From: Rhabdothermincola salaria
Lineage (GTDB): Bacteria > Actinomycetota > Acidimicrobiia > Acidimicrobiales > Acidimicrobilacustridaceae
Length of the DNA: 64,000 nucleotides
Assembly: GCF_021246445.1 (NCBI RefSeq)
Contig: NZ_JAJQXW010000002.1
Location: 1-64,000 of the forward strand
Direction of reading: 5' to 3'
Position numbers and translations under genes: made by a program. Under the pieces are notes generated by a model. The model saw nothing but the letters and a program-made list of their open reading frames with translations. It searched no databases and was not told the DNA's origin. Shown one piece after another: positions 1 through 64,000 of the stretch; the first letter of the stretch is position 1, and every line of letters starts with the position of its first letter.

Positions 1-297
1 CGACCCGTCGAACAGCAACTTGGCCAGGGTGGGCCACACCGCCAGGCGTCGAGCACGCGCCGCGAGGGCTTTGGCGTCGCCGTCGGTGAGCGCCACATGA
101 GCCTTCAACCAACCCACCGCCGAGCGGAACCCGTCGACGTCGTGACCACCGGTGGCGAAGAACCCGCACAGGGTCTCGAGCACGGTCACCTCGACCCGCT
201 CGCGCAGGCTGAACAGGTCGACCACGTCGGCCGACACCGGGGCCACGGTCAACTCGCCGACCGCTTCCTCCAGTTCCCCCGGCGTGGTGGTGACCAT
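1..297 (-). CDS. DUF222 (13E12-type) HNH endonuclease family protein, N-terminal part
   Basis: The frame is open from an ATG at 297 to the window edge, giving 99 codons of an incomplete gene. The product begins MVTTTPGELEEAVGEL and continues with an alpha-helical segment containing ARARRLAVWPTLAKLL, which is the pattern of the DUF222 domain found ahead of HNH nuclease domains in actinobacterial 13E12-repeat proteins. The HNH part would lie to the left of the window and is not seen. Such genes are multicopy in many actinobacteria; whether they are mobile or regulatory is unknown. A promoter placed directly against the ATG supports this start. Confidence 0.75.
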   Translation of the reverse strand, partial: MVTTTPGELEEAVGELTVAPVSADVVDLFSLRERVEVTVLETLCGFFATGGHDVDGFRSAVGWLKAHVALTDGDAKALAARARRLAVWPTLAKLLFDGS

Positions 298-304
298 GCA
301 GTGA

Positions 305-332
305 AGTCTACAGGACAGGTGTTCGATGTCCA
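305..332 (-). promoter_or_regulatory. Predicted promoter of the DUF222 gene
   Basis: On the minus strand TGGACA (332-327) and TAGACT (310-305) are separated by 16 bases and match -35/-10 elements. The -10 ends 7 bases before the ATG, so the transcript is predicted to start at or next to the start codon (leaderless). Confidence 0.45.
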
Positions 333-815
333 CCCCGAAACGGCGGGATTCGTATGTATATTTCTGTTCGAGTCGACACCGGGCGATGCGGGGGCGCCGG
401 CTCACGTCTGCCCTGCCTGGAACCGGTCGCACCGAGGAGACCACCTGCCGCACTGACGGCCGAGGACGTCCTGTCCCGGACCACCGCCTCTCCCACAGAC
501 CTCTCCCCGGCACCGGGAACGCCGGCCCGACCACAGCGGCCGCACCGCGTGGCGTCGAGCGCCCGGATGCGTGGCGGGGGGTGGCGACGAGGCCGACGGA
601 CCACGTTCACCGAGTCGGAGCAGGGGTCGCGGAGATCCACCGGGTAGAGCACGCACGGGTCGAGCACGACCGAGAACGGCGCTGCGGATCACCGAGTGTG
701 CTCGGGTGTCGCAGCCAGCTCGTACCTGTCAGCCTCGTCTGCGATCACGACCAGGCGATCGAGCGATGCCCGTCGTTCGGTCGAGGCGCGAGCCCGATGG
801 GCCTCGTCGCTGGTC
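333..815. other. Gap without a convincing gene
   Basis: About 480 bases lie between the DUF222 promoter and the end of the sigma factor gene. The open frames here have biased, low-complexity Arg/Pro/Gly compositions typical of shadow frames. An AT-rich patch near 350-372 stands out from the GC-rich surroundings and could hold further promoter elements. I see no RNA gene. Confidence 0.4.
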
Positions 816-1601
816 TCAGCCAGCAGGGCCGCCGGACCCGGAGGCCGTGACCGCGGCTCGGATGCGGGCCTCGACGGCGGGGGCGATGACGGAATCGGGG
901 TCGCGGAGGCGACCGAGCTCGCCGTTCACCCCGACGAGTGCGGCGTAGAGGGGCGGGCAGGTCGGGCAGACGGCGAGGTGGGTGGCGACCAGCGTGGCGG
1001 TATCCGCGTCGAGGTCGCCGTCGAGGTAGTCGCTCACGTGCTGTCGGGCGTCCCAGCACGGCATGGGTACTCCTTCGAGGGCCAGGCGACGCTGGTGACC
1101 GGCGGCGAGCGCGCTGACGAGCGCCATCCGGCCTCGCCGCAGTCGCTGCTTGGCGGCCGGCAGCGAGACGCCGGTGATCTCCGCGATGTCGATGACGCGG
1201 AGTCCTTCCACGTCGTGCAGCAGAACAGCCGAGCGGTAGATGAACGGGACCCGAGCCAAGGCATCGAGGAGCTCGGCTCGGGTCGCCGCCCGTTCGACGA
1301 CGGCGGCCGCGTCGACGGTGTAGGAGTCGTCGCGCCAGTCCTGTTCCACGACCTCGACGAGGACCTCTCGGTCCGCCCGGCGGGCCCGATCGATGATCAG
1401 GTTGTGGGCGATGCGGATCAACCAGTGGGCCAACGGGGCGTCGCTTCGATACTGACCGCCGCGCTCGAGCGCCCGCACGACGGTGTCCTGGGCCACGTCC
1501 GCGGCGAGGTCGGGGTCTCGCGTGACACCCAAGGCATAGCGGTAGATCGTGTCGAGATGCTCGGTCAGGTCGTCGGCGTCGAGCCCCATCGGACCATTCA
1601 A
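816..1601 (-). CDS. ECF sigma factor fused to a C-terminal zinc-finger anti-sigma domain
   Basis: The 261-residue protein has a sigma-70 region 2 (about residues 12-78, with DPDLAADVAQDTVVRAL and HWLIRIAHNLIIDRAR) and a region 4 helix-turn-helix (about 108-165, GLRVIDIAEITGVSLPAAKQRL). A zf-HC2-like module follows (about 181-222) with C182, H188 and the H208-x3-C212-x2-C215 signature of zinc-containing anti-sigma domains. No membrane segment follows. It would direct RNA polymerase to a stress or envelope regulon and may control itself in cis through the zinc module. No separate anti-sigma gene adjoins it; a DUF2892 gene lies upstream on the same strand. Confidence 0.85.
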   Translation of the reverse strand: MNGPMGLDADDLTEHLDTIYRYALGVTRDPDLAADVAQDTVVRALERGGQYRSDAPLAHWLIRIAHNLIIDRARRADREVLVEVVEQDWRDDSYTVDAAAVVERAATRAELLDALARVPFIYRSAVLLHDVEGLRVIDIAEITGVSLPAAKQRLRRGRMALVSALAAGHQRRLALEGVPMPCWDARQHVSDYLDGDLDADTATLVATHLAVCPTCPPLYAALVGVNGELGRLRDPDSVIAPAVEARIRAAVTASGSGGPAG

Positions 1602-1674
1602 CGCCGCGTCAGCCCGTTCCGTGCCTGCGCGACGGCCTGGTCCCGGACCCCGCGGAGCTCATCGCGGCCGGCAT

Positions 1675-1890
1675 TCAGCGGGCGTCGGCGCGGCGATCGC
1701 CCTTGTTGGTGCGGATGCCGAACACCGAGTACAGCGGGCACCAGCCGATCAGCCCGGTGAGCAACGGCACGAGGGCCACGACACCCACCACGATGCCGAC
1801 CGTGCCGTCGAGCACGCCGAACCCGACGACGAGAAGCACCACACCGACCACGATCCGGGCCACACGGTCCCAACCAGCTTCGTTCACCAT
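1675..1890 (-). CDS. DUF2892 family small membrane protein
   Basis: This 71-residue protein consists mostly of two hydrophobic helices (around VARIVVGVVLLVVGFGVL and TVGIVVGVVALVPLLTGLIG) followed by the WCPLYSVFGI motif typical of DUF2892, the family that includes the membrane part of rhodanese-like YgaP. A short polar tail ends it. The ATG at 1890 is chosen over the in-frame GTG at 1899 because a GGAGGA Shine-Dalgarno lies 7-8 bases before it. Function is unknown; family members often sit with sulfur or redox genes. Confidence 0.75.
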   Translation of the reverse strand: MVNEAGWDRVARIVVGVVLLVVGFGVLDGTVGIVVGVVALVPLLTGLIGWCPLYSVFGIRTNKGDRRADAR

Positions 1891-2016
1891 GACGTTCACT
1901 CCTCCACGAGGGGGCTGTCTCTCAGACCCTCACCGAGAAGACGAACGAAGGTGCCGCAGGGATACCGGATTCCTGAGATCCGAACCGGGGAACCGTCTGA
2001 CGGGCCGGCCCGTGGC

Positions 2017-2913
2017 TCACTGCACCGGCCGGGGGCGGGCGGCGTTGATCTCGGGATCGTCCTCGCACCACTGCACCAGCAACGGCGAGTTGGTCCACTT
2101 GACCGGCGTCCGGTACCAGCCGCCGGCGCGGAGGGTGCCGCCGTCGGCGGCGATCGTCTCGCCCACCACCCACGAGCACAGGTCGCTGGCGAGGAACAGC
2201 ACCACGTTGGCCACGTCGGCTCCCTCGCCGTAGCGGCCGGCCGGGACCCAGACCGGGACGTGCGGGTCGTACTCCTCGCCGAGGTCGTAGAAGCCGACCT
2301 GATGGGCCCTGGTCTTGTCGACGGCGATGGCGTTCACCCGCACCCCGGCACCGGCCACCTCGACGGCCAGGCTCTTGGTGAAGCCGTCGACGGCGGCCTT
2401 GAACGCCGTGTAGGGCGCAGCGTGGGGCATGGCCCGCAGCCCCTCGACGGACGAGAAGTTCACGATGCGACCCCACCCCCGTTCCTTCATCTCGGCGATG
2501 ACGGCCCGACTGGCCCGCATGACCGGCAGCAGGTTGACCCGGTAGAGGGCGTCCCAGCCCGCTTCGTCGGACTCCTCGAACGGGCCCGACAGCCGCAGGT
2601 GCTCGCCCACGGCGTTGACGAGCACCTCGATGGGACCGAGCTCGGCTCGCACCCGCTCGACCGCGTCCTCCACTGCGCCGGCCTCGGTGAGGTCGGCCAC
2701 GATGCCGAGACCGCGGCCGCCCTGGCGCTCGATCCCCTCCACGGCCTCGTCGACCCGCTCGGCCACCACGTCCACCACGGCGACGTCCGCTCCGTGGGCG
2801 GCCAACACCTGGGCGCTGGCCGCCCCGATGGCGCCGCCGCCGCCGGTCACCAGTGCCACCCGCCCCTGCAGGAGCGGGCCCACGCCCGCTCCCGCGCTCG
2901 TCGTCTCGGTCAC
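2017..2913 (-). CDS. Short-chain dehydrogenase/reductase (SDR)
   Basis: The 298-residue classical SDR has a Rossmann TGGGGAIG nucleotide motif near residue 24, an NAVG-type motif, a Ser...YTAFK active site (Y and K of YxxxK) and a C-terminal extension ending near NAARPRPVQ. It should catalyse NAD(P)(H)-dependent oxidoreduction of a hydroxyl or keto substrate, possibly a hydroxyacyl-CoA. The start is GTG at 2913 with a purine-rich ribosome binding site. It is divergent from the crotonase at 3084, which suggests a shared control region and a shared catabolic role. Confidence 0.8.
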   Translation of the reverse strand: MTETTSAGAGVGPLLQGRVALVTGGGGAIGAASAQVLAAHGADVAVVDVVAERVDEAVEGIERQGGRGLGIVADLTEAGAVEDAVERVRAELGPIEVLVNAVGEHLRLSGPFEESDEAGWDALYRVNLLPVMRASRAVIAEMKERGWGRIVNFSSVEGLRAMPHAAPYTAFKAAVDGFTKSLAVEVAGAGVRVNAIAVDKTRAHQVGFYDLGEEYDPHVPVWVPAGRYGEGADVANVVLFLASDLCSWVVGETIAADGGTLRAGGWYRTPVKWTNSPLLVQWCEDDPEINAARPRPVQ

Positions 2914-3083
2914 GTCCTCGTCCCCCTCTCGCCGCGCCGGCGGGCGGCTGACGACGACCGTACCGATCCCGCCGAGGTCGAGGTGCCGGAGCCGCCCGAC
3001 GGCCCGCCGGTCGACGGCCCCGGCCGCCGTGGCGGGCGTGGACCGAGTAGACGCCCCCCGAGACGGTCGGTGAGAATCAACGG

Positions 3084-3905
3084 GTGACCTACGAGACCGT
3101 GCTCTACAGCAAGGACGACACCGGCATCGCCCGCGTGACGCTCAACCGCCCCGAGGTGCGCAACGCCATCAGCGAGACGATGCAGCGTGAGCTCCGCGAC
3201 ATCTGGGACGACGTCCGCCAGGACAACGATGTGCGCTGCGTCATCCTCTCCGGCGCAGGCCACTCGTTCTGCACCGGCATCGACCGGGGCGAGGCCATCT
3301 CCGAGGACAACACCGACGCCATGGCGCGCGGCGACTTCCCCGGCTATCCCACCCCGTGGGTGTTCGACGACCCGGGCCGCGACATCGGCCCCAAGTCCCG
3401 CGACTGCTGGAAGCCGGTCATCGCCGCCGTCAGCGGCATGGCCTGCGGCGGCGCCTTCTACCTCCTCGGTGAGGTGGAGTTCATCATCGCCTCCGACGAC
3501 GCCACCTTCTTCGACCCCCACGTCACCTACGGCATGACCGCGTCCTTCGAGCCCATCCAGATGCTGGCCAAGATGCCGTTCCAGGAGATCATGCGGCTCT
3601 CGCTGCTCGGGGCCGACGAGCGCATGTCGGCCGAGCGGGCCCGAGAGATCGGCCTCGTCACCGAGGTGGCGCCCCGCGACGAGCTGATGGAGCGCGCCGA
3701 GTGGGCGGCCGGCGTCATCGCCGGGGCGCCCGCCCTGGCCATCCAGGGCACCATGCGGGCGCTGTGGGCCGGGCTCGAGCTGTCGCGCCAACAGGCCATC
3801 GAGATCGCCCACTACTTCACCCGCATCGGTGGCGACGCCGACGCGCTGAAGGAGGGACAGGCCCGCTTCGCGTCGGGCAAGCGCCCGGAGTGGCGCCTGC
3901 GCTGA
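3084..3905 (+). CDS. Crotonase-fold protein (enoyl-CoA hydratase/isomerase family), atypical active site
   Basis: The 273-residue crotonase has an oxyanion-hole segment GAGHSFCTGIDRGE and a GMACGGAFYLL segment. The two Glu residues that activate water in classical enoyl-CoA hydratases are absent: the first position reads Y in GGAFYLL and the second reads H in FFDPHVTYG. It shares the DPHV signature with the crotonases at 47053 and 47886. The family includes hydratases, isomerases, hydrolases and C-C lyases, so the reaction is open. A GAGAAT -10-like hexamer ends 6 bases before the GTG start. Confidence 0.8.
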   Translation: MTYETVLYSKDDTGIARVTLNRPEVRNAISETMQRELRDIWDDVRQDNDVRCVILSGAGHSFCTGIDRGEAISEDNTDAMARGDFPGYPTPWVFDDPGRDIGPKSRDCWKPVIAAVSGMACGGAFYLLGEVEFIIASDDATFFDPHVTYGMTASFEPIQMLAKMPFQEIMRLSLLGADERMSAERAREIGLVTEVAPRDELMERAEWAAGVIAGAPALAIQGTMRALWAGLELSRQQAIEIAHYFTRIGGDADALKEGQARFASGKRPEWRLR

Positions 3906-3927
3906 CGCGGGCCCGCGGGTCGGCGCC

Positions 3928-5859
3928 CTACGACGCCGCGTGCGGCGGTGGGGGCGACAGCACCCCCGTCTGGCGCAGGTGCTCGATGACGAGATCGGCG
4001 GCTTCCTCCGGGGAGATCGTCCCGCTGGCGTCGAGGTGGACCTCGGGGCTCTCGGGTGCCTCGTAGGGCGAGTCGATGCCGGTGAAGTTGCTCAGCTCAC
4101 CCCGGCGGGCCTTGGCGTAGAGACCCTTGCGGTCGCGCGACTCGGCAGCCTCGAGCCCGGAGTCGACGAACACCTCGACGAACTCGCCCTCGTCGAGCAG
4201 GTCGCGGGCCATCTGGCGTTCGGCCCGGAACGGCGAGATGAACGACGCCAGCACGATGAGGCCGGCGTCGACCATGAGGTGGGCGACCTCGGCCACCCGG
4301 CGGATGTTCTCGACCCGATCGGCGTCGGTGAAGCCGAGATCGCGGTTGAGGCCGTGGCGCACGTTGTCGCCGTCGAGCAGGTAGGTGTGCCGGCCCAGCT
4401 CGTGGAGCTTCTGTTCGACGATGTCGGCGATGGTCGACTTGCCGGCGCCGGACAGGCCGGTGAACCACACCAGCGCCGGGCGCTGGCCGTTGAGCGCGGC
4501 CCGGGCCGTCTTGTCGACCTCGACCGCCTGCCAGTGCACGTTGTCGGCCCGTCGCAGGGCGAAGTGGAGCAGGCCGGCGGCCACCGTGGCGTTGGTGAAC
4601 CGGTCGATGAGGATGAAGCCGCCCATGTCCCGGTTCTCGGCGTAGGCGTCGAACGGGATGGGCTGGTCGAGGCTGAGGTTGCACACCCCGATCTCGTTGA
4701 GCTCGAGGGTCTTGGTGGCGGTGTGCTCGAGGGTGTTGACGTTGACCTTGTACTTGGGTTGGGCGACCGTCGCGGTGACGGTGCGGGCCCCCAGCTTGAG
4801 CAGGTAGGGACGCCCGGGGAGCATGGCGTCCTCGTTCATCCACACCAGGTGGCACTCGAACTGGTCAGCCACCCCGGGCGGGCTGGTGGCCGCGGCGATG
4901 ACGTCGCCCCGGGAGATGTCGATCTCGTCGGCGAGGCACAGGGTGACCGACTGGCCGGCGACGGCTTCGTCGAGGTCGCCGTCGGCCGTGACGATGCGGC
5001 TGACGGTGGACTCGCGACCTGACGGGACGATGCGCACGGGGTCGCCGGGGCGCACGGTCCCCCCGACGATCTCGCCCGAGAAGCCCCGGAAGTCGAGGTT
5101 CGGACGGTTCACCCATTGCACCGGCAGGCGCAGCGGGAGCTGCTCGACCTCGCGGTCGATCTCGATCGCCTCGAGGTGCCCGATGAGGGTGGGGCCCTCG
5201 TACCACGGGGTGTTCGACGAGGGCTCGGTGATGTTGTCGCCGCGCAGCGCGGAGATCGGCACGCACACGATGTCGTGGAGGCCGACCTCGGCGGCGAACG
5301 CCCGGTAGTCGGCGTCGATGGTGTCGAACACCTCCTGGGAGTAGTCGACGAGATCGAGCTTGTTGATGGCCACCACCACGTGACGGATGCCGAGCAACGA
5401 CACCAGGAAGGAATGGCGCCGGGTCTGGGTGAGCACGCCCTTGCGGGCGTCGATCAGGATGACCGCCAGATCGGCGGTGGAGGCGCCGGTGACCATGTTG
5501 CGGGTGTACTGCTCGTGGCCGGGCGTGTCGGCCACGATGAACTTGCGCAGCTCGGTGGAGAAGAACCGGTACGCGACGTCGATGGTGATGCCCTGCTCGC
5601 GCTCGGCCGCCAGACCGTCGACGAGCAGGGCGAAGTCGAGCTCGCCCCCCTGGGTGCCGACCTTCTTGGAGTCGGACTCCAGAGCCGTGAGGTGGTCCTC
5701 GAAGACCAGGTGCGAGTCGTACAACAGGCGCCCGATGAGCGTGGACTTGCCGTCGTCGACGCTGCCACACGTGATGAAGCGCAACATCGACTTGTGCTCG
5801 TGGACCCGCAGGTACTCGTCGATGTCCTCGGCCAGCATCTCGTTCGAAATGTGAGCCAT
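3928..5859 (-). CDS. cysNC: Bifunctional sulfate adenylyltransferase subunit 1 / adenylylsulfate kinase
   Basis: The 643-residue protein joins an EF-Tu-like GTPase (CysN: G1 loop GSVDDGKS at 32-39, DTPGHEQY at 111-118, NKLD at 166-169, then beta-barrel domains) to an APS kinase (CysC, from about residue 460, P-loop GLSGAGKST at 468-476). CysN-driven GTP hydrolysis powers APS formation by CysD, and CysC phosphorylates APS to PAPS. Start and stop of cysNC and cysD overlap by one base (TGATG), so translation is coupled. The fused order matches the actinobacterial CysN/C type. Confidence 0.95.
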
Positions 5860-6773
5860 CAGAAGTAGCCCTCCTGCTTCTTCTTCTCCATCGACGCCGA
5901 CGAGTCGTGGTCGATGACCCGCCCCTGGCGCTCGGAGCTCGTCGTCAACAACATCTCCTGGATGATCTCGGTCAGGGTGGCCGCCTCGGACTCGATGGCG
6001 CCGGTGAGCGGGTAGCACCCGAGCGTGCGGAACCGCACCGAGCGATGGGTGATCTCGGCCGGGTCGACGGGCATGCGGTCGTCGTCGACCATGATCAGCG
6101 TGCCGCTCCGCTCGACGACCGGCCGCGGCGCCGAGAAGTACAGCGGCACGATGGGGATCTGCTCGAGGTGGATGTACTGCCACACGTCGAGCTCGGTCCA
6201 GTTCGACAACGGGAAGACCCGGACGCTCTCGCCGGGCTGCTTGCGGGCGTTGTAGAGGCGCCAGAGCTCGGGGCGCTGCGCCTTGGGATCCCAGCGGTGC
6301 TGCGCCGAGCGGATCGAGAAGACGCGCTCCTTGGCCCTCGACTTCTCCTCGTCGCGCCGCGCCCCGCCGAAGGCGAGGTCGAAGCCGTGCCGTTCGAGTG
6401 CCTGCTTGAGGCCCTCGGTCTTCCACATGTCGGTGTGGGTGGCCGACCCGTGGTCGAACGGGTTGATGCCCTTCTCCACGCACTCGGGGTTCTGGTGGAC
6501 CAGGAGCTCCATGCCGGCCTCCGCGGCGGCACGATCACGGAACTCGTACATCTCCGAGAACTTCCAGGTCGTGTCGATGTGCATCAGCGGAAAGGGCGGC
6601 GCCGACGGGAAGAACGCCTTGCGGGCCAGGTGCAACATGACCGAGCTGTCCTTGCCGACCGAGTAGAGCATCACCGGCCGTTCGCTCTCGGAGACGGCCT
6701 CGCGGAGGATCTGGATGCTCTCGGCCTCCAGACGCTGGAGGTGGGTGAGGTGGGCCACGACGATTTTCCCCAT
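5859..6773 (-). CDS. cysD: Sulfate adenylyltransferase subunit 2
   Basis: The 304-residue PP-loop ATP pyrophosphatase carries the SVGKDS loop (38-43) and conserved CysD segments such as [17 protein letters not shown] and [22 protein letters not shown]. It forms the catalytic subunit of ATP sulfurylase, making APS from ATP and sulfate in the cytoplasm. It is the first gene of the cysD-cysNC operon. The ATG at 6773 is used, though a GTG six codons later ([14 protein letters not shown]) is also plausible. A divergent Rrf2-type regulator begins 121 bases upstream. Confidence 0.95.
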
Positions 6774-6894
6774 TCTGAGGTGACCTTGCTGAGAAAGGCA
6801 CGATAGCGGAACGAGCGACGGTGTTCTCGGCCGACGGCGCGTCGACGGGCCGGGACCCGCGGGTGGCCCCTGCCGGTGGTGTCAGACTGGCCCC

Positions 6895-7380
6895 ATGCGG
6901 ATCCCCGCGAAGGTCGACTACGCGATCCGTGCCCTCGCCGAGCTCGCCATCGCGGGCGAAGGTCCAGTGAAGGCCGAGCAGCTCGCCGACGCCCAGGACA
7001 TCCCGATCAACTTCCTGCGCGACATCATGCGCGAGCTGCGGAGGGTGCGGATCGTGCGCAGCCACCGAGGCCCCGAGGGCGGCTTCGTCCTGGGTCGCCC
7101 GGCTGCGGAGATCTCGTTGGCTGACATCTTCCGCGCCGTGGACGGCCCTCTGGCCGAGGTGCGCGACCAGAGCCTGAGCGCCATGTCCTACCAGGGCCCG
7201 GCCACCGAGCTGCCCGTGGTGTGGATGGCGGTGCGGGCCAGCCTGCGCCGCGTGCTCGAGACCACCACCGTCGCCGACTTGGCCAACGGCTCCCTGCCGA
7301 CGACGGTCGCCGACCTGGCCGAGGAGTACCGCTCCACCACCGAGGCCCGTTGGGCGGGTGGCGAGCAGTTCGCCGACTGA
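6895..7380 (+). CDS. Rrf2 family transcriptional regulator without cluster cysteines
   Basis: The 161-residue protein starts with the Rrf2 winged helix (MRIPAKVDYAIRALAELA, then FLRDIMRELRRVRIVRSHRGPEGGF with the wing). It contains no cysteine at all, so it cannot bind the Fe-S cluster of IscR or NsrR. Its divergence from cysDNC suggests a sulfur-assimilation repressor comparable to CymR, which also lacks a cluster. CAGACT ends 6 bases before the ATG, which predicts a leaderless mRNA. Family call is firm; target and ligand are inferred. Confidence 0.85.
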   Translation: MRIPAKVDYAIRALAELAIAGEGPVKAEQLADAQDIPINFLRDIMRELRRVRIVRSHRGPEGGFVLGRPAAEISLADIFRAVDGPLAEVRDQSLSAMSYQGPATELPVVWMAVRASLRRVLETTTVADLANGSLPTTVADLAEEYRSTTEARWAGGEQFAD

Positions 7381-7542
7381 CGACTCGTCGCCAACAGGCG
7401 TTCGGGCGATGTTCAACAAGGCTTCGCGTGATGTTTCGGCCACGTTACGATTCGTGTCGATCCTGCGCCGCCCTACGGGGTGCTGGTAGTCAGTAGCCAC
7501 CGCTGCTGGGTCTCGTCGCCCTGCGCGTCACTGTCTGTGCTG

Positions 7543-7556
7543 CGGCAACGTTGCCG
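7543..7556. promoter_or_regulatory. Candidate operator upstream of ehuB (perfect 14-bp palindrome)
   Basis: CGGCAACGTTGCCG is a perfect palindrome with a central CpG, the form typical of LacI/GalR-family operators. It lies 66 bases before the ehuB start. No LacI-type gene is in the window, so the cognate regulator is unknown. Confidence 0.4.
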
Positions 7557-7622
7557 TATGGGTGGGGCCGTAGGGGAGGACACCTGGCCGGTGTCACGAC
7601 TCCCGACGGAAGGAACCCGGCT

Positions 7623-8573
7623 ATGCCCGCATCACGATCCCGACGTACAGGATCACGCTTCTGGCCTCTCGTCGCCCTCTTCGCGGTGATGGCCCTCCTG
7701 TTGGCCGCGTGCGGCAGCGACGACGGCGACGACGAGGCCGGCGGTGGTGGCGGAGGCAGCGACGACTGCACCGCGTCCGACGAGGTCATGGGCGAAGAGG
7801 GCGGGCTGCTGGCCGGCCTCCAGGACGCCGGCTCGGTCGAGGTCGGCATCGCCAACGAGGTGCCCTACGGCTACGAGGACGAGTCCGGCAACGTCACCGG
7901 TGAGGCGCCCGAGGTGGCCCGTGCCGTGCTGTGCGAGCTGGGCATCGGGTCCATCAGCGCCGAGGTCGTCGACTTCGGCAACCTCATCCCCGGCCTGCAG
8001 GCGGGCCAGTTCGACATGATCGCCGCCGGCATGTTCATCAACGCCGAACGCGCCGAGCAGATCCTGTTCTCCGATCCGGACTACTGCGTGTCGGAGTCCC
8101 TGCTGGTACCCGAGGGCAACCCCGACAACCTGAGCGACTACCAGTCGATCATCGACTCGGGGGTCACCGTGGCCGTGCTCCAGGGCGCGGTCGAGGAGGG
8201 CTACCTCGAGACTGCGGGCGTGCCCGACAGCCAGATCGAGCTCTTCGGTGACGTCAACCAGCAGTACGACGCCCTGGCCGCCGATCGCGTGGACGCGGTC
8301 ACCGGTACCTACCTCACCGTGCAGACCCAGGCCGACGCCATGGACGGCTTCGAGGCCGTCGATGGCTTCTTCCCGCTCGACGAGAACGGTGAGGAGATCC
8401 TCGGCTGCGGCGGCTTCGGCTTCGCCGACGAAGAGTTCCGTGATGCGTTCAACCTGAAGCTCGACGAGCTCCAGGAGGACGGCACCGTCATGGAGATCGT
8501 CACCGGCTTCGGCTTCGCCGAGGCCGACGTCGAGGCCGCGGCCGACCTGACCGTGTCGGACCTCACCAGCTGA
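7623..8573 (+). CDS. ehuB: Ectoine/hydroxyectoine-type ABC transporter substrate-binding lipoprotein
   Basis: The 316-residue precursor has an N-terminal membrane-targeting segment and a lipobox LLAAC with lipidation at C30, then an acidic Gly-rich linker. The mature part is a type 2 (SBP_bac_3) solute-binding protein with VEVGIANEVPYGY, FDMIAAGMFI and FSDPDYC. These resemble EhuB, the ectoine/hydroxyectoine receptor, and gene order with two permeases and an ATPase agrees. A polar amino acid ligand is the alternative. The ATG at 7623 has an AAGGA site 8 bases upstream and gives the only start with a sensible signal peptide. Confidence 0.75.
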   Translation: MPASRSRRTGSRFWPLVALFAVMALLLAACGSDDGDDEAGGGGGGSDDCTASDEVMGEEGGLLAGLQDAGSVEVGIANEVPYGYEDESGNVTGEAPEVARAVLCELGIGSISAEVVDFGNLIPGLQAGQFDMIAAGMFINAERAEQILFSDPDYCVSESLLVPEGNPDNLSDYQSIIDSGVTVAVLQGAVEEGYLETAGVPDSQIELFGDVNQQYDALAADRVDAVTGTYLTVQTQADAMDGFEAVDGFFPLDENGEEILGCGGFGFADEEFRDAFNLKLDELQEDGTVMEIVTGFGFAEADVEAAADLTVSDLTS

Positions 8574-8617
8574 ACCCACTGACGCAGGGTGGCCTGGCCC
8601 ACGGGCCTCGCCCCCCT

Positions 8618-8651
8618 CTCGTCCCCGGCCGGTCCGCCGGCCGGGGACGAG
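8618..8651 (+). terminator. Strong intercistronic hairpin between ehuB and ehuC
   Basis: Arms 8618-8632 and 8637-8651 pair perfectly over 15 bp with a 4-base loop. No T-tract follows. Its position after the binding-protein gene suggests partial termination or protection of the upstream mRNA, giving more receptor than permease. Confidence 0.65.
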
Positions 8652-8669
8652 CGCCGTCGGCTCCTCATC

Positions 8670-9404
8670 ATGGACGTCGCCCTTCCCAGCTTCTACTACG
8701 AGCGCCTCTTCGAGGGCATGCTCGTCACCCTGCAGGTCCTGCTCTACGCCTTCCTCATCGGCGTGGCCCTCTCGATCATCCTCGGTGTCGCCCGCCTGTC
8801 CTCGAGCAAGACGGCCCGCACCCTGTCGCTGATCTGGATCGAGTTCACCCGCGGCATCTCGTCGATCGTGCTGCTGTTCTGGATGGCCTACGCCCTCCCG
8901 ATCCTGTTGGGAATCCGCCAGCCCAGCCTGCTGCTCATGGGCTCGATCGCGCTCGGCCTCAACATGGGCGGGTACGGCGGTGAGATCGTCCGCGGCGCCA
9001 TCCAGTCCGTGCCGAAGGGGCAGACGGAGGCGAGCATCGCCCTCAACCTCTCGGAGTTCCAGCGCCTCCGCTACGTGGTCCTGCCCCAGTCGCTGCGGGT
9101 CATCCTCCCGCCCATGGGCAACCTCACCATCGAGATCCTCAAGGGCACCGCTCTGGTGTCGCTCATCAGCCTGTCGGACCTGGCCTTCGAGGGCACCAAG
9201 CTGCGCACGAGCGGCCGCCTCAACCCCGACGCCCCGTCGGCCGCCATGTTGTTCCTCAACATCCTGCTCATCTACTTCGTCCTGTCCCAGATCATCAGCG
9301 GCCTGTACCGCCTGGCCGAGTGGCGTGTGAACCGGCGCTTCGAGGGAGCGCGTACGGAGGTCGAGCTGCCGGACGCCACCACGACGACCGCGGGGGCGGG
9401 CTGA
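8670..9404 (+). CDS. ehuC: Ectoine/hydroxyectoine-type ABC transporter permease
   Basis: The protein of about 244 residues has several transmembrane helices of the His/Glu/Gln/Arg permease type (HisM fold). The EAA loop reads GAIQSVPKGQTEASIALNLS. It forms the membrane channel with the EhuD-type permease. The ATG at 8670 is preferred over an upstream GTG at 8589, because that GTG would translate through the intercistronic hairpin. Its stop overlaps the next start by one base (TGATG), so the two permeases are translationally coupled. The tail is Thr/Ala-rich. Confidence 0.75.
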   Translation: MDVALPSFYYERLFEGMLVTLQVLLYAFLIGVALSIILGVARLSSSKTARTLSLIWIEFTRGISSIVLLFWMAYALPILLGIRQPSLLLMGSIALGLNMGGYGGEIVRGAIQSVPKGQTEASIALNLSEFQRLRYVVLPQSLRVILPPMGNLTIEILKGTALVSLISLSDLAFEGTKLRTSGRLNPDAPSAAMLFLNILLIYFVLSQIISGLYRLAEWRVNRRFEGARTEVELPDATTTTAGAG

Positions 9405-10300
9405 TGACCTCCACCACCGACCCCGAGCTCACCCCCTCGTCCGGGCACGACGACGACGTGGCCGGCGGGGAGGCGCCCGCCCACCACGACCTGACCCCAC
9501 CGAAGGTCCGCCCCTGGTGGCTGCACCCCAAGGCGCTCATCGGCGCCGGGATCGCCATCGTGGTGCTCGCCGTGCTGTGGCGCTTCGGCGGCGGGGACGT
9601 CCGCTTCAGCACCGACTCCCGGCCCGCGCCGGGCAGCACCTTCGACTGGAGCTACTTCTGGGCCCTGGTCCCCGACATGCTCCGAGGTCTGGCGGTCACG
9701 GTCCAGGCCACGCTGGCCGGGTTCGCGCTCGCCGCCGTGCTCGGCCTGGTGCTGGCCATCGCCCGCCGCTCCACGATCAAGGTCATCAGTTGGCCGGTGG
9801 CCGGGTTCATCGAGTTCGTGCGCAGCACGCCACTGCTCATCCAGCTGTTCTTCCTCTACTACGTGCTGCCCGGGTGGGGCTTCACGATGGAGGCCCTGGT
9901 CACCTTGATCCTGGGGCTCGGCATCCACTACGCCACCTACGCGTCGGAGGCGTACCGCGCCGGCATCGACAGCGTGCCCAAGGGGCAGTGGGAGGCCACC
10001 ACCGCCCTCAACCTCGGCCCGATCACCACCTGGTCGTCGGTGATCATCCCCCAGGCCATCCCCAACGTCCTGCCTGCGCTCGGCAACAACCTGATCGCCG
10101 CCTTCAAGGACGCCCCCCTCGGCGCGTCCATCCAGGTGACCGGCATCCTGGCCTTCGCCACCGCCGCGGCCGGGCGCAGCTTCGACGCCGGAGTCGAGCC
10201 CTACACGCTCATCGGCATCGGCTTCTTGATGGTCAGCATCCCCTCGGCCTTCGCCGTTCGACGACTGGAGAAGCGACTCGCGTATGAACGAACCAACTGA
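9404..10300 (+). CDS. ehuD: Ectoine/hydroxyectoine-type ABC transporter permease
   Basis: The 298-residue permease has a long charged cytoplasmic N-terminus (about 45 residues), one extra helix (LIGAGIAIVVLAVLW), then the conserved permease core with EFVRSTPLLIQLFFLYYVLP and the EAA loop GIDSVPKGQWEATTALNL. It pairs with the preceding permease. It overlaps the following ATPase gene by 17 bases. The strong conservation of the RSTPLLIQLFF motif supports the polar amino acid/ectoine subfamily. Confidence 0.78.
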   Translation: MTSTTDPELTPSSGHDDDVAGGEAPAHHDLTPPKVRPWWLHPKALIGAGIAIVVLAVLWRFGGGDVRFSTDSRPAPGSTFDWSYFWALVPDMLRGLAVTVQATLAGFALAAVLGLVLAIARRSTIKVISWPVAGFIEFVRSTPLLIQLFFLYYVLPGWGFTMEALVTLILGLGIHYATYASEAYRAGIDSVPKGQWEATTALNLGPITTWSSVIIPQAIPNVLPALGNNLIAAFKDAPLGASIQVTGILAFATAAAGRSFDAGVEPYTLIGIGFLMVSIPSAFAVRRLEKRLAYERTN

Positions 10301-11123
10301 CCCCATCGACGGCGGGGGGCCGACCACGGGCGCCGTGCCGACCTCCGGTTCCGACGTGCCTGCGGTCCGCATGTGCAACGTCCACAAGGCCTTCGGGGAC
10401 AACGTCGTGCTCAGTGATCTCGACCTCGACGTGGGATCCGGCGAGCGCGTCGTCATCATCGGCCCGAGCGGCTCGGGCAAGACGACCATCCTGCGGGTGA
10501 TCATGACCCTCGAGCGCCCCGACTCGGGCACCATCGAGGTCAACGGACGGCACCTCTACCACGAGGTGAAGCACGGCAAGCTCAAGCCCGCCGGCGAGAA
10601 GCACATCCGGGAGGTGCGCTCCGACGTCGGGATGGTCTTCCAGCACTTCGACCTGTTCCCCCACATGACGGCGCTCGAGAACATCACCCTGGCCCCCATC
10701 AAGGTCAAGGGCATGTCCAAGCACGACGCGCGGACCATGGCCATGGAGCTGCTCGAGAAGGTCGGCCTGTCCGCCCACGCCAACCACACCCCCGGCCAGC
10801 TGTCAGGCGGTCAGAAGCAGCGGGTGGCCATCGCCCGGGCCCTGGCCACCGAACCGGCGGTCATGCTCTTCGACGAGGTCACCTCGGCCCTCGACCCCGA
10901 GTTGGTCGGCGAGGTGCTCACCGTGCTGCGCGACATCGCCGAGGACGGCAAGACCACCATGATGCTCGTCACCCACGAGATGGGCTTCGCCAGCGAGGTG
11001 GCCGATCGGGTGCTCATGTTCGACGCCGGCCAGGTGATCGAGTCGGGCACCCCCAGCGAGGTGCTGCGCGACCCGCAGAACGAGCGGACCAAGGCCTTCC
11101 TGGGCGCCGTGTTCGAGCACTGA
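10284..11123 (+). CDS. ehuA: Ectoine/hydroxyectoine-type ABC transporter ATP-binding protein
   Basis: The 279-residue ABC ATPase has Walker A GPSGSGKTT (60-68), Q-loop Q120, signature LSGGQ (173-177), Walker B VMLFDE (193-198) and a switch His in LVTHEMGF. A Pro/Thr-rich N-terminal extension of about 25 residues precedes the domain. It powers import by the EhuC/EhuD channel. The start codon lies inside ehuD, so expression is coupled. It is the last gene of the operon; no eut-type ectoine breakdown genes follow in the window. Confidence 0.82.
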   Translation: MNEPTDPIDGGGPTTGAVPTSGSDVPAVRMCNVHKAFGDNVVLSDLDLDVGSGERVVIIGPSGSGKTTILRVIMTLERPDSGTIEVNGRHLYHEVKHGKLKPAGEKHIREVRSDVGMVFQHFDLFPHMTALENITLAPIKVKGMSKHDARTMAMELLEKVGLSAHANHTPGQLSGGQKQRVAIARALATEPAVMLFDEVTSALDPELVGEVLTVLRDIAEDGKTTMMLVTHEMGFASEVADRVLMFDAGQVIESGTPSEVLRDPQNERTKAFLGAVFEH

Positions 11124-11182
11124 CCACGAAAGGCCGCCCGCTGGCGACGGAGCGGACCGGCGCCGTGATGCCGCGCGAGCGC

Positions 11183-11785
11183 TCAGTAGGCCGTGAGGGT
11201 GCGGCCGAGGCGGTCGAGCGTGGACAGCGCCCGGGGGTTGCGGGCCACTCGCCGATAGAGGCGCTCGGCGAGGTCGTCGGCCTCACGAGCCTCGGCGGCG
11301 GCCTCGAGATCGGCGCCGAACTGGGCCACGATCCGACGCTCGGCCTCCAGCACCTCGGCGGTGGGCTCGGGGTTCGGGAGGTCGAGCGGCAGCTCGTCGA
11401 GCTCGTCCGCGTCGAACCAGATGAACTGGTTGGCCACGTCGACGTCGAGGTGGACCTCACCGGTGTCGACCCCGTCGCCGGGCTCGCCCTCGAGGGCCTC
11501 GTCGTCGTCGTAGGGCAGCACGAAGTGGGCCATCGGCCGCCCGTCGAACGGGCTCGGCCGGGTGCCCGGTCCGGCCGCCCGGGCCAGCTCCCACAGGCGG
11601 GCGATCTCGTCCTCCTGGAGGCGCTCGTAGGACTCCGACAGGGTCATGGCCAGCCCATGGCCGGCAGGGCACGACCACCGGTCGAGCGCGCCGTGGCTGC
11701 CGAGCCGGAGCTCCAGGCCGCAGTCGGGGCACCGGGGCATGGTCACGGGCACCGACGGCCGGCGTGAGGGCGGGGTGGACGTCAC
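11183..11785 (-). CDS. Zinc-ribbon protein of unknown function
   Basis: The 200-residue protein has an N-terminal zinc ribbon (CPDCGLEL and WSCPAGHGLAM, about residues 19-46), as in TFIIB-type zinc-ribbon proteins. An acidic middle and a helical charged C-terminus follow. I do not recognise the rest. The GTG at 11785 is supported by TAGCGT placed exactly 6 bases upstream, which predicts a leaderless mRNA; the first ATG in frame is at 11740. It is convergent with ehuA and shows no clear functional link to it. Confidence 0.6.
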   Translation of the reverse strand: MTSTPPSRRPSVPVTMPRCPDCGLELRLGSHGALDRWSCPAGHGLAMTLSESYERLQEDEIARLWELARAAGPGTRPSPFDGRPMAHFVLPYDDDEALEGEPGDGVDTGEVHLDVDVANQFIWFDADELDELPLDLPNPEPTAEVLEAERRIVAQFGADLEAAAEAREADDLAERLYRRVARNPRALSTLDRLGRTLTAY

Positions 11786-11843
11786 GCCCGAACGCTACCC
11801 CAGCAGGTGCGCTGACGACCGGCTCCCCGGCGGCCTGCCGGGA

Positions 11844-12557
11844 TCAGAGCGGGACCAGCTCGAAGCCGACGGCGGCGGCCACGCCGAGGAGGGGACCGGA
11901 CTCCTCGGCCATGCCCCGCAGGAAGGGTTCGGGGTCCTTGCCCACGGTGCCCTCCGGGAGGGCGTCGAGGTAGGACTGGTGGGCGCGCAGCGACGCCACT
12001 CCAGCATCGATGGTGTCGGTGACGTCGACCGCGTGGGTCACCTCGGGCGATCCGGCGAACACGGCGAAGCGCGTCCCGCTCCACGGGTCGCCCCCCGCCC
12101 CGGGGAACAACCACCGGTTGCCCGCGTCGCGGGCGGCGTCGATCAGGGCCGTGCCCACCACCCGGTGGTCGACGTGGTTGAACCCCGCCGGCCACCGGTC
12201 GCGGAAGTTGATGCCGATCAGCACGTCGGGTCGGTGCCGGCGGATGCTCGCGGCCAGATCCCGCCGGAGCTCGATGGAGGGCTCCACCAACCCGTCGGGA
12301 TGGGTGAGGAACTCCACCTCCTGGACCCCGACGACCTCGGCCGAACGACGCTCGTCCTCCTGGCGCAGTCGGGCGCACTCGTCGGGCGCCAGCGAGTCGA
12401 TGCCGGCTTCGCCGGACGTGACCAGGCAGTACACGACGGTCTTGCCCTGACCGGTCCAACGGGCGATCGCGCTCGCCGCGCCGTACTCGAGGTCGTCGGG
12501 GTGGGCCACCACCGCCAACGCCCGCTGCCAGTCCTCCGGTACCTGTTCGACGACCAT
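11844..12557 (-). CDS. PIG-L family deacetylase
   Basis: The 237-residue protein shows the LmbE/PIG-L zinc site: AHPDDLE near residue 18 and a distal HVDHR His pair. The family deacetylates N-acetylglucosamine-type substrates; actinobacterial members include MshB (mycothiol synthesis) and Mca. The substrate is not evident from context. The ATG at 12557 lies 5 bases after a TAGGGT hexamer, consistent with a leaderless transcript. Confidence 0.85.
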   Translation of the reverse strand: MVVEQVPEDWQRALAVVAHPDDLEYGAASAIARWTGQGKTVVYCLVTSGEAGIDSLAPDECARLRQEDERRSAEVVGVQEVEFLTHPDGLVEPSIELRRDLAASIRRHRPDVLIGINFRDRWPAGFNHVDHRVVGTALIDAARDAGNRWLFPGAGGDPWSGTRFAVFAGSPEVTHAVDVTDTIDAGVASLRAHQSYLDALPEGTVGKDPEPFLRGMAEESGPLLGVAAAVGFELVPL

Positions 12558-12606
12558 GCCCAACCCTAGTGATCCGGCCCAGGGACGGGCGGACGGACGG
12601 GATGTG

Positions 12607-13824
12607 TCAGCCGAAGCGGTCGGCGAGGTGCTCGACCTGGCCGTCGTGGTGATCGAGCAGCACGTCGTTGTAGTGGCGCCCGCCGCGGTGGTGGCCGCCC
12701 TCGGGCGGGACGAAGGCCAGCAGGGCGCTGACCCGGTGGGGCCCCTGGGAAGAGGTCGGGGGCAGCGACGCATGCATGAGGTCGGAGTAGTGCAGCGAGA
12801 CGTCGCCCGCGGCGACGGTGACGGGGACCCCGGTGGGGGCGGCGTGGTGGCGTCCGTCGACGAACGGGAACGTCCCCCGGTGCGAACCGGGCAGCACCCG
12901 CAGCTCCCCCGCCTCCGGGGTGCCCTCGGTGAGGCAGATGGTGACGATCACCGTGGGGCAGTTCAGGGCGTGCCCGCCGAGGCCGCAGTCGCGATGCCAG
13001 GGAAGGTCGGCCAGGCCCTCCACCACGTCGGGCCGCTTCCACAGCACGGTGCCGCTGTCGAGGGCGTCGGGATCGCGGCCTACGAGCGGCTCGGGCACCA
13101 CCGAACGGAGGGCAGCGATGCGGGGATCGTCGGAGAGGCCCCGGAACCGCTCGAAGCGGTTGGCGTCGAGGACCCGGCACAGCACCTCGCGTCCCGAGCT
13201 GTCGCGACCCCACCACGACGCGCCGTCGCCCGGGGTCGCCTCGGCCTGCATGACCTCTGCGTCGGCCAGCATCGCCTCGACCTCCTCGGCGGCGAACACC
13301 CCGCGCACCACCAGGTAGCCGGCCGTGGTGAGGAAGTGGCGCAGCGTGTCGGGCCGACGCTCGCAGTCGTCGAGGGTGAACGACCGGGTGGGGTCGAGTG
13401 GGGACCCGTCGGTGTCGCGGAGGTCGACGCGGTCGGGGTCGAACGGGGGCAGGCCGTGGAACATGGCTCGCAGGCCCGGCTCCCACCGCACGAAGCGCAG
13501 CGGCTTGCCCCGGGTGGCGGTGGCCCGACCGCTGTAGAAGAGCCCGGGGGCGGTGTCGAGGTCGGAGATCAGACCCAACCACGAGTCGAGGTCCATCTCG
13601 ATCACCGTGTCGGCATCGTCGCCGGGCCGCACCGTGACGGTGCCGTCCTCGGGCACGAAGGTGTAGGCGCCGGCCGGGGTGGAGATGGCCAGCGAGCCGA
13701 GGGCCACGACGTCGGGGAGGGCCAGCGGCCCGTTGCCGGCGGCGAGTCGGGCCGGCAGCTCGACGGTGTGGAAGTACTGGAACGACCCGGCGTCGGCGGT
13801 CAAGGGCGTGGCGGTCGCAGCCAT
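12607..13824 (-). CDS. SCP2-like domain fused to a phytanoyl-CoA dioxygenase (PhyH) family oxygenase
   Basis: The first about 125 residues resemble a sterol-carrier-protein-2 fold (IEMDLDSWLGLISDLDTAPG then FYSGRATATRGKPLRFVRW). The rest is an Fe(II)/2-oxoglutarate oxygenase with the facial triad H277-x-D279 in WHRD and distal H351, and a candidate 2-oxoglutarate-binding R364. It probably hydroxylates a lipid or acyl substrate held by the carrier-like domain. TAGGCT ends 6 bases before the ATG. Domain order is visible; the substrate is inferred from family behaviour only. Confidence 0.75.
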   Translation of the reverse strand: MAATATPLTADAGSFQYFHTVELPARLAAGNGPLALPDVVALGSLAISTPAGAYTFVPEDGTVTVRPGDDADTVIEMDLDSWLGLISDLDTAPGLFYSGRATATRGKPLRFVRWEPGLRAMFHGLPPFDPDRVDLRDTDGSPLDPTRSFTLDDCERRPDTLRHFLTTAGYLVVRGVFAAEEVEAMLADAEVMQAEATPGDGASWWGRDSSGREVLCRVLDANRFERFRGLSDDPRIAALRSVVPEPLVGRDPDALDSGTVLWKRPDVVEGLADLPWHRDCGLGGHALNCPTVIVTICLTEGTPEAGELRVLPGSHRGTFPFVDGRHHAAPTGVPVTVAAGDVSLHYSDLMHASLPPTSSQGPHRVSALLAFVPPEGGHHRGGRHYNDVLLDHHDGQVEHLADRFG

Positions 13825-13956
13825 CGGTCCAGCCTAGGGCGCCGCCGCTCACATGTGACGGGCGTCTCACCTGACCCCGGGGCGACCCGCGGCCGGGGCC
13901 CACCCCCACCCCGGGGATCCGCTCCGGTCGTGGCCGATCCCGGCGAGACTGGGCCC

Positions 13957-15171
13957 ATGACCCACCGGGGACCGCTGGAACGAGTGCTGGGCGCCATCGT
14001 GCAACCCGTCGTCGGCGCGGTCGACGTCGACGACGTGGTGAGCCAGGTCGACATCGACCAACTCGTCGCGGAGGTCGACGTGGACGCCGTCATCCGGCGT
14101 GTCGACGTCGACGACGTGGTCAAGCGCGTCGACGTCGACGACGTGATCCGGCGCGTCGACGTGAACTCGGTGATGGACAGGGTGGACGTCGACGGGGTGG
14201 TGCAACGCGTCGACGTGAACGGTCTCGTCGATCGCGTCGACGCCAACGCGCTCGTGGCCCGCGTCGACCCCAACGCCCTCGTCGCGCGCCTCGACGTCGA
14301 CGAGCTGATGGCCCGGGTTGACGTCGAGGCCCTCATGGCCCGCGTCGACCTCGACGACCTCCTCGCCCGGGTCGACCTCGACCAGCTGCTCGCTCGCGTC
14401 GACCTCGACGCCGTGCTGGCCCGCGTCGACGTCGAGACGCTCGTCCGTCGGGCCAACATCGACGCCATCGTGCGCAACGCCAGCCGCGGCGTGTTCGCCA
14501 CCACCATCGACCTCGTCCGCCGGCAGCTCGTGGGGCTGGACTTCCTCGCGACCAGGCTCGTCGCCCGGGTCTTCCGGCGGGCGCCCGACCAGACGACCCT
14601 CGTCAGCGGCACGGTCACCGGACGGGTCGGGGGACCGATCAGCCGCCTGGTCGCCTTCGTGATCGACACCGCGCTGCTCAGCCTCGCCTACGGCCTCTTC
14701 GCCGCCTTCTTCGTGTTCGTCGCCCAGGCCATCACGGGACGATCCGTGGAGGCGCCCGACCTCGGGGCGGCCGTCGTGGGCAGCTACACGTTCCTCGGCT
14801 TCCTCTACTACTGGATCGGTCTCAGCATCACGGGCAAGTCGGTCGGCAAGGGCCTGGTGGGCCTTCGGGTGGTGGCCAACGACCGGTCCCCCATCACCCC
14901 CGGGCGCGCCGCGGTGCGCATGATCGTCTACCCCTTCAGCTTCATCCTGGGGCTCGGCCTCATCCCGATCGTCACCGGTCGTCGCCATCGGGCGCTCCAC
15001 GACGTGGCCGGTCGCGACGTCGTGCTCTACGACTGGGGTGACCGACCCGCCGAGATGCCCGCGCCGCTCACCGCCTTCCTGCGCCGTCAGGCCGGCATCG
15101 ACCTCGACGAGCCCGCCCCGGCCGGGGTGTCGCCGCCGTCGGACCCTCCGTCGACCCCTTCGGCCGCCTGA
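13957..15171 (+). CDS. RDD family membrane protein with 17 nonapeptide repeats
   Basis: The 404-residue protein begins with a short leader (MTHRGPLERVLGAIVQP), then 17 uninterrupted 9-residue repeats of the form VDVDxVVxR (residues 22-174), a charged linker, and an RDD domain with hydrophobic helices (RLVAFVIDTALLSLAYGLF, TFLGFLYYWIGLSI, GKSVGKGLVGLRVV). The tail is Pro/Ser-rich. RDD proteins have been linked to transport and envelope maturation, but this one has no assigned role. The repeats probably form a soluble, regularly alternating solenoid or fibre. GAGACT lies 6 bases before the ATG. Confidence 0.75.
   Translation: MTHRGPLERVLGAIVQPVVGAVDVDDVVSQVDIDQLVAEVDVDAVIRRVDVDDVVKRVDVDDVIRRVDVNSVMDRVDVDGVVQRVDVNGLVDRVDANALVARVDPNALVARLDVDELMARVDVEALMARVDLDDLLARVDLDQLLARVDLDAVLARVDVETLVRRANIDAIVRNASRGVFATTIDLVRRQLVGLDFLATRLVARVFRRAPDQTTLVSGTVTGRVGGPISRLVAFVIDTALLSLAYGLFAAFFVFVAQAITGRSVEAPDLGAAVVGSYTFLGFLYYWIGLSITGKSVGKGLVGLRVVANDRSPITPGRAAVRMIVYPFSFILGLGLIPIVTGRRHRALHDVAGRDVVLYDWGDRPAEMPAPLTAFLRRQAGIDLDEPAPAGVSPPSDPPSTPSAA
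14020..14478 (+). repeat. Seventeen in-frame 27-bp tandem repeats
   Basis: The stretch encodes residues 22-174 of the RDD protein. Each 27-base unit starts near GTCGAC and encodes V-D-[VLI]-[DN]-x-[VL]-[VLM]-x-R. Units diverge gradually: early ones are VDVDDVVKR-like and later ones VDLDDLLAR-like, with the last reading ANIDAIVRN. Confidence 0.9.
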
Positions 15172-15229
15172 TCGCCGCCCTCCAGGCGAGCGCCCGCCGG
15201 CCCGCCGGCGTCCCTGCCAGCATGGGGCC

Positions 15230-15637
15230 ATGAGCGATCCCGAGGTCTTCCACCTGCCGGACGTGCCCGTGCACCTGGGCCTCGGGGCCCGCGCCGTGCC
15301 CCAGGAGCGCTTCGACGGGTCCCTCGCCTGGTACGACCGCTACGTCGAGCGCACCGACGCCGACGGCAGCGAGGGCCGCCTCGTGTCCATGGCCACGTTC
15401 GACGCGCCCTGGGTGGTGTGGGAGGTGCACCCCAGCGGCGACGAGCTGGTGGTGTGCCTGACGGGCACCATCACCTTGCACCAGGAGCACCCGGACGGGA
15501 CCGAGTCCATGGCGGTGCTGCACCCCGGCGACGCCGTGGTCAACGCGCCGGGCGTGTGGCACACCGCCGACGTCGACGAGCGGGCCATCGCCCTGTTCGT
15601 GACCGCCGGGGTCGGGACCGAGCACCGCCCGCGGTGA
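15230..15637 (+). CDS. Small cupin-domain protein
   Basis: The 135-residue protein is a single cupin barrel: WVVWEVHPSGDELVVCLTG (motif 1, with one His and an ELVV stretch) and HPGDAVVNAPGVWHTADV (motif 2). It may bind a metal and a small ligand, or act as a sugar-type or polyketide-cyclase-like enzyme; no specific reaction can be named. A CAGCAT hexamer ends 6 bases before the ATG. It follows the RDD gene by about 58 bases and may be cotranscribed. Confidence 0.7.
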   Translation: MSDPEVFHLPDVPVHLGLGARAVPQERFDGSLAWYDRYVERTDADGSEGRLVSMATFDAPWVVWEVHPSGDELVVCLTGTITLHQEHPDGTESMAVLHPGDAVVNAPGVWHTADVDERAIALFVTAGVGTEHRPR

Positions 15638-15649
15638 CCGCCGCGGGCG
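15626..15649. terminator. Candidate terminator hairpin overlapping the cupin stop codon
   Basis: Arms 15626-15634 and 15641-15649 form a perfect 9-bp GC stem with a 6-base loop. It lies between convergent genes and has no T-tract. Confidence 0.4.
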
Positions 15650-15670
15650 CGGGTGGGGCCCCGGTGGCGG

Positions 15671-16603
15671 TCAGGGCTCCAACACGACCTTGATGGCGCC
15701 GGCGGCCCGATCGGCCGCCACCGCGAACGCCTCGGCCGCGGCGTCGAGCGGGAAGCGGTGGGTGATCACCGCATCGGCCAGGTCGGGGCGGGCCCCCAGG
15801 ATCGTGGCGGCCACGTCGATGTCGCGGGAGGGCCCCACCCGGCCGTACATGGTGGACGGGACCAGGGAGACCTCCTTCATGGTGACGGCCAGGCCGGGCA
15901 TGGTGACGTCGCCGTCCCAGTAGCTCCCGAGCAGGACGACGGTGCCACCGGGTCGGGTGGCGTCGACGGCCCGGGCGAGCGCCGAGACGGAGCCGGCGGC
16001 TTCGACCACCACGTCGTAGTGGCCCTCGACCTCCCCGGCCCCCAGACGGGCGGCCGCCTCACGTTGACGGTCGTGGCGGGCCTCGAGGTCGACGGTGGCC
16101 CCGGCGGCCTGGGCCGCCACCAGGGCCATCTGCCCGATGGTGCCGCCCCCGACGACGGCGACGCGGTCGCCCCCGCCGACGCCGCCGCGGCGCACACCGT
16201 GCACGGCGACCGCCAAGGGTTCGACCAGGCTGGCGTCGGCCAGGGCGACGCCGCCGGGCAGGCGGGCCACGGCCGACTCCGGCACGAGCACCTGGTCGGC
16301 CATGCCGCCGTCGAGACCCACGCCCAGGACGATGGCCGGGCCGAGCACGCAGCGGGCGTGGTCGCCGCCCACGCAGGCCGGGCACACGCCGCACGGGGCC
16401 AGGGGCTCGACGGCCACGGGGGTGCCGTCGGGGAGCGTGCCCGCCACCTCGTGGCCGAAGGTGAGGGGGAGCCCGAGGCCCAACAGGTGGAGGTCGGACC
16501 CGCAGATGCCGGCCGAGGCCACCGTCACCCGGACGCCCTCGCCGACGGGCGGATCGACGTCGACCACGACCGGGTGGCCCTCGTGGCAGCGCACCGCCCG
16601 CAT
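15671..16603 (-). CDS. Zinc-dependent medium-chain alcohol/polyol dehydrogenase
   Basis: The 310-residue MDR protein has the catalytic zinc region GICGSDLHLL and GHEVAG, a four-cysteine structural zinc lobe (CGVCPACVGGDHARC) and a Rossmann VVGGGTIGQM motif. It should oxidise a secondary alcohol or polyol with NAD(P), like sorbitol or threonine dehydrogenases. At 310 residues it is slightly short for the family. Its start is 16 bases after the corA stop, so it is likely the second gene of a corA operon. Confidence 0.8.
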   Translation of the reverse strand: MRAVRCHEGHPVVVDVDPPVGEGVRVTVASAGICGSDLHLLGLGLPLTFGHEVAGTLPDGTPVAVEPLAPCGVCPACVGGDHARCVLGPAIVLGVGLDGGMADQVLVPESAVARLPGGVALADASLVEPLAVAVHGVRRGGVGGGDRVAVVGGGTIGQMALVAAQAAGATVDLEARHDRQREAAARLGAGEVEGHYDVVVEAAGSVSALARAVDATRPGGTVVLLGSYWDGDVTMPGLAVTMKEVSLVPSTMYGRVGPSRDIDVAATILGARPDLADAVITHRFPLDAAAEAFAVAADRAAGAIKVVLEP

Positions 16604-16619
16604 CAGGACCGCACCCCCG

Positions 16620-17591
16620 TCACAACCAGCCCGCCTTGCGAAACCGGGAGTACATGAACCCGCACACGACCACCATGAACCCGACCACCAGGAAGTAGCC
16701 GTACTGGTAGTCGAGCTCGGGGAGGTTCTCGAAGTTCATGCCGTAGATGCCGGCGATCATGGTCGGCACCGCGGCGATGGCCACCCAGGCCGAGATCTTG
16801 CGCATGTCCCGGTTCTGTTGCACCGAGATCTGGGCCAGGGAGGCATCGAGCGCGCTGGTCAGCAGGTCCGACAGCGTGCGGGCCCGGTTGACGCTGCGGT
16901 CGAGGAGGTCGGCTGCCTCCTCGAGCTCGGCGATCACGTCGGGCGACCAGAACACCCGCCGCCGGCGGACCAACCGGTCGAGCGGTTCGTCGAGGGCGTC
17001 GGTGGCGACCGACATCTCCCGCACCTGGCGCTTCAGCTGGTACACCCGCTTCACGGGCCGTCGGGGCGACTCGTCGAACACCTCCTTCTCCACGTCGAGA
17101 GCGGCTCGCTCGAAGGCATCGAGCACGGGGCGGTAGTCCTCCACCACCTGGCTCACGATGGCGGCCAGCACCGCCGGCGGCCCCAGGGCCAGCTGCTCGG
17201 GGTCGGCCTCGAGCTCGCGACGGGTGCCCGAGAGCGGGCTGGCCTGGCCGTGGCGCACCGACAGCACGAACGAGGTGCCGATGATCACGGACAATTCGCC
17301 GAGCTTGACCTCACCGAGCGCCGTGTTCATGTGGGCGGTGCGCAGCACCAGCGTGGACTGGTCGCCGTCGACCGCGAAGACGGGTCGTTCGTGAGGGGCG
17401 AGCACCTCCTCGACCTCGAGGTCCTGGACCCCGAACAGCTGGAAGCCCTCGGCCAGCTCTTCCTCCGACGGCATGCGCAGGCCCAGCCAGACGAAGGTGT
17501 CGGGCCGTCCCATCCAGTCGCCGATCTCGGCGAGGTGCAGCCGGCCGGTCACGCGCTTGCCGTGCTCGTACGCGGCGCAGTCGACGATCAC
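16620..17591 (-). CDS. corA: CorA-type Mg2+/Co2+ transporter
   Basis: The protein of about 323 residues has a large soluble N-terminal domain and two C-terminal helices. The first (AIAAVPTMIAGIYGMNF) ends in the GMN selectivity motif of CorA, and the second is FLVVGFMVVVCGFMY. It forms a pentameric divalent-cation channel. I prefer the GTG at 17591, because TACGAT stands exactly 6 bases before it; an in-frame ATG at 17627 would add 12 residues. It is divergent from the MMPL gene. Confidence 0.88.
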   Translation of the reverse strand: MIVDCAAYEHGKRVTGRLHLAEIGDWMGRPDTFVWLGLRMPSEEELAEGFQLFGVQDLEVEEVLAPHERPVFAVDGDQSTLVLRTAHMNTALGEVKLGELSVIIGTSFVLSVRHGQASPLSGTRRELEADPEQLALGPPAVLAAIVSQVVEDYRPVLDAFERAALDVEKEVFDESPRRPVKRVYQLKRQVREMSVATDALDEPLDRLVRRRRVFWSPDVIAELEEAADLLDRSVNRARTLSDLLTSALDASLAQISVQQNRDMRKISAWVAIAAVPTMIAGIYGMNFENLPELDYQYGYFLVVGFMVVVCGFMYSRFRKAGWL

Positions 17592-17666
17592 CGCGGCATC
17601 GTACGCCGCACCCCTCCGTTCAGGCATGCAATCCGGCGACTGAGGGCGCTACTAGCGTGACGGCCC

Positions 17667-20123
17667 GTGACGAAGCACCGCCGAGACCGCCGCTCATCGC
17701 CCGCCCCCACCAAGACCGCTCCACCACTGGGGTTCCTCGGACGCGGTGGGCGTTTCGTCTCCCGCCACCACCGCTGGTTCGCCATCGTCTGGGTGCTGCT
17801 GATCGTGCTGGCCGGCTACCTCAACGGCCTCTACGGCAAGAGCCTGTCGGACAGCTTCCGCATCAACGGCACGGACTCCCAGGCCGCCTACGACTTGATG
17901 GCCGACCGCTTCCAGGGCCAGGAGGGGGCGACGGCCACCGTCGTCTACCAGGTCCCCGACGGCCAGTCGCTCACCGACGCCGCCAACGCCAAGGTCGTCG
18001 CCGACGTCACCGACGCCCTCTCCAAGGCCGACGGGGTGGCGTCGGTCCCGAACCCGATCTCCTCCGACCCCAAAGAGGCCCTGGCCCAGTACGCCGCCAA
18101 CCTCGACGCCGACCAAGCAGCCGCGGTCAACGCGCTCGCTCCCGACCTCCCTCCGTCGCTGTCCAGCGACGGACGCACGGCCTACGCCACGGTCACGTTC
18201 ACCGACACGTTGGTGGACCTCATGGAGGCCCAACCGATCAACCCCGACGAAGAAGCCACCGCCTACGACAACCCGTACAACACATTGCAGAAGGCGGTCG
18301 ACAGCGTCGACACCGGCCCCGTGACCGTCGCCATCGGAGGCCCGGTCGCCGACAGCTGGAACGCCCCCGTGTCGTGGTGGGCCAACCACGCCGACGAGGT
18401 GGGCCTCGCCCTCGGCGCCATCCTCTTGCTGGTCGCCTTCGGCTCGCTGTTCGGCATGGCCATCCCCATCGCCACCGCCCTGTTCGGCGCCGTGGTCGCC
18501 AGCGGGTTCGTCTACCTGCTGGCCAGCATCATCAGCGTCTCGTCAGCCGCCCCTCCCGTCACCTTGATGATCAGCATCGGCGTCGGGCTCGACTACTCGC
18601 TGCTCATCGTCACCCGCTACCGGTCGTTCCTCGCCGAGGGCTACGAGCCCCACGATGCCGTGGGGATGGCCATGGCCTCCGCCGGCAAGGCGGCCGTGTT
18701 CGCCGGTCTCACCGTCTGCATCGCCCTGCTGGGGCTCCTGCTCGTGCCCATCCCACTGGTGCAGACCCTCGGGGTGGCCGCCGCCATCGGCGTCGCCGTG
18801 ATGATCCTGGCCGCCACCACGTTGCTGCCCACCCTGCTGGGCTTCGCCGGCAACAAGATCGACCGGGTCCGGCTCCCCTTCAACAAGGAGGACCCCGACG
18901 CCGATCCCGAGAAGAGCTTCTGGGGCCGCTTCGCCCACACCATGTCGAACCGTCCCTGGTTCTCGCTCCTCGGCGGGCTGGCCGTGCTGGTCGTGCTGGC
19001 CTTCCCCTTCCTCAGCATCGACTTCGGGATGCCCGACGACAGCTCCCAGCCGTCGGACCTCTCCCAACGCACCGCCTTCGTCGAGATCGACTCGGCGTTC
19101 GGTCCGGGCACCAACGGTCCGCTGGTGGTGGCCGTCGCCCTGCCCACCGACGACCCGGGCAACTTCGAGTCGGCCCTCACCACGCTCGACCCCGTGAGCA
19201 AAGCCGTCGCCGCGCTCCAGCCCCCCAACACCGTCGAGGGCATCCAGTACTCGGTGGGCCCCATCCCCAACGACGTCAACGCCACCACCGCGGTGATCTA
19301 CAGCCTCACCCCCACCACGGGACCCGACGACCAGGCCACCACCGAGCTCGTCGAACGCCTCCGGTCCGACCTGGCCACGGCCACGTCGGGCACGCAGCTC
19401 GAGGCGCACGTCGGCGGCAACACCGCCACCCTCATCGACCTCACGAAGCTGGTGGTGCAGTACCTGCCCTACGTCATCGCGGCAGTGGTGCTGGGTTCGT
19501 TCATCTTGTTGACCCTGGTCTTCCGGTCCATCCTCGTGCCGCTCAAGGCCGCCTTCATGAACCTCATCTCGATCAGCGCGGCCTACGGCGTGGTCGTGGC
19601 GGTCTTCCAGTGGGGCTGGGCCCGCCAGGTGGTGGGCCTCTCCGAGACGATCCCGATCGTGTCGTTCGTGCCGCTCGTGATGTTCGTGATCCTCTTCGGG
19701 CTCTCCATGGACTACGAGGTCTTCTTGATGTCGCGCATCCGCGAGGAGTGGGACCGCACCCATGAACCGCGCACGTCGGTCGTGCTCGGGGTGGCCAACA
19801 CGGCGCGCGTCATCACCACTGCGGCGCTGATCATGATCGCCGTGTTCGCCTCGTTCATCACCAACGCCAACCCCACGGTGAAGCTCATCGGCTTCGGCAT
19901 GGCGGTCGCCGTGCTCATCGACTCGACCATCGTGCGCATGGTGTTGGTGCCGGCGATCATGGAGCTGCTCGGCAAGCGGGCCTGGTGGTTCCCGACGTGG
20001 CTCGAGTGGCTTCCCAAACTCGACGTGGAGGGCCCGTCGTCTCCGGCTCCGGCCGCCACCCCGGCCACCCCTGCGGCGGGGCCGACTCCCCCATCAGCCA
20101 CCGGCGCCGACGCCGAGCGCTGA
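17667..20123 (+). CDS. MMPL family RND transporter
   Basis: The 818-residue protein shows duplicated RND halves. Each has one N-terminal helix, a periplasmic domain (about 60-240 and 450-610) and a helical bundle (about 245-440 and 615-780). Conserved segments include GLDYSLLIVTRYRSF and GLSMDYEVFLMSRIREEW. Such proteins export lipids or cell-envelope glycolipids using the proton gradient. A Pro/Ala-rich cytoplasmic tail ends it. The start is GTG at 17667, with TAGCGT 8 bases upstream. No lipid synthase adjoins, so the cargo is unknown. Confidence 0.9.
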   Translation: MTKHRRDRRSSPAPTKTAPPLGFLGRGGRFVSRHHRWFAIVWVLLIVLAGYLNGLYGKSLSDSFRINGTDSQAAYDLMADRFQGQEGATATVVYQVPDGQSLTDAANAKVVADVTDALSKADGVASVPNPISSDPKEALAQYAANLDADQAAAVNALAPDLPPSLSSDGRTAYATVTFTDTLVDLMEAQPINPDEEATAYDNPYNTLQKAVDSVDTGPVTVAIGGPVADSWNAPVSWWANHADEVGLALGAILLLVAFGSLFGMAIPIATALFGAVVASGFVYLLASIISVSSAAPPVTLMISIGVGLDYSLLIVTRYRSFLAEGYEPHDAVGMAMASAGKAAVFAGLTVCIALLGLLLVPIPLVQTLGVAAAIGVAVMILAATTLLPTLLGFAGNKIDRVRLPFNKEDPDADPEKSFWGRFAHTMSNRPWFSLLGGLAVLVVLAFPFLSIDFGMPDDSSQPSDLSQRTAFVEIDSAFGPGTNGPLVVAVALPTDDPGNFESALTTLDPVSKAVAALQPPNTVEGIQYSVGPIPNDVNATTAVIYSLTPTTGPDDQATTELVERLRSDLATATSGTQLEAHVGGNTATLIDLTKLVVQYLPYVIAAVVLGSFILLTLVFRSILVPLKAAFMNLISISAAYGVVVAVFQWGWARQVVGLSETIPIVSFVPLVMFVILFGLSMDYEVFLMSRIREEWDRTHEPRTSVVLGVANTARVITTAALIMIAVFASFITNANPTVKLIGFGMAVAVLIDSTIVRMVLVPAIMELLGKRAWWFPTWLEWLPKLDVEGPSSPAPAATPATPAAGPTPPSATGADAER

Positions 20124-20152
20124 GCCCGCGTCCTCGACGACGCCCGGACGCG

Positions 20153-20180
20153 ACGGAGCCCGCCGGGCGGCGGGCTCCGT
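20153..20180. terminator. Bidirectional terminator between convergent genes
   Basis: Arms 20153-20164 and 20169-20180 form a perfect 12-bp stem with loop GGGC. It sits 29 bases after the MMPL stop and 36 bases beyond the stop of the convergent dehydrogenase. Confidence 0.7.
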
Positions 20181-20216
20181 GCGAAGGTGTCGAGCGGGCG
20201 ACGGGCCGTTCCCGGC

Positions 20217-21338
20217 TCAGGCCTCCGGGTAGATCAGCACGCCACGGATGTTCTTGCCGTCGCGCATGTCCTGGTAGCCCTCGTTGATCTCGTCGAGCGT
20301 GTAGGTCTTGGTGACCATGCCGTCGAGGTCGAGCTGGCCCTTGCGATAGAGCTCGCCCAACTTGGGGATGTCGGAGCGCGGGTTGGCCGACCCGAACAGC
20401 GACCCCACGACCTGCTTCTCGGACAGGGTCAGGTCGATGAGGGGGATGTTGTTGGAGGGCTCGTTCCACGGGTGGATGTTGGTCACCACGACCCGTCCCC
20501 GCTTGGAGGTGATGCCCATGATCTGGGCCATCTCGTCGCCCTTGCCCACCCCCATGGTGAGGATGACCTTGTTGCACATGCGCCCCCAGGTCTCCTCGCG
20601 GATCAGCTCGGTGGCCTCCTCGACGCTGCTGGCGGTGTGGGTGGCGCCGAACTTCTGCGCCGTCTCCCGCTTGAACTCCACCGGGTCGATGGCGAAGATG
20701 CGCTCGGCGCCGGCCAGGCGGGCGCCCTGCACGGCGGCGGAGCCGAGACCGCCGACGCCGACCACCGCCACGTTGTCGCCCGGCGCGACCTCGGCGGCGT
20801 AGACGGCCGAACCCCACCCGGTGGTGGCGCCGCAGCCGAGCAGGCAGACCTTGTCGAGGGGCAGGTCGTCGAGCACCTTGACCGCCGACCACTCGTGCAC
20901 CACCGAGTGGTAGGCGAACGTGCCCAGGCCGGCCATCACCAGGGCGTCCTCGCCCTTCACGTGGATGCGGGCGGTGCCGTCCATCATCTTGCCGCCCATG
21001 ATCATCCACCCGTTGTCGCACAGGTTGGAGTGGCCCTCGGCGCACGAGGGGCACTGCCCGCAGGCGGCGACGAAGGAGTACACCACGTGGTCGCCGACGG
21101 CGAAGTTGGTGACCTCGGGACCGACGGCCTCCACCACGCCGGCGCCCTCGTGGCCAGCGATCCACGGGTAGCCCCCGTGGGGCATGTCACCGGTGATGAA
21201 GTGCTCGTCGGAGTGGCACAGCCCCGAGGCCACGTTGCGGACCAACAGCTCCTTGCCCTGCGGCGGGTCGATCTCGATGTCCTCGACGCTCCACTCGGTG
21301 TCGTCGGGCCCCCACAACATCGCGGCTCTGCTCTTCAC
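20217..21338 (-). CDS. NDMA-dependent-type zinc alcohol dehydrogenase
   Basis: The 373-residue MDR enzyme opens with MKSRAAMLWGPDDTEWSVE and carries catalytic zinc residues in GLCHSDEHF and GHEGAG. Its structural zinc lobe is CGQCPSCAEGHSNLC and its Rossmann motif is GVGGLG. The pattern fits the actinobacterial NDMA-dependent alcohol dehydrogenase group, whose nicotinamide is tightly bound and re-oxidised through mycofactocin. The GTG at 21338 follows a GGGGGAG site. TAGATT at 21388-21393 is a possible -10. The mycofactocin link is inference from family, as no mft gene is visible here. Confidence 0.78.
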   Translation of the reverse strand: MKSRAAMLWGPDDTEWSVEDIEIDPPQGKELLVRNVASGLCHSDEHFITGDMPHGGYPWIAGHEGAGVVEAVGPEVTNFAVGDHVVYSFVAACGQCPSCAEGHSNLCDNGWMIMGGKMMDGTARIHVKGEDALVMAGLGTFAYHSVVHEWSAVKVLDDLPLDKVCLLGCGATTGWGSAVYAAEVAPGDNVAVVGVGGLGSAAVQGARLAGAERIFAIDPVEFKRETAQKFGATHTASSVEEATELIREETWGRMCNKVILTMGVGKGDEMAQIMGITSKRGRVVVTNIHPWNEPSNNIPLIDLTLSEKQVVGSLFGSANPRSDIPKLGELYRKGQLDLDGMVTKTYTLDEINEGYQDMRDGKNIRGVLIYPEA

Positions 21339-21443
21339 GCGTCTCCCCCTGGGTCGATCGGCCGGCCACCTGACCGGGACGGGCTGGAATCTAGTCCTCC
21401 CCGGCCGTGACGTCCGTCGCCCCAGGGCGGCTCGGCACCATCG

Positions 21444-22229
21444 TCAGCGGGCGAGCGGACCGCCGGGGATGGGTGTGCCCGGCGGATCGACCTCGGTCTC
21501 ACGGGCCGTGCCGGTGCAGCGGCGGGAGAGCTCGGGGACGCCGGTGCGGTAGGTGTGGCAGGACTCGTCGGCGGGCCGGGCGTCGGAGGCCACCTCGATG
21601 GCGTCGAGGTCCATGAGTCGCCCGAGGCCGATGCTGCAGGCCCGGCGCAGCACCACCACGGGCTCGCGCTCGTCGGCGGGCACCCTGGTCTCCAGCCACT
21701 GCGAGAACGGCCGGCGGTCGAGCGCCATGCCGGCGTAGGGCCCGTCGCCCACCACCTCCTGGCCGTGCAGCTCCCAGTCGAGCAGCTCCACCCCGTCGCG
21801 GGTCAGCCGGGCCCGCCGCTCGACGAAGGAGGCCAGCTCGATGTGGACCTCGTACACCAGGGGCTGGGCGTCGAGCGCATGGGCGGCGGCCAGGGCGGCG
21901 AGGTCGACGGTGTGCACGCACTGGGTCCGGCGGTCGTCGACCCAGCGGTCGGCCAGCACGGCGTCGTCGAGCGAGGTGCCGGCGAGCGCCGCCAGCCCCG
22001 CGGCGCCGACGGGGCAGGTGGACCAGGGCACCCGCACCCCGACCGCCTCGGCCGCGGTGATCCGGGTGCCGTCGTGGGCGAGGCGCACCCGGAAGTGGTG
22101 GATGTAGTCCTCCATGGCGGCGTCGACCGAGCCCGCACCGGGGACGATCTCGATGCGGCGCCGGTAGGTGAGCGGCCCGCGACGCAACCCGACACCGATC
22201 CCAGGGTGCGACTCCAACTGCTCGGCCAT
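21444..22229 (-). CDS. DUF2889 family protein
   Basis: The 261-residue protein has the DUF2889 layout: an N-terminal RRGPLTYRRRIEIVPG segment, an EDYIHHFRVRLAHDG strand, an RVPWSTCPVGA motif and a C-terminal C...CHTYR pair. The family is uncharacterised but is often found next to acyl-CoA ligases and dehydrogenases of aromatic or lipid breakdown, as here with the divergent ligase at 22336. The ATG at 22229 has a GGAGGG ribosome binding site. No catalytic motif is recognised. Confidence 0.75.
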   Translation of the reverse strand: MAEQLESHPGIGVGLRRGPLTYRRRIEIVPGAGSVDAAMEDYIHHFRVRLAHDGTRITAAEAVGVRVPWSTCPVGAAGLAALAGTSLDDAVLADRWVDDRRTQCVHTVDLAALAAAHALDAQPLVYEVHIELASFVERRARLTRDGVELLDWELHGQEVVGDGPYAGMALDRRPFSQWLETRVPADEREPVVVLRRACSIGLGRLMDLDAIEVASDARPADESCHTYRTGVPELSRRCTGTARETEVDPPGTPIPGGPLAR

Positions 22230-22335
22230 GAGGATCCCTCCGGTGTCCCGCCTCGTGCGCTGACCGGGCACGCTAACCCCGCCGCCGACGCGGGTCCCAC
22301 CCCTCGCACCGCCGCCGCGTGATTGGCTGTCGGCC

Positions 22336-23928
22336 ATGGGTTGGGATGCAGACGCGGGGGTCATGACCGTCGACGAGGCGGTGCCTCGCCGCCCGAGGAC
22401 CTTCTGGGCCGCGGTGGAGGAACGGGCGGCGGACACGCCGGACGGCGTGCTCGTGGTCGACGACCTGGGCCGGTCGTTCACCGCCCGGCAGTTCCGCGAC
22501 GCGGCCGAGGCGGTGGCCGCCGGCCTGGCCGAGCACGGCGTGGGTGCGGGCGTGGCGGTCACCTGGCAGCTGCCCACCAGCATCGAGGCCGCCGTGGTGA
22601 CGGCCGCCCTCGCCCGGCTCGGGGCGGTGCAGAACCCTGCCATCACGGTGCTGCGCGAACGCGAGATGCGCATCGTCGTCGACCAGGTCGACCCCGCGCT
22701 GGTGCTGGTGCCGGGCACCTGGAAGGGGTTCGACCACCACGCCATGGTGCAGGCCCTCGACCCCTCGGCCCAGACCGTGGTGGTCGACCACCGCCTCGCT
22801 GCGGCGGAAGGGGGTCTGGCCCTCCCCCTCGGCGACCCCGCGATCCTCGCCCCTCCCCTGCCGGGCGGCGACGCCGAGACCCGCTGGATCTACTACTCGT
22901 CGGGCACGACCAGCGCCCCCAAGGGGGTGCGCCACACCGACACCTCGGTGATGGCGGCGTGCGACGCCATGCTCGAGCGGCTCCGCATGGGCCCCGACGA
23001 CCTGTACCCGATCGCCTTCCCCCTCTCCCACATCGGCGGCGCGGCGATGCTGGCCATGGCCCTGCGCTCGGGCTGCACGTTGGCCCTGTTCGACACGTTC
23101 GACGCGTCGACGGCCGACACCATGGCGTCGTTCTCGCCGACGCTGCTGGGCTCGGCGCTGCCGTTCCACCAGGCCTACATGGCCGCCCAACAACGGCACG
23201 GCGCCGAGCCGCTCTACCCGCGCCTCAAGGCGTGCACGAGCGGCGGGGCGGCCAAGCCCAGCGGTCACCACGCCCGGGTCCGGGAGGTGCTCGGCGGGGC
23301 GGGGGTCGTGTCGGCATGGGGCCTCACCGAGGCACCCGTCGTGACCCAGGCCGCCCTCGACGACAGCGACGAGCAGCTCGACGGCACCGAGGGCCGCCCG
23401 GCGCCGGGGGTGCAGATCCGCGCCGTCGCCATCGACGGCCACGTGTGCGCGACCGGCGAGGAAGGCGAGCTGCGGGTCAAGGGGCCCCAGGTGTGCCTGG
23501 GCTACGTCGACCCGTCGCTCGACGCCGACGCCTTCGACGCGGAGGGGTGGTTCCGCACCGGCGACCTCGGGGTGATCTGGCCGACGGGCCATGTGGCCAT
23601 CACCGGCCGCCTCAAGCACGTGATCGTCCGCAACGCCGAGAACATCTCCGGCAAGGAGGTGGAGGACGTGGTGCTCACGTGCCCCGCCGTCGCCGACGTG
23701 GCGGTGCTCGGCGTCCCCGACGAGCGCACCGGCGAACGCGTGGTGGCGGTCATCGTGCCCGCCGACGACGCCGAGGCCCCGAGCGTGGCCGAGCTCGGCG
23801 CGCACTGCACGGCGCAGGGGCTGGCCCGCTACAAGACCCCCGAACAGGTGCACGTCGTCACCTCCATCCCCCGCAACGCCATGGGCAAGGTCCTGGTCCA
23901 GGACCTGCGCGACGAGCTCACGGCCTGA
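22336..23928 (+). CDS. Class I adenylate-forming acyl-CoA ligase
   Basis: The 530-residue ligase has the P-loop YYSSGTTSAPKGVRHT near residue 190, the WGLTEAP motif, and the RTGDLG and GRLKHVIVRNAENIS hinge region. The C-terminal catalytic Lys is in NAMGKVLVQDL. It activates a carboxylic acid as acyl-AMP and then acyl-CoA. The side-chain pocket does not identify the acid. It is followed after 43 bases by a crotonase, so the two probably start and continue one catabolic sequence. Confidence 0.88.
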   Translation: MGWDADAGVMTVDEAVPRRPRTFWAAVEERAADTPDGVLVVDDLGRSFTARQFRDAAEAVAAGLAEHGVGAGVAVTWQLPTSIEAAVVTAALARLGAVQNPAITVLREREMRIVVDQVDPALVLVPGTWKGFDHHAMVQALDPSAQTVVVDHRLAAAEGGLALPLGDPAILAPPLPGGDAETRWIYYSSGTTSAPKGVRHTDTSVMAACDAMLERLRMGPDDLYPIAFPLSHIGGAAMLAMALRSGCTLALFDTFDASTADTMASFSPTLLGSALPFHQAYMAAQQRHGAEPLYPRLKACTSGGAAKPSGHHARVREVLGGAGVVSAWGLTEAPVVTQAALDDSDEQLDGTEGRPAPGVQIRAVAIDGHVCATGEEGELRVKGPQVCLGYVDPSLDADAFDAEGWFRTGDLGVIWPTGHVAITGRLKHVIVRNAENISGKEVEDVVLTCPAVADVAVLGVPDERTGERVVAVIVPADDAEAPSVAELGAHCTAQGLARYKTPEQVHVVTSIPRNAMGKVLVQDLRDELTA

Positions 23929-23971
23929 CCCACGAGGTGCGGCCCGCCCGGGCCGAACCAGAGGAGGAACC

Positions 23972-24808
23972 ATGAACGAGGTCCGCGTCGAGGAGGCCGA
24001 GCCCGGCATCCACGTGGTCACCATCGACCGCACCCACCGCCGCAACGCGCTCAGCTCCAACGTCCTGGCCGAGCTGCACGGGGTGTTCGACGCCCTGGCC
24101 GGCGACCCGGCCGCCCGCGTGGTGGTGCTGACCGGCGAAGGGGTGTCGTTCTGCACCGGGGCGGACGTGAAGTCCGGGCCGGAGGACGCCGACGCCGTGC
24201 AGGGCACCCCCACCGGTGAACTGCTGTCGCGGGTGCAGGGCGACCTCACCCGGACCTTCCTGGCCCAGGAGCTCATGGCCGGGCTGTTCGAGCGGGTCCA
24301 CCGCATGCGCCTGCCGGTCATCGCCGCCGTGAACGGCCACGCCCACGGCGGCGGCTTCGCCCTGGCCCTGGCCTGCGACATCCGCTACGCCGCCGAGTCG
24401 GCCAGCTTCGGCGCGGTGTTCATCAAGCGCGGGGTCTCGGCGTGCGACATGGGCACCAGCTACCACCTGCCTCGCCTCGTGGGCGCGTCGCGAGCAGCCG
24501 AGCTGATGCTCACGGGGCGGGTGTTCGATGCGGCCGAGGCCCGCGAGATGGCCCTGGTGCTCGACGTGGTGCCCGACGGCGAGGTGGTGGAGCGGGCCAT
24601 GGTCACCGCACGCGAGATCGCGTCGAACCCGCCCCTGGCGGTGTGGATGACCAAGGAGACCATGTGGCAGACGGTCGACGCGCCGAGCCTGCGCCACGCC
24701 CTCGACATCGAGAACCGCACCCAGATCATGTGCACCGCCACGGGGGAGCTCACCGAGGCGTTCGCCGCCTTCCGCGAGGGTCGCCCGGCCGAGTGGAAGC
24801 CCCTCTGA
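23972..24808 (+). CDS. Enoyl-CoA hydratase/isomerase family protein
   Basis: The 278-residue crotonase has oxyanion segments GEGVSFCTGADVKSG and GHAHGGGFALALACD and ends with FREGRPAEWKPL. The first classical catalytic Glu is replaced (GGGFALA) and the second region reads FGAVFIKRG, so it is not a textbook hydratase. It may be an isomerase or a hydratase relying on another acid. An AGAGGAGGAACC ribosome binding site supports the ATG. It forms an operon with the upstream ligase. Confidence 0.82.
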   Translation: MNEVRVEEAEPGIHVVTIDRTHRRNALSSNVLAELHGVFDALAGDPAARVVVLTGEGVSFCTGADVKSGPEDADAVQGTPTGELLSRVQGDLTRTFLAQELMAGLFERVHRMRLPVIAAVNGHAHGGGFALALACDIRYAAESASFGAVFIKRGVSACDMGTSYHLPRLVGASRAAELMLTGRVFDAAEAREMALVLDVVPDGEVVERAMVTAREIASNPPLAVWMTKETMWQTVDAPSLRHALDIENRTQIMCTATGELTEAFAAFREGRPAEWKPL

Positions 24809-25166
24809 ACCAGATCTGCAGGGGGCGAGGGTTGGCGGCCAACGCTCGGTCCAGTGGCAATCGGCTGTGTGGGGCGAGTGCCGACCACGGTGCGTGATGT
24901 CGCTGGCGGTCGGGCTGCGCCCGTGGATCGGCGATCGGGGACGCCGAGGGTGAAATTGCCCACGTCGTAGCGACAATGCGAGATGGCCGACGAGGTTGTC
25001 GCCATGACGTGGGCAGATCGGCGAGTGGCACGGGCGGACCGGCCCGGTGCGGGCCCTGGATCTCCAGGGCCGACAGGAAGGGTCGATTCCCTCCCGGCCA
25101 GATCCCGGCGTTCGGGGCGCATCGGCTGGCGTAGGTTCGAGGCTGTATGAGGAGTCAGGAGAGCCC
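24809..25166. other. Intergenic region rich in inverted repeats
   Basis: No coding frame here is convincing. The gap holds a 57-base imperfect inverted repeat (24958-25014) and a perfect palindrome-like hairpin with 9-bp arms (25052-25071). A tRNA-T-arm-like stretch lies near 25078-25095 but cannot be completed into a tRNA. It marks the left side of an accessory island. Confidence 0.5.
24958..25014. repeat. Large imperfect inverted repeat
   Basis: Arms 24958-24976 and 24996-25014 are 19 bases each and match at 17 positions around a 19-base centre. No T-tract follows. It could be a structured RNA, a terminator for the crotonase operon or a small mobile-element footprint. Confidence 0.6.
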
Positions 25167-26300
25167 ATGATCTCGACTCGACGTGACGCGACCTCCCGAG
25201 CGGCTCGAACCACCGTTGCGACGCTGCTGGTGCTGGGCGTCGCACTCGGCGCCTCCGGGTGTGGATCGGACCAACCCGCCATGGGCGACACGCGGATCAC
25301 GGACTACGCGTTGGGCTACCCGACGACCGACGAGTCGATGCCCTCGACCCACGAGATCACCTACGACCAGCGGGGTGGGAAGACCCTGTGGGTCACCGGG
25401 ATGATGCACGACAGCCTCGTCGAGATCGGCCTGGACGGAACGGCGACGGACTTCTTCCCGATGCCCGCCGGCAGCACTCCGCACGGCGTGGCTTTCGATG
25501 CGGACGCCAACCTCTACGTCGGCCTGCAGTACGCCGACGGACCCGACGACCGTGGGCAGATCGCCAGGGTCGACCCGCAGACGGGCGCCGTGCTCGAGAC
25601 GCACGCCGTCGGAGCCGATCCGCATGGGATGAGTATCGGCTCGGACGGCGCAACCGTGTGGTTCACCGGCAAGCTGAGCAACGTGGTCGGCCGCGTGACC
25701 GCCCGAGGAGAGGTGAGCACGTGGCCCCTTCCGACACCGGAGGCGATGCCCATCTACATCACCCCCGGGCCCGACGGTGACGAGCACATGTGGTTCACCG
25801 AGCTCACCGGCAACAAGATCGGACGGATCGCTCCCGACGGCTCGATCAGCGAGTTCGCCATCCCCACGCCGGACAGTCGGCCCATCGCCATCGTCCCCGA
25901 TCCCCGGGGTGATGCGCTGTGGTTCTCCCAGGAGGCGGGCAACAAGGTCGCCCGCATCGACCTGGACGGCACGATCACCGAATACCCCGTCCCCCGGTCG
26001 CAGAGCAACGTCATCCTCGGGGCCCTGACCTTCGCCAGCGACGGCGATCTGTGGATCCAGCAGTACGTCAACCAGGATCCGGAGATCGGTCCGCAGGGGC
26101 CTGGCGGAGACGACCATCTCGTGCGGCTCGCCGCGGACGCCCTGACCCGTGACCCCGACCGACTGCAGGACGGCGACTTCACCTTCTACGCCGTGCCGAC
26201 CGAGAAGTCGGTCCTGCATCGCATCATCGAGGGCCCGGACGGCGGCATCTGGTTCACCGAACTCGCGACCGACAAGATCGGCCGACTCCAGCCGGACTGA
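25167..26300 (+). CDS. Virginiamycin B lyase-like beta-propeller lipoprotein
   Basis: The 377-residue precursor has a signal peptide (ATLLVLGVALGASGC) with lipidation at C32, then repeated blades with the WFTE/KIGRI pattern (for example MWFTELTGNKIGRI, GIWFTELATDKIGRL, LWFSQEAGNKVARI). This is the streptogramin (virginiamycin B) lyase-type propeller. Vgb linearises streptogramin B, but many relatives are unassigned extracytoplasmic proteins. A GGAG site precedes the ATG. It stands alone beside a toxin-antitoxin island. Confidence 0.8.
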   Translation: MISTRRDATSRAARTTVATLLVLGVALGASGCGSDQPAMGDTRITDYALGYPTTDESMPSTHEITYDQRGGKTLWVTGMMHDSLVEIGLDGTATDFFPMPAGSTPHGVAFDADANLYVGLQYADGPDDRGQIARVDPQTGAVLETHAVGADPHGMSIGSDGATVWFTGKLSNVVGRVTARGEVSTWPLPTPEAMPIYITPGPDGDEHMWFTELTGNKIGRIAPDGSISEFAIPTPDSRPIAIVPDPRGDALWFSQEAGNKVARIDLDGTITEYPVPRSQSNVILGALTFASDGDLWIQQYVNQDPEIGPQGPGGDDHLVRLAADALTRDPDRLQDGDFTFYAVPTEKSVLHRIIEGPDGGIWFTELATDKIGRLQPD

Positions 26301-26355
26301 CCGCCCCTTGCGATGGCCGATCGCGCACTGAGCTCCCAACCGGCACCATGCGCGA

Positions 26356-26796
26356 GTGGCAGCTCAGGGCGACCTCCTGTTGTCGATCCGGCGGCAGTTC
26401 AACTGGGGCATCGTCGTCGTGGGCGATCGGGACGATCCCGACGTGCCTGTCGAGCTGGATGAGGATGGTTTCGCAACGTCGGGCACGACACTCGCGTTCG
26501 CAGTGCGCCACGCGCAGGACACTGACCTGGATGACATTGACGCGGATGAACGCGTTCGTCTCGCAGAAGTAGCCATCGACGTGATCGCAGGCCCTCCGAC
26601 TGGTCCGACGACGTTTCAGCACGTCGTCCTCGTCAGATCAGGTTCACTGTCGATCGGTGACGCCGACGGGGTGGATTCGGTGCCGATCGAATCAGGGCAT
26701 TGCCGAATCAGCGTGGTGCTGAACCCCCCGGAGCGCGCGGAGAACGTTCGGGTCTGGGCGGAGCAAGCGGCGACCAGGGGCAGTGATGGCCGATGA
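26356..26796 (+). CDS. Hypothetical protein coupled to a PIN remnant
   Basis: The 146-residue protein (GTG start) has no motif I recognise. It looks like a beta-rich soluble fold (NWGIVVVGDRDDPDVPVEL, GTTLAFAVRHAQD, FQHVVLVRSGSLSIGD). Its stop overlaps the start of a broken PIN-domain frame by four bases (ATGA), so it may have been the partner of that toxin. Its wobble positions look less GC-rich than those of its neighbours. The exact start is uncertain. Confidence 0.5.
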   Translation: MAAQGDLLLSIRRQFNWGIVVVGDRDDPDVPVELDEDGFATSGTTLAFAVRHAQDTDLDDIDADERVRLAEVAIDVIAGPPTGPTTFQHVVLVRSGSLSIGDADGVDSVPIESGHCRISVVLNPPERAENVRVWAEQAATRGSDGR

Positions 26797-26864
26797 AGCT
26801 GTACCTCGAGACGAGCCTGCCGGTGCCTCGATGTGCCGGAGGGTGGCCACGTTCCCGGCGGTAG
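26793..26864 (+). pseudogene. Truncated PIN-domain (VapC-like) toxin remnant
   Basis: The frame starts MKLYLETSLP, the usual opening of a PIN-domain ribonuclease family, then loses similarity and stops after 23 residues, compared with about 130-170 in intact proteins. It starts inside the stop of the upstream gene (ATGA overlap), as in a toxin-antitoxin operon. The break coincides with the 14-bp direct repeat at 26865. Confidence 0.55.
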
Positions 26865-26872
26865 GTGGCAGC

Positions 26873-27259
26873 TCAGGGTTCGATCAGTGACTGGAGACGG
26901 GCAGCGATGTCGCCGACCTCGGAGCGACTCGTCGTCGCCCACATCACGAACTCGTACACGGCGACGTTGGGAACCCGGGTCGTGGTGACGCCGTTCAGTT
27001 CAAGGAACACCGCCGTCGCCAACCACCCGAGGCGCTTGTTCCCGTCGACCAGGGCGTGGTTCGCCAACAGCGACTGCAACAGTGCTGCGGCCTTGGACCA
27101 AAGGTCCGGGTACGCGTCCTGCCCCCCGACCGTCGCCTGAGGGCGGGCTGCGGCCGAGGCCAGCAGACCGGCGTCGCGAAGTGGGGCCGGCTCACCGAGC
27201 AGATCGACTGCCAGGCCCACCAGGTCGTCGACGTCGAGGTACTCGACCTCGTCGGTCAC
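26873..27259 (-). CDS. Doc-type (Fic fold) toxin of a type II toxin-antitoxin system
   Basis: The 128-residue protein carries the Doc/Fic motif as H68-A-L-V-D-G-N-K-R76 within NHALVDGNKRLGW. Doc enzymes phosphorylate EF-Tu and stop translation. Length and fold match death-on-curing toxins. Its GTG start overlaps the antitoxin stop by four bases (GTGA), which gives coupled expression with the antitoxin made first. Confidence 0.88.
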   Translation of the reverse strand: MTDEVEYLDVDDLVGLAVDLLGEPAPLRDAGLLASAAARPQATVGGQDAYPDLWSKAAALLQSLLANHALVDGNKRLGWLATAVFLELNGVTTTRVPNVAVYEFVMWATTSRSEVGDIAARLQSLIEP

Positions 27260-27453
27260 TGCCCGAGGCGGTCCAGGGCCTCGGCGTGAGCCGTGCGAAC
27301 CCGCGTGGACGCGGTCGCGACCCGCGCCCGGTGCTGTGACCGATCCACATACTCGCGAACCGCACGACGGGCCGCTTCCTGCATCGAGATCCCCTCGTGA
27401 CGCGCTTGCTCACGCAGCGCATCCTGCTCCTCGTCGGTCAGTCGCAGGGTCAT
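27256..27453 (-). CDS. Antitoxin partner of the Doc toxin (ribbon-helix-helix-like)
   Basis: This 65-residue protein begins MTLRLTDEEQDALREQARHE, a ribbon-helix-helix DNA-binding pattern. A helical tail rich in Arg, Ala and Glu follows and would wrap the toxin. It should neutralise Doc and repress its own operon. The ATG at 27453 gives the natural start of the RHH strand. Many Doc partners are Phd-fold, so this RHH pairing is worth noting but not unique. Confidence 0.75.
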   Translation of the reverse strand: MTLRLTDEEQDALREQARHEGISMQEAARRAVREYVDRSQHRARVATASTRVRTAHAEALDRLGQ

Positions 27454-27475
27454 GGGCACGGGCCCGATGGTATCA

Positions 27476-27486
27476 AAGTGACACTT
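27476..27486. promoter_or_regulatory. Candidate operator of the antitoxin-doc operon
   Basis: AAGTG-A-CACTT is a perfect inverted repeat 23 bases upstream of the antitoxin start, in an AT-richer patch that also contains a GATACC hexamer on the minus strand. It is a natural binding site for the RHH antitoxin. Confidence 0.45.
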
Positions 27487-27652
27487 CCCATGATGCGCCG
27501 TCGAGTGACGGTTCCGAGGGCAGCATCGGTGCAACCCGCTACCACCGACCATGGCGACGTGGCCATCGCTGGGCCGCGGTTGTTGCCCGCCAGTGGACCG
27601 ATCCTGTTCGCCGCCGACCGGCGAGCGGGAGCGGGCGCCCCGGCGGCGCTCT

Positions 27653-27671
27653 GGATGAAATATGCAAAGAT
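27653..27671 (+). promoter_or_regulatory. Recurrent AT-rich element and -10 upstream of the MaoC gene
   Basis: GGATGAAATATGCAA (27653-27667) matches elements at 40366, 44928 and 52227. AAAGAT (27666-27671) ends 6 bases before the GTG start and may be the -10 of a leaderless transcript. Confidence 0.45.
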
Positions 27672-27677
27672 GCCTCG

Positions 27678-28928
27678 GTGATCACCGACGACGGCATCGC
27701 CCAGCTCCGCCGGCGCATCGGGGTGCCCCGCCCGCACTCGGCACCGCCTCGCTACCTCAGCCCCAACAGCGACGCCTTCCGCCACGTGGCCCTGGCCTAC
27801 GGCGACGACAACCCTCTGTGGTGCGACCCCTCCTACGGCGCCTCCACCCGGTGGGGCGGCCCCATCGCCTCGCCCCACCTGGTGGGCGGCGACACCCTCA
27901 TCGGCGAGGACGAGGTCACCCGCCTCGAGGGCGACACCAGGGCCCTCATGAAGGGCGACCCCCTCGGCGGCGTGCACGCCTTCTACTCGGGCTCGCACCG
28001 GGAGTGGTGGAACCCACTGCTGCCGGACACCCGGGTCAGCCGCCGCAACGCCCTCGTCGGGGTCCACGACAAGGCCAGCGACTTCGCCGAGCGAGCGGTG
28101 CACGAGTGGTTCGCCGAGGTCTTCGGCGCGGTCGACGGCCCCATGCTCTCGGGCCAGTACCGGCTCATGATCCGCACCGAGCGCCAGAAGGCGCGCGAGC
28201 GCAAGGCCAACGACGACGTCGAGATCCGGCCCTACACCGACGACGAGATCGAGGCCATCGAAGAGGCCGTGGCCGGCGAACGCGACCGTCGTCGGGGCGC
28301 CGAACCCCGTTGGTGGGAGGAGGTCGAGGAGGGCGACGAGCTGCCCACCCTGGTCAAGGGCCCGCTGCGCATCACCGACATGGTGGTGTGGCACACCGGT
28401 GTGGGCATGGGGCTCTACGGCGTGTCGGGGCTACGCCAGAACGTCGACCACCACCGGCGCATGCCCCGGTTCTTCAAGCGCGACGAGCTCAACGTGCCCG
28501 ATGTGCAGCAACGCCTCCACTGGGATCCCGAGTGGGCCAAGCGGGCCGGCAACCCCACCTCCTACGACTACGGCCGGATGCGTGAGACCTGGCTCATCCA
28601 CCTGTGCACCGACTGGATGGGCGACGACGCCTGGCTCTGGAAGCTCGACTGCCAGTTCCGCAAGTTCAATTACGTGGGCGACACCCACTGGATGCGGGGC
28701 ACGGTCACCCGCAAGTACCTCGCCGAGGGCGACCGCCCTGCGGTCGACCTCGACGTGTGGGGTGAGAACCAGCGCGGCGAGACCACCACCCCCGGCCACG
28801 CCACCGTGCTGCTGCCCTCCCGTGAGCACGGCGAGGTGCGCCTGCCCGACCCTCCCGGCGGGGCCACCACCTGCCAGGAGACCCTCGACGCCCTGGCCGC
28901 CCGCTTCGCCGCCGACGAGCAGGCCTGA
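27678..28928 (+). CDS. MaoC/FAS1-like acyl dehydratase, two-domain
   Basis: The 416-residue protein has an N-terminal hot-dog-like domain (RYLSPNSDAFRHVALAYGDDNPLWCD, then GGPIASPHLVGGD) and a second region (about 250-410) with PTLVKGPLRITDMVVWHTGVG, as in MaoC-like dehydratases. It probably hydrates or dehydrates an acyl-CoA. A charged insert (about 175-215) separates the two halves. The GTG at 27678 is chosen for its adjacent -10 and because similarity begins there. It stands alone on the plus strand. Confidence 0.75.
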   Translation: MITDDGIAQLRRRIGVPRPHSAPPRYLSPNSDAFRHVALAYGDDNPLWCDPSYGASTRWGGPIASPHLVGGDTLIGEDEVTRLEGDTRALMKGDPLGGVHAFYSGSHREWWNPLLPDTRVSRRNALVGVHDKASDFAERAVHEWFAEVFGAVDGPMLSGQYRLMIRTERQKARERKANDDVEIRPYTDDEIEAIEEAVAGERDRRRGAEPRWWEEVEEGDELPTLVKGPLRITDMVVWHTGVGMGLYGVSGLRQNVDHHRRMPRFFKRDELNVPDVQQRLHWDPEWAKRAGNPTSYDYGRMRETWLIHLCTDWMGDDAWLWKLDCQFRKFNYVGDTHWMRGTVTRKYLAEGDRPAVDLDVWGENQRGETTTPGHATVLLPSREHGEVRLPDPPGGATTCQETLDALAARFAADEQA

Positions 28929-28969
28929 GGGGCGAGGCCCGACGGGCGAGGCGCGACGACGGGCGACCG

Positions 28970-30064
28970 CTAGAACGCGTGGCGGGGGAGGGTGAGCGGC
29001 AGGTCGAGCGAGCTCACCAGCCCGGGCTCGGCGTCGACCACCGCCGGGATGGCGTTGACGATCCGCATGGTGGTGGCCACCATGCCCTCGTCGCTGAACG
29101 TCTCCGGCGTGCCCACGGTGAGCTCGGCCTGCATCCCCGGATCGCCCTCGACGACGACCCGGTAGGTGCCGTCGCGATCCGCGGTGGGCCACTCGGGAGC
29201 CACATCGGCGGCCATGCGGTTGACGTGCTCGATGACGATGGCGTCGCGTCCGCCCACCACGCCGATGGTCTCGAAGCGCACCGCCCCCACCGTCCCGGCC
29301 TCGATGACCCCGCAGGCCACCTCGAGACGTCGGGGGGTGACGGCCCGCTCGTAGGTCTCGCGCACCTCGTCGAGCTCGACCCCCATGGCGGCCGCCACCA
29401 TGCGCACCGGTGGGCCCCAGGTGCCGGCCTGTGCACCCGGGGTGGCCATCAGCGGCGTGTGGTCGAGCGGCTGGCCGAACCCGAACACCTCGCGCATGGT
29501 GAACTCCACCGGGTAGCCGTGGTAGCCGAAGATCTCCTGGACGCGCACCGACTCCACCCGTCGGGACATGGTGAGCAGGGTGAGCACGAACTGGTCGCCG
29601 GCGAAGCCGGGTTCGATGCCCGACGCGTACAACGTGGCCCCGCCGGCGGCGGCTGCGTCCTCGAGCCGTCGACGCAATGCCGGCTGGTAGGCGGGCGGGA
29701 ACACCAGGCCGGCCGAGGTCACCGTGACCACGTCGATGCCGGCGGCCAAGAACCGTTCGTAGTCATCGGCGGCGGCGGCGTCGAGCCCCGGACCGCTGGC
29801 CGCGTAGCAGATGCAGTCGGGGGCCAGGCCCACCAGCGCCTCGGCGTCGCCCGTGGCGGTCACACCGATCGGCCCGATGCCGACCAGCTCGCCCGCATCC
29901 CGACCGTCCTTGTCCGCGGCGTGCACCCACACCCCGACGAGCTCGAGGTCGGGGCGGTCGGCGACGGCGGCGACGGCTCGGGCGCCCACGCCCCCGGTGC
30001 CCCACACCACCACCCGTAGCGGGCGGTCGGCGGTCATCTCGGTCGTGGCCTCGTGCGTGCTCAC
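28970..30064 (-). CDS. Dihydrodipicolinate-reductase-like NAD(P)-binding oxidoreductase
   Basis: The 364-residue protein has an N-terminal Rossmann fold (LRVVVWGTGGVGARAVAAV) and a C-terminal domain with EIFGYHGYPVEFTMREVFGFG. It resembles the DapB/2,4-diaminopentanoate dehydrogenase-like proteins common in actinobacterial lipid clusters. The substrate is unknown. The GTG at 30064 overlaps the stop of the upstream ligase by four bases and follows an AGGAGGGG site. It is the last gene of a three-gene operon (dehydrogenase, ligase, oxidoreductase). Confidence 0.72.
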   Translation of the reverse strand: MSTHEATTEMTADRPLRVVVWGTGGVGARAVAAVADRPDLELVGVWVHAADKDGRDAGELVGIGPIGVTATGDAEALVGLAPDCICYAASGPGLDAAAADDYERFLAAGIDVVTVTSAGLVFPPAYQPALRRRLEDAAAAGGATLYASGIEPGFAGDQFVLTLLTMSRRVESVRVQEIFGYHGYPVEFTMREVFGFGQPLDHTPLMATPGAQAGTWGPPVRMVAAAMGVELDEVRETYERAVTPRRLEVACGVIEAGTVGAVRFETIGVVGGRDAIVIEHVNRMAADVAPEWPTADRDGTYRVVVEGDPGMQAELTVGTPETFSDEGMVATTMRIVNAIPAVVDAEPGLVSSLDLPLTLPRHAF

Positions 30065-31416
30065 GGGGTCCCCTCCTGGTAGGTGGCGGCCAACTGTCGA
30101 CGCAGCACCTTGCCCACCTCGCTGCGGGGGAGCTCGTCGACCCAACGGACAGCGACCGGCACCTTGTAGGGCACCAGGTGCTCGCGGCAGTGGGCGACCA
30201 GCTCGTCGTCGCCGACCTGCTCGCCGACCACGAACGCCACCGGCACCTCGCCCAGGCGCTCGTCGGGCACCCCCACGACGGCCGCGTCGGCGATCTGGGG
30301 GTGCAGGCGCAGCACCTCCTCCACCGCATCGGGGAAGACCTTGTTGCCGCCCCGGTTGATGAGGTCGCTGGCCCGCCCCTCGATCCACACGAAGCCCTCG
30401 TCGTCGACCCGGGCCAGATCGCCGGTGTCGAGGAAGCCGTCGACGTCGCGGCGCTCGTCGAGGCCGACCGCGGCGTTGGGCGGCTTCACCCAGAGGTGGT
30501 CGTCGGCGTCGACGCGGATCTCGACGCCCGGCAGCGGGCGACCGGCGGCACCGACCTTCTCGGGGTGGGCCTTGGCATCGGCCGCGGTCCAGCCGACGAC
30601 CTCGCCCATCTCGGCCTGGCCGTAGCTGTTCAGCACGTGCACACCCTCGAACTTCGCCGCGAAGCGCCGGGCCTGCAGCGGCGAGAGCGGAGCGGTGATG
30701 GAGCGGACGTAGCGCAGCGGGGCGAGGTCGTCGACGTCGGAGTCGGTGAGCATCGACATCGCCGCCGGCGGGAGCACGGTGGAGCGGATCTGGAACCGAT
30801 CGACGAGCTCGGCGAAGGCGCCGGGTTCGAAGCGGTCCATGAGCACCAGGGCGGCGCCGGCCCGCAGACCGAACAGCGCGTTGTAGATGCCGGCGTTGAG
30901 AGCCATCGACACCGGGATGAGGTTGGGGGTGGGCGGCCGGTCGGAGGTTCGGCCGGCGCGCAGCGGACCCAGCACGCGGTCGAGCAGCTCGAGGTAGGCC
31001 TCGTGGGTGTGCAGGATCGGCTTGGGCCGACCGGTCGTACCGGAGGTCCACACCACGAAGGCCACGCCCGGATCGAAGCGTCGGGGCTCGCCGTCGAGCA
31101 CCGTGCTGCCCGATTCGGTGACCAGCAGGGCGGGGCGGGTCTCGGCCACCACGGCGTCGACCTCGCGGCGGGGCAGGCGGGGGTTCACCGGGACGTACAC
31201 CCCACCGGCTGCCCACACCGCGGCCATCGTGCACACCAGCTCGGGACCGTTGGGCAACATCACCGCCACGCCCTGACCGGGTTCGATGGCCAGCTCGGCG
31301 GCCAGCTCCCGGACCCGGGCCCGGGCCTCCCCCGCGCTCGTCGAGGTGGTGACGGTGTGCAGGAGCCCTTCGTCGTCGGCGAATGGGTGCTCGAGCAACA
31401 GATCGGCCAGGTTCAC
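30061..31416 (-). CDS. Acyl-CoA ligase (class I adenylate-forming), short form
   Basis: The 451-residue enzyme has the P-loop VVWTSGTTGRPKPILHTH, the NSYGQAEMGE motif, LDTGDLARVDDEGF, a hinge GRASDLINRGGNKV and the catalytic Lys in SEVGKVLRRQL. It is about 50-80 residues shorter than typical ligases because the N-terminal region is reduced. GGAGGA lies 7 bases before the GTG at 31416. Neighbouring acyl-CoA dehydrogenase and reductase genes place it at the activation step of a lipid pathway. Confidence 0.85.
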   Translation of the reverse strand: MNLADLLLEHPFADDEGLLHTVTTSTSAGEARARVRELAAELAIEPGQGVAVMLPNGPELVCTMAAVWAAGGVYVPVNPRLPRREVDAVVAETRPALLVTESGSTVLDGEPRRFDPGVAFVVWTSGTTGRPKPILHTHEAYLELLDRVLGPLRAGRTSDRPPTPNLIPVSMALNAGIYNALFGLRAGAALVLMDRFEPGAFAELVDRFQIRSTVLPPAAMSMLTDSDVDDLAPLRYVRSITAPLSPLQARRFAAKFEGVHVLNSYGQAEMGEVVGWTAADAKAHPEKVGAAGRPLPGVEIRVDADDHLWVKPPNAAVGLDERRDVDGFLDTGDLARVDDEGFVWIEGRASDLINRGGNKVFPDAVEEVLRLHPQIADAAVVGVPDERLGEVPVAFVVGEQVGDDELVAHCREHLVPYKVPVAVRWVDELPRSEVGKVLRRQLAATYQEGTP

Positions 31417-31463
31417 CAGCACCTCCTCCGTGCGGGCGCGCGGCGCCGCCCCGGGTCGTGGCT

Positions 31464-33617
31464 TCAGCGGATGAGGGGGTCTCGGGGCAGGCCGAGGATG
31501 CGCTCGCCGATCTGGTTCCGCTTGATCTCGGAGGTGCCGCCGGCGATGGACATGGCCCGGTGCATCAGCGACACGTTGGCGGCGATGGAACCGGGCCCGT
31601 CGAGGAACGTGCCCTCCGGGCCGGCGAGGGCCTGGAGGACGGCGGCCGCCTCGTGGGCGTTCTCGGTGAGCACCAGCTTGGTCACCGCCCCCTCCGGGCC
31701 CGGCGCCCCACCGGCCACGGCCCGCTGGGCCCGGCGCACGTTCATGGTGGCGATGGACTGGGCGTCGGCGACGTAGCGCCCCACCCGGCCGGCGCCCCCG
31801 GCCAGGAGGTGAGGCGCTTCGTCGAGCGCGGCGATGAGCAGCTCGCCCGGGATGTTCATGGCGCCCTGGCCGTCGCCGAGGCTCACGCTCTCGTTGCCCA
31901 GCGTGGCCCGGGCCACGGTCCAGCCGTCGTCGACCTGGCCGACCACGTCGTCGTCGGGCACGAACACGTCGTCGAAGAAGACCTCGTTGAACTCGGACCC
32001 GCCGCTCGGCATGCGCAACGGACGGATCTCGACGCCGGACGACTCGAGGTCGATCACCATGGTGGTGATGCCGCTGTGCTTGGCCACGTCGGGGTTGGTG
32101 CGCACGGTGGCCAGGCCCCAGCGGGCCACGTGGGCCCCGCTGGTCCAGACCTTCTGGCCGTTGATCAGCCAGCCACCGTCGACCCGGGTGGCCTTGGTCT
32201 TCACGCCGGCGGCGTCGGAGCCCGCATCGGGCTCGGAGAAGAGCTGGCACCAGATCAGCTCCTGGTCGAGCGCCGGGCGCACCCAGCGGGCGATCTGGTC
32301 CTCGGTGGCGTGCTGGATGAGCGTGAGGATGACCCAGCCGGTGATGCTGTACGAGGGCTTCTTGACCCCGGCGGCGGCGAACTCCTCTTCGATGACGAGC
32401 TGCTCGACGGGCCCGGCCCCGCGGCCCCACGGGGTGGGCCAGTGAGGCACGGCGTACCCCTTGTCGACCATGACCTTGGTGCGAGCGGCGTCGTCGAGGT
32501 CGGCGACCTCGGCGACGAAGGCGCGCACCTCGTCGCGGATGGCTTCGGCCTCGGGCGGGAGCTCGACCGAGCGGGCCAGGCGGACCCCGGCCCGGTGCAG
32601 GTCGGTGACGTCGCGGGCGGCGGCCTCGGCGTCGACGACCGCGGCGATGGCCAGCGCCCGGCGCAGGTAGAGGTGGGCGTCGTGCTCCCAGGTGAACCCG
32701 ATGCCGCCGTGCACCTGGATGTCGAGGTTGGCGGTGAGGTCGGCCGCGGGGACGGCCGAGGCGGCGGCCATGGCCGCCGCGTAGCTGCGGTCGTCGCCGG
32801 TGGAGCCGCCGACCCGGGCGGCCTCCCACACCAGCGAGCGGGCCTTCTCGGCGGCCACGAACATGTTGGCGCAGTGGTGCTTGACCGCCTGGAAGGTGGC
32901 GATGGGCCGGCCGAACTGCTGACGCTCCTTGGCGTAGGCGGCGGCCAGATCGGTGCAGGCCCCGGCCACCCCGGCGGCCTCGGCGGCGAGCAGGATGCGG
33001 GCCAGGTCGCGCAGCACCCGGGCCCCGCCGGCGAGGACGTCGACCGGGGCGCCGTCGAGGACCACCCGCGCGGACCGGCGGGCAGGATCGAGGTTGGGCG
33101 GGACCGTGACGGTGACGCCGTCGACGCTCGCGTCGAGCACGACCACGTCGTCGCCGGCGGTGAGCACCAGGAGATCGGCGAGGCCCGCACCGAGGGCGAC
33201 GGCGGAACCGAACGCCTTGCCGTCGGACACGTCGATCTCACCCTCGAGGGCGATGCCGGCCACGACGGAGCCGTCGGCCAGGCCGGGCAGCAGCCGGGCC
33301 ACCATGTCGTCGGGGGCCACCTCGGCGAGCGTGGCGCTGGCCACCACGGTCGGCACGAAGGGGCCGGGGGCCACGACCCGACCGAGCTGTTCGACCACGA
33401 CCGCCAGCTCGAGCAGACCGAAGCCGGACCCGCCGTGGGCCTCGGGGAGGTGCAGGCCCAGCCATCCGAGCTCGGCGAGAGCGGACCAGAACGGCGGGAG
33501 CTCTTCGGTGTCGGACTCCAACAGCTGTCGGGCCGCGCCGAGCGCGTCGTGCTTGGTGACGACATCGGCGGCGACCTCGGCCAGGGCGATGTGGTCCTCG
33601 GTCAGGGCGATGGACAT
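31464..33617 (-). CDS. Fused two-domain acyl-CoA dehydrogenase, FadE34-like
   Basis: The 717-residue protein joins two acyl-CoA dehydrogenase units that are separate proteins elsewhere. The N-terminal unit (about 1-340) contains YAKERQQFGRPIATFQAVKH and VHGGIGFTWEHDAHLY. The C-terminal unit (about 350-717) contains [17 protein letters not shown] and GGTSEIKRNQIGERILGLPR. Length and order match mycobacterial FadE34, an FAD enzyme that dehydrogenates a steroid side-chain acyl-CoA. The steroid assignment is inference. A palindromic site lies just upstream. Confidence 0.85.
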   Translation of the reverse strand: MSIALTEDHIALAEVAADVVTKHDALGAARQLLESDTEELPPFWSALAELGWLGLHLPEAHGGSGFGLLELAVVVEQLGRVVAPGPFVPTVVASATLAEVAPDDMVARLLPGLADGSVVAGIALEGEIDVSDGKAFGSAVALGAGLADLLVLTAGDDVVVLDASVDGVTVTVPPNLDPARRSARVVLDGAPVDVLAGGARVLRDLARILLAAEAAGVAGACTDLAAAYAKERQQFGRPIATFQAVKHHCANMFVAAEKARSLVWEAARVGGSTGDDRSYAAAMAAASAVPAADLTANLDIQVHGGIGFTWEHDAHLYLRRALAIAAVVDAEAAARDVTDLHRAGVRLARSVELPPEAEAIRDEVRAFVAEVADLDDAARTKVMVDKGYAVPHWPTPWGRGAGPVEQLVIEEEFAAAGVKKPSYSITGWVILTLIQHATEDQIARWVRPALDQELIWCQLFSEPDAGSDAAGVKTKATRVDGGWLINGQKVWTSGAHVARWGLATVRTNPDVAKHSGITTMVIDLESSGVEIRPLRMPSGGSEFNEVFFDDVFVPDDDVVGQVDDGWTVARATLGNESVSLGDGQGAMNIPGELLIAALDEAPHLLAGGAGRVGRYVADAQSIATMNVRRAQRAVAGGAPGPEGAVTKLVLTENAHEAAAVLQALAGPEGTFLDGPGSIAANVSLMHRAMSIAGGTSEIKRNQIGERILGLPRDPLIR

Positions 33618-33627
33618 GGTTGCGACC

Positions 33628-33639
33628 TCGAGTACTCGA
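33628..33639. promoter_or_regulatory. Palindrome immediately upstream of the fused dehydrogenase gene
   Basis: TCGAGTACTCGA is a perfect 12-bp palindrome starting 11 bases before the ATG at 33617. Its place near the start fits a repressor operator, for example a TetR-type site. Confidence 0.4.
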
Positions 33640-33868
33640 ACGGAGCGGTGGCGGGCGAGCCCATGATGGGCCGACGAGCGAGCGGGGCGCCCGGCGAGAG
33701 CCGGATTTCCCCGGTGGTGGATGATCGGTGCTCGGCTGCGGAGGTGGCCGGCCGCCGTGCGTGCCGTCGACCGCCAGCCGACGCGGAGCCGGCGGACCCC
33801 GATGGTCGGCCGTCGAAGTATAAAACATACGACGGTGCCATGAGCGGCCGCAGCCTCTCGCCCGACGC
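33640..33868. other. Gap with an AT-rich dyad
   Basis: No gene is supported. Near 33817-33829 the AT-rich GTATAAAACATAC is a GTAT/ATAC dyad with a 5-base centre, unlike the GC-rich surroundings. It may be a regulator site for the minus-strand dehydrogenase operon. Confidence 0.4.
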
Positions 33869-33905
33869 GCCAGGGCCGTCGGTCGAGACGACCGACGGCC
33901 CTGGC
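33869..33905 (-). terminator. Terminator of the amidohydrolase gene
   Basis: Arms 33869-33885 and 33889-33905 form a perfect 17-bp stem with a 3-base loop, 25 bases beyond the stop of the minus-strand gene. No T-tract follows. Confidence 0.7.
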
Positions 33906-33930
33906 CTCGAGCGGGAACCGGGTGGGTGGA

Positions 33931-35115
33931 TCAGGCCGGGCGGCGCTGCACCAGGCTCTTGCAGTTGTCGTACATGATGAGGCGCTGCTCGTCCTCGGGG
34001 TACCCGGCCTCGGTGAGGTCGTCGGTGAAGGAGTGCGGATCGGCCAGGCCCTCGGTGTGGGGCCAGTCCGAGCCCAACAGCAGGTGGTCCGAGCCCATGA
34101 TGCCGCGCAGCGCGGCGAGGTCGTTCTCGTAGAACGGCGACACCCACACGTTGCGCTTGAAGACCTCTCGGGGGTCCTCGGCGAAGGCCTTGGGGGTCTG
34201 GCTGTAGAGCTTGCCCAGGCGCTTGAGCAGCGGCGCCACCCAGTCGGCACCGGTCTCGATGGTGGCGAAGCGGATGTGGGGGAAGCGCCCCATGAGGCCG
34301 TGCAGGATGAGGGCGGCGAAGGTGTCGGCCACGGCGTCGTGCGACAGCGCGGCGCGCAGGGGCTCGAAGCGGTGGGCCTCCATCTCGGCGCCCTCGCCCC
34401 ACATGGTGATGAGGTCCATGTAGGCGTTGCCGCCGCCGTGGTAGGCGACGGTGACACCCGACTCCTGCACCTTGGCCCAGAACGGGTCGAAGCGGGGGTC
34501 GGCCGGGCTCTTCATGCCCTCGGCGGTGAGCACCGGACCGGTCTGCAGCAGGATCACGCGAGCGTCGCGCTCGAGCACCCACTCGAGCTGCTCGATGGCG
34601 TTGTCGACGTCGGACAGCGTGAGGTAGGGCACGGCGAAGATGCGCTCTTCGTAGGCGAAACCCCAGTCCTCGTCCATCCACTTGTTGAAGGCGCGGAACG
34701 CGGCCCGGGCGGCCGGCAGGTCATCGCGCAGGGCCATCTCCATGCCGACGCCCAGCGTGGGGAAGAACAGGGCCCCTTCGATGCCCAGCTGATCCATGGT
34801 CTTGAGCCGGATCTCGCGGTCGCGGTAGGCGGGATCGCACGGCTCGAGCTCGCCGAAGAGGTCCTTGACGCTGTCGCCCTTGGGGTTGTTGCCCCGGAAG
34901 TACTGCTCGAGGCTGCCCGGCGCGCTGAGGCGGTCGAAGGTGGGGTTGGGGATGAACCGGTTGATCTTGCCGCCGACGAGCAGCATCTGGCGGCCGTTGA
35001 CCTCGGCCCACTGCATGGCCCGCTTGGCGTACTCCGGCTCGATGTGGCGGGTGAAGGCGTCGAGCGCCTCGTAGTAGTGGTTGTCGGCGTCGAACACGCG
35101 CATCTCGTCGGACAT
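33931..35115 (-). CDS. Amidohydrolase family 2 protein
   Basis: The 394-residue TIM-barrel protein has an N-terminal metal-site strand FDADNHYYE (D-x-D-x-H rather than the usual H-x-H), a middle YHGGGNAYMD strand and a C-terminal GSDWPHTEGL motif. This family includes decarboxylases and hydrolases such as ACMSD. Related copies lie at 50967 and 62979. The reaction is unknown; it may hydrolyse or decarboxylate a catabolic intermediate. The ATG at 35115 is used; an ATG four codons on is possible. Confidence 0.8.
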   Translation of the reverse strand: MSDEMRVFDADNHYYEALDAFTRHIEPEYAKRAMQWAEVNGRQMLLVGGKINRFIPNPTFDRLSAPGSLEQYFRGNNPKGDSVKDLFGELEPCDPAYRDREIRLKTMDQLGIEGALFFPTLGVGMEMALRDDLPAARAAFRAFNKWMDEDWGFAYEERIFAVPYLTLSDVDNAIEQLEWVLERDARVILLQTGPVLTAEGMKSPADPRFDPFWAKVQESGVTVAYHGGGNAYMDLITMWGEGAEMEAHRFEPLRAALSHDAVADTFAALILHGLMGRFPHIRFATIETGADWVAPLLKRLGKLYSQTPKAFAEDPREVFKRNVWVSPFYENDLAALRGIMGSDHLLLGSDWPHTEGLADPHSFTDDLTEAGYPEDEQRLIMYDNCKSLVQRRPA

Positions 35116-35171
35116 CTGGTGGTCCCCTCTCCCCGGCCGGACTCTGGATCCCCGGCGCTGACTGAACTCTG

Positions 35172-35200
35172 ATTCTAGTCCAGGAGGGCCGGACGACCAA
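35172..35200 (-). promoter_or_regulatory. Predicted promoter of the amidohydrolase gene
   Basis: On the minus strand TTGGTC (35200-35195) and TAGAAT (35177-35172) are separated by 17 bases. The -10 lies 56 bases before the ATG, so this gene has a leader, unlike the leaderless genes of the window. Confidence 0.5.
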
Positions 35201-35294
35201 CGCCCGCCGGGGTTTCTCCTGCGGTCGGACGCCGCCGTACCCTTCGGGGGCAGCGCGTGACCGGGCGCGCCGCACCGTCCACCGGGGGGACACC

Positions 35295-36383
35295 GTGACC
35301 GACAGCCCACTGACCGTCTGCGACACGCCCGAGGAGCTCACGGCGGCCTGGCTCACCGCGGCCCTCGGCACCGCCGGGGTCGCCACCCCCGTCACCGCCA
35401 GCCGCTTCGAGCGGGTCGGCACCGGCCAGATGGGCACCAGCTACCGCCTCTGGCTCGAGTACGCCGATCCCGAGGCCGCGGCCGCCGAGGGCGCCCCCGC
35501 CACACTGGTGGCCAAGATGGCCGCGGGCGATGCGGCCACCCGGGCGGTCATCGGCGACGGCTACCGCAACGAGGTGAGCTTCTACCAGGAGCTGGCCGAC
35601 ACCCTGGCCGTGCGCACCCCTCGTTGCTGGTACGCCGACATCACCGACGACAACACCTGCTTCGTCCTCCTGCTCGACGACCTGGCGCCCGCCACCCCCG
35701 GCGACCAGGTTCGGGGCTGCTCGGTGGAGGAGGCCACCCATGCGGTGATCAACCTCGCCGGCCTGCACGGCCCCCGCTGGCGCGACGAGGCCCTGCTGGA
35801 GCTGCCCTGGCTCTCGCGCCACGAGCGCGAGGGAGCCGAATTCTACGCCCAGGTCCTGGCCGGGGCCATCCCCACCTTCCTCGACCGCTTCGGCGATCGC
35901 ATGGCCGCCGAGGACCCCACCACCCTCGGCGAGGTGCCCGAGCACCTGGCCGACTGGCTGCTCACCCGTCCCGAGCGCTTCGCCGTGATCCACGGCGACT
36001 ACCGCCCCGACAACCTCATGTTCCCCGCCCACGGCCCCGGCGTCTCGGCCGTCGACTGGCAGACGTTGGCGCTCGGGCTGCCGGGGCGCGACGTGGGCTA
36101 CTTCCTGGCCACCAGCCTCGAGGTACCGGTCCGCCGAGAGCACGAGCGCAGCCTCGTCGGCGCCTACCACGAGGCGCTGATCGCCCACGGCGTCGACGAC
36201 TTCACCCTCGAGGAGTGCTTCGAGGACTACCGCTTGGGGGTGGTGCAGGGTCCGCTCATCACCGTGCTCGGCGCCGTGTACGCCACTGACCCGACCGAGG
36301 CCAGCGACGCCATGTTCACCGCCATGATCACCCGCTCGCTGGCCGCCATCCGCGACCTGCGCCCCTTCGACCTGCTCGAGTGA
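35295..36383 (+). CDS. APH-fold phosphotransferase (ecdysteroid-kinase-like)
   Basis: The 362-residue kinase-fold protein has the Brenner motif FAVIHGDYRPDNLMF (catalytic Asp) and the metal-binding Asp in SAVDWQTLALG. The N-terminal lobe has VAKMAAGD as the ATP-Lys strand. It resembles phosphotransferases often placed among acyl-CoA catabolic genes, so a small hydroxylated substrate is more likely than an aminoglycoside. The GTG at 35295 follows a GGGGGG site. It is divergent from the amidohydrolase. Confidence 0.8.
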   Translation: MTDSPLTVCDTPEELTAAWLTAALGTAGVATPVTASRFERVGTGQMGTSYRLWLEYADPEAAAAEGAPATLVAKMAAGDAATRAVIGDGYRNEVSFYQELADTLAVRTPRCWYADITDDNTCFVLLLDDLAPATPGDQVRGCSVEEATHAVINLAGLHGPRWRDEALLELPWLSRHEREGAEFYAQVLAGAIPTFLDRFGDRMAAEDPTTLGEVPEHLADWLLTRPERFAVIHGDYRPDNLMFPAHGPGVSAVDWQTLALGLPGRDVGYFLATSLEVPVRREHERSLVGAYHEALIAHGVDDFTLEECFEDYRLGVVQGPLITVLGAVYATDPTEASDAMFTAMITRSLAAIRDLRPFDLLE

Positions 36384-36387
36384 TCCC

Positions 36388-36445
36388 GGGCCGGCGAGCC
36401 CGGCCCAGACACCCGGCCCGGTCGACCCCACCGGTCGACCGGGCC
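36388..36445. terminator. Tandem hairpins between convergent genes
   Basis: A 7-bp stem (36388-36394 with 36400-36406) is followed by a 13-bp perfect stem (36415-36427 with 36433-36445, 5-base loop). They separate the kinase gene from the convergent ligase gene and probably stop transcription from both sides. Confidence 0.65.
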
Positions 36446-36452
36446 CGCAGCG

Positions 36453-38156
36453 TCAGCCCTCGCCCGCCTCTTCCTTCTCGAGCTGGTTCTTCAGCAGCTT
36501 GCCGGTCTGGTTGTACGGCAGGGCGTCGCGGAACTCGACGTACTCCGGGACCTTGTACTTGGCCAGCGCCTCGGCCACCCAGGCCTTCACGTCGTCCTCG
36601 GTCAGACCCGAGTCCGGGCGGCGCACGACGAACGCCTTCACCTCCTGGCCGAGCACCTGGTGGTCGACGCCGATGACGGCGGCGTCGTCGATCTCGTGGT
36701 GCTCGACGAGGCGGTTCTCGATCTCGATGGGGTAGATGTTCTCGCCGCCACGGATGATGAGGTCGCGCATGCGGCTCTCGAGCACGAGCATGCCGTCGGT
36801 GATGCGGCCGAAGTCGCCGGTGCTGTACCAGCGATCATCGTCGAGGGAGTCGGCGGTGGCCTCGTCGTTGTTCCAGTAGCCGCGGAAGATGGACGCGTGG
36901 CGCAGGTGGACCTCGCCCACCTCGTCCTCCGGCAGGGGACGCCCCGACGGGTCACGGACCTCGACCTCCGTCGTGGGGTTGGCGATGCCCACCGCCTCGG
37001 GCCGGGCCTCGAGCAGGGGGCCACCGATGCCGGTGCCCATGCCGCAGCTCTCGGACATGCCGTAGCCGCAGCCGAGGCCGATCCAGGGCATCTTCTCGCG
37101 GAAGAGGCGGAACAGCTCGGGCGGGAACACGGCGCCGCCACCGCCGGCGCTGGTGACGCCGGTGAGGTCGTAGTCGTCGAAGTGCTCGTACTGCAGGAGG
37201 CGCCAGAACTGCGTGGGCACCCCGCTCCAGTTGGTGATCCCGTGCTCGACGGTGAGGTCGAGGTGGGCCTTCTCCTCCCAGCGGCCGGGCGGCGGGAAGA
37301 CCAGCTTGTTCCCCAGCTGGGGGCCCCCGATGAGGGTGGCCACCAGACCGGAGATGTGGAACATGGGGCTGGCCATGATGGTCGCCGGCTGGGGCCGGGG
37401 GCCGGCATCGGGGTCGGCCGGCGGCGCGAACTCGGCGGCCACGGCAGCCGACAGCCGGTTCGACTGGCCGAAGTGCAGGAAGCCCCGGTGGGTGAGGGTG
37501 GCCCCCTTGGGCCGGCCCGTGGTGCCGCTGGTGAACAAGATGATGGCGGGGTCGTCCTCGTGGAGGTCGACGTCGGGCCGGGTGCCCGGTCCACCGGCGA
37601 CCGCCCGTTCGACGAGCTCGTGGATCTCGACGATGGGCACGTGGACCTCGGCCTCGAGCTCGTCGAGGCGGGCCAGGCGGCGCTCGTCGCCGGTGACCAC
37701 CTTGGGCGACGTGAGCTCGATGCCGTGGACCATCTCGGGGCCCGTCCACCAACCGTTGAGACCGGTGAGGATGGCCCCCATGGACAGCACGCCCCACGCC
37801 ACCACGAGGTACTCGGGGCAGTTGGCCGCCACCACCGCCACCCGGTCGCCCTTCTCGATCCCGTACTCGTCGGCCAGCAGGCGGGCCACGGCGTAGGCGG
37901 CATCCAGGGTCTCGGCGAAGGTCTGCGTGCGGCCGGTGTCGGCGTCGACCAGCAACGGCAGGTCGCCCCACTGCTCGACGGCGTTCTCGAAAGCCGCTCG
38001 CAGGTTCGGCATCCGCTGGGCGTAGACCTCGGCCGGCGCGCCGAGGACGTCCTCCACGACGATCTCGAACGGTGCCCCCTCCCCCAGGAGGCGCTCCCGC
38101 GCATCGTCGGACAGGAAGGCAGCTCCCTGCCACGTGAGGCGAGCGGGCTCGGTCAT
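36453..38156 (-). CDS. Class I adenylate-forming acyl-CoA ligase
   Basis: The 567-residue ligase has the P-loop ILFTSGTTGRPKGATLTH, the GYGMSESCG motif, WYSTGDFGRI, the hinge SRMRDLIIRGGENIYP and the catalytic Lys in NQTGKLLKNQL. It activates a lipid or cyclic acid as CoA thioester. The N-terminal extension (LTWQGAAFLSDDARERLLGEG) is typical of actinobacterial FadD3/FadD17-type enzymes. The gene is the downstream neighbour of a P450-SDR pair on the same strand, about 110 bases apart. Confidence 0.88.
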   Translation of the reverse strand: MTEPARLTWQGAAFLSDDARERLLGEGAPFEIVVEDVLGAPAEVYAQRMPNLRAAFENAVEQWGDLPLLVDADTGRTQTFAETLDAAYAVARLLADEYGIEKGDRVAVVAANCPEYLVVAWGVLSMGAILTGLNGWWTGPEMVHGIELTSPKVVTGDERRLARLDELEAEVHVPIVEIHELVERAVAGGPGTRPDVDLHEDDPAIILFTSGTTGRPKGATLTHRGFLHFGQSNRLSAAVAAEFAPPADPDAGPRPQPATIMASPMFHISGLVATLIGGPQLGNKLVFPPPGRWEEKAHLDLTVEHGITNWSGVPTQFWRLLQYEHFDDYDLTGVTSAGGGGAVFPPELFRLFREKMPWIGLGCGYGMSESCGMGTGIGGPLLEARPEAVGIANPTTEVEVRDPSGRPLPEDEVGEVHLRHASIFRGYWNNDEATADSLDDDRWYSTGDFGRITDGMLVLESRMRDLIIRGGENIYPIEIENRLVEHHEIDDAAVIGVDHQVLGQEVKAFVVRRPDSGLTEDDVKAWVAEALAKYKVPEYVEFRDALPYNQTGKLLKNQLEKEEAGEG

Positions 38157-38268
38157 GGTGGTTCCCCCTGGTGGTCGTCGAACGGTCGCGAAGAACGGCG
38201 CGAGCAAAAGAGGATCGCGCAACCGAGCGGGCCGGTCGTCACGCCGGTGGCACGGCCCCTTGCGATGA

Positions 38269-39459
38269 TCAGACGAGCACGCCGACCTGGGAGTACCCGC
38301 GCACGGTGGAGGTGTGCTGGCGCACGACCCGATCGGGGTCGACCTGCCAGTCGGGGAAGCGGCGCAGGGCCTCCTCCAGCCCGATGCGGCCCTCCATGCG
38401 AGCCAGGGCGGCGCCCACGCAGAAGTGGATGCCGTAGCCGAACGAGACGTGGTGGGCGAACTGGCGCCGCACGTCGAACCGGTCGGGATCGGGGTAGACC
38501 CGCTCGTCGCGCCCGGCGCTGCCGGTGAGCAACAAGACCTTGGAGCCCTCGGGGATGGTCACGTCGTGGACGGTGACCTCCCGGGTCGTCCAGCGACCCT
38601 GCACCGGCGAGGGGGCCTCGAAGCGCAGCAGCTCCTCGATGGCGTTGGGGACGAGCTCGGGGTGAGCCACCAGGTCGGACCGCTGGTCGGGGTGCTCGGC
38701 CAGCAGGACGGCGGCGTTGCCCAACAGGCGCATGACCGTCTCGGTGCCGGCGGTGAACAACAGCAGCGTGAAGTCGGTGATCTCCGAGCGGGTGAGGCTG
38801 CGCACCTCGCCGTGCTCGTCGGTGATCTCGGCGTGGCAGAGCACGCTGATGAGGTCGTCGGTGGTGGGATCGGCCATGCGCCGTTCCACCAGGGCATCGA
38901 GGTACTCGTACAGCTTGATGCGGAACCCCAGAGCGGTCTCGTTGATCATGCCGACGCCGGGCTCGATGTGGAAGATGCCGTCGATGTTGTGGCGCTGCTC
39001 CTCGCGGTCCTCGTCGGGCACGCCCACCAGCCGGGCGATCACCCGAGAGGGGAGCTGGGCCCCGAAGTCCTGCACGAAGTCGAACCCGGTCGAGCCCACG
39101 TGCGGGTCGAGGAGCTCGGCGCACAGCCCACGCACCTCGTCCTCCATGGCCGCCATGCGCCGCGGGGTGAAGGCACGCGACACCAGGGCCCGGTGGATGG
39201 TGTGCTCGGGCGGGTCCATGAAGATGATCTGGCCGGTGTTGCTCAGGTCGGGGCCCATGATCTCGAGCACGGTGCCGTGGGCCGAGCTGTAGGTGCCCGG
39301 GTCGCGGTGGGCAGCCTCGACGTCGTGGAAGCGGCTGAGGGCCCAGAAGTCGAACCGGTCGTTGCGGTAGACGGGGGCCTCGTCGCGCATGCGCGTCCAG
39401 ACCGGGTGGGGGTTCGTGTCGATCTCGGTGTCGAACGGATCCCAGTAGATGTCGCTCAT
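38269..39459 (-). CDS. Cytochrome P450
   Basis: The 396-residue P450 has the I-helix FTAGTETV (A237-G238-T239-E240-T241), the ExxR pair (E276, R279) and the heme loop [15 protein letters not shown] with axial C347. Soluble bacterial P450s of this type hydroxylate lipids, terpenes or steroids with separate ferredoxin and reductase, neither of which is in the window. It is 3 bases from the stop of the upstream SDR, so hydroxylation and oxidation of the new alcohol may be consecutive steps. Confidence 0.92.
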
Positions 39460-39462
39460 GGA

Positions 39463-40290
39463 TCAGTACCTGCCGTAGAGGAAGTCGACGGCCGGGGTGG
39501 CCGCCGGGAACGACCCGGTGGCACCGGCCACCGTGTAGCCGGCATCGACGATGATGGTCTGGCCGTTGAGGTAGCGCGCCGCGTCGCTGCACACGAAGGC
39601 GAGCACGTCGGCCTGCTCCTCGGGAGTGGAGGCGTCGACCCCGGCGGCGTCGCGGAAGTCCTTGCCGAACTCGAGCCACAGGTCCTTGTTGGCCAGGGCG
39701 AGCGGGGTCTCGGTGGGCCCGGGCAGGATGGCGTTGAGCCGGATGCCCTTCTGCAGCATGGCGAAGGACTGGCGGGCGACGTAGGCGCACACCGCCTGCT
39801 TGGACCACATGTAGTCGGCCGTGCCCGGGTGGGCCTCGACCCAGGCCACCGCGCTGTCGAAGTCGGGGGTGTCGAGGTACTCCTTCAGGCGCTCGAGGTT
39901 CTTCTCCCAGGCCAGCCCCGCCGACGACGAGATCATGCCGATGGCCGAACCGCGCCCCAGCATCCCGGCGTCGATGGCCCGGTCGATGAGGTGGCGGTGC
40001 CCGATGAAGTTGATCTTCTCGATGCCCGGCGTGCCGTCGGCGACGCCGGCGCAGGAGAAGAGCGCGTCGATGCGCCCGCCGCACTCGTCGACGGCGGCGT
40101 CGATGCCCGCTCTGTCGCGCAGGTCGAGCGAGATCGCCGTCACCCCGTCGAGCTCGACGGGCGCATGGTCCATGACCACGACCTCGGCCCCCAGGTCCTT
40201 GACCAGCTGCGCGGTGGCCGCGCCCATCCCCGTGGCTCCACCCACGACCAGTGCCCTCTTGCCGTCGTAGCGGTATGACGCAGCGCCCAT
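39463..40290 (-). CDS. SDR, 3-alpha-hydroxysteroid dehydrogenase-like
   Basis: The 275-residue SDR has VVGGATGMGAATAQ, SCAGVAD, the SSSAG serine and YMWSKQAV (YxxxK). The abbreviated middle (about residues 50-80) and overall layout resemble the 3-alpha-hydroxysteroid/carbonyl reductase subgroup. It probably oxidises a secondary alcohol made by the neighbouring P450 or found in the lipid nucleus. It is divergent from the aldehyde dehydrogenase gene. Confidence 0.78.
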   Translation of the reverse strand: MGAASYRYDGKRALVVGGATGMGAATAQLVKDLGAEVVVMDHAPVELDGVTAISLDLRDRAGIDAAVDECGGRIDALFSCAGVADGTPGIEKINFIGHRHLIDRAIDAGMLGRGSAIGMISSSAGLAWEKNLERLKEYLDTPDFDSAVAWVEAHPGTADYMWSKQAVCAYVARQSFAMLQKGIRLNAILPGPTETPLALANKDLWLEFGKDFRDAAGVDASTPEEQADVLAFVCSDAARYLNGQTIIVDAGYTVAGATGSFPAATPAVDFLYGRY

Positions 40291-40365
40291 GTCGCCCCTC
40301 TCGTGTTCTCACGGGCCGGGACGGCCCGTTCCCGGGGTCGGCCCACACGCCCGTTCCCCACGTCC

Positions 40366-40380
40366 GTATACAGTATGCGC
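40366..40380. promoter_or_regulatory. Recurrent AT-rich element with GTATAC core between divergent SDR and aldehyde dehydrogenase genes
   Basis: GTATACAGTATGCGC begins with a GTATAC palindrome, matching the core of GntR/FCD operators and the site at 59813. It also fits the shared GKATRMMWTATRC pattern. It lies in a 167-base divergent gap. Confidence 0.45.
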
Positions 40381-40457
40381 TCCGACCGAAGGGTGCCGCG
40401 GGGGCGTCGCGCTCCCGGCACGAACCGGGCCCCGGGGCCCGAGGGGGAATGGACCAC

Positions 40458-41930
40458 ATGGGCGAGTTGTGGCACGAGGAACGCCTCTACATCGACGGTG
40501 AGCTGGTCGACGCCGAGGGCGGCAAGGTCTACGACAACGTGAACCCGGCCACCGAGGAGGTCATCGGGGTCGCAGCCGACGCCAGCGCCGCCGACCTCGA
40601 ACGGGCCATCGCCGCCGCCCGGCGCGCCTTCGACGAGTCCGGGTGGTCCACCGACGTCGCGCTGCGGGTGCGGTGCCTGCGCCAGCTCCACCAGGCCATG
40701 GTCGAGCACCACACCGAGCTGGGCGACCTCACCATCGCCGAGGTGGGCGCCCCCCGGCTGCTCATCGACGGCCCCCAGTTGGCCACCCCCCGCGACTACC
40801 TCATCTTCTACGCCGACCTGGCCGAGTCCTACGACTGGTCCACCGACCTCGGCGAGGCCGACACCATGGCCGGCCGGATGCACCGCTGGGTCACCAAGGA
40901 GGCCGCCGGCGTCGTCGCCGCCATCACGCCGTGGAACTACCCGACCCAGATCAACATGGCCAAGCTCGCCCCGGCCCTGGCCGCCGGGTGCACCGTGGTG
41001 CTGAAGCCGGCACCGGACACGCCCTGGTCCGGTCTGGCCCTCGGTCGACTGGCCGCCGAGCACACCGACCTGCCGGCCGGCGTGCTCAACGTGGTCACCT
41101 CCTCGGACAAGGCCATCGGCGAGGTGCTCACCACCTCGCCCGCCGTCGACATGGTCAGCTTCACCGGCTCCACCGCGGTCGGGCGGCGCATCATGGAAGC
41201 GGGCGCCGAGACGATCAAGAAGGTGTTCCTCGAGCTGGGCGGCAAGTCGGTGCACATCGCCCTCGACGACATGGACGACATCGGTGCCGCCGTCGGCGGG
41301 GCCTGCTTCCAGGTGTGCACCCACGGGGGCCAGGGCTGCGCCACCACCAGCCGCCTGCTCATCCCCCGCGACCGCTACGAGGAAGGCGTGGAGGCCGCCG
41401 GGGCCCTCATCGCGGCGCTCCCCTACGGCGACCCCACCGAGCCCGGCAACATGACCGGCCCCATCGTCAACGCCGCCCAGCTGGCCCGCATCGACGCCAT
41501 GGTCCGCCAGGCCGTGGCCGACGGCGCCCGGGTCGTCGTCGGCGGCGGCATCGCCGAGCAGTTCGACAAGGGCTTCTGGTTCCAGCCCACCCTGTTGGCC
41601 GACGTCACCAACGACATGGCCATCGCCCGCGAGGAGATCTTCGGGCCGGTGCTGGTGGCCATCGCCTACGACAGCGACGACGAAGCCGTGGCCATCGCCA
41701 ACGACTCCGTCTTCGGGCTCTCGGGGGCGGTCGTGGGCGCCGACCGCGAGCGTTGCCTGGCCGTGGCCCGACGCATCCGCACCGGCACCATGGCCATCAA
41801 CGGCGGCCTCTGGTACGGCGCCGACGTGCCCTTCGGCGGCTACAAGCAGTCCGGCGTCGGCCGCGAGATGGGTGTGGCCGGCTTCGAGGAGTACCTCGAG
41901 CAGAAGGCCTACGCCGAGCCCGCCGGCTGA
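40458..41930 (+). CDS. Aldehyde dehydrogenase (NAD(P)+)
   Basis: The 490-residue enzyme has the Rossmann TPWNYPTQINMAKLAPALAAG, the SFTGSTAVGRR nucleotide motif, the general base in LELGGKS and the catalytic Cys in THGGQGCATTSR, ending with FGGYKQSGVGREMG. It oxidises an aldehyde to the acid. The ATG at 40458 has a GAGGGGG site about 10 bases upstream; the in-frame ATG at 40449 is too close to that site. The gene is divergent from the SDR-P450 operon. Confidence 0.9.
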   Translation: MGELWHEERLYIDGELVDAEGGKVYDNVNPATEEVIGVAADASAADLERAIAAARRAFDESGWSTDVALRVRCLRQLHQAMVEHHTELGDLTIAEVGAPRLLIDGPQLATPRDYLIFYADLAESYDWSTDLGEADTMAGRMHRWVTKEAAGVVAAITPWNYPTQINMAKLAPALAAGCTVVLKPAPDTPWSGLALGRLAAEHTDLPAGVLNVVTSSDKAIGEVLTTSPAVDMVSFTGSTAVGRRIMEAGAETIKKVFLELGGKSVHIALDDMDDIGAAVGGACFQVCTHGGQGCATTSRLLIPRDRYEEGVEAAGALIAALPYGDPTEPGNMTGPIVNAAQLARIDAMVRQAVADGARVVVGGGIAEQFDKGFWFQPTLLADVTNDMAIAREEIFGPVLVAIAYDSDDEAVAIANDSVFGLSGAVVGADRERCLAVARRIRTGTMAINGGLWYGADVPFGGYKQSGVGREMGVAGFEEYLEQKAYAEPAG

Positions 41931-42084
41931 CGCCCGGCGGCACCACCGGGCCCTGGCCTGGGGGGGGGTGCCGTCGGCGTGGCGCACCGAGGCGGGGAGC
42001 GCGCGCCGACAGCGTTGTCGATCGAGTCGACACTCGCGCCGGCCGAGAACCGCCGCCACCACGCCGCCGCCATACCGTGGCCCG

Positions 42085-42756
42085 ATGGACGATCCCGACC
42101 CCGGCGCCGGCCCCGATCCCGGCCCGTCGACCGCGTGCCGGGTGGCCGCGCTCGGCGGGTTGGTGGGGCCGGCGGCGTTCATCGGTGCCTGGCTGGTCGG
42201 CGGGGCCGTCGCCGGGGCGGGGTACTCCCCCGTCGACGACGCCATCAGCCGGTTGGCGGCCGTCGACGCCGACACCCGCGCCCTGATGACGGCCGGCTTC
42301 GTGGTGTTCGGCGTGAGCCTCCCTGCCTACGGGGTGGCGTTGGGCCGAGCCGTGCCCGGAGCGACCTGGGCCGGCGCGGCCGCGGCGGCAACCGGCTTGG
42401 CCACCCTCGGCGTGGCACTGACGCCGCTCGACTGCTCGACCCTCGTCGACCAGTGGCACGCCGTGTTCGCCGGCCTCGGCTACCTCACCCTGGCCGCCAC
42501 GCCGCTGCTGGCGGCCCGGCCTCTGTGGCGCCGCGGACATCGGCTCCTCGCCCGCCTGGGCGTGGCCACCGGCGCCGTCTCGGGCGCGGCGCTGGTCCTG
42601 ACCGCCACCGAGCTCCCCACCGGGGTCTTCCAGCGCCTCGGCCTCACCGTCACCGACCTCTGGATCATGGTGACGGCCGCCGCCCTCCTCACCGGTCGCG
42701 TGGGCCCCACCGCCTCGGCAGTGGCGCCCACCGATCCCGCCGAGCCGGCGCGCTGA
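42085..42756 (+). CDS. DUF998 family membrane protein
   Basis: The 223-residue protein has about six hydrophobic helices and the DUF998 signature region DAISRLAAVDADTRALMTAGF. Its function is unknown. TACCGT ends exactly 6 bases before the ATG, which supports both this start and a leaderless transcript. It stands between the aldehyde dehydrogenase and the convergent thiolase operon and has no obvious link to either. A run of nine G residues (41960-41968) lies upstream. Confidence 0.75.
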   Translation: MDDPDPGAGPDPGPSTACRVAALGGLVGPAAFIGAWLVGGAVAGAGYSPVDDAISRLAAVDADTRALMTAGFVVFGVSLPAYGVALGRAVPGATWAGAAAAATGLATLGVALTPLDCSTLVDQWHAVFAGLGYLTLAATPLLAARPLWRRGHRLLARLGVATGAVSGAALVLTATELPTGVFQRLGLTVTDLWIMVTAAALLTGRVGPTASAVAPTDPAEPAR

Positions 42757-42778
42757 TCCGTCCGGGCGTCGGTCGGGG

Positions 42779-43957
42779 TCAGGGGATCTCGAGGACCAGC
42801 GCCGAGCCCATGCCGCCGCCGGCGCACATGGAGACCAGGCCTCGCGTGAGGCCTCGACGACGCAGCTCGTGGACCATGGTGACCACCATGCGGGCGCCGG
42901 TGGCGGCGATGGGGTGACCCAGGCTGCAGCCGCTGCCGTTGGTGTTCACGATGGTGGGGTCGATGCCGAGAGCCCGCACCGCGGCCACCGGCACCGAGCA
43001 GAAGGCCTCGTTGATCTCCCAGAGCTCGATGTCGCCGATGGCCATGCCGGCCCGCTCGAGCGCCTTGGGGATGGCCAGGGTGGGGGCCATGCCGGTGCGG
43101 GCCGGCTCGATGCCGACCGACGCCCACGCCACGATGCGGGCCAGCGGCTCGAGGCCGTGGGACGTCGCGTAGTCGGAGCTGGTCAACATCACTGCGGCGG
43201 CGGCGTCGTTGAGGCCGGCCGAGTTGCCGGCGGTGATGGTGAAGCCGTCGATCTCGGGGTGCAGGGGCTTCAGCTCGGCCAGGCCCTCGACGGTCGTGCC
43301 CCGACGGGGGTGCTCGTCGACGGCGAAGGTGAGGGTGGAGCCGTCGGGCTGGGGTGCCTCGACCGGCACGATCTGGCTCTCGAACCAACCGTTGTCGATG
43401 CTCTCGATGGCCCGGCCGTGGGTGTAGGCGGCCCACTCGTCGAGGTCGCGACGGGTGAGGCCGGCCTCCTTGGCGCAGTTGTCGCCCACGGTGATGGTCA
43501 TGTCGAAGGCGGGGGCGTCGGGCGTCTCGCGGTGGCTGGGCGACATCCACGGCACGGGATCGGCGCCCAGACTGAGGCGCTTCATGGCCGACGGCGAGGT
43601 GGACAGGCTCTCGGTGCCACCGGCGACGGCCACCGAGTCCATGCCCGCCATGATGGAGCTGGCCGCGATCTGGATGGCCGAGAGGCCGGCGGCGCAGTGG
43701 CGGTTGTCGGCCAGGCCGGGCACGCCGGTCAGGCCCAGGTCGACGGCGACGTGGCGGGCGATGACGCCGCCGCCCTGGAGGGACTCGGCCACCACGATGT
43801 CGTCGATGTCGGCGGCGGGGACGCCGCTGCGCTCGATGGCCGCCCCCACGGCGACCTCGGCGAGCTGGAAGGCGTCGACCCCGATCAGCGAGCCCTTGCG
43901 GGCCCGGCCGATGGGGGTGCGGGCGGCACTGACGATGACGGCATCGGTGGCGGGCAC
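42779..43957 (-). CDS. Acetyl-CoA acetyltransferase family thiolase
   Basis: The 392-residue thiolase has the nucleophile C88 in NRHCAAGLSA, an NEAF motif (INEAFCSVPV), the His motif GSGCSLGHPIAATGAR and the second Cys in MCAGGGMGSA. It cleaves 3-ketoacyl-CoA or runs the reverse condensation. GAGGAGG lies 6 bases before the GTG at 43957. It follows an SDR of the 3-hydroxyacyl-CoA type by 11 bases, so the two encode the last two steps of a beta-oxidation cycle. Confidence 0.92.
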   Translation of the reverse strand: MPATDAVIVSAARTPIGRARKGSLIGVDAFQLAEVAVGAAIERSGVPAADIDDIVVAESLQGGGVIARHVAVDLGLTGVPGLADNRHCAAGLSAIQIAASSIMAGMDSVAVAGGTESLSTSPSAMKRLSLGADPVPWMSPSHRETPDAPAFDMTITVGDNCAKEAGLTRRDLDEWAAYTHGRAIESIDNGWFESQIVPVEAPQPDGSTLTFAVDEHPRRGTTVEGLAELKPLHPEIDGFTITAGNSAGLNDAAAAVMLTSSDYATSHGLEPLARIVAWASVGIEPARTGMAPTLAIPKALERAGMAIGDIELWEINEAFCSVPVAAVRALGIDPTIVNTNGSGCSLGHPIAATGARMVVTMVHELRRRGLTRGLVSMCAGGGMGSALVLEIP

Positions 43958-43968
43958 GGCGGGCCTCC

Positions 43969-44889
43969 TCAGGCCTGTTCGAACTTGAGGCCGGTGGGCT
44001 GCAGGCCGAAGACCTCGCCGCCCAGGCGGGCGCCGAGCTTGGTGGCGTCCCACTTCTTCTCGTCGTTGGAGATGGTCTTCTTCTCGCGCCAGCCCTGCAT
44101 CCAGATGAGGCGGTCGTCGAGCGAGCGGATGACCTGGCCGTTCACGTAGCCCGCCTCGTCGCTGGCCAGCCAGGCCACGAGCGGGGACGAGTTGGCCGGG
44201 TCCATCGGGTGGAACTCGTCGTCGCCGATCTCGTCGGGCTCGAAGGAATCGGGCATGCCGGGCATGGTGGCGGTGATGCGGGTGAGCCCGGAGGGGCCGA
44301 CGCAGTTGCAGGTGACGCCCGAGCTGGCCAGCTCCTGGGCGAGGGTGAGGGTGAGGCCCACGATGGCGGCCTTGGCCGTGGCGTAGCTGGTCTGGCCGAA
44401 GTTGCCGGTGAGGCCGGCACCCGAGGTGGTGTTGATGATGCGGCCGTTGATGCGGTTGCCGGCCTTGGCCTGAGCCCGGAAGTACGTGGCGGCGTGGTGG
44501 CTGGTGGACCAGGTGCCTCGCAGGTGCACGGCCAGGACCTTGTCGAAGTCCTCGACCGGCATGTTCCAGATGGCGGCGTCGCGCACGATGCCGGCGTTGT
44601 TGACCACGATGTCGAGGCGGCCGTAGGTGTCGATGGCCTGCTGCACCATCTCGCCGCACTGCTCGTGGTCGGAGACGTCGCCGTAGTTGGCGCTGGCCTC
44701 ACCGCCGCGGGCCTTCACCAGGTCGACGGTCTGGTCGGCGTCGCGGCCCTCGCCCTCGCCGCGCTCGCTGCCACCGAGGTCGTTCACGATGACCTTGGCG
44801 CCGTGCTTGGCCAGCTCCATCGAGTGGCCCCGACCGATGCCGTGACCCGCTCCGGTCACGATTGCCACCTTGCCGTCGAGCATGCCCAT
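43969..44889 (-). CDS. SDR of the multifunctional enzyme type 2 / ChsB1-like hydroxyacyl-CoA dehydrogenase family
   Basis: The 306-residue SDR has TGAGHGIGRGHSMELAKHGA, VNDLGGSERGEG, NNAGI, the Ser of NTTSGAG and YATAKAA. The DLGG segment is typical of the dehydrogenase part of peroxisomal MFE-2 and of mycobacterial ChsB1, which acts on steroid side-chain hydroxyacyl-CoA. The ATG at 44889 has a GGAGGA site 10 bases upstream; nearby in-frame starts are 44910 and 44883. It forms an operon with the thiolase. Confidence 0.82.
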   Translation of the reverse strand: MGMLDGKVAIVTGAGHGIGRGHSMELAKHGAKVIVNDLGGSERGEGEGRDADQTVDLVKARGGEASANYGDVSDHEQCGEMVQQAIDTYGRLDIVVNNAGIVRDAAIWNMPVEDFDKVLAVHLRGTWSTSHHAATYFRAQAKAGNRINGRIINTTSGAGLTGNFGQTSYATAKAAIVGLTLTLAQELASSGVTCNCVGPSGLTRITATMPGMPDSFEPDEIGDDEFHPMDPANSSPLVAWLASDEAGYVNGQVIRSLDDRLIWMQGWREKKTISNDEKKWDATKLGARLGGEVFGLQPTGLKFEQA

Positions 44890-44927
44890 GTGCGTCGGTT
44901 CCTCCACCATCAGGTCATCAGGGGTTC

Positions 44928-44942
44928 GGATACCTTATGCAA
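44928..44942. promoter_or_regulatory. Recurrent AT-rich element between SDR-thiolase operon and crotonase
   Basis: GGATACCTTATGCAA matches the elements at 27653, 40366 and 52227 and sits in a 72-base divergent gap. TATGCA within it could serve as a -10 for the plus-strand crotonase. Confidence 0.45.
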
Positions 44943-44961
44943 CACGCCGATCGGGGGTCAC

Positions 44962-45795
44962 ATGACGGACAGCCACCACACGAGCGACGGACGGCCACGG
45001 CCGCCGGAAGGTGACTGGCTGGGCACGCCCTTCCTGCGCTTCGAACGCCACGGCAGCATCGCTCACTGCGTGGTCGACCGCCCCGAACGGCGCAACGCCC
45101 TCACCGGGGCCATGTACTTCGGCATCCGCTACGCCATCGACCACGTCAACGCCGACGACTCGCTGGCTGGACTGTTGATCACCGGCACCGGCGACGTGTT
45201 CATCCCCGGTGGCGACCTCGGCGCCGACCCGGTGGACGACTGGGGCGGCCCCGGCTACCTCAGCATGGACAACACGCCCTTCGACGCCGTTCGCCGCTCC
45301 CGCAAGCCGGTGGTGTGCGCCGTCAACGGCCTCACTCAGGGCGGCGGCATGCTCATCGCCATGCTCGCCGACATCGCCGTGGCCAGCGAACACGCCACCT
45401 TCCGGGCGCCCGAGCTGTTCCGGGGCATCGCCGACACCGGCTACGCCACGTACCTCCCGGCCCAGATCGGCCCGGCCCGGGCCAAGGACATGCTGTTCAC
45501 CGGCCGGGTGGTCGATGCCGCCCAGGCCCTCGACTGGGGCATCGTCACCCGCGTCGTGGCCCACGACGAGCTGATGGCCGAGGCCACCGATGCGCTCGAG
45601 TGGTGCTGTCGTTGCGCCCCCGACGCCTACGGCGAGGTCAAGCGCATCATCGGCGACGTCTACGGCCACTACGACAAGATGACCATGGAGAAGAGCCTGG
45701 CCGGCCCGGAACCGGTCGAGGGCTTCACCGCCTTCAAGGAGCGCCGCAATCCCAACTGGGTCGCCGAGGACATCCGCACCGACGGCCGCCTCTGA
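44962..45795 (+). CDS. Enoyl-CoA hydratase/isomerase family protein
   Basis: The 277-residue crotonase has GTGDVFIPGGDLGADP, GLTQGGGMLIAMLAD and FRAPELFRGIADTG. The second catalytic Glu region (PEL) is kept, but the first is replaced (GGGMLIA), a pattern of isomerases or weakly hydrating members. The C-terminal extension ends in WVAEDIRTDGRL. A GGGGG site lies before the ATG. It is divergent from the SDR-thiolase pair, suggesting one pathway. Confidence 0.85.
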   Translation: MTDSHHTSDGRPRPPEGDWLGTPFLRFERHGSIAHCVVDRPERRNALTGAMYFGIRYAIDHVNADDSLAGLLITGTGDVFIPGGDLGADPVDDWGGPGYLSMDNTPFDAVRRSRKPVVCAVNGLTQGGGMLIAMLADIAVASEHATFRAPELFRGIADTGYATYLPAQIGPARAKDMLFTGRVVDAAQALDWGIVTRVVAHDELMAEATDALEWCCRCAPDAYGEVKRIIGDVYGHYDKMTMEKSLAGPEPVEGFTAFKERRNPNWVAEDIRTDGRL

Positions 45796-45824
45796 CCCCC
45801 TGACCCTCCGACCCGCGGCATCGG

Positions 45825-45877
45825 CGAACCTGTCGGAGAAGAGCGCCCACAGGTAGCGCCGAAGTCCGACAGGTTCG
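45825..45877. repeat. 13-bp perfect inverted repeat between convergent genes
   Basis: Arms 45825-45837 and 45865-45877 are exact reverse complements separated by 27 bases. It could act as a bidirectional terminator or be a copy of an interspersed palindromic repeat. Confidence 0.6.
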
Positions 45878-45892
45878 ACGAGGGTTGGCCGG

Positions 45893-46249
45893 CTAGGAGT
45901 GGTGGCGAGCGTCCCGGCGGACGGTACGCACGGCCAGGGCAGCGCCGGCGATCACCACGACGGCTCCGATGCCGAAGACGAGCGCCGAGACGAGCGGGTC
46001 GAGCCAGTCGCGCTCGCCACGCACGGCAGGGAGCGTGGCTCCTCCGTCGGCGTAGGTGCAGGTGCTCGGATCGAACAGGCTGTAGGCCAGTTCGCCGGCG
46101 TCGCCCTCGACGACCGGGCAGGTGTAGCTCGCCTCCACCACGGCCCTGGCGTGCGACGCCGCGCCGACGGCCACCAACAGCACGGCCACCATCACGATGG
46201 CCCCGACCTTGGCCCGGGTGCTCCACTCGATCGGCGATCCGAACGTCAC
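45893..46249 (-). CDS. Small membrane protein of unknown function
   Basis: The 118-residue protein has two transmembrane helices (VGAIVMVAVLLVAVGAASHA near the start and VFGIGAVVVIAGAALAV near the end). The loop between them contains two cysteines (YTCPVVEG and PSTCTYAD) and probably faces outside, perhaps with a disulfide. I do not recognise the family. CAGGAT ends 6 bases before the GTG start. It is divergent from the BKACE gene by 84 bases. Confidence 0.6.
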   Translation of the reverse strand: MTFGSPIEWSTRAKVGAIVMVAVLLVAVGAASHARAVVEASYTCPVVEGDAGELAYSLFDPSTCTYADGGATLPAVRGERDWLDPLVSALVFGIGAVVVIAGAALAVRTVRRDARHHS

Positions 46250-46333
46250 CCGCCCATCCTGGTCGATGGGCGAGCGGCGCCCGACCGGGCCGACTCGCAC
46301 ACCTGCGGCGCCTGGGGCGGCCATGATCGGGGG

Positions 46334-47047
46334 ATGCTCGTCAAGGCCTGCCTCAACGGTGCCCGCCGCCGCACCGACCATCCCGGCGTCCCCGTCACCC
46401 CCGAGGAGCTGGCCGCCGCCGGCCGTGCGGTCGTGGCCGCCGGGGCAGGTGCGATCCACATGCACCCTCGAGGCGACGACGGGGCCGAGAGCCTCGACGG
46501 GGCCGCCATCGACCCTGCGGTGGCCGCCGTGCGCGCTGCGGTGGACGTGCCCTTCGGCGTCTCCACCGGGGCCTGGTTCCTGCCCGACCCGGCCGACCGC
46601 CTGGCGGCGATCGCCACCTGGACCGAGCGGCCCGACTTCGCCTCGGTGAACATCCACGAGCCGGGTGCGCTCGACATCGCCGACGCCCTGCTCGCCAAGG
46701 GTGTGGGCGTCGAGGCGGGCCTGTGGCACGGCGAGGCCGCCGCCCTGCTGGTGGAAAGCGGCCTGGCAGAGCGCTGCACCCGCATCCTGCTCGAGCCGCT
46801 GATGCAGGACCTCGACGACGCCCTGGCCGCGGTGGCCGACATGGAGGCGGCCCTCGGCGACGTGGCCCCGGGCGTGCCCCGACTGTTGCACGGCTACCAG
46901 GCCACGGCCTGGGCGGTGGTCGACGTGGCCATCGAGCGGGGCTACGACACCCGCATCGGCATGGAGGACACCGTCACCCTGCCGGACGGCTCACTCGCCA
47001 CCGACAACGCCCAACTGGTCCGCACCGTCGTCGGCCGCATCCGCTGA
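46334..47047 (+). CDS. BKACE family (3-keto-5-aminohexanoate cleavage-like) protein
   Basis: The 237-residue protein has LVKACLNGARRR, the zinc-site IHMHPRG (two His) and the late RIGMEDTVTLPDG motif of beta-keto acid cleavage enzymes. These use acetyl-CoA to split beta-keto acids into acetoacetate and a CoA thioester. It is shorter than the usual 270-310 residues. CATGAT ends 6 bases before the ATG. It may remove a short beta-keto acid from the catabolic route next door. Confidence 0.8.
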   Translation: MLVKACLNGARRRTDHPGVPVTPEELAAAGRAVVAAGAGAIHMHPRGDDGAESLDGAAIDPAVAAVRAAVDVPFGVSTGAWFLPDPADRLAAIATWTERPDFASVNIHEPGALDIADALLAKGVGVEAGLWHGEAAALLVESGLAERCTRILLEPLMQDLDDALAAVADMEAALGDVAPGVPRLLHGYQATAWAVVDVAIERGYDTRIGMEDTVTLPDGSLATDNAQLVRTVVGRIR

Positions 47048-47052
47048 GCCGC

Positions 47053-47889
47053 TCAGTGCTGGGGGCCGTCACCGGGTTCGGGGTCGGCCCACTGCGGCTC
47101 GCGCTTCTCGGCGAAGGCGGCCGGGCCCTCGTTCTGGTCGGGGTGGCCCCACATCGACACCAGATCCTTGGCGCCGGCCCGGCAGGCGTCGGTGAGCCCC
47201 ATCTCGAGCGCGCCCCACAGGGCGCGCTTGGAGGCGGCCATGGCCGTCGGTGAGTTCTTGGCGATGGTCTCGGCCAGCTCCTGGGCCCGCTCACGGAGGC
47301 GCTCGGGCGGATCGACGATCTCGCTGATCATTCCCAGCTGCAGGGCCCGCTCGGCGCTCATGCGCTCGTAGCGACCCATGAGGGCCATGCGCATGACCGC
47401 CTCGAACGGCATCTTGCGCAGCAGCCCGATGGCCTCGATGGCGACGACCTGCCCGACCGAGACGTGGGGGTCGAAGAACTGGGCGTCGGAGGCGGCGATG
47501 ACCACGTCGGCGTCGGCCACCCAGTGGAAGGCCCCGCCGGCGCACAACCCGTTGACGGCGGTGATGACCGGCTTCTGCACGCCCTGGTGCCAGGCCGTGA
47601 AGTGCACGTCGAAGTTCTCCATGGAGTCGCGGTAGCGCTCCATGCCCACGCCGTCGGAGGCGATCTCGGAGACGTCGACGCCGGTCTGGAAGGCCCGGCC
47701 GTTGCCGGTGTGCACGATGACGCGCACGGCGGGGTCGCGGTCGAGCTCGAGCCAGGCGTCGGCGAACTCGTCGCGCATGGTGTTGTTCATGGCGTTGAGC
47801 TGGTCGGGCCGGTCGTTGATGAGCCACCCGACGGGCCCGTGGCGCTCGAGCTGCAGGCAGGTGTAGTCGGTGTAGGTGGCGTCGCTCAC
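47053..47889 (-). CDS. Crotonase-fold protein, DPHV type (tandem paralog 1)
   Basis: The 278-residue protein has GNGRAFQTGVDVSEI, GLCAGGAFHWVADAD and AQFFDPHVSVGQV. Both catalytic Glu positions of classical enoyl-CoA hydratase are replaced (H in GGAFHW and H in DPHV). It is a close paralog of the next gene, with almost the same C-terminal segment (RERAQELAETIA and WGHPDQNEGPAAFAEK). Its GTG overlaps the stop of that gene (GTGA), so the pair is coupled. The reaction is unknown; hydrolase or isomerase roles are possible. Confidence 0.82.
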   Translation of the reverse strand: MSDATYTDYTCLQLERHGPVGWLINDRPDQLNAMNNTMRDEFADAWLELDRDPAVRVIVHTGNGRAFQTGVDVSEIASDGVGMERYRDSMENFDVHFTAWHQGVQKPVITAVNGLCAGGAFHWVADADVVIAASDAQFFDPHVSVGQVVAIEAIGLLRKMPFEAVMRMALMGRYERMSAERALQLGMISEIVDPPERLRERAQELAETIAKNSPTAMAASKRALWGALEMGLTDACRAGAKDLVSMWGHPDQNEGPAAFAEKREPQWADPEPGDGPQH

Positions 47890-48770
47890 TGCGGGTCTCC
47901 GGTCGGTGCGTCGGTGGGATCGGTGTCGTGCGGGTCGGCGGGGAGCCCGGTGAAGGGCGCCCATCGGGCGGGGCGGCGTTCGGCGAACGCCTGCGGTCCT
48001 TCGTTCTGGTCGGGATGGCCCCACAGCGACACCAGGTCGCGGGCGCCCGCCCGGCAGGCGTCGGTGAGGCCGAGCTCGAGGGCTCGCCACAGCGCCCGCT
48101 TGGACACCGCCATGGCGGCGGGCGAGTTCTGGGCGATGGTCTCGGCCAGCTCCTGGGCGCGCTCCCGGAGGCGCTCGGCGGGGTCGACCACCTCGCTCAC
48201 CACGCCGAGGTCGTGCGCCCGCGCCGCCGTGATGCGCTCGTGGCGACCCACCAGCGCCATGCGCATGATGGCCTCGAAGGGCGCCTTGCGGGCCAGGGCG
48301 ATGGCCTCGTAGGCGGTGACCTGCCCGATGGAGACGTGGGGGTCGAGGAAGGTGGCGTCGGCCGCCGCGATCACGATGTCGGCGTCGGCGACGAAGTGGA
48401 GCCCGCCGCCGGCGCACGCCCCGTTGACGGCGGCGATGACGGGGGTGGCCACGTCGTTGTGCCAGGCCGAGAGCTTGAGCTCGGCCCGCTTGGTGCGGCG
48501 CGACTGCTCGCGCAGGGCCTCGGGGTCGCGGCTGAGCTGCACCACGTCGAGGCCCGTCTGAAAGTTGCGGCCGGCGCCGGTGTTGACGATGACGCGCACG
48601 TCGGGGTCGTCGTCGAGGACGCGCCACGCCCGCTCGAGCTCGGCCAGCATGGTGGCGTCCATGGCGTTGCCGGCGTTCGGGCGGTCGAAGACGAGCCAGC
48701 CGACCGGACCCCGTCGCTCGACGACGAGGGTCTCGAACGGCTGGTCCCCCACGGGAACGGGATCGCTCAC
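47886..48770 (-). CDS. Crotonase-fold protein, DPHV type (tandem paralog 2)
   Basis: The 294-residue protein has GAGRNFQTGLDVVQL, GACAGGGLHFVADAD and ATFLDPHVSIGQV, again with neither canonical Glu. It shares RERAQELAETIA and WGHPDQNEGPQAFAER with the following gene and adds a Pro/Asp/Thr tail of about 25 residues. The GTG start is 2 bases from the stop of the acyl-CoA dehydrogenase gene, so dehydrogenation and the crotonase step are cotranscribed. The duplication looks recent. Confidence 0.82.
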   Translation of the reverse strand: MSDPVPVGDQPFETLVVERRGPVGWLVFDRPNAGNAMDATMLAELERAWRVLDDDPDVRVIVNTGAGRNFQTGLDVVQLSRDPEALREQSRRTKRAELKLSAWHNDVATPVIAAVNGACAGGGLHFVADADIVIAAADATFLDPHVSIGQVTAYEAIALARKAPFEAIMRMALVGRHERITAARAHDLGVVSEVVDPAERLRERAQELAETIAQNSPAAMAVSKRALWRALELGLTDACRAGARDLVSLWGHPDQNEGPQAFAERRPARWAPFTGLPADPHDTDPTDAPTGDPQ

Positions 48771-48772
48771 CG

Positions 48773-50110
48773 TCAGCTCCGGGGGACGTCGCGCCAGGCG
48801 GCCCCCTGGTAGGGGTCGGGCTCGCGGGGCAGGCCCAGCACCCGCTCGCCGAGGATGTTCTTGTTGACCTCGCTGGTGCCCCCCTCGATGGTGTTGGCCC
48901 GGCTGCGCAACATGCCCTTGACCTCGCGGGGCAACGAGGCGCCGTACACGACGGCGGGATCGTCGTCGGTGCCGTCGGGCACGGTGCCCTCCCAGGCCAT
49001 GGCCTCGGCACCGAGGAGCTCGGTGGCCAGGAGTTGGATCCGCTGGTTGAGCGAACCCTGGTGGACCTTGCCGATGGAGCTCTCCGGCCCTGGGGCCCGA
49101 CCGGCCTTGACGGTGGAGCGGACCCGCTGGTTGGTCCACCCCCGGATGCGCTCCTCGCTCAGCACCCTCATGATCTGGTCGCGCACGACCGGGTCGTCCC
49201 AGCCTCCGGGCCGACCGGCCTCGCTACGCCGCCGGGCCAGCGCCACCAGCGACTCGGCCCCGGACCCGCCGATGCGATCGACGCCACCTGATCCCGAGCC
49301 CGACACCATCTGGCGCTCGCCCGACAGCGTGGCGTTGGCCACCTTCCAGCCGTCGCCGATCTCGCCCACCCGTTGGAAGTCGGGCACCCGGGCGCCGTCG
49401 AGGAACGTCTCGTTGAAGTCGATCTCGCCGGTGATGTGGCGCAGGGCCCGGACCTCGACCCCGGGCTGGTGCAGGTCGACGAGGAAGTAGGTGATGCCCT
49501 TGCGCTTGGGGGCGTCGGGGTCGGTGCGGGCCAGCAGCACGCCGAAGTCGGCGTTGTGGGCCCAGGTGCTCCACACCTTCTGGCCGGTGAGCACCCACTC
49601 GTCGCCGTCGCGTTCGGCCCGGCAGGCCAGCGACGCCAGGTCGGAGCCGGCTCCGGGCTCGCTGAACAGCTGGCACCACACCTCTTCGTTGCGCACCATG
49701 GGCGGGAGGAACCGCAGGCGCTGCTCCTCGGTGCCGTGGGCGAACAACGCGGGAGCAGCCAGGTTGAGGCCGAGGGGGTTGAGCCGGCCCAGGTTGTACG
49801 GGGCCAGCACCGCCTCGACCGCCCGGGCCACCTTCGGGGCCAGGTCGAGGCCGCCGTAGGCGACGGGCCAGGTGGCCACCGCCAGCCCCGAACGGGCGAA
49901 GGTGGGATACCACGACTGGTAGTCGTCGAAGCGACGCACCTCGCGGATGGCGGCCGCTCCGCCACGAGCCGACGCCTCCCGCCACGCCTCGGGCACGTTG
50001 GCCTCCACCCACGCCCGCGCCGCCGCCACGGCGTCGTCGAGCGACAGGCCCGCAGCCATGGCCAGCTCGTCGGTGGACACGCCGGGGGGCGGGTGCATCA
50101 GGTCGCTCAT
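48773..50110 (-). CDS. Acyl-CoA dehydrogenase
   Basis: The 445-residue flavoenzyme has [20 protein letters not shown] (FAD and substrate contact), [19 protein letters not shown] and the C-terminal [21 protein letters not shown] motif. It dehydrogenates an acyl-CoA at C2-C3. It is single-length, and no small partner subunit adjoins it. It lies in a five-gene minus-strand operon with crotonases on both sides and an amidohydrolase at the head, all within a few bases of each other. Confidence 0.9.
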
Positions 50111-50111
50111 G

Positions 50112-50924
50112 TCATCGCCCTCGGTACTGGGGCTCGCGCTTCTCGGTGAACGCCTTCAGCCCTTCCTTGAAGTCGTCGCTGCGCGACGAGAGCTCCATGG
50201 CGAAGGCTTCGTCGTGGAGGTGGTCGTCGAGCGGGCTGGTGCGCCCGCTGTGCATCAGCCACTTGGCCAGACCCAGCGCCACGGTGGGGGCCTGGGCCAG
50301 GCGGCCGATCAGCTCCTCGGCGACCTCGTCGACGTCGTCGGTGGCCGCTGCGGCGTGCACCAGGCCCCAGTCGGCGGCCTCGGCGCCGTCGACCACGCGA
50401 CCGAGCAGGATCATGTCGCGGGCGCGCACGTCGCCGATGCGTCGCGGCAGCATCCACGTGGCGCCGCTGTCGGGCGTGAAGCCCCGACCCACGAACGGTG
50501 CCCAGAAGCGGGCGTCACTGGCGGCCACGGTGAAGTCGGCGGCCACGGCCAGGTTGAGGCCGATGCCGGCGGCCCACCCCCGCACCATGCAGACGACCGG
50601 CACCTGGGTGCGCAGGATCAGGGGGATGAGGCGATGGGCCTGGGAGGGCAGACGCCGCTGGATGCTGCCGGCTCGGGGCCGGGGTGCACCCGCCGCGTTG
50701 CGCGACACGATGTCGAAGCCGGAGCAGAAGTGGTCGCCCTCCCCGGCCAGGACGATCACCCGGACCGCTTCGTCGCGACCGGCGGTGTCGACGGCGTCGA
50801 TGAGCCCGGCCACCACGTCGTCGTCGAGGGCGTTGCGCTTCTCGGGCTTGGCGAAGGTGAGCCGCAGGACGCCGTCGTCGAGCGAGGTCACCAGTCCCGG
50901 GATGTCTGTGTCGTACGCACTCAT
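50112..50924 (-). CDS. Enoyl-CoA hydratase/isomerase family protein
   Basis: The 270-residue crotonase has GEGDHFCSGFDIVSR and GWAAGIGLNLAVAADF. The oxyanion loop is present, but the first Glu position reads L in GIGLNLA and the second region is WAPFVGRGFTPDSG. It ends with the FTEKREPQYRGR tail common in beta-oxidation crotonases. The ATG at 50924 is preferred to the GTG at 50930. It sits one base ahead of the dehydrogenase gene. Confidence 0.82.
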   Translation of the reverse strand: MSAYDTDIPGLVTSLDDGVLRLTFAKPEKRNALDDDVVAGLIDAVDTAGRDEAVRVIVLAGEGDHFCSGFDIVSRNAAGAPRPRAGSIQRRLPSQAHRLIPLILRTQVPVVCMVRGWAAGIGLNLAVAADFTVAASDARFWAPFVGRGFTPDSGATWMLPRRIGDVRARDMILLGRVVDGAEAADWGLVHAAAATDDVDEVAEELIGRLAQAPTVALGLAKWLMHSGRTSPLDDHLHDEAFAMELSSRSDDFKEGLKAFTEKREPQYRGR

Positions 50925-50966
50925 GTGCACGTGTCTACTGCGCCGTCGCCGACGTGACGCCGGGCA

Positions 50967-52202
50967 TCAGGCGGGCGTGAGGTCGAGACCGAGCAGCTTG
51001 ATCCCGTTGTTGCGGGCGATCTTGTCGATCACGTCCTGCTCGAGGTGGCCGAACTGCATGGCCGCGGCCTCCCGCGAGTGCGGCCAGGTGGAGTCCTGGT
51101 GCGGGTAGTCGGTCTCGAAGGTGACGTTGTCGACGCCGACGCGCTCGATGAGCTCCACCCCGACCGGATCCTTGAAGAAGCAACTGAACACCTGGCGGCG
51201 GTAGTAGAACGACGGCATCTCCTCCAGCTTCAGCTCCCGGCGGGCCCACTGGTGGGTCATCCACACGTCGTCGCAGCGCTCGACCACGTAGGGGATCCAG
51301 CCGATCTGGCACTCGGCGTACATCAGCTTGAGGTTCGGGTAGCGCTCGAGCACCCCGGAGAAGAGGAAGTCGGTGAGGCTGGCGGCGCTGTTGCCGAAGA
51401 TGATGGTGGCGCCCACCACCTCGGGCGCGTCGGGCGAGGTCTGCGGCGTCTTGGTGCCCGACCCGATGTGCATGCACACCACCGTGCCGGTCTCGTCGCA
51501 CGCCCGGAAGAAGGGGTCCCAGTAGCCGGAGTGGATGCTCGGCAGGCCGAGGTAGGCCGGGATCTCGCTGAAGGCCACCGCCCGCACGCCCCGGGCGGCG
51601 TTGCGGCGCACCTCGGCGGCGGCCAGCTCGACGTCCCACAGCGGCACCAGGCACAGCGGGATGAGGCGGCCACCGCTCTCGGCGGCCCACTCCTCGACCT
51701 GCCAGTCGTTGTAGGCCTCGATGCACAGCCGCCCCAGCTCCTTGTCCTGCCCCCACGAGAAGATCTGCCCGGCGAAGCGCGGGTAGTTCGGGTAGCAGAG
51801 CTGGGCCTCGACGCCGTTGATGTCCATGTCGGCCAGGCGGTCGGCCACCGTGAAGCAGCCCGGGCGCATGTCGTCGAAGGTGATGCCCTTCATGGTGACC
51901 TCCTCGACCGGGTAGCCGGAGGCGGCGATGGGCCGCTTGATGGAGGCGCGGTGGTCCTCGTAGAACCACCAGGCCACGTCGGGCCCGCTGGTGCCGGGCG
52001 CCTCCTTGTACACGGCCCCGTCGAGCTCGATGGCGTCGGGGGCCGGGGCCAGCACGATGCGAGGGCCCACGTCGCGGTACTTGGCGGGCAGGCGGCTGGT
52101 CCACAGGTCCGGTGGCTCGACGACGTGGGCATCGAGGTCGACGATGGGCGGGATCCGCTCGAGCAGGGCGTCCGACGCCGTGATCTCCGACTGCTGGGTC
52201 AT
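50967..52202 (-). CDS. Amidohydrolase family 2 protein
   Basis: The 411-residue protein has the N-terminal metal strand IVDLDAHVVEPPDLW (D-x-D-x-H), a middle VVCMHIGSGT strand and the C-terminal FETDYPHQDSTWP motif. It is a relative of the amidohydrolases at 33931 and 62979 and closest to the latter by the VEPPD segment. The reaction is unknown; decarboxylation or C-C hydrolysis are family options. It heads the operon of acyl-CoA dehydrogenase and crotonases. Confidence 0.82.
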   Translation of the reverse strand: MTQQSEITASDALLERIPPIVDLDAHVVEPPDLWTSRLPAKYRDVGPRIVLAPAPDAIELDGAVYKEAPGTSGPDVAWWFYEDHRASIKRPIAASGYPVEEVTMKGITFDDMRPGCFTVADRLADMDINGVEAQLCYPNYPRFAGQIFSWGQDKELGRLCIEAYNDWQVEEWAAESGGRLIPLCLVPLWDVELAAAEVRRNAARGVRAVAFSEIPAYLGLPSIHSGYWDPFFRACDETGTVVCMHIGSGTKTPQTSPDAPEVVGATIIFGNSAASLTDFLFSGVLERYPNLKLMYAECQIGWIPYVVERCDDVWMTHQWARRELKLEEMPSFYYRRQVFSCFFKDPVGVELIERVGVDNVTFETDYPHQDSTWPHSREAAAMQFGHLEQDVIDKIARNNGIKLLGLDLTPA

Positions 52203-52226
52203 CGCTGGCACCTCACCACTCGAGTT

Positions 52227-52241
52227 GGATGCAATATACGA
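52227..52241. promoter_or_regulatory. Recurrent AT-rich element in the divergent amidohydrolase/NIPSNAP-like gap
   Basis: GGATGCAATATACGA matches the elements at 27653, 40366 and 44928 and lies in the 94-base gap between two divergent genes. Confidence 0.45.
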
Positions 52242-52296
52242 TCCCAGGAGGGGAGCCGTCGACCCGCCGGCACCAGATCGATCTGACGAGGTTGCA

Positions 52297-53034
52297 GTGA
52301 ACGACAAGGTCTACACCCACGAGTTCATCGACATCCGGGGCGCCAACCGGCCCAACTACATGCACCACATGACCGCCAACTGGTCGCCCATCGGCCAGGA
52401 GGAGCGCAACCAGCTCTGCTTCGGCGTGTGGGGCACGGTGGGCACCACCGGCCACTGGCCGCAGGTGGTGAACATGTGGGAGGAGGACGGCTTCGACGGC
52501 CTGGCCGCCGGGCTCGGCCACGAGACCGGGCGCCCCAACCTCCAGGACGTGAAGCTCGAGAAGTGGTGGAAGGAGGCGGCCACCTACCGCAACGGCGGCT
52601 TCGACCGGGTGCTCATCCCCGCGCCGTGGACGCGCACCATCACCGAGCTGTGCGCCGACGGGGTCAAGGGCACCACCTACGCCCACGAGACCTACCGGGT
52701 CGAGCGCGGCGGGGCCGACGACTTCTTGTCGGCCGTGCGCGACGTGGCCGTCGGCGCCGTGGCCCCCTTCGGCCTCGAGCTGGTCGGCGCCCTCAAGACC
52801 TCGATGCGGGCCGACACCGAGTGCATCGTGATCTGGGCCATCCCGTCGTGGCCCCAGTGGGCCGAGCTCGAGAAGGCCGTCTACGCCGACCCGGGCCTGC
52901 GGGCCTGGCGCGACATCCAGTGGGGCGCCGAGGACTTCGAGCGCTTCCTCATGTCCGACGCCCCGCTGTCACCCATGAAGATCGGCCGCCAGCCGGCCCG
53001 CAGCGACCGCCACGAGGGCTGGTCGGACCTGTAG
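52297..53034 (+). CDS. NIPSNAP-like dimeric alpha/beta-barrel protein
   Basis: The 245-residue protein appears to contain two ferredoxin-like alpha/beta repeats. One contains GHWPQVVNMWEEDGFDGL and the other AIPSWPQWAELEKAVYADPG. The pattern resembles NIPSNAP-type stress-responsive barrels, though I cannot assign it firmly. Trp and acidic residues are abundant. The GTG start follows a GAGG site. It is divergent from the amidohydrolase operon and may handle an intermediate of the same route. Confidence 0.6.
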   Translation: MNDKVYTHEFIDIRGANRPNYMHHMTANWSPIGQEERNQLCFGVWGTVGTTGHWPQVVNMWEEDGFDGLAAGLGHETGRPNLQDVKLEKWWKEAATYRNGGFDRVLIPAPWTRTITELCADGVKGTTYAHETYRVERGGADDFLSAVRDVAVGAVAPFGLELVGALKTSMRADTECIVIWAIPSWPQWAELEKAVYADPGLRAWRDIQWGAEDFERFLMSDAPLSPMKIGRQPARSDRHEGWSDL

Positions 53035-53065
53035 ACGACGCAGGTCGCCGTGCGCGCGACCGGGG

Positions 53066-54832
53066 TCAGCCCCGCTCGCGCTCGCGGCGCACCTTGGCCT
53101 TGCGTCCCTTGATGAGGGCCTTGCCCATGGTGTGCACCACGTCGTCGACCGCCTGGTCGGGCACCTCGACGAGCGAGAAGCGGTCGAAGATCTTGATGGC
53201 GCCGATGTCGGCGCCCCTCAGCTCGGTCTCGCCGGTGAAGGCGCCCACCAGGTCCTGGGGGCGCACACCCGACTCCTTGCCGGCCCCGACGAAGACCGTC
53301 GTCATGTCGCTGCCGGTGTGCTTGTTCTTCTTGTTCTTCTTGCCCTTCTTGGCTGCCTCGTACTCGGCGCGGTTGGCCCAGTTGGTCGTCCCGGTGCCCT
53401 TGTCGCCCTTGCCCGGCTTGTCCCACTTCTTCTTGCCCTCGTAGCCCGACGGCTTGTCGCCCTTGAGGGAGACCTCGGCGATCTCGCGGTCGTCCTCGAC
53501 GGCGCCGGTGGCCTCGTGGGCCAGCTTCACCGCGGCGAGGGCCACCTCCATCACGTCGAACTCGTCGCAGAGCGTCTCGACCACGCTGCGGTAGTGGTCG
53601 AGGTCGTCGGCCACGAGGGTGTCGCGCAGGGTGGCGAGCGTCATCTCGATGCGCTTGTTGCGCAGGTCGGCGACGGTGGGCACCTTCTCGACGCTGACCT
53701 GCTGCTTGGTGAGGCGTTCGATGTTCTTGAGCTGGCGGTGCTCGCGGGGCTCGGCCAGCGTGATGGCCACACCCTCGCGACCGGCCCGACCCACCCGGCC
53801 GATGCGGTGCACGTAGGACTCGGGCGCGGACGGCACGTCGTAGTTCACGACGTGGGTCAGGTGGTCGACGTCGAGGCCGCGGGCCGCCACGTCGGTGGCG
53901 ATGAGCAGGTCGGCGGTGCGGCTGCGCAGGCGTCCCATGACACGGTCGCGCTGCTCCTGGCTCATGCCGCCGTGCAGGCCCTCGGCCCGGTAGCCGCGGC
54001 CGTTGAGGGTCTCGGTGAGCTCGTCCACCTCGCCCCGCGTGCGGCAGAACACGATGGCCGCCCCGGGAGCCTCGACATCGAGGATGCGGCCCAACGCGGC
54101 CGCCTTGTCGGCGCGGCGCACCACGTACGCGGTCTGGCGGACCTTGGGGGCCTCGCCTTCGGCGATGGCCTCCCGGGCGATCTGGATCTTCACCGGATCG
54201 GACATGTGGCGCTTGGCCAGACCGGCGATGCGAGAGGGCAGCGTGGCCGAGAACAGCACGGTCTGGCGAGTGGGGGGCGTGGCACCGAGGATGGCCTCGA
54301 GATCCTCGGCGAAGCCCATGTCGAGCATCTCGTCGGCCTCGTCGAGCACGACCAGGGCCACGTCGTCGAGCACCAGCGAGCGGCGCTTGATGTGGTCGAC
54401 GGCCCGCCCGGGGGTGGCCACCACGACATCGACGCCCCGACCGAGGCCCTGGAGCTGGCGACCGATGGGCTGGCCGCCGTAGACGGGCAGCACCCGCGCC
54501 CCGAGGGCCCGGCCGTACTTGTGCACCGCTTCGGAGACCTGCATGGCCAGCTCGCGGGTGGGCACCAGCACCAGGGCCAACGGAGCGGTGGTGCCCCGGT
54601 CGCCGACGGTGGCCATCCGCTCGAGGATCGGCAGGGCGAACGCCGCCGTCTTGCCGGTACCGGTGGCCGCCTGGCCGAGCAGGTCGCGGCCCTCCATCAG
54701 CGGGGGGATGGCCTCACGCTGGATGGGCGTGGGTTCCTCGTAGCCGAGGGCGGTGAGGGCGGTGAGCAGCTCGTCGGGGAGGCCGAGGTCGGCGAAGGTG
54801 ACCGGAGCGGCGGGGTCAGCGGTGGGGGGCAT
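53066..54832 (-). CDS. DEAD-box RNA helicase with DbpA-type RNA-binding tail
   Basis: The 588-residue helicase has PTPIQ (Q motif), ATGTGKT (I), DEAD (II), SAT (III) and HRIGRVGRAG (VI). A Lys-rich linker (near KKGKKNKKNK) and a C-terminal DbpA-like RNA-binding domain (about 500-575) follow. This is the DeaD/CsdA layout, which acts in ribosome assembly and cold-stress RNA remodelling. It interrupts the catabolic block and is divergent from the acyl-CoA dehydrogenase pair. Confidence 0.92.
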   Translation of the reverse strand: MPPTADPAAPVTFADLGLPDELLTALTALGYEEPTPIQREAIPPLMEGRDLLGQAATGTGKTAAFALPILERMATVGDRGTTAPLALVLVPTRELAMQVSEAVHKYGRALGARVLPVYGGQPIGRQLQGLGRGVDVVVATPGRAVDHIKRRSLVLDDVALVVLDEADEMLDMGFAEDLEAILGATPPTRQTVLFSATLPSRIAGLAKRHMSDPVKIQIAREAIAEGEAPKVRQTAYVVRRADKAAALGRILDVEAPGAAIVFCRTRGEVDELTETLNGRGYRAEGLHGGMSQEQRDRVMGRLRSRTADLLIATDVAARGLDVDHLTHVVNYDVPSAPESYVHRIGRVGRAGREGVAITLAEPREHRQLKNIERLTKQQVSVEKVPTVADLRNKRIEMTLATLRDTLVADDLDHYRSVVETLCDEFDVMEVALAAVKLAHEATGAVEDDREIAEVSLKGDKPSGYEGKKKWDKPGKGDKGTGTTNWANRAEYEAAKKGKKNKKNKHTGSDMTTVFVGAGKESGVRPQDLVGAFTGETELRGADIGAIKIFDRFSLVEVPDQAVDDVVHTMGKALIKGRKAKVRRERERG

Positions 54833-54967
54833 GGCTCGATTTCCGTTTCCTGAGCCGAGCGAGGGGGCGCACGGCGACGTTCGAGCCTACGGCAACCAGG
54901 TGCCGGCTCCTCGGGGGTGCGCCCGGCCTTGTAGAAAGGGACGGTTCCGTCACGAGGAGATCCACCC

Positions 54968-56158
54968 GTGCAGCTGCGAGATTCCGAGGCCGACGCCGAC
55001 TTCCGGGCCCGGGCCCGGGCCTGGCTGGCCGATGCCGTGCCCACCCTTGCCCCCGAGCCCGACCCCACCGACTGGCCGGCTCGCCGAACGCGCGACACCC
55101 AGTGGCAGCGCCTCTTGTTCGACGCCGGCTACGCCGGCATCAACTGGCCCGCGGAGTACGGCGGCCGGGGCGCCACCCCCACCGAGCACCTGATCTTCCT
55201 CGAGGAGGCCAACCGGGCCGGCGCCCCCGACGTCGGCGTGGGCTTCGTCGGCCAGATGCACGCCGGCCCCACGCTCATCGCCGAGGGCACCCCCGAGCAG
55301 CAGGACCACCACCTGCGCGGCATCCTCACCGGCGACCACGTGTGGTGCCAGGGCTTCTCCGAGCCCGAGGCCGGCAGCGACCTCGCCAGCCTGCGCACCC
55401 GGGCCGTGCGCGACGGCGACCACTACGTCATCAGCGGCCAGAAGATCTGGACCTCGCACGCCCAGGTGGCCGACTACTGCGAGATGCTCGTGCGCACCGA
55501 TCCCGAGGCCCCCAAGCACAAGGGCATCACCTGGCTCATCGTGCCCATGGACACCCCGGGCATCGAGGTGCGCCCCCTGGTCACCGTGCAGGGCTCGGCC
55601 GAGTTCGCCGAGCTCTTCCTCGACGAGGTGCGGGTGCCGGTGACCAACCGCGTCGGGGCCGAGAACGACGGCTGGCGGGTGGCCAACGTGACCCTCAGCT
55701 TCGAGCGGGGCACCGGGTTCGTGGGCGAGATGCTCGAGACCACCCGCCTGCACGGCGAACTGGTCCGCATCGCCCGCCAGACGCCGCGGGCCTCGGGCAC
55801 GGCGTGGGACGACGTCGGTCTGCGGCGCGAGTTCGGTGCGCTGGCCGCCGAGCTCGACGCCCTGTGGGCCTTCACCAAGCGCAACGTGAGCGCCGGCGAG
55901 CGGGGCGGCATCCCCATCAGCGGCGGCTCCGGGTTCAAGCTCGCCTACGGCGCGCTGGTCCACCGACTCGGCGACCTGGCCCTGCGCGTCCTCGACCGGG
56001 CGTCGCTCAGCTTCGACGACATCGGCGGCCTGCCCACCGGCGCCCAGGTGCACGGCAAGCTGCACGGCTTCGGGGTCTCCACCGGCGGCGGCACGTCACA
56101 GATCCAACAGAACATCCTCGCCGAGCGGGTGCTCGGTCTTCCCCGAGAGGCCCGCTGA
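54968..56158 (+). CDS. Acyl-CoA dehydrogenase, first gene of a split pair
   Basis: The 396-residue flavoenzyme has [39 protein letters not shown] and the C-terminal [27 protein letters not shown] lies 8 bases before the GTG. It is one base from the next dehydrogenase gene, and the two probably form an alpha2-beta2 heterotetramer like mycobacterial steroid FadE pairs (FadE26-27, FadE28-29). The pair corresponds to the two halves of the fused protein at 31464. Confidence 0.9.
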   Translation: MQLRDSEADADFRARARAWLADAVPTLAPEPDPTDWPARRTRDTQWQRLLFDAGYAGINWPAEYGGRGATPTEHLIFLEEANRAGAPDVGVGFVGQMHAGPTLIAEGTPEQQDHHLRGILTGDHVWCQGFSEPEAGSDLASLRTRAVRDGDHYVISGQKIWTSHAQVADYCEMLVRTDPEAPKHKGITWLIVPMDTPGIEVRPLVTVQGSAEFAELFLDEVRVPVTNRVGAENDGWRVANVTLSFERGTGFVGEMLETTRLHGELVRIARQTPRASGTAWDDVGLRREFGALAAELDALWAFTKRNVSAGERGGIPISGGSGFKLAYGALVHRLGDLALRVLDRASLSFDDIGGLPTGAQVHGKLHGFGVSTGGGTSQIQQNILAERVLGLPREAR

Positions 56159-56159
56159 C

Positions 56160-57131
56160 ATGGACTTTGCACTCTCCGACGACCAACGCGACCTGACCGA
56201 CATGATCCGGCGCTTCGCCGACGACCGCTTCCCCACCGAGACCGTGCGCGCCTTCGGCGAGCCCGGCGGCTTCGACCGCGCCCGCTGGGGCGAGCTGGCC
56301 GCGCTGGGCACCTTCGGCATCGCCCTCCCCGAGGACGACGGCGGCGTGGGCCTGCCGGTCGTCGACATGGTCCTGGTGCACGAGACCCTGGGCGGGGCGC
56401 TGACCCCCGGCCCGCTGGTGGCCGCCAGCCTCCTGGCCGGTCTCGTCCCCGGCGTCCTCGAGGGCGAGGTCGTGCCCGCCATCGTCGACCGGCCCACCCA
56501 CGGGCCCATCGTCGTCGAGCACCTCCGCGACGCCGACGTCCTCGTCGTCGTCGACGACGACGGCCTGCGGGTGCTGCCCGCCGCTGCGGTCACCGCCCGC
56601 CACATCGACCACCCCACCGATCCGGCCACGCCCGTCTCGGTCGTGGAAGCCCTCCCCGACGAGGCCCCCATCGGCGGCGCCGCCCTCGTCGCCCGCCTCC
56701 GCCTGCTGGGCTCGCTCTACGCCTCGGCCCAGCTGGTCGGGAACTCCGAGGCCAGCACCACGCTGGCCGTCGAGTACGCCAAGGAGCGCCACCAGTTCGG
56801 GCGTCCCATCGGTTCGTTCCAGGGCCTCAAGCACCTGTTGGCCGACTGCCTGGTGCGCACCGAGGTGGCCCGCTCCTCGGTGTGGGCCGCCGGCGTGATC
56901 GCGGACGAGCCCGAGGCCGGAGACCTGGCCCGGGCGGTGGCCGGCGCCCGGGTGCTGGCCGCCAAGGCCGGCACCGAGAACGCCAAGACCGGCATCCAGG
57001 TGCACGGCGGCATGGGCTTCACCTGGGAGGTCGACGCCCACCTCTTCCTGAAGCGGGCATGGGTCCTCGAGACCCAGTTCGGCGACCCCGACGGGGCCGC
57101 CGAGGCCGTGGCCGACACCCTCGTCGGGTAG
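56160..57131 (+). CDS. Acyl-CoA dehydrogenase, second gene of a split pair
   Basis: The 323-residue protein is short for the family. It has FALSDDQRDLTDMIRRF at the start, YAKERHQFGRPIGSFQGLKH and VHGGMGFTWEVDAHLFLKRAW, as in the smaller partner subunits of heteromeric actinobacterial dehydrogenases. The middle FAD/substrate SEP-x-AGSD motif is missing, which supports a dependent subunit. It is translated directly after its partner. Confidence 0.88.
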   Translation: MDFALSDDQRDLTDMIRRFADDRFPTETVRAFGEPGGFDRARWGELAALGTFGIALPEDDGGVGLPVVDMVLVHETLGGALTPGPLVAASLLAGLVPGVLEGEVVPAIVDRPTHGPIVVEHLRDADVLVVVDDDGLRVLPAAAVTARHIDHPTDPATPVSVVEALPDEAPIGGAALVARLRLLGSLYASAQLVGNSEASTTLAVEYAKERHQFGRPIGSFQGLKHLLADCLVRTEVARSSVWAAGVIADEPEAGDLARAVAGARVLAAKAGTENAKTGIQVHGGMGFTWEVDAHLFLKRAWVLETQFGDPDGAAEAVADTLVG

Positions 57132-57136
57132 CGCGC

Positions 57137-57176
57137 GCCCGCCCGCCGATCGGCGCCCGATCGGGGCCGGGCGGGC
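57137..57176. terminator. Bidirectional hairpin terminator
   Basis: Outer arms 57137-57145 and 57168-57176 (9 bp) and inner arms 57146-57153 and 57157-57164 (8 bp) stack with a 3-base bulge on one side. It lies between the dehydrogenase pair and the convergent kinase gene. Confidence 0.65.
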
Positions 57177-57183
57177 GGGCGGA

Positions 57184-58182
57184 TCAGCCGGTGACGAGCT
57201 CGGTGGCCCGGCGCAGGAAGCGCAGGGCCTGATCGCCCACCATGTCCATGGCGGGCCGGGTCGGATCCTTCAGCGAGCGCTGGTAGATGCCCTCGAGCAG
57301 CACCGTCATGCGGAAGTTGTAGAGGACCTGGTGGTAGCGCAGCGGTGGGACCTCGATCCCGCGACGGGCCGCGTAGCGCTCCACGATCTCGGCCCGGTCG
57401 GGCCACCCGTCGGCCGGGTCCGTCATGGGGGCCCAGATCTCGCAGTAGCCGGCCAGGTCGAGCAACGGATCGCCGATGGTGGACGTCTCCCAATCGAGGA
57501 TGGCACTCACCCGGGCCGGCCGGTCCGGGCCCACCAGCACGTTCATCATGTGGTAGTCGCCGTGCATGATCGTGGGCACGAAGCTCGTGGGACGGTGACC
57601 GTCGAGCCATCGGCCGATCTCGTCGGTGCCCGGCATGTCCCGCCCCTCGTAGGACTCGAGCTGGCCCACCCACCGTGACACCTGGCGGTCGTGGAACCCG
57701 GCGGTGCGGTCGAGGTCGCCCAGTCCGGCGGCGCGCCAGTCGACGTCGTGCAGGGCGGCGAGCGCGTCGACCATGGCCTCGGTGATGGCGCGCCGGCCTG
57801 CAGGGTCGTCGAACGCAGGGGGCAAGGAAGCGGGCATCGGGTTGAAGCCCTCGACCCGGGCCATCAGGTAGAAGGCGCAACCGAGCACCTCGTTGTCGTC
57901 GCAGAAGGCCACCGCCTCCGGGTGCGGGACGTCGGTCCCGGCGAGGGCCGAGAGGAAGCGGAACTCCCGCCGCATGCCCTCGTCGGCCCGGTCCACGGCC
58001 ACCTGGGCCGGACGGCGCAACACGTACGTGTGCCCCCCTCGATGGACGAGGAACATGGCGTTGGACGCGCCCCCGACCAGCGGCTCCACCGCCAGCGCGT
58101 TCCCGGGCGCCACCCCCGCCTGGTCGAGCCACGGGGCGAGACGCTCGGGATCGGCGAGCGTCAGGTCATCCACCTCGGCCAC
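57184..58182 (-). CDS. APH-fold kinase of the ACAD10/11-LvaA type
   Basis: The 332-residue kinase has LVGGASNAMFLV, the ATP Lys in YVLRRP, the catalytic TIMHGDYHMMNVLV and the metal site AILDWETSTIGDPLLDLA. This resembles the N-terminal kinase of ACAD10/ACAD11 and LvaA, which phosphorylate 4-hydroxyacyl-CoA. The GTG at 58182 has AGAGGAG 7 bases upstream; a TTG at 58200 would add six residues. It is convergent with the acyl-CoA dehydrogenase pair. Confidence 0.82.
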   Translation of the reverse strand: MAEVDDLTLADPERLAPWLDQAGVAPGNALAVEPLVGGASNAMFLVHRGGHTYVLRRPAQVAVDRADEGMRREFRFLSALAGTDVPHPEAVAFCDDNEVLGCAFYLMARVEGFNPMPASLPPAFDDPAGRRAITEAMVDALAALHDVDWRAAGLGDLDRTAGFHDRQVSRWVGQLESYEGRDMPGTDEIGRWLDGHRPTSFVPTIMHGDYHMMNVLVGPDRPARVSAILDWETSTIGDPLLDLAGYCEIWAPMTDPADGWPDRAEIVERYAARRGIEVPPLRYHQVLYNFRMTVLLEGIYQRSLKDPTRPAMDMVGDQALRFLRRATELVTG

Positions 58183-58259
58183 GCCAGTGCTCCTCTCCAA
58201 CGGCCTCGACCACCAGCATGGCCGGTCGAGGCCGCGAGGCCGTGCCTGATCACGTGGTG

Positions 58260-59048
58260 CTACCTCGGTCCGAAGCGCAGGCCCCCGTCGATGCGGGCGA
58301 CGTGGCCGTTCAGGTACCGGTTCTCGACCAGGTGCTGCACCAGGCGGGCGAACTCGTCGGGGTGCCCCAGTCGGTGCGGGAAGGGGACGGTGGCCGCCAG
58401 CTGGTCGCGCAGCTCCGCCGGCGCCTGGGCCCAGCCGGCCGTGTCCATGACCCCGGGAGCGACGGCGTTGACCCGGATGCCCTGGCTGGAGAGGTCTCGG
58501 GCGGCGATGAGCGTCATGCCCAGCAGCGCCGACTTGGCCGACCCGTAGGCGATCTGGCCGATCTGGCCCTCGAAGGCGGCACCGGAGGTCACCAGCACGA
58601 CGGCCCCCCGCTCGCCGTCGGGGTCGGGCTCGAGCGCGCTCATGGCCACCGCCGCCAGGCGCAGCGTGTTGAACGTGCCCACCACGTTGAGGTCGAGGGT
58701 CTGGGTGAAGGAGTCGAGCGGGTGGGGGTTGCCCTTGCGGTCGACCACCCGCGAGGCCGGGGCCCCACCTCCCGCGCAGGCCACCGCGATGCGCAGCCCG
58801 CCGAGGTCGGCGGCGGCGTCGACCGCGCGCTGGGTGTCGTCGGCATCGATGACGCTGCCGGCCACGGCCGCCACCCGATCCCCGAGGTCGGCCGCCACGG
58901 CGTCGAGCCCCTCCGCGTTCAGGTCGAACAGCACGACCGGATGGCCGAGGGCGTGGAGGTGCCGAGCGGTGGCCTCGCCGAGCCCGGAGGCGGCGCCGGT
59001 GACGAGAGCGACGCGGTTCGTCGGGTCGGGGACGGTGGGAGCGGTCAT
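58260..59048 (-). CDS. SDR, HSD10-like hydroxyacyl-CoA dehydrogenase
   Basis: The 262-residue SDR has VTGAASGLGEATARHL, VACAGGGAPAS, TSGAAFEGQIGQIAYGSAKSA (Ser and YxxxK) and a C-terminal LNGHVARIDGGLRF. The long insert with FTQTLDLNVVGTFN matches HSD10-type 3-hydroxy(methyl)acyl-CoA dehydrogenases. It oxidises a 3-hydroxyacyl-CoA with NAD. It lies between the kinase and a GntR regulator on the same strand. Confidence 0.82.
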   Translation of the reverse strand: MTAPTVPDPTNRVALVTGAASGLGEATARHLHALGHPVVLFDLNAEGLDAVAADLGDRVAAVAGSVIDADDTQRAVDAAADLGGLRIAVACAGGGAPASRVVDRKGNPHPLDSFTQTLDLNVVGTFNTLRLAAVAMSALEPDPDGERGAVVLVTSGAAFEGQIGQIAYGSAKSALLGMTLIAARDLSSQGIRVNAVAPGVMDTAGWAQAPAELRDQLAATVPFPHRLGHPDEFARLVQHLVENRYLNGHVARIDGGLRFGPR

Positions 59049-59133
59049 GGGTTCCTCACGGGGGACGGGCCCGACGAGAGCGACGACCGACCCAGGGGCC
59101 GGCGCCACCGGGTGGGCGGGCGGCGGATCGGGG

Positions 59134-59805
59134 TCAGCGGGCGGCGAGGTCGCGCTCGCCCGTGTCGGCGAACAGGCCGCGCCCGTCGAGCAGCGCCACC
59201 ACGGCGTCGCCCTGGCGGGCCAGCACCCGGCGGAACTCCTCGGCGGCGGCGTCGGCATCGCCGGCCTCGAGGCTGCGGGTGACGGCGGCCAGCCCCTCGC
59301 GCTGGGTCTCGAGGGCTCCGGGCACCACCGCGAAGAAGTTGCCGGGCACGATGCTGGTCATGACCCGGGCGACGGAGCGCAGGCGGGGAGCCCGGGCCGC
59401 CCGGTGCAGCGCACCGAGGAAGGCCCGGTTGGCGAGGTTGAAGGCCTCGGGGTCCTGGGCGGCCGCGACGTCGGCCGATGCGGCCACGATGTCGGCCATG
59501 CCGGCGGCGTCGCCCCGCTCGACCACCCGGCGGGCCACGAGGGCGAAGATCGAGCCGAACAGCTCGTAGTGGTCGCGGACGTAGTCGGGATCGAGGCCGT
59601 TGACGTACGCGCCCCGATGGGGCTCGATGGTGACCCATCCCTCGCGGTCGAGGGCGATGATGGCTTCGCGCACCGGGATGCGGCTCACACCGAGGTTCTC
59701 GGCGATCTCGTCCTGACGCACACGGTCACCCGGACGCAGGTCGCCGTCGAACACCATCCGGCGGATGTGGGCGGCGACCTGGTCACCACTGCTGCGTCGG
59801 TCCAT
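59134..59805 (-). CDS. GntR family regulator, FCD (FadR-like) subfamily
   Basis: The 223-residue regulator has a winged helix with IRRMVFDGDLRPGDRVRQDEIAENLGVSRIPVREAI and an all-helical C-terminal FCD domain with candidate metal/ligand residues (DHYELFGSIFA, HRAARAPRL). FadR-like proteins respond to acyl-CoA or carboxylic acids. TATACT ends exactly 6 bases before the ATG and overlaps a GTATAC operator-like palindrome, which predicts a leaderless, autoregulated mRNA. Confidence 0.85.
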   Translation of the reverse strand: MDRRSSGDQVAAHIRRMVFDGDLRPGDRVRQDEIAENLGVSRIPVREAIIALDREGWVTIEPHRGAYVNGLDPDYVRDHYELFGSIFALVARRVVERGDAAGMADIVAASADVAAAQDPEAFNLANRAFLGALHRAARAPRLRSVARVMTSIVPGNFFAVVPGALETQREGLAAVTRSLEAGDADAAAEEFRRVLARQGDAVVALLDGRGLFADTGERDLAAR

Positions 59806-59811
59806 CGGGCG

Positions 59812-59818
59812 AGTATAC
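59812..59818 (-). promoter_or_regulatory. -10 element of the GntR gene overlapping a GTATAC operator-like site
   Basis: TATACT on the minus strand (59817-59812) is followed by 6 bases and the ATG. GTATAC at 59813-59818 is the palindromic core expected for GntR/FCD regulators and also occurs at 40366-40371. Confidence 0.5.
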
Positions 59819-59904
59819 GAAATATCAAATCCAACCTTGGCCGATGGCGGGGCCGGGCGCTCCGGCCCCGGCCCCACCATCGGCGAAGACCAGGGGTCTG
59901 CGCC

Positions 59905-60747
59905 TCAGGCGAAGGTGCAGCGGCCGGTGTCGATGACCACCCGGCCGTCGCCGCCCTTGGTCTGGAAGACCGCCTCGCCCGCGGCGTCGGACCAGATCTC
60001 GACGGTGAGCTCCTCGCCCGGGAGGACCGGCTTGGCGAAGCGGCCCGTCATGGAGGTGAACCGGGCGGGGTCGCCTTCGCAGAGGCTGTGCAGCAAGGCC
60101 CGTCCGGTGAAGCCGTACGTGCACAAGCCGTGGAGGATGGGCCGGTCGAAGCCGCCCTTGGCCGCGAACGTGGGATCGGAGTGCAGCGGGTTGCGATCGC
60201 CGGAGAGGCGGTAGAGCAGGGCCTGGTCGGGACGAGTGGCGTAGGTGACCACGTGGTCGGGCGCCCGTTCCGGCGGGGTGGCGTCGGTCGAGGGCCCACG
60301 GTCGCCGCCCCAGCCGCCCTCGCCCCGGATGAACAGCGAGGTGGTGTTCTTGAACAGCGGCTTGCCCGTGGCCACGTCGGTGGAGACCACGTCGGCCACG
60401 ACGAGCGCACCGGAGCCCTTGTCGTAGATGCCGGTGATCGTGCCCTGGTTGGAGACGGTGCCCTCGACCGGGATCTCGCCGTACAGCTCGATGGCCTGGG
60501 AGCCGTGGACCAGCATGGCCGGGTTGAACGAGCCGATCTCGCGCAGGGCACCGGTGCCCCCGAGCATCAACACGACCGCCATGGTGGGCAGCACCCGTTG
60601 GGGCGTGTCGGCGGTGTTCTCGGTGGTGAACTGCAGCTCGTCGGTGCCGGCGCCCACGCCGAGGGCGTAGAGGAGGGCGTCCTTGGAGGTCCAGCTCTGC
60701 TCGACCGGGTCGGCGGTGGCGCCGACGGCGTCGGGGTTGATGGGCAT
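59905..60747 (-). CDS. MaoC-type (R)-specific enoyl-CoA hydratase
   Basis: The 280-residue double hot-dog protein has an inactive-looking N-terminal half and a C-terminal half with the hydratase-2 motif YRLSGDRNPLHSDP (catalytic D184 and H189). This is the layout of peroxisomal MFE-2 hydratase and of mycobacterial HtdY-type enzymes. It hydrates a 2-enoyl-CoA to the 3R-hydroxyacyl-CoA. It lies 30 bases downstream of a TetR gene on the same strand. Confidence 0.9.
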   Translation of the reverse strand: MPINPDAVGATADPVEQSWTSKDALLYALGVGAGTDELQFTTENTADTPQRVLPTMAVVLMLGGTGALREIGSFNPAMLVHGSQAIELYGEIPVEGTVSNQGTITGIYDKGSGALVVADVVSTDVATGKPLFKNTTSLFIRGEGGWGGDRGPSTDATPPERAPDHVVTYATRPDQALLYRLSGDRNPLHSDPTFAAKGGFDRPILHGLCTYGFTGRALLHSLCEGDPARFTSMTGRFAKPVLPGEELTVEIWSDAAGEAVFQTKGGDGRVVIDTGRCTFA

Positions 60748-60777
60748 CTCAGCTCCTGGGTCGTTCGGTGACGACGA

Positions 60778-61431
60778 TCATGGCACCCGGAAGGCACCGT
60801 CGACGATGGCGTGGAGCTCGTCGAGCGACATGCGGCCCGCCGACGATCCGCCGACCACCTCCGGGTCGATGCCCTGGAAGGCCTGCACCAGACCGCTCAG
60901 CACCCGGGCCATGGCCCACGGGTCTCCCGGGCGGATGGACCGCTCGCGCTGGCCCCGTGCCATCACGTCGGCCTGCAGCGAGATGACCCGCTGGAGGTTG
61001 CCGGACAGCTCCGGGGACCGGGGGATCTCCGGCGACAGCACCGTGGTGCCGGCCGAGCGCAGGTAGAGCCGCCCGAAGTGCGGGTGGGCCCGGAAGAAGC
61101 CGACCTCGAAGTCGACGATGCGGTGCAGGGCGTCGAGGGCATCGGCGGCGGCGGCGACCGCGGCCTCGATGCCGGGGGTGAAGTCCGCCCCCCGCCGCAG
61201 CCAGATGCTCAGGAACAGGTCGTCTTTGTTGGCGAAGAAGGAGTAGACCGACCCCACCGAGTACTCGGCGAGGCCGGCCACCTCCTTCAGCGTGGTGTCG
61301 TGGAACCCCTTGGCCCCGAAGACCTCCTCGGCCGCGTCGAGCAGCTGCTGGCGCGCCAGCTCCTGCTGGCGGGCCCGGCGTTGCTCACGGCGGCCGGCGA
61401 CGTCGAGGGCGGCTTCGGGCTGGGGGGTCAC
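60778..61431 (-). CDS. TetR family transcriptional regulator
   Basis: The 217-residue protein has the TetR helix-turn-helix (QQLLDAAEEVFGAKGFHDTTLKEVA, then GLAEYSVGSVYSFFANKDDLF) and a helical ligand domain of about 140 residues with large hydrophobics. It starts at a GTG. It probably represses the surrounding operon in response to an acyl-CoA. The palindrome at 62898 in the nearby divergent gap is a candidate site. The ligand is unknown. Confidence 0.88.
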   Translation of the reverse strand: MTPQPEAALDVAGRREQRRARQQELARQQLLDAAEEVFGAKGFHDTTLKEVAGLAEYSVGSVYSFFANKDDLFLSIWLRRGADFTPGIEAAVAAAADALDALHRIVDFEVGFFRAHPHFGRLYLRSAGTTVLSPEIPRSPELSGNLQRVISLQADVMARGQRERSIRPGDPWAMARVLSGLVQAFQGIDPEVVGGSSAGRMSLDELHAIVDGAFRVP

Positions 61432-61467
61432 ACGATCACGGTCCGTCGGGGGTCGGCGCCGGCCGGG

Positions 61468-62811
61468 TCATCCGGCCGCGTTGTTGCTGGGCCACTCCGG
61501 GCGGTGGTAGCCGTCGAAGCGCAGCTCGCCGCCGCGCAGCTCCCGGATGGTGAGGAAGTCGCCCTTGTAGCCCTTGTGATCGTAGGGGCCGAACTGCACG
61601 TAGCAGCCCGGGCCACCGTTGGTGGCCGGCATCCAGCGGATCTTCTCGAGGCCCTCCTTCACCCAGCGCGGATGGGGGATGGCGGCGTTGGCGATGCCGT
61701 GGATGGCGGCCCGGGCGGTGTCGTAGGCGAGGGCGATGACCACGTTGCCGGTCTTGCGGCCGAAGCGCTTCTGGAACCGTTCGATCAGGGCGTTGTAGTT
61801 GGGGTTGGCCCCGTCCTCACCGAGCTGGTCGACCCCGTGCCAGCCCTCGAGGCCCTCGGCCCACTTGTTGGAGTTCGAATAGAACATGAAGGCGGTGCCC
61901 ATGACGCGGGGCGGATCCCAGTCGATGGCCTTGAACGCCTCGGCGAAGTGGAACGTGGCGTAGCCGTAGCCCCCGTAGTAGATGCCCTCGACACCGAGGT
62001 CGCGCATCATGGCGAGGTCGTCGGCGAGCCCCACCGGGTTGGGCTCGAGCTTCACCTCACGCACGACGGACATGCCCTGGCGCAGAGCCTCGTCGCGGAA
62101 GTAGTCGGCGTAGTCCTTGCCGGACGAGCCCGCCTCCCAGAACAGGCCGACCTTCTCGTGGCCCTGGGCGGCCAGCCACTGCGCGCACATCACGCCCTCG
62201 GTGGGGATGTCGCCGTTGGCGACGGTGAAGTTGTACTCCGAGGCGTACTTGTGGGCGCCCGTCCAGCCGATGCAGGCCACGCCGAGCTCGTTGGCGGTGT
62301 CCTGCACCACCAGGCAGTTGTCGGAGATCATCGGCCCGAGCACGACCACGCAGCCCTGCTCGACGAGCCACGTGTAGCCGTCGATGACCTTGCGGTAGTT
62401 CTCACGAGGGAGGCCGCGCGCGTCGGCGATGACGAGCTGGACGGGGCTGCGGGCCCACACCCCTTCGTTGAGGGCGTCCTCGATGGCGAGGATGGTCGGA
62501 TCGATCCAGTCGGCGAGCAGCTGGTTGAGGTCCATGTCGATGAGGATCCCGATCTTCACCGGCTCGAAGGGGTCCCCCTGGGTCTGCAGGCCACGCGTCG
62601 GCGGATAGATCGTGATGTTCTGCACGGCGTCGTCGACCGCCGGGCCCCCGCCCTGCCACCAGTACTGGGTGTCGGCCTCGCCGGAGCCCCCCTCGAGGTG
62701 GGCCCGGGTGCCGTGGGCCACGTTGGTGACGGCGCGGTCCTCCTGGGCGATGCCCAGGTCGACCGGGGCCGGGAACATCCGCTGGGCGTACTCGATCTCG
62801 TCGTTGCTCAC
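61468..62811 (-). CDS. Type 1 periplasmic-binding-fold protein without a secretion signal
   Basis: The 447-residue protein resembles branched-chain amino acid/urea-type ABC binding proteins (PVKIGILIDMDLNQLLADW, VVLGPMISDNCLVVQD, GIYYGGYGYATFHFAEAF). Neither the GTG start at 62811 nor the alternative upstream ATG gives a hydrophobic signal or lipobox. No permease or ATPase adjoins. It may be a cytoplasmic ligand sensor, as AmiC is for amides, here next to a TetR gene. An export mechanism I cannot see remains possible. Confidence 0.75.
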   Translation of the reverse strand: MSNDEIEYAQRMFPAPVDLGIAQEDRAVTNVAHGTRAHLEGGSGEADTQYWWQGGGPAVDDAVQNITIYPPTRGLQTQGDPFEPVKIGILIDMDLNQLLADWIDPTILAIEDALNEGVWARSPVQLVIADARGLPRENYRKVIDGYTWLVEQGCVVVLGPMISDNCLVVQDTANELGVACIGWTGAHKYASEYNFTVANGDIPTEGVMCAQWLAAQGHEKVGLFWEAGSSGKDYADYFRDEALRQGMSVVREVKLEPNPVGLADDLAMMRDLGVEGIYYGGYGYATFHFAEAFKAIDWDPPRVMGTAFMFYSNSNKWAEGLEGWHGVDQLGEDGANPNYNALIERFQKRFGRKTGNVVIALAYDTARAAIHGIANAAIPHPRWVKEGLEKIRWMPATNGGPGCYVQFGPYDHKGYKGDFLTIRELRGGELRFDGYHRPEWPSNNAAG

Positions 62812-62897
62812 TGGTTCCCCCGTGCTCGCGACGGCCTCTGCCGCCGAGGTGTGGCGCGGACCCACTCGGCTCCGCGGGCCCGAACGTAGCAGGGTTC

Positions 62898-62909
62898 AGT
62901 CAATTGAGT
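62898..62909. promoter_or_regulatory. Near-perfect palindrome in a divergent promoter gap
   Basis: AGTCAATTGAGT is palindromic except at the second position pair and sits between divergent genes starting at 62811 and 62979. GGTTCA repeats flank it at 62893 and 62913. It is a candidate TetR operator. Confidence 0.4.
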
Positions 62910-62978
62910 TACGGTTCACTCCACGAACGGGTGCGCGCCGCCGCGCACCCCGACTCCAGCCTGTAGGGGGCACCCACC

Positions 62979-64000
62979 ATGCATGCCGACGACCTGATCC
63001 TCATCAGCGTGGACGACCACCTGGTCGAGCCGCCCGACATGTTCGACGACCACACCCCCGCCAAGTGGAAGGACCGCTTCCCCCGCGTCGAGCGCAACGA
63101 CGCCGGCGACGACGTCTGGGTGTTCGAGGGCGCCACCATCCCCAACATCGGCCTCAACGCCGTGGCCGGCCGACCCAAGGAGGAGTACGGCATCGAGCCG
63201 ACGGCCTTCGACGAGATCCGCGAGGGGTGCTGGAACGTCCACGAGCGGGTCAAGGACATGGACGCCGGGGGCGTGCTCGGCTCCATGAACTTCCCGTCCT
63301 TCCCCGCCTTCAGCGGGCGCCTCTTCGCCGCCTGCGACGACAAGGACCTGGCCCTCGACGTGGTGCGGGCCTACAACGACTGGCACGTCGACGAGTGGTG
63401 CGGCGCCTACCCGGACCGCTTCATCCCCATGGGCCTGCCGGTGCTCTGGGACCCCGAGCTGGCCGCGGAGGAGGTCCGTCGTCTGGCGAAGAAGGGCGTG
63501 CACTCGCTCACCTTCACCGAGAACCCCTACACGCTGGGCTACCCGAGCTTCCACAGCGACCACTGGGACCCGCTCTGGAAGGCCGTGTGCGACACCGACA
63601 CCGTGCTGTCGATCCACCTCGGTTCGTCGGGGCAGCTGGCCATCACCGCCCCCGACGCGCCGGTCGACGTCATGATCACCCTGCAGCCCATGAACATCGC
63701 CTACGCGGCGGCGGACCTGCTGTGGTCGCGCATCCCCAAGCAGTTCCCCGACATCAGGATCGCCCTGTCCGAGGGCGGCACCGGCTGGATCCCCTACTTC
63801 CTCGACCGGGCCGACCGCACCTACGACATGCACCACCTCTGGACCGGCCAGGACTTCGGCGACCAGCGGCCGAGCGACATCTTCCGCAAGCACTTCCTCA
63901 CCTGCTTCATCGCCGACCCGGTGGGCGTCGGCCTCCGCGACGAGATCGGCATCGACAACATCGCCTGGGAGCTCGACTACCCGCACTCGGACTCCTCGTG
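62979..64000 (+). CDS. Amidohydrolase family 2 protein, C-terminus outside the window
   Basis: About 340 residues are present. The N-terminal metal strand is LISVDDHLVEPPDMF (again D-x-H, not H-x-H), the middle strand is VLSIHLGSSG, and near the window edge the ELDYPHSDSSW motif is visible. It matches the amidohydrolase at 50967 most closely. GGGGG lies 8 bases before the ATG. The substrate is unknown. It runs off the right edge, so its end and downstream partners cannot be seen. Confidence 0.82.
   Translation, partial: MHADDLILISVDDHLVEPPDMFDDHTPAKWKDRFPRVERNDAGDDVWVFEGATIPNIGLNAVAGRPKEEYGIEPTAFDEIREGCWNVHERVKDMDAGGVLGSMNFPSFPAFSGRLFAACDDKDLALDVVRAYNDWHVDEWCGAYPDRFIPMGLPVLWDPELAAEEVRRLAKKGVHSLTFTENPYTLGYPSFHSDHWDPLWKAVCDTDTVLSIHLGSSGQLAITAPDAPVDVMITLQPMNIAYAAADLLWSRIPKQFPDIRIALSEGGTGWIPYFLDRADRTYDMHHLWTGQDFGDQRPSDIFRKHFLTCFIADPVGVGLRDEIGIDNIAWELDYPHSDSS

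Follow-up and report, generated by a model that had tools for sequence, protein, structure and literature searches.

A nine-residue repeat paired with RDD membrane proteins in actinobacteria: a candidate two-part module

What might a long, gapless array of nine-residue units do in front of a membrane domain of the RDD family, and is the combination peculiar to one gene? The question is raised by a gene of Rhabdothermincola salaria within a 64,000-nucleotide stretch of contig NZ_JAJQXW010000002.1, positions 1 to 64,000, the whole of which is here called the window. The gene (13957..15171, +) begins at an ATG and stays open for 404 residues, encoding in order an N-terminal helix, 17 nine-residue units, a linker helix, an RDD domain and a tail. 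RDD proteins themselves are widespread among bacteria, and no agreed role emerges for them from the available portions of four papers (PMC5996927, PMC7568657, PMC1810536, PMC12419801).

The membrane domain is the recognizable part. Residues 225-351 (14629..15009, +) match the Pfam RDD family PF06271 (E 9.1e-19, 68.6 bits against a cut-off of 24.1). The RDD signature, as described in the part of PMC5996927 available to us, places an Arg at the beginning of membrane helix 1, an Asp halfway along that helix and a second Asp near the C-terminus; in the window protein these are R230, D237 and D349. AlphaFold2, the only predictor used for this domain, places helices at 227-260, 270-292 and 315-330. 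Beyond the domain, a Tyr-Asp-Trp at residues 358-360 (15028..15036, +) is a C-terminal motif typical of the repeat-linked RDDs described below. On the other side, residues 175-221 (14479..14619, +) form a linker that includes RRQLVGLD and belongs largely to a long model helix at 168-205. Model confidence for residues 181-200 of the linker differed between runs (pLDDT about 80 in the full AlphaFold2 run vs about 40 in a shorter one); its R, R, Q, V and D columns are invariant in a 12-sequence alignment and looser in distant relatives. The first 21 residues (13957..14019, +) make an amphipathic helix (hydrophobic moment 0.45; residues 6-21 in the model, at low confidence) that may cap the repeat, and a similar stretch also precedes the repeat in some relatives.

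The gene is flanked on its 5′ side by a phytanoyl-CoA dioxygenase gene on the opposite strand (12607-13824; Pfam PhyH) and on its other side by a short frame (15229-15637) without a Pfam match at E 0.01. Further off in the window, frames at 7551-11123 (+) resemble, from their translations, the binding protein, two permeases and ATPase of an amino-acid ABC transporter, and 17667-20123 (+) encodes an MMPL-family exporter (E 1e-78). A long antisense frame, 13867-15231 (-), also reads VDVD, because the Val-Asp codons GTCGAC are their own reverse complement. We take the plus strand to be coding and the antisense frame to be its shadow, since RDD homology, relatives and the purifying selection seen in close pairs of relatives are all found in the plus-strand frame. 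RDD is matched six times in the host genome at E 1e-6 or better, and in a protein search of that genome only the window RDD gene, its antisense shadow apart, matched the repeat part.

Residues 22-174 (14020..14478, +) are 17 consecutive nine-residue units without a gap, as had been reported by a sequence-only reading of this DNA. The consensus given there, V-D-[VLI]-[DN]-x-[VL]-[VLM]-x-R, captured a real regularity, yet taken literally it matches only 7 of the 17 units. A looser pattern, [VLIA][DN][VLIAP][DNE]x[VLI][VLIM]x[RQEN], which we defined after inspecting the units, matches all 17; in 20,000 shuffles of the 153 residues, its longest in-register run was 2. Position 2 is Asp in 16 units and Asn in the other, position 9 is Arg in 14, and the repeat as a whole has a net charge of -18. 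The units are old, to judge by the DNA identity between them, which averages 65%. Pfam recognizes RDD alone in the window protein, with neither a repeat family nor a VanZ domain; NCBIfam gave no match to it, and no solved structure is similar to it in sequence at E 1 or better. The separate repeat proteins from split loci that were submitted (3 + 3) likewise returned no Pfam family. In all the proteins tested, the repeat part is covered by no Pfam or NCBIfam model.

With the whole window protein as query, 22 of 61 genomes were matched at E 0.001 (its own included), many in the RDD part alone, together with 12 public contigs. Wider searches used a profile of the last repeats and the linker from which RDD was excluded, yet which was built from RDD-linked members, a bias by which lone repeat proteins lacking the linker may escape detection. 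Within the class, 66 of 394 genomes had a match to this profile at E 0.001, and within the phylum 31 of 396 had one at E 1e-6, the host genome being included in each count. The resulting set has one row per locus and comprises 102 loci, after removal of five duplicate rows and exclusion of L044 and L173, which have no repeat match. RDD shares a frame with the repeat in 39 loci, occupies the following same-strand frame in 59, and is absent from four. The sequence-only reading had overlooked this: more often than being part of a fusion, the repeat is a protein of its own, with its gene overlapping that for RDD or lying next to it. The full-length query supplied 13 of the loci, where RDD may have aided detection; the 89 that came from the RDD-free profile divide into 32 fused, 54 split and three without RDD, so that RDD accompanies the repeat in 86 of 89. 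The loci without RDD are L163 and L172 (contig end), L166, where RDD is absent from the available flanking sequence and the repeat frame may itself be an antisense shadow, and L167. This last is a 13-unit repeat protein without linker or RDD; its genome encodes a fused copy as well.

The split pairs are tightly arranged. A candidate start codon lies 4 bases inside the stop of the repeat gene in 46 of the 59 pairs and 1 base inside in four; nine pairs have neither overlap, and the next commonest offset occurs four times. The stop is TGA in all 60 split rows (one duplicate included), preceded by A or G in 52. Overlaps of 4 or 1 bases are the usual sign of translational coupling, and we infer such coupling between the split repeat and RDD genes. 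Across these related bacteria the repeat would nearly always be made together with, or fused to, the same type of RDD.

A split pair is found in L045 (PBTV01000002.1), filed as Rubrivirga, of another phylum; its RDD nests among actinobacterial RDDs in the tree, pointing to transfer or to a mis-binned contig. The same repeat-RDD frame is present in a Frankiaceae bin and a Chloroflexi bin from one sampling series (L034, L035), an indication that one of these bins has been misassigned.

The RDD domains that accompany the repeat are a subfamily. In a careful tree of 127 RDD domains, which omits the window RDD and some relatives, the repeat-linked domains are set apart by a single branch supported at 99/96. 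A quick tree of 140 rows, made with a shorter search and including the window, separates 102 linked RDDs from 38 others by one branch (support 99); in it the rows nearest to the window RDD by path are those of its same-genus and same-family relatives. The 102 linked RDDs are the 98 loci with an RDD plus L013-L016, and the equality with the 102 repeat loci is coincidental. Although first labelled unlinked, L013-L016 group with the linked RDDs, and they are counted as linked because their upstream gene has the same cap and linker, with longer, decayed repeats. Two motifs mark the subfamily, one of Gly..Ala-Gly type before the first membrane helix and one of Tyr-x-Trp type near the C-terminal end. 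Each is present in 95 of the 102 linked RDDs vs 1 of the 38 others, counted on stretches including 45 extra residues; a count on the cut domains gave the same picture. The signature residues R230, D237 and D349 are retained in 99, 100 and 99% of the linked RDDs.

The fused state changes six times on the careful tree (without the window), at least two of the changes being forced by well-supported branches, and seven times on the quick tree (with the window), at least three being forced. Fusion has therefore probably arisen more than once, and fission could account for some of the changes. When separate genes become fused independently, this is classically taken as evidence that the encoded proteins act together.

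What shape would the repeat have? It had been expected to form a charged solenoid or fibre. AlphaFold2 predicts it to be helical, with no call of disorder and with low confidence: pLDDT is 41-64 in the full model and averages 50 in a second run on residues 75-212. In the full model, 14 of the 17 units consist of a seven-residue helix and a two-residue turn; of the other three, two have shorter helices and the last is continuous with the linker helix. The second run gave the 7+2 pattern in 10 of 11 units. At pTM 0.46 and 0.30, respectively, the helix-turn pattern is present and the packing is unreliable, and Foldseek found no PDB fold at E 0.001 or better with either model. The expected charge is borne out, the units are predicted to be helical, and a solenoid or fibre is possible. 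The three best Foldseek matches of the full model, noted for the RDD domain (14629..15009), are three peroxin chains of a single complex, 7t92; they are weak (best E 0.05, probability 0.98, TM-scores 0.24 and 0.31) and nothing is built on them.

The best independent evidence for a helical unit is natural variation in its length. We compiled 989 units, chosen by our own scoring. Position 1 is Val, Ile or Leu in 93% and position 2 Asp in 91%; positions 1, 3, 6 and 7 are hydrophobic, 70% have Arg at position 9, and 6% have Pro at position 3. A helix start is known to be marked by an Asp cap, by Pro within its first turn and by hydrophobic side chains at positions 1 and 6. The non-zero interior gaps between units number 57, including 24 of 4 residues, eight of 1, seven of 13 and five of 9. 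The 4-residue inserts produce 24 units of 13 residues, in 18 loci, and two loci (L165, L169) have three such units consecutively. Position 10 of the 13-residue units is hydrophobic in 24 of 24 and position 11 in 21, vs only 4 to 6 of 24 at positions 8, 9, 12 and 13; positions 10 and 11 played no part in choosing these units. This spacing suggests that the 13-residue unit is a helix longer by one turn that retains its hydrophobic face. Each nine-residue unit is probably an Asp cap followed by a seven-residue helix, as in the models. Units of the partner gene in L013-L016, L165 and L170 are lengthened from 9 to 13-~18 residues, with the linker retained.

The net charge of the repeat is negative at every one of the 102 loci, averaging -1.2 per unit, and the number of units varies. 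The window has 17 units, its same-genus relative 16 and its same-family relative 18; across the loci the median is 9 and the maximum 24, with 6 to 24 units in 92. Of the ten loci with fewer than six, L155 and L164 are cut by contig ends, L166 is perhaps a shadow, and in the remaining loci the repeats are short or have drifted. Near-identical adjacent units are seen in some loci (L142, L180). The comparison of repeat number in relatives, which the sequence-only reading had proposed, thus finds the repeat present in them in differing numbers. Neither of the outcomes named there as counting against the reading, a disordered prediction or relatives lacking the repeat, was observed, albeit at low structural confidence. 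That reading's cytoplasmic scaffold or ruler tied to the membrane survives in part: the repeat is probably cytosolic and membrane-tied, but a ruler of fixed length is unlikely and is rejected in that form, as the nearest relatives differ in unit number. A length-tunable surface with a putative binding role fits better.

Repeat dN/dS is 0.035-0.36 in eight closer pairs of relatives, some of which share a locus and one of which has saturated silent sites; it is lower than in the rest of the same frame in six pairs and higher in two. The repeat is under purifying selection in these close pairs. The window and its same-genus relative (0.61 for the repeat, 0.80 for the rest) are a pair that says little about selection; when their unit orders were compared, 10 of 10,000 permutations were as good.

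From these results we think it fairly probable that the module consists of a cytosolic helical-repeat subunit and an RDD membrane protein, arranged as follows. The window gene would be one fused form of an actinobacterial two-part module. One part would be a cytosolic protein of short helices forming an extended acidic helical repeat, each nine-residue unit supplying an Asp cap followed by roughly seven helical residues and then a turn; the unit geometry here is that of the models. The other part would be an RDD-family membrane protein with three membrane segments, the first of them adjoined by the linker helix that ends the repeat part. Cytosolic placement is suggested because no signal peptide was seen and the membrane domain lies downstream; a physical complex of repeat and RDD is suggested by the genes alone. 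The older arrangement was probably two translationally coupled genes, with later fusions, probably more than one. Most likely the repeat part would serve as a dedicated subunit for binding some ligand or partner in the cytosol, though any naming of that partner would be a guess, and we guess further that through the linker helix it positions or regulates the RDD domain. Our confidence in a regulatory or adaptor role on the RDD protein is clearly below that in the module.

More speculatively, the repeat may be a helical solenoid of a new class, in which every nine-residue unit contributes a single helix about seven residues long, serving as the cytosolic half of an undescribed RDD complex; we hold this only tentatively. 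Its length would evolve by whole units and by single turns (9, 13, ~18 residues), and it would present, for example, a cytosolic partner, a lipid or an ion to a cytoplasm-facing site of the RDD protein. A one-helix solenoid unit of nine residues would be shorter than any known to us. The RDD family is already known; the repeat may be a new fold class. In the literature, mostly outside subscription journals, we recognised no account of a repeat-RDD module among titles and the starts of abstracts, and among the matches listed for nine-residue repeats, again at that depth, RTX was the main subject.

The same structural results bear on a different picture, in which the repeat is a flexible or membrane-lying amphipathic chain, not a solenoid, that tethers the RDD protein to the surface of the membrane or folds only on binding. 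It would account for the low pLDDT across the repeat and the absence of a PDB fold at E 0.001 or better, and the short helices of three window units are indeed one-sided (hydrophobic moment 0.51-0.78). However, the strict nine-residue register, the purifying selection in close pairs and the turn-wise lengthening of units all suggest packing, and acidity in 102 of 102 loci disfavours lying on an acidic bacterial membrane, so that we judge such a chain unlikely. RTX is the other well-known bacterial nine-residue repeat, and its equal unit length, along with a D-x-hydrophobic stretch in many of our units, could suggest a divalent-ion-binding roll of the same kind. The RTX consensus, Gly-Gly-x-Gly-(Asn/Asp)-Asp-x-hydrophobic-x in the portion of PMC7354457 available to us, has glycines that fail here: Gly-Gly-x-Gly occurs in none of the 17 window units, two of which have a single Gly. 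The predicted structure is helix rather than strand, and the non-zero gaps are of 4 residues in 24 of 57 cases and of 9 in only five. On glycines, predicted helix and insert lengths we reject the roll, which seems to us scarcely credible.

Two further explanations concern function. A spacer generated by tandem duplication, with no function of its own, would be free to vary as the repeat does between 6 and 24 units in 92 loci, and to carry near-identical neighbours as in L142 and L180; but it would hardly show purifying selection between closer relatives, almost invariable association with a single RDD subfamily, window units as old as 65% mean DNA identity implies, or a unit order whose agreement with the same-genus relative is equalled by just 0.1% of 10,000 permutations. 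We regard it as very improbable. The RDD part might instead be a cation/proton antiporter of the Halobacillus type, with the acidic repeat as its cytosolic ion sensor or gate. The Halobacillus andaensis RDD protein has Na+(Li+,K+)/H+ antiport (PMC5996927, in the part available), the repeat is rich in Asp, and R321 and D349 are retained in 100 and 101 of the 102 linked RDDs. Against this, at the position equivalent by spacing to the essential D158 (353) the window protein has Arg, and only 5 of the 102 linked RDDs have Asp; at the equivalent of R124, again by spacing, it has Gly, with Arg in 49 of the 102. SppI, another RDD protein, is a protease inhibitor, and its deletion or overexpression left the salt and alkali resistance of Bacillus subtilis unchanged, according to the available part of PMC7568657. 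An antiport function for the module is, in our estimate, decidedly improbable, and the two-part module of helical-repeat subunit and RDD protein remains the reading we prefer.

Flanking genes add little to it. In the frames that flank the 102 loci, conservation of a third neighbour is nowhere broad enough to indicate function. ABC ATPase-like frames occur in 13 loci, at scattered positions and on both strands; one membrane-protein family, with a sub-threshold Pfam match, lies near the repeat gene in seven loci (e.g., L042, 4619-5863, -); and several families recur in seven loci of one related group, none being general. A defence system and a mobile origin were considered and rejected: PADLOC gave no match for the four proteins tested, and tblastn gave none in plasmids or phages.

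A dedicated partner of RDD, fused in some species and the product of an overlapping gene in others, offers a handle on RDD function. If the repeat folds, it would provide structural biologists and protein designers with an unusually short helical unit whose length has been tuned in evolution by single turns.

Comparison with known systems places the module as follows. The alpha-solenoids TPR, HEAT and TALE have units of about 30-45 residues, each with two or more helices. Like them, the repeat is predicted to have tandem helical units in variable number; unlike them, its unit is nine residues with one short predicted helix, and it matches none in sequence or fold. SppI (YteJ) of Bacillus subtilis is alike in being an RDD protein that works with a partner, the membrane protease SppA, which it inhibits (PMC7568657, in part); the partner of the window RDD is instead the repeat. 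The Halobacillus andaensis protein shares the RDD signature, while two of its four antiport-essential residues are, by spacing, not generally retained here, and the available part of PMC5996927 mentions no repeat. Mas proteins, the RDD proteins of mce operons, have a transport role that was proposed without published evidence, by the part of PMC1810536 available. VanZ-RDD fusions, for which a conserved intramembrane binding site facing the cytoplasm has been proposed (PMC12419801, in part), similarly join RDD to another module, which in the window is the repeat, with no VanZ by Pfam. Within PF06271 as a whole, the window protein is an ordinary member in its R/D/D signature and its Pfam score of 68.6, with three membrane helices predicted by the model, and is distinguished by belonging to a subfamily of its own, with Gly..Ala-Gly and Tyr-x-Trp motifs and a dedicated repeat partner.
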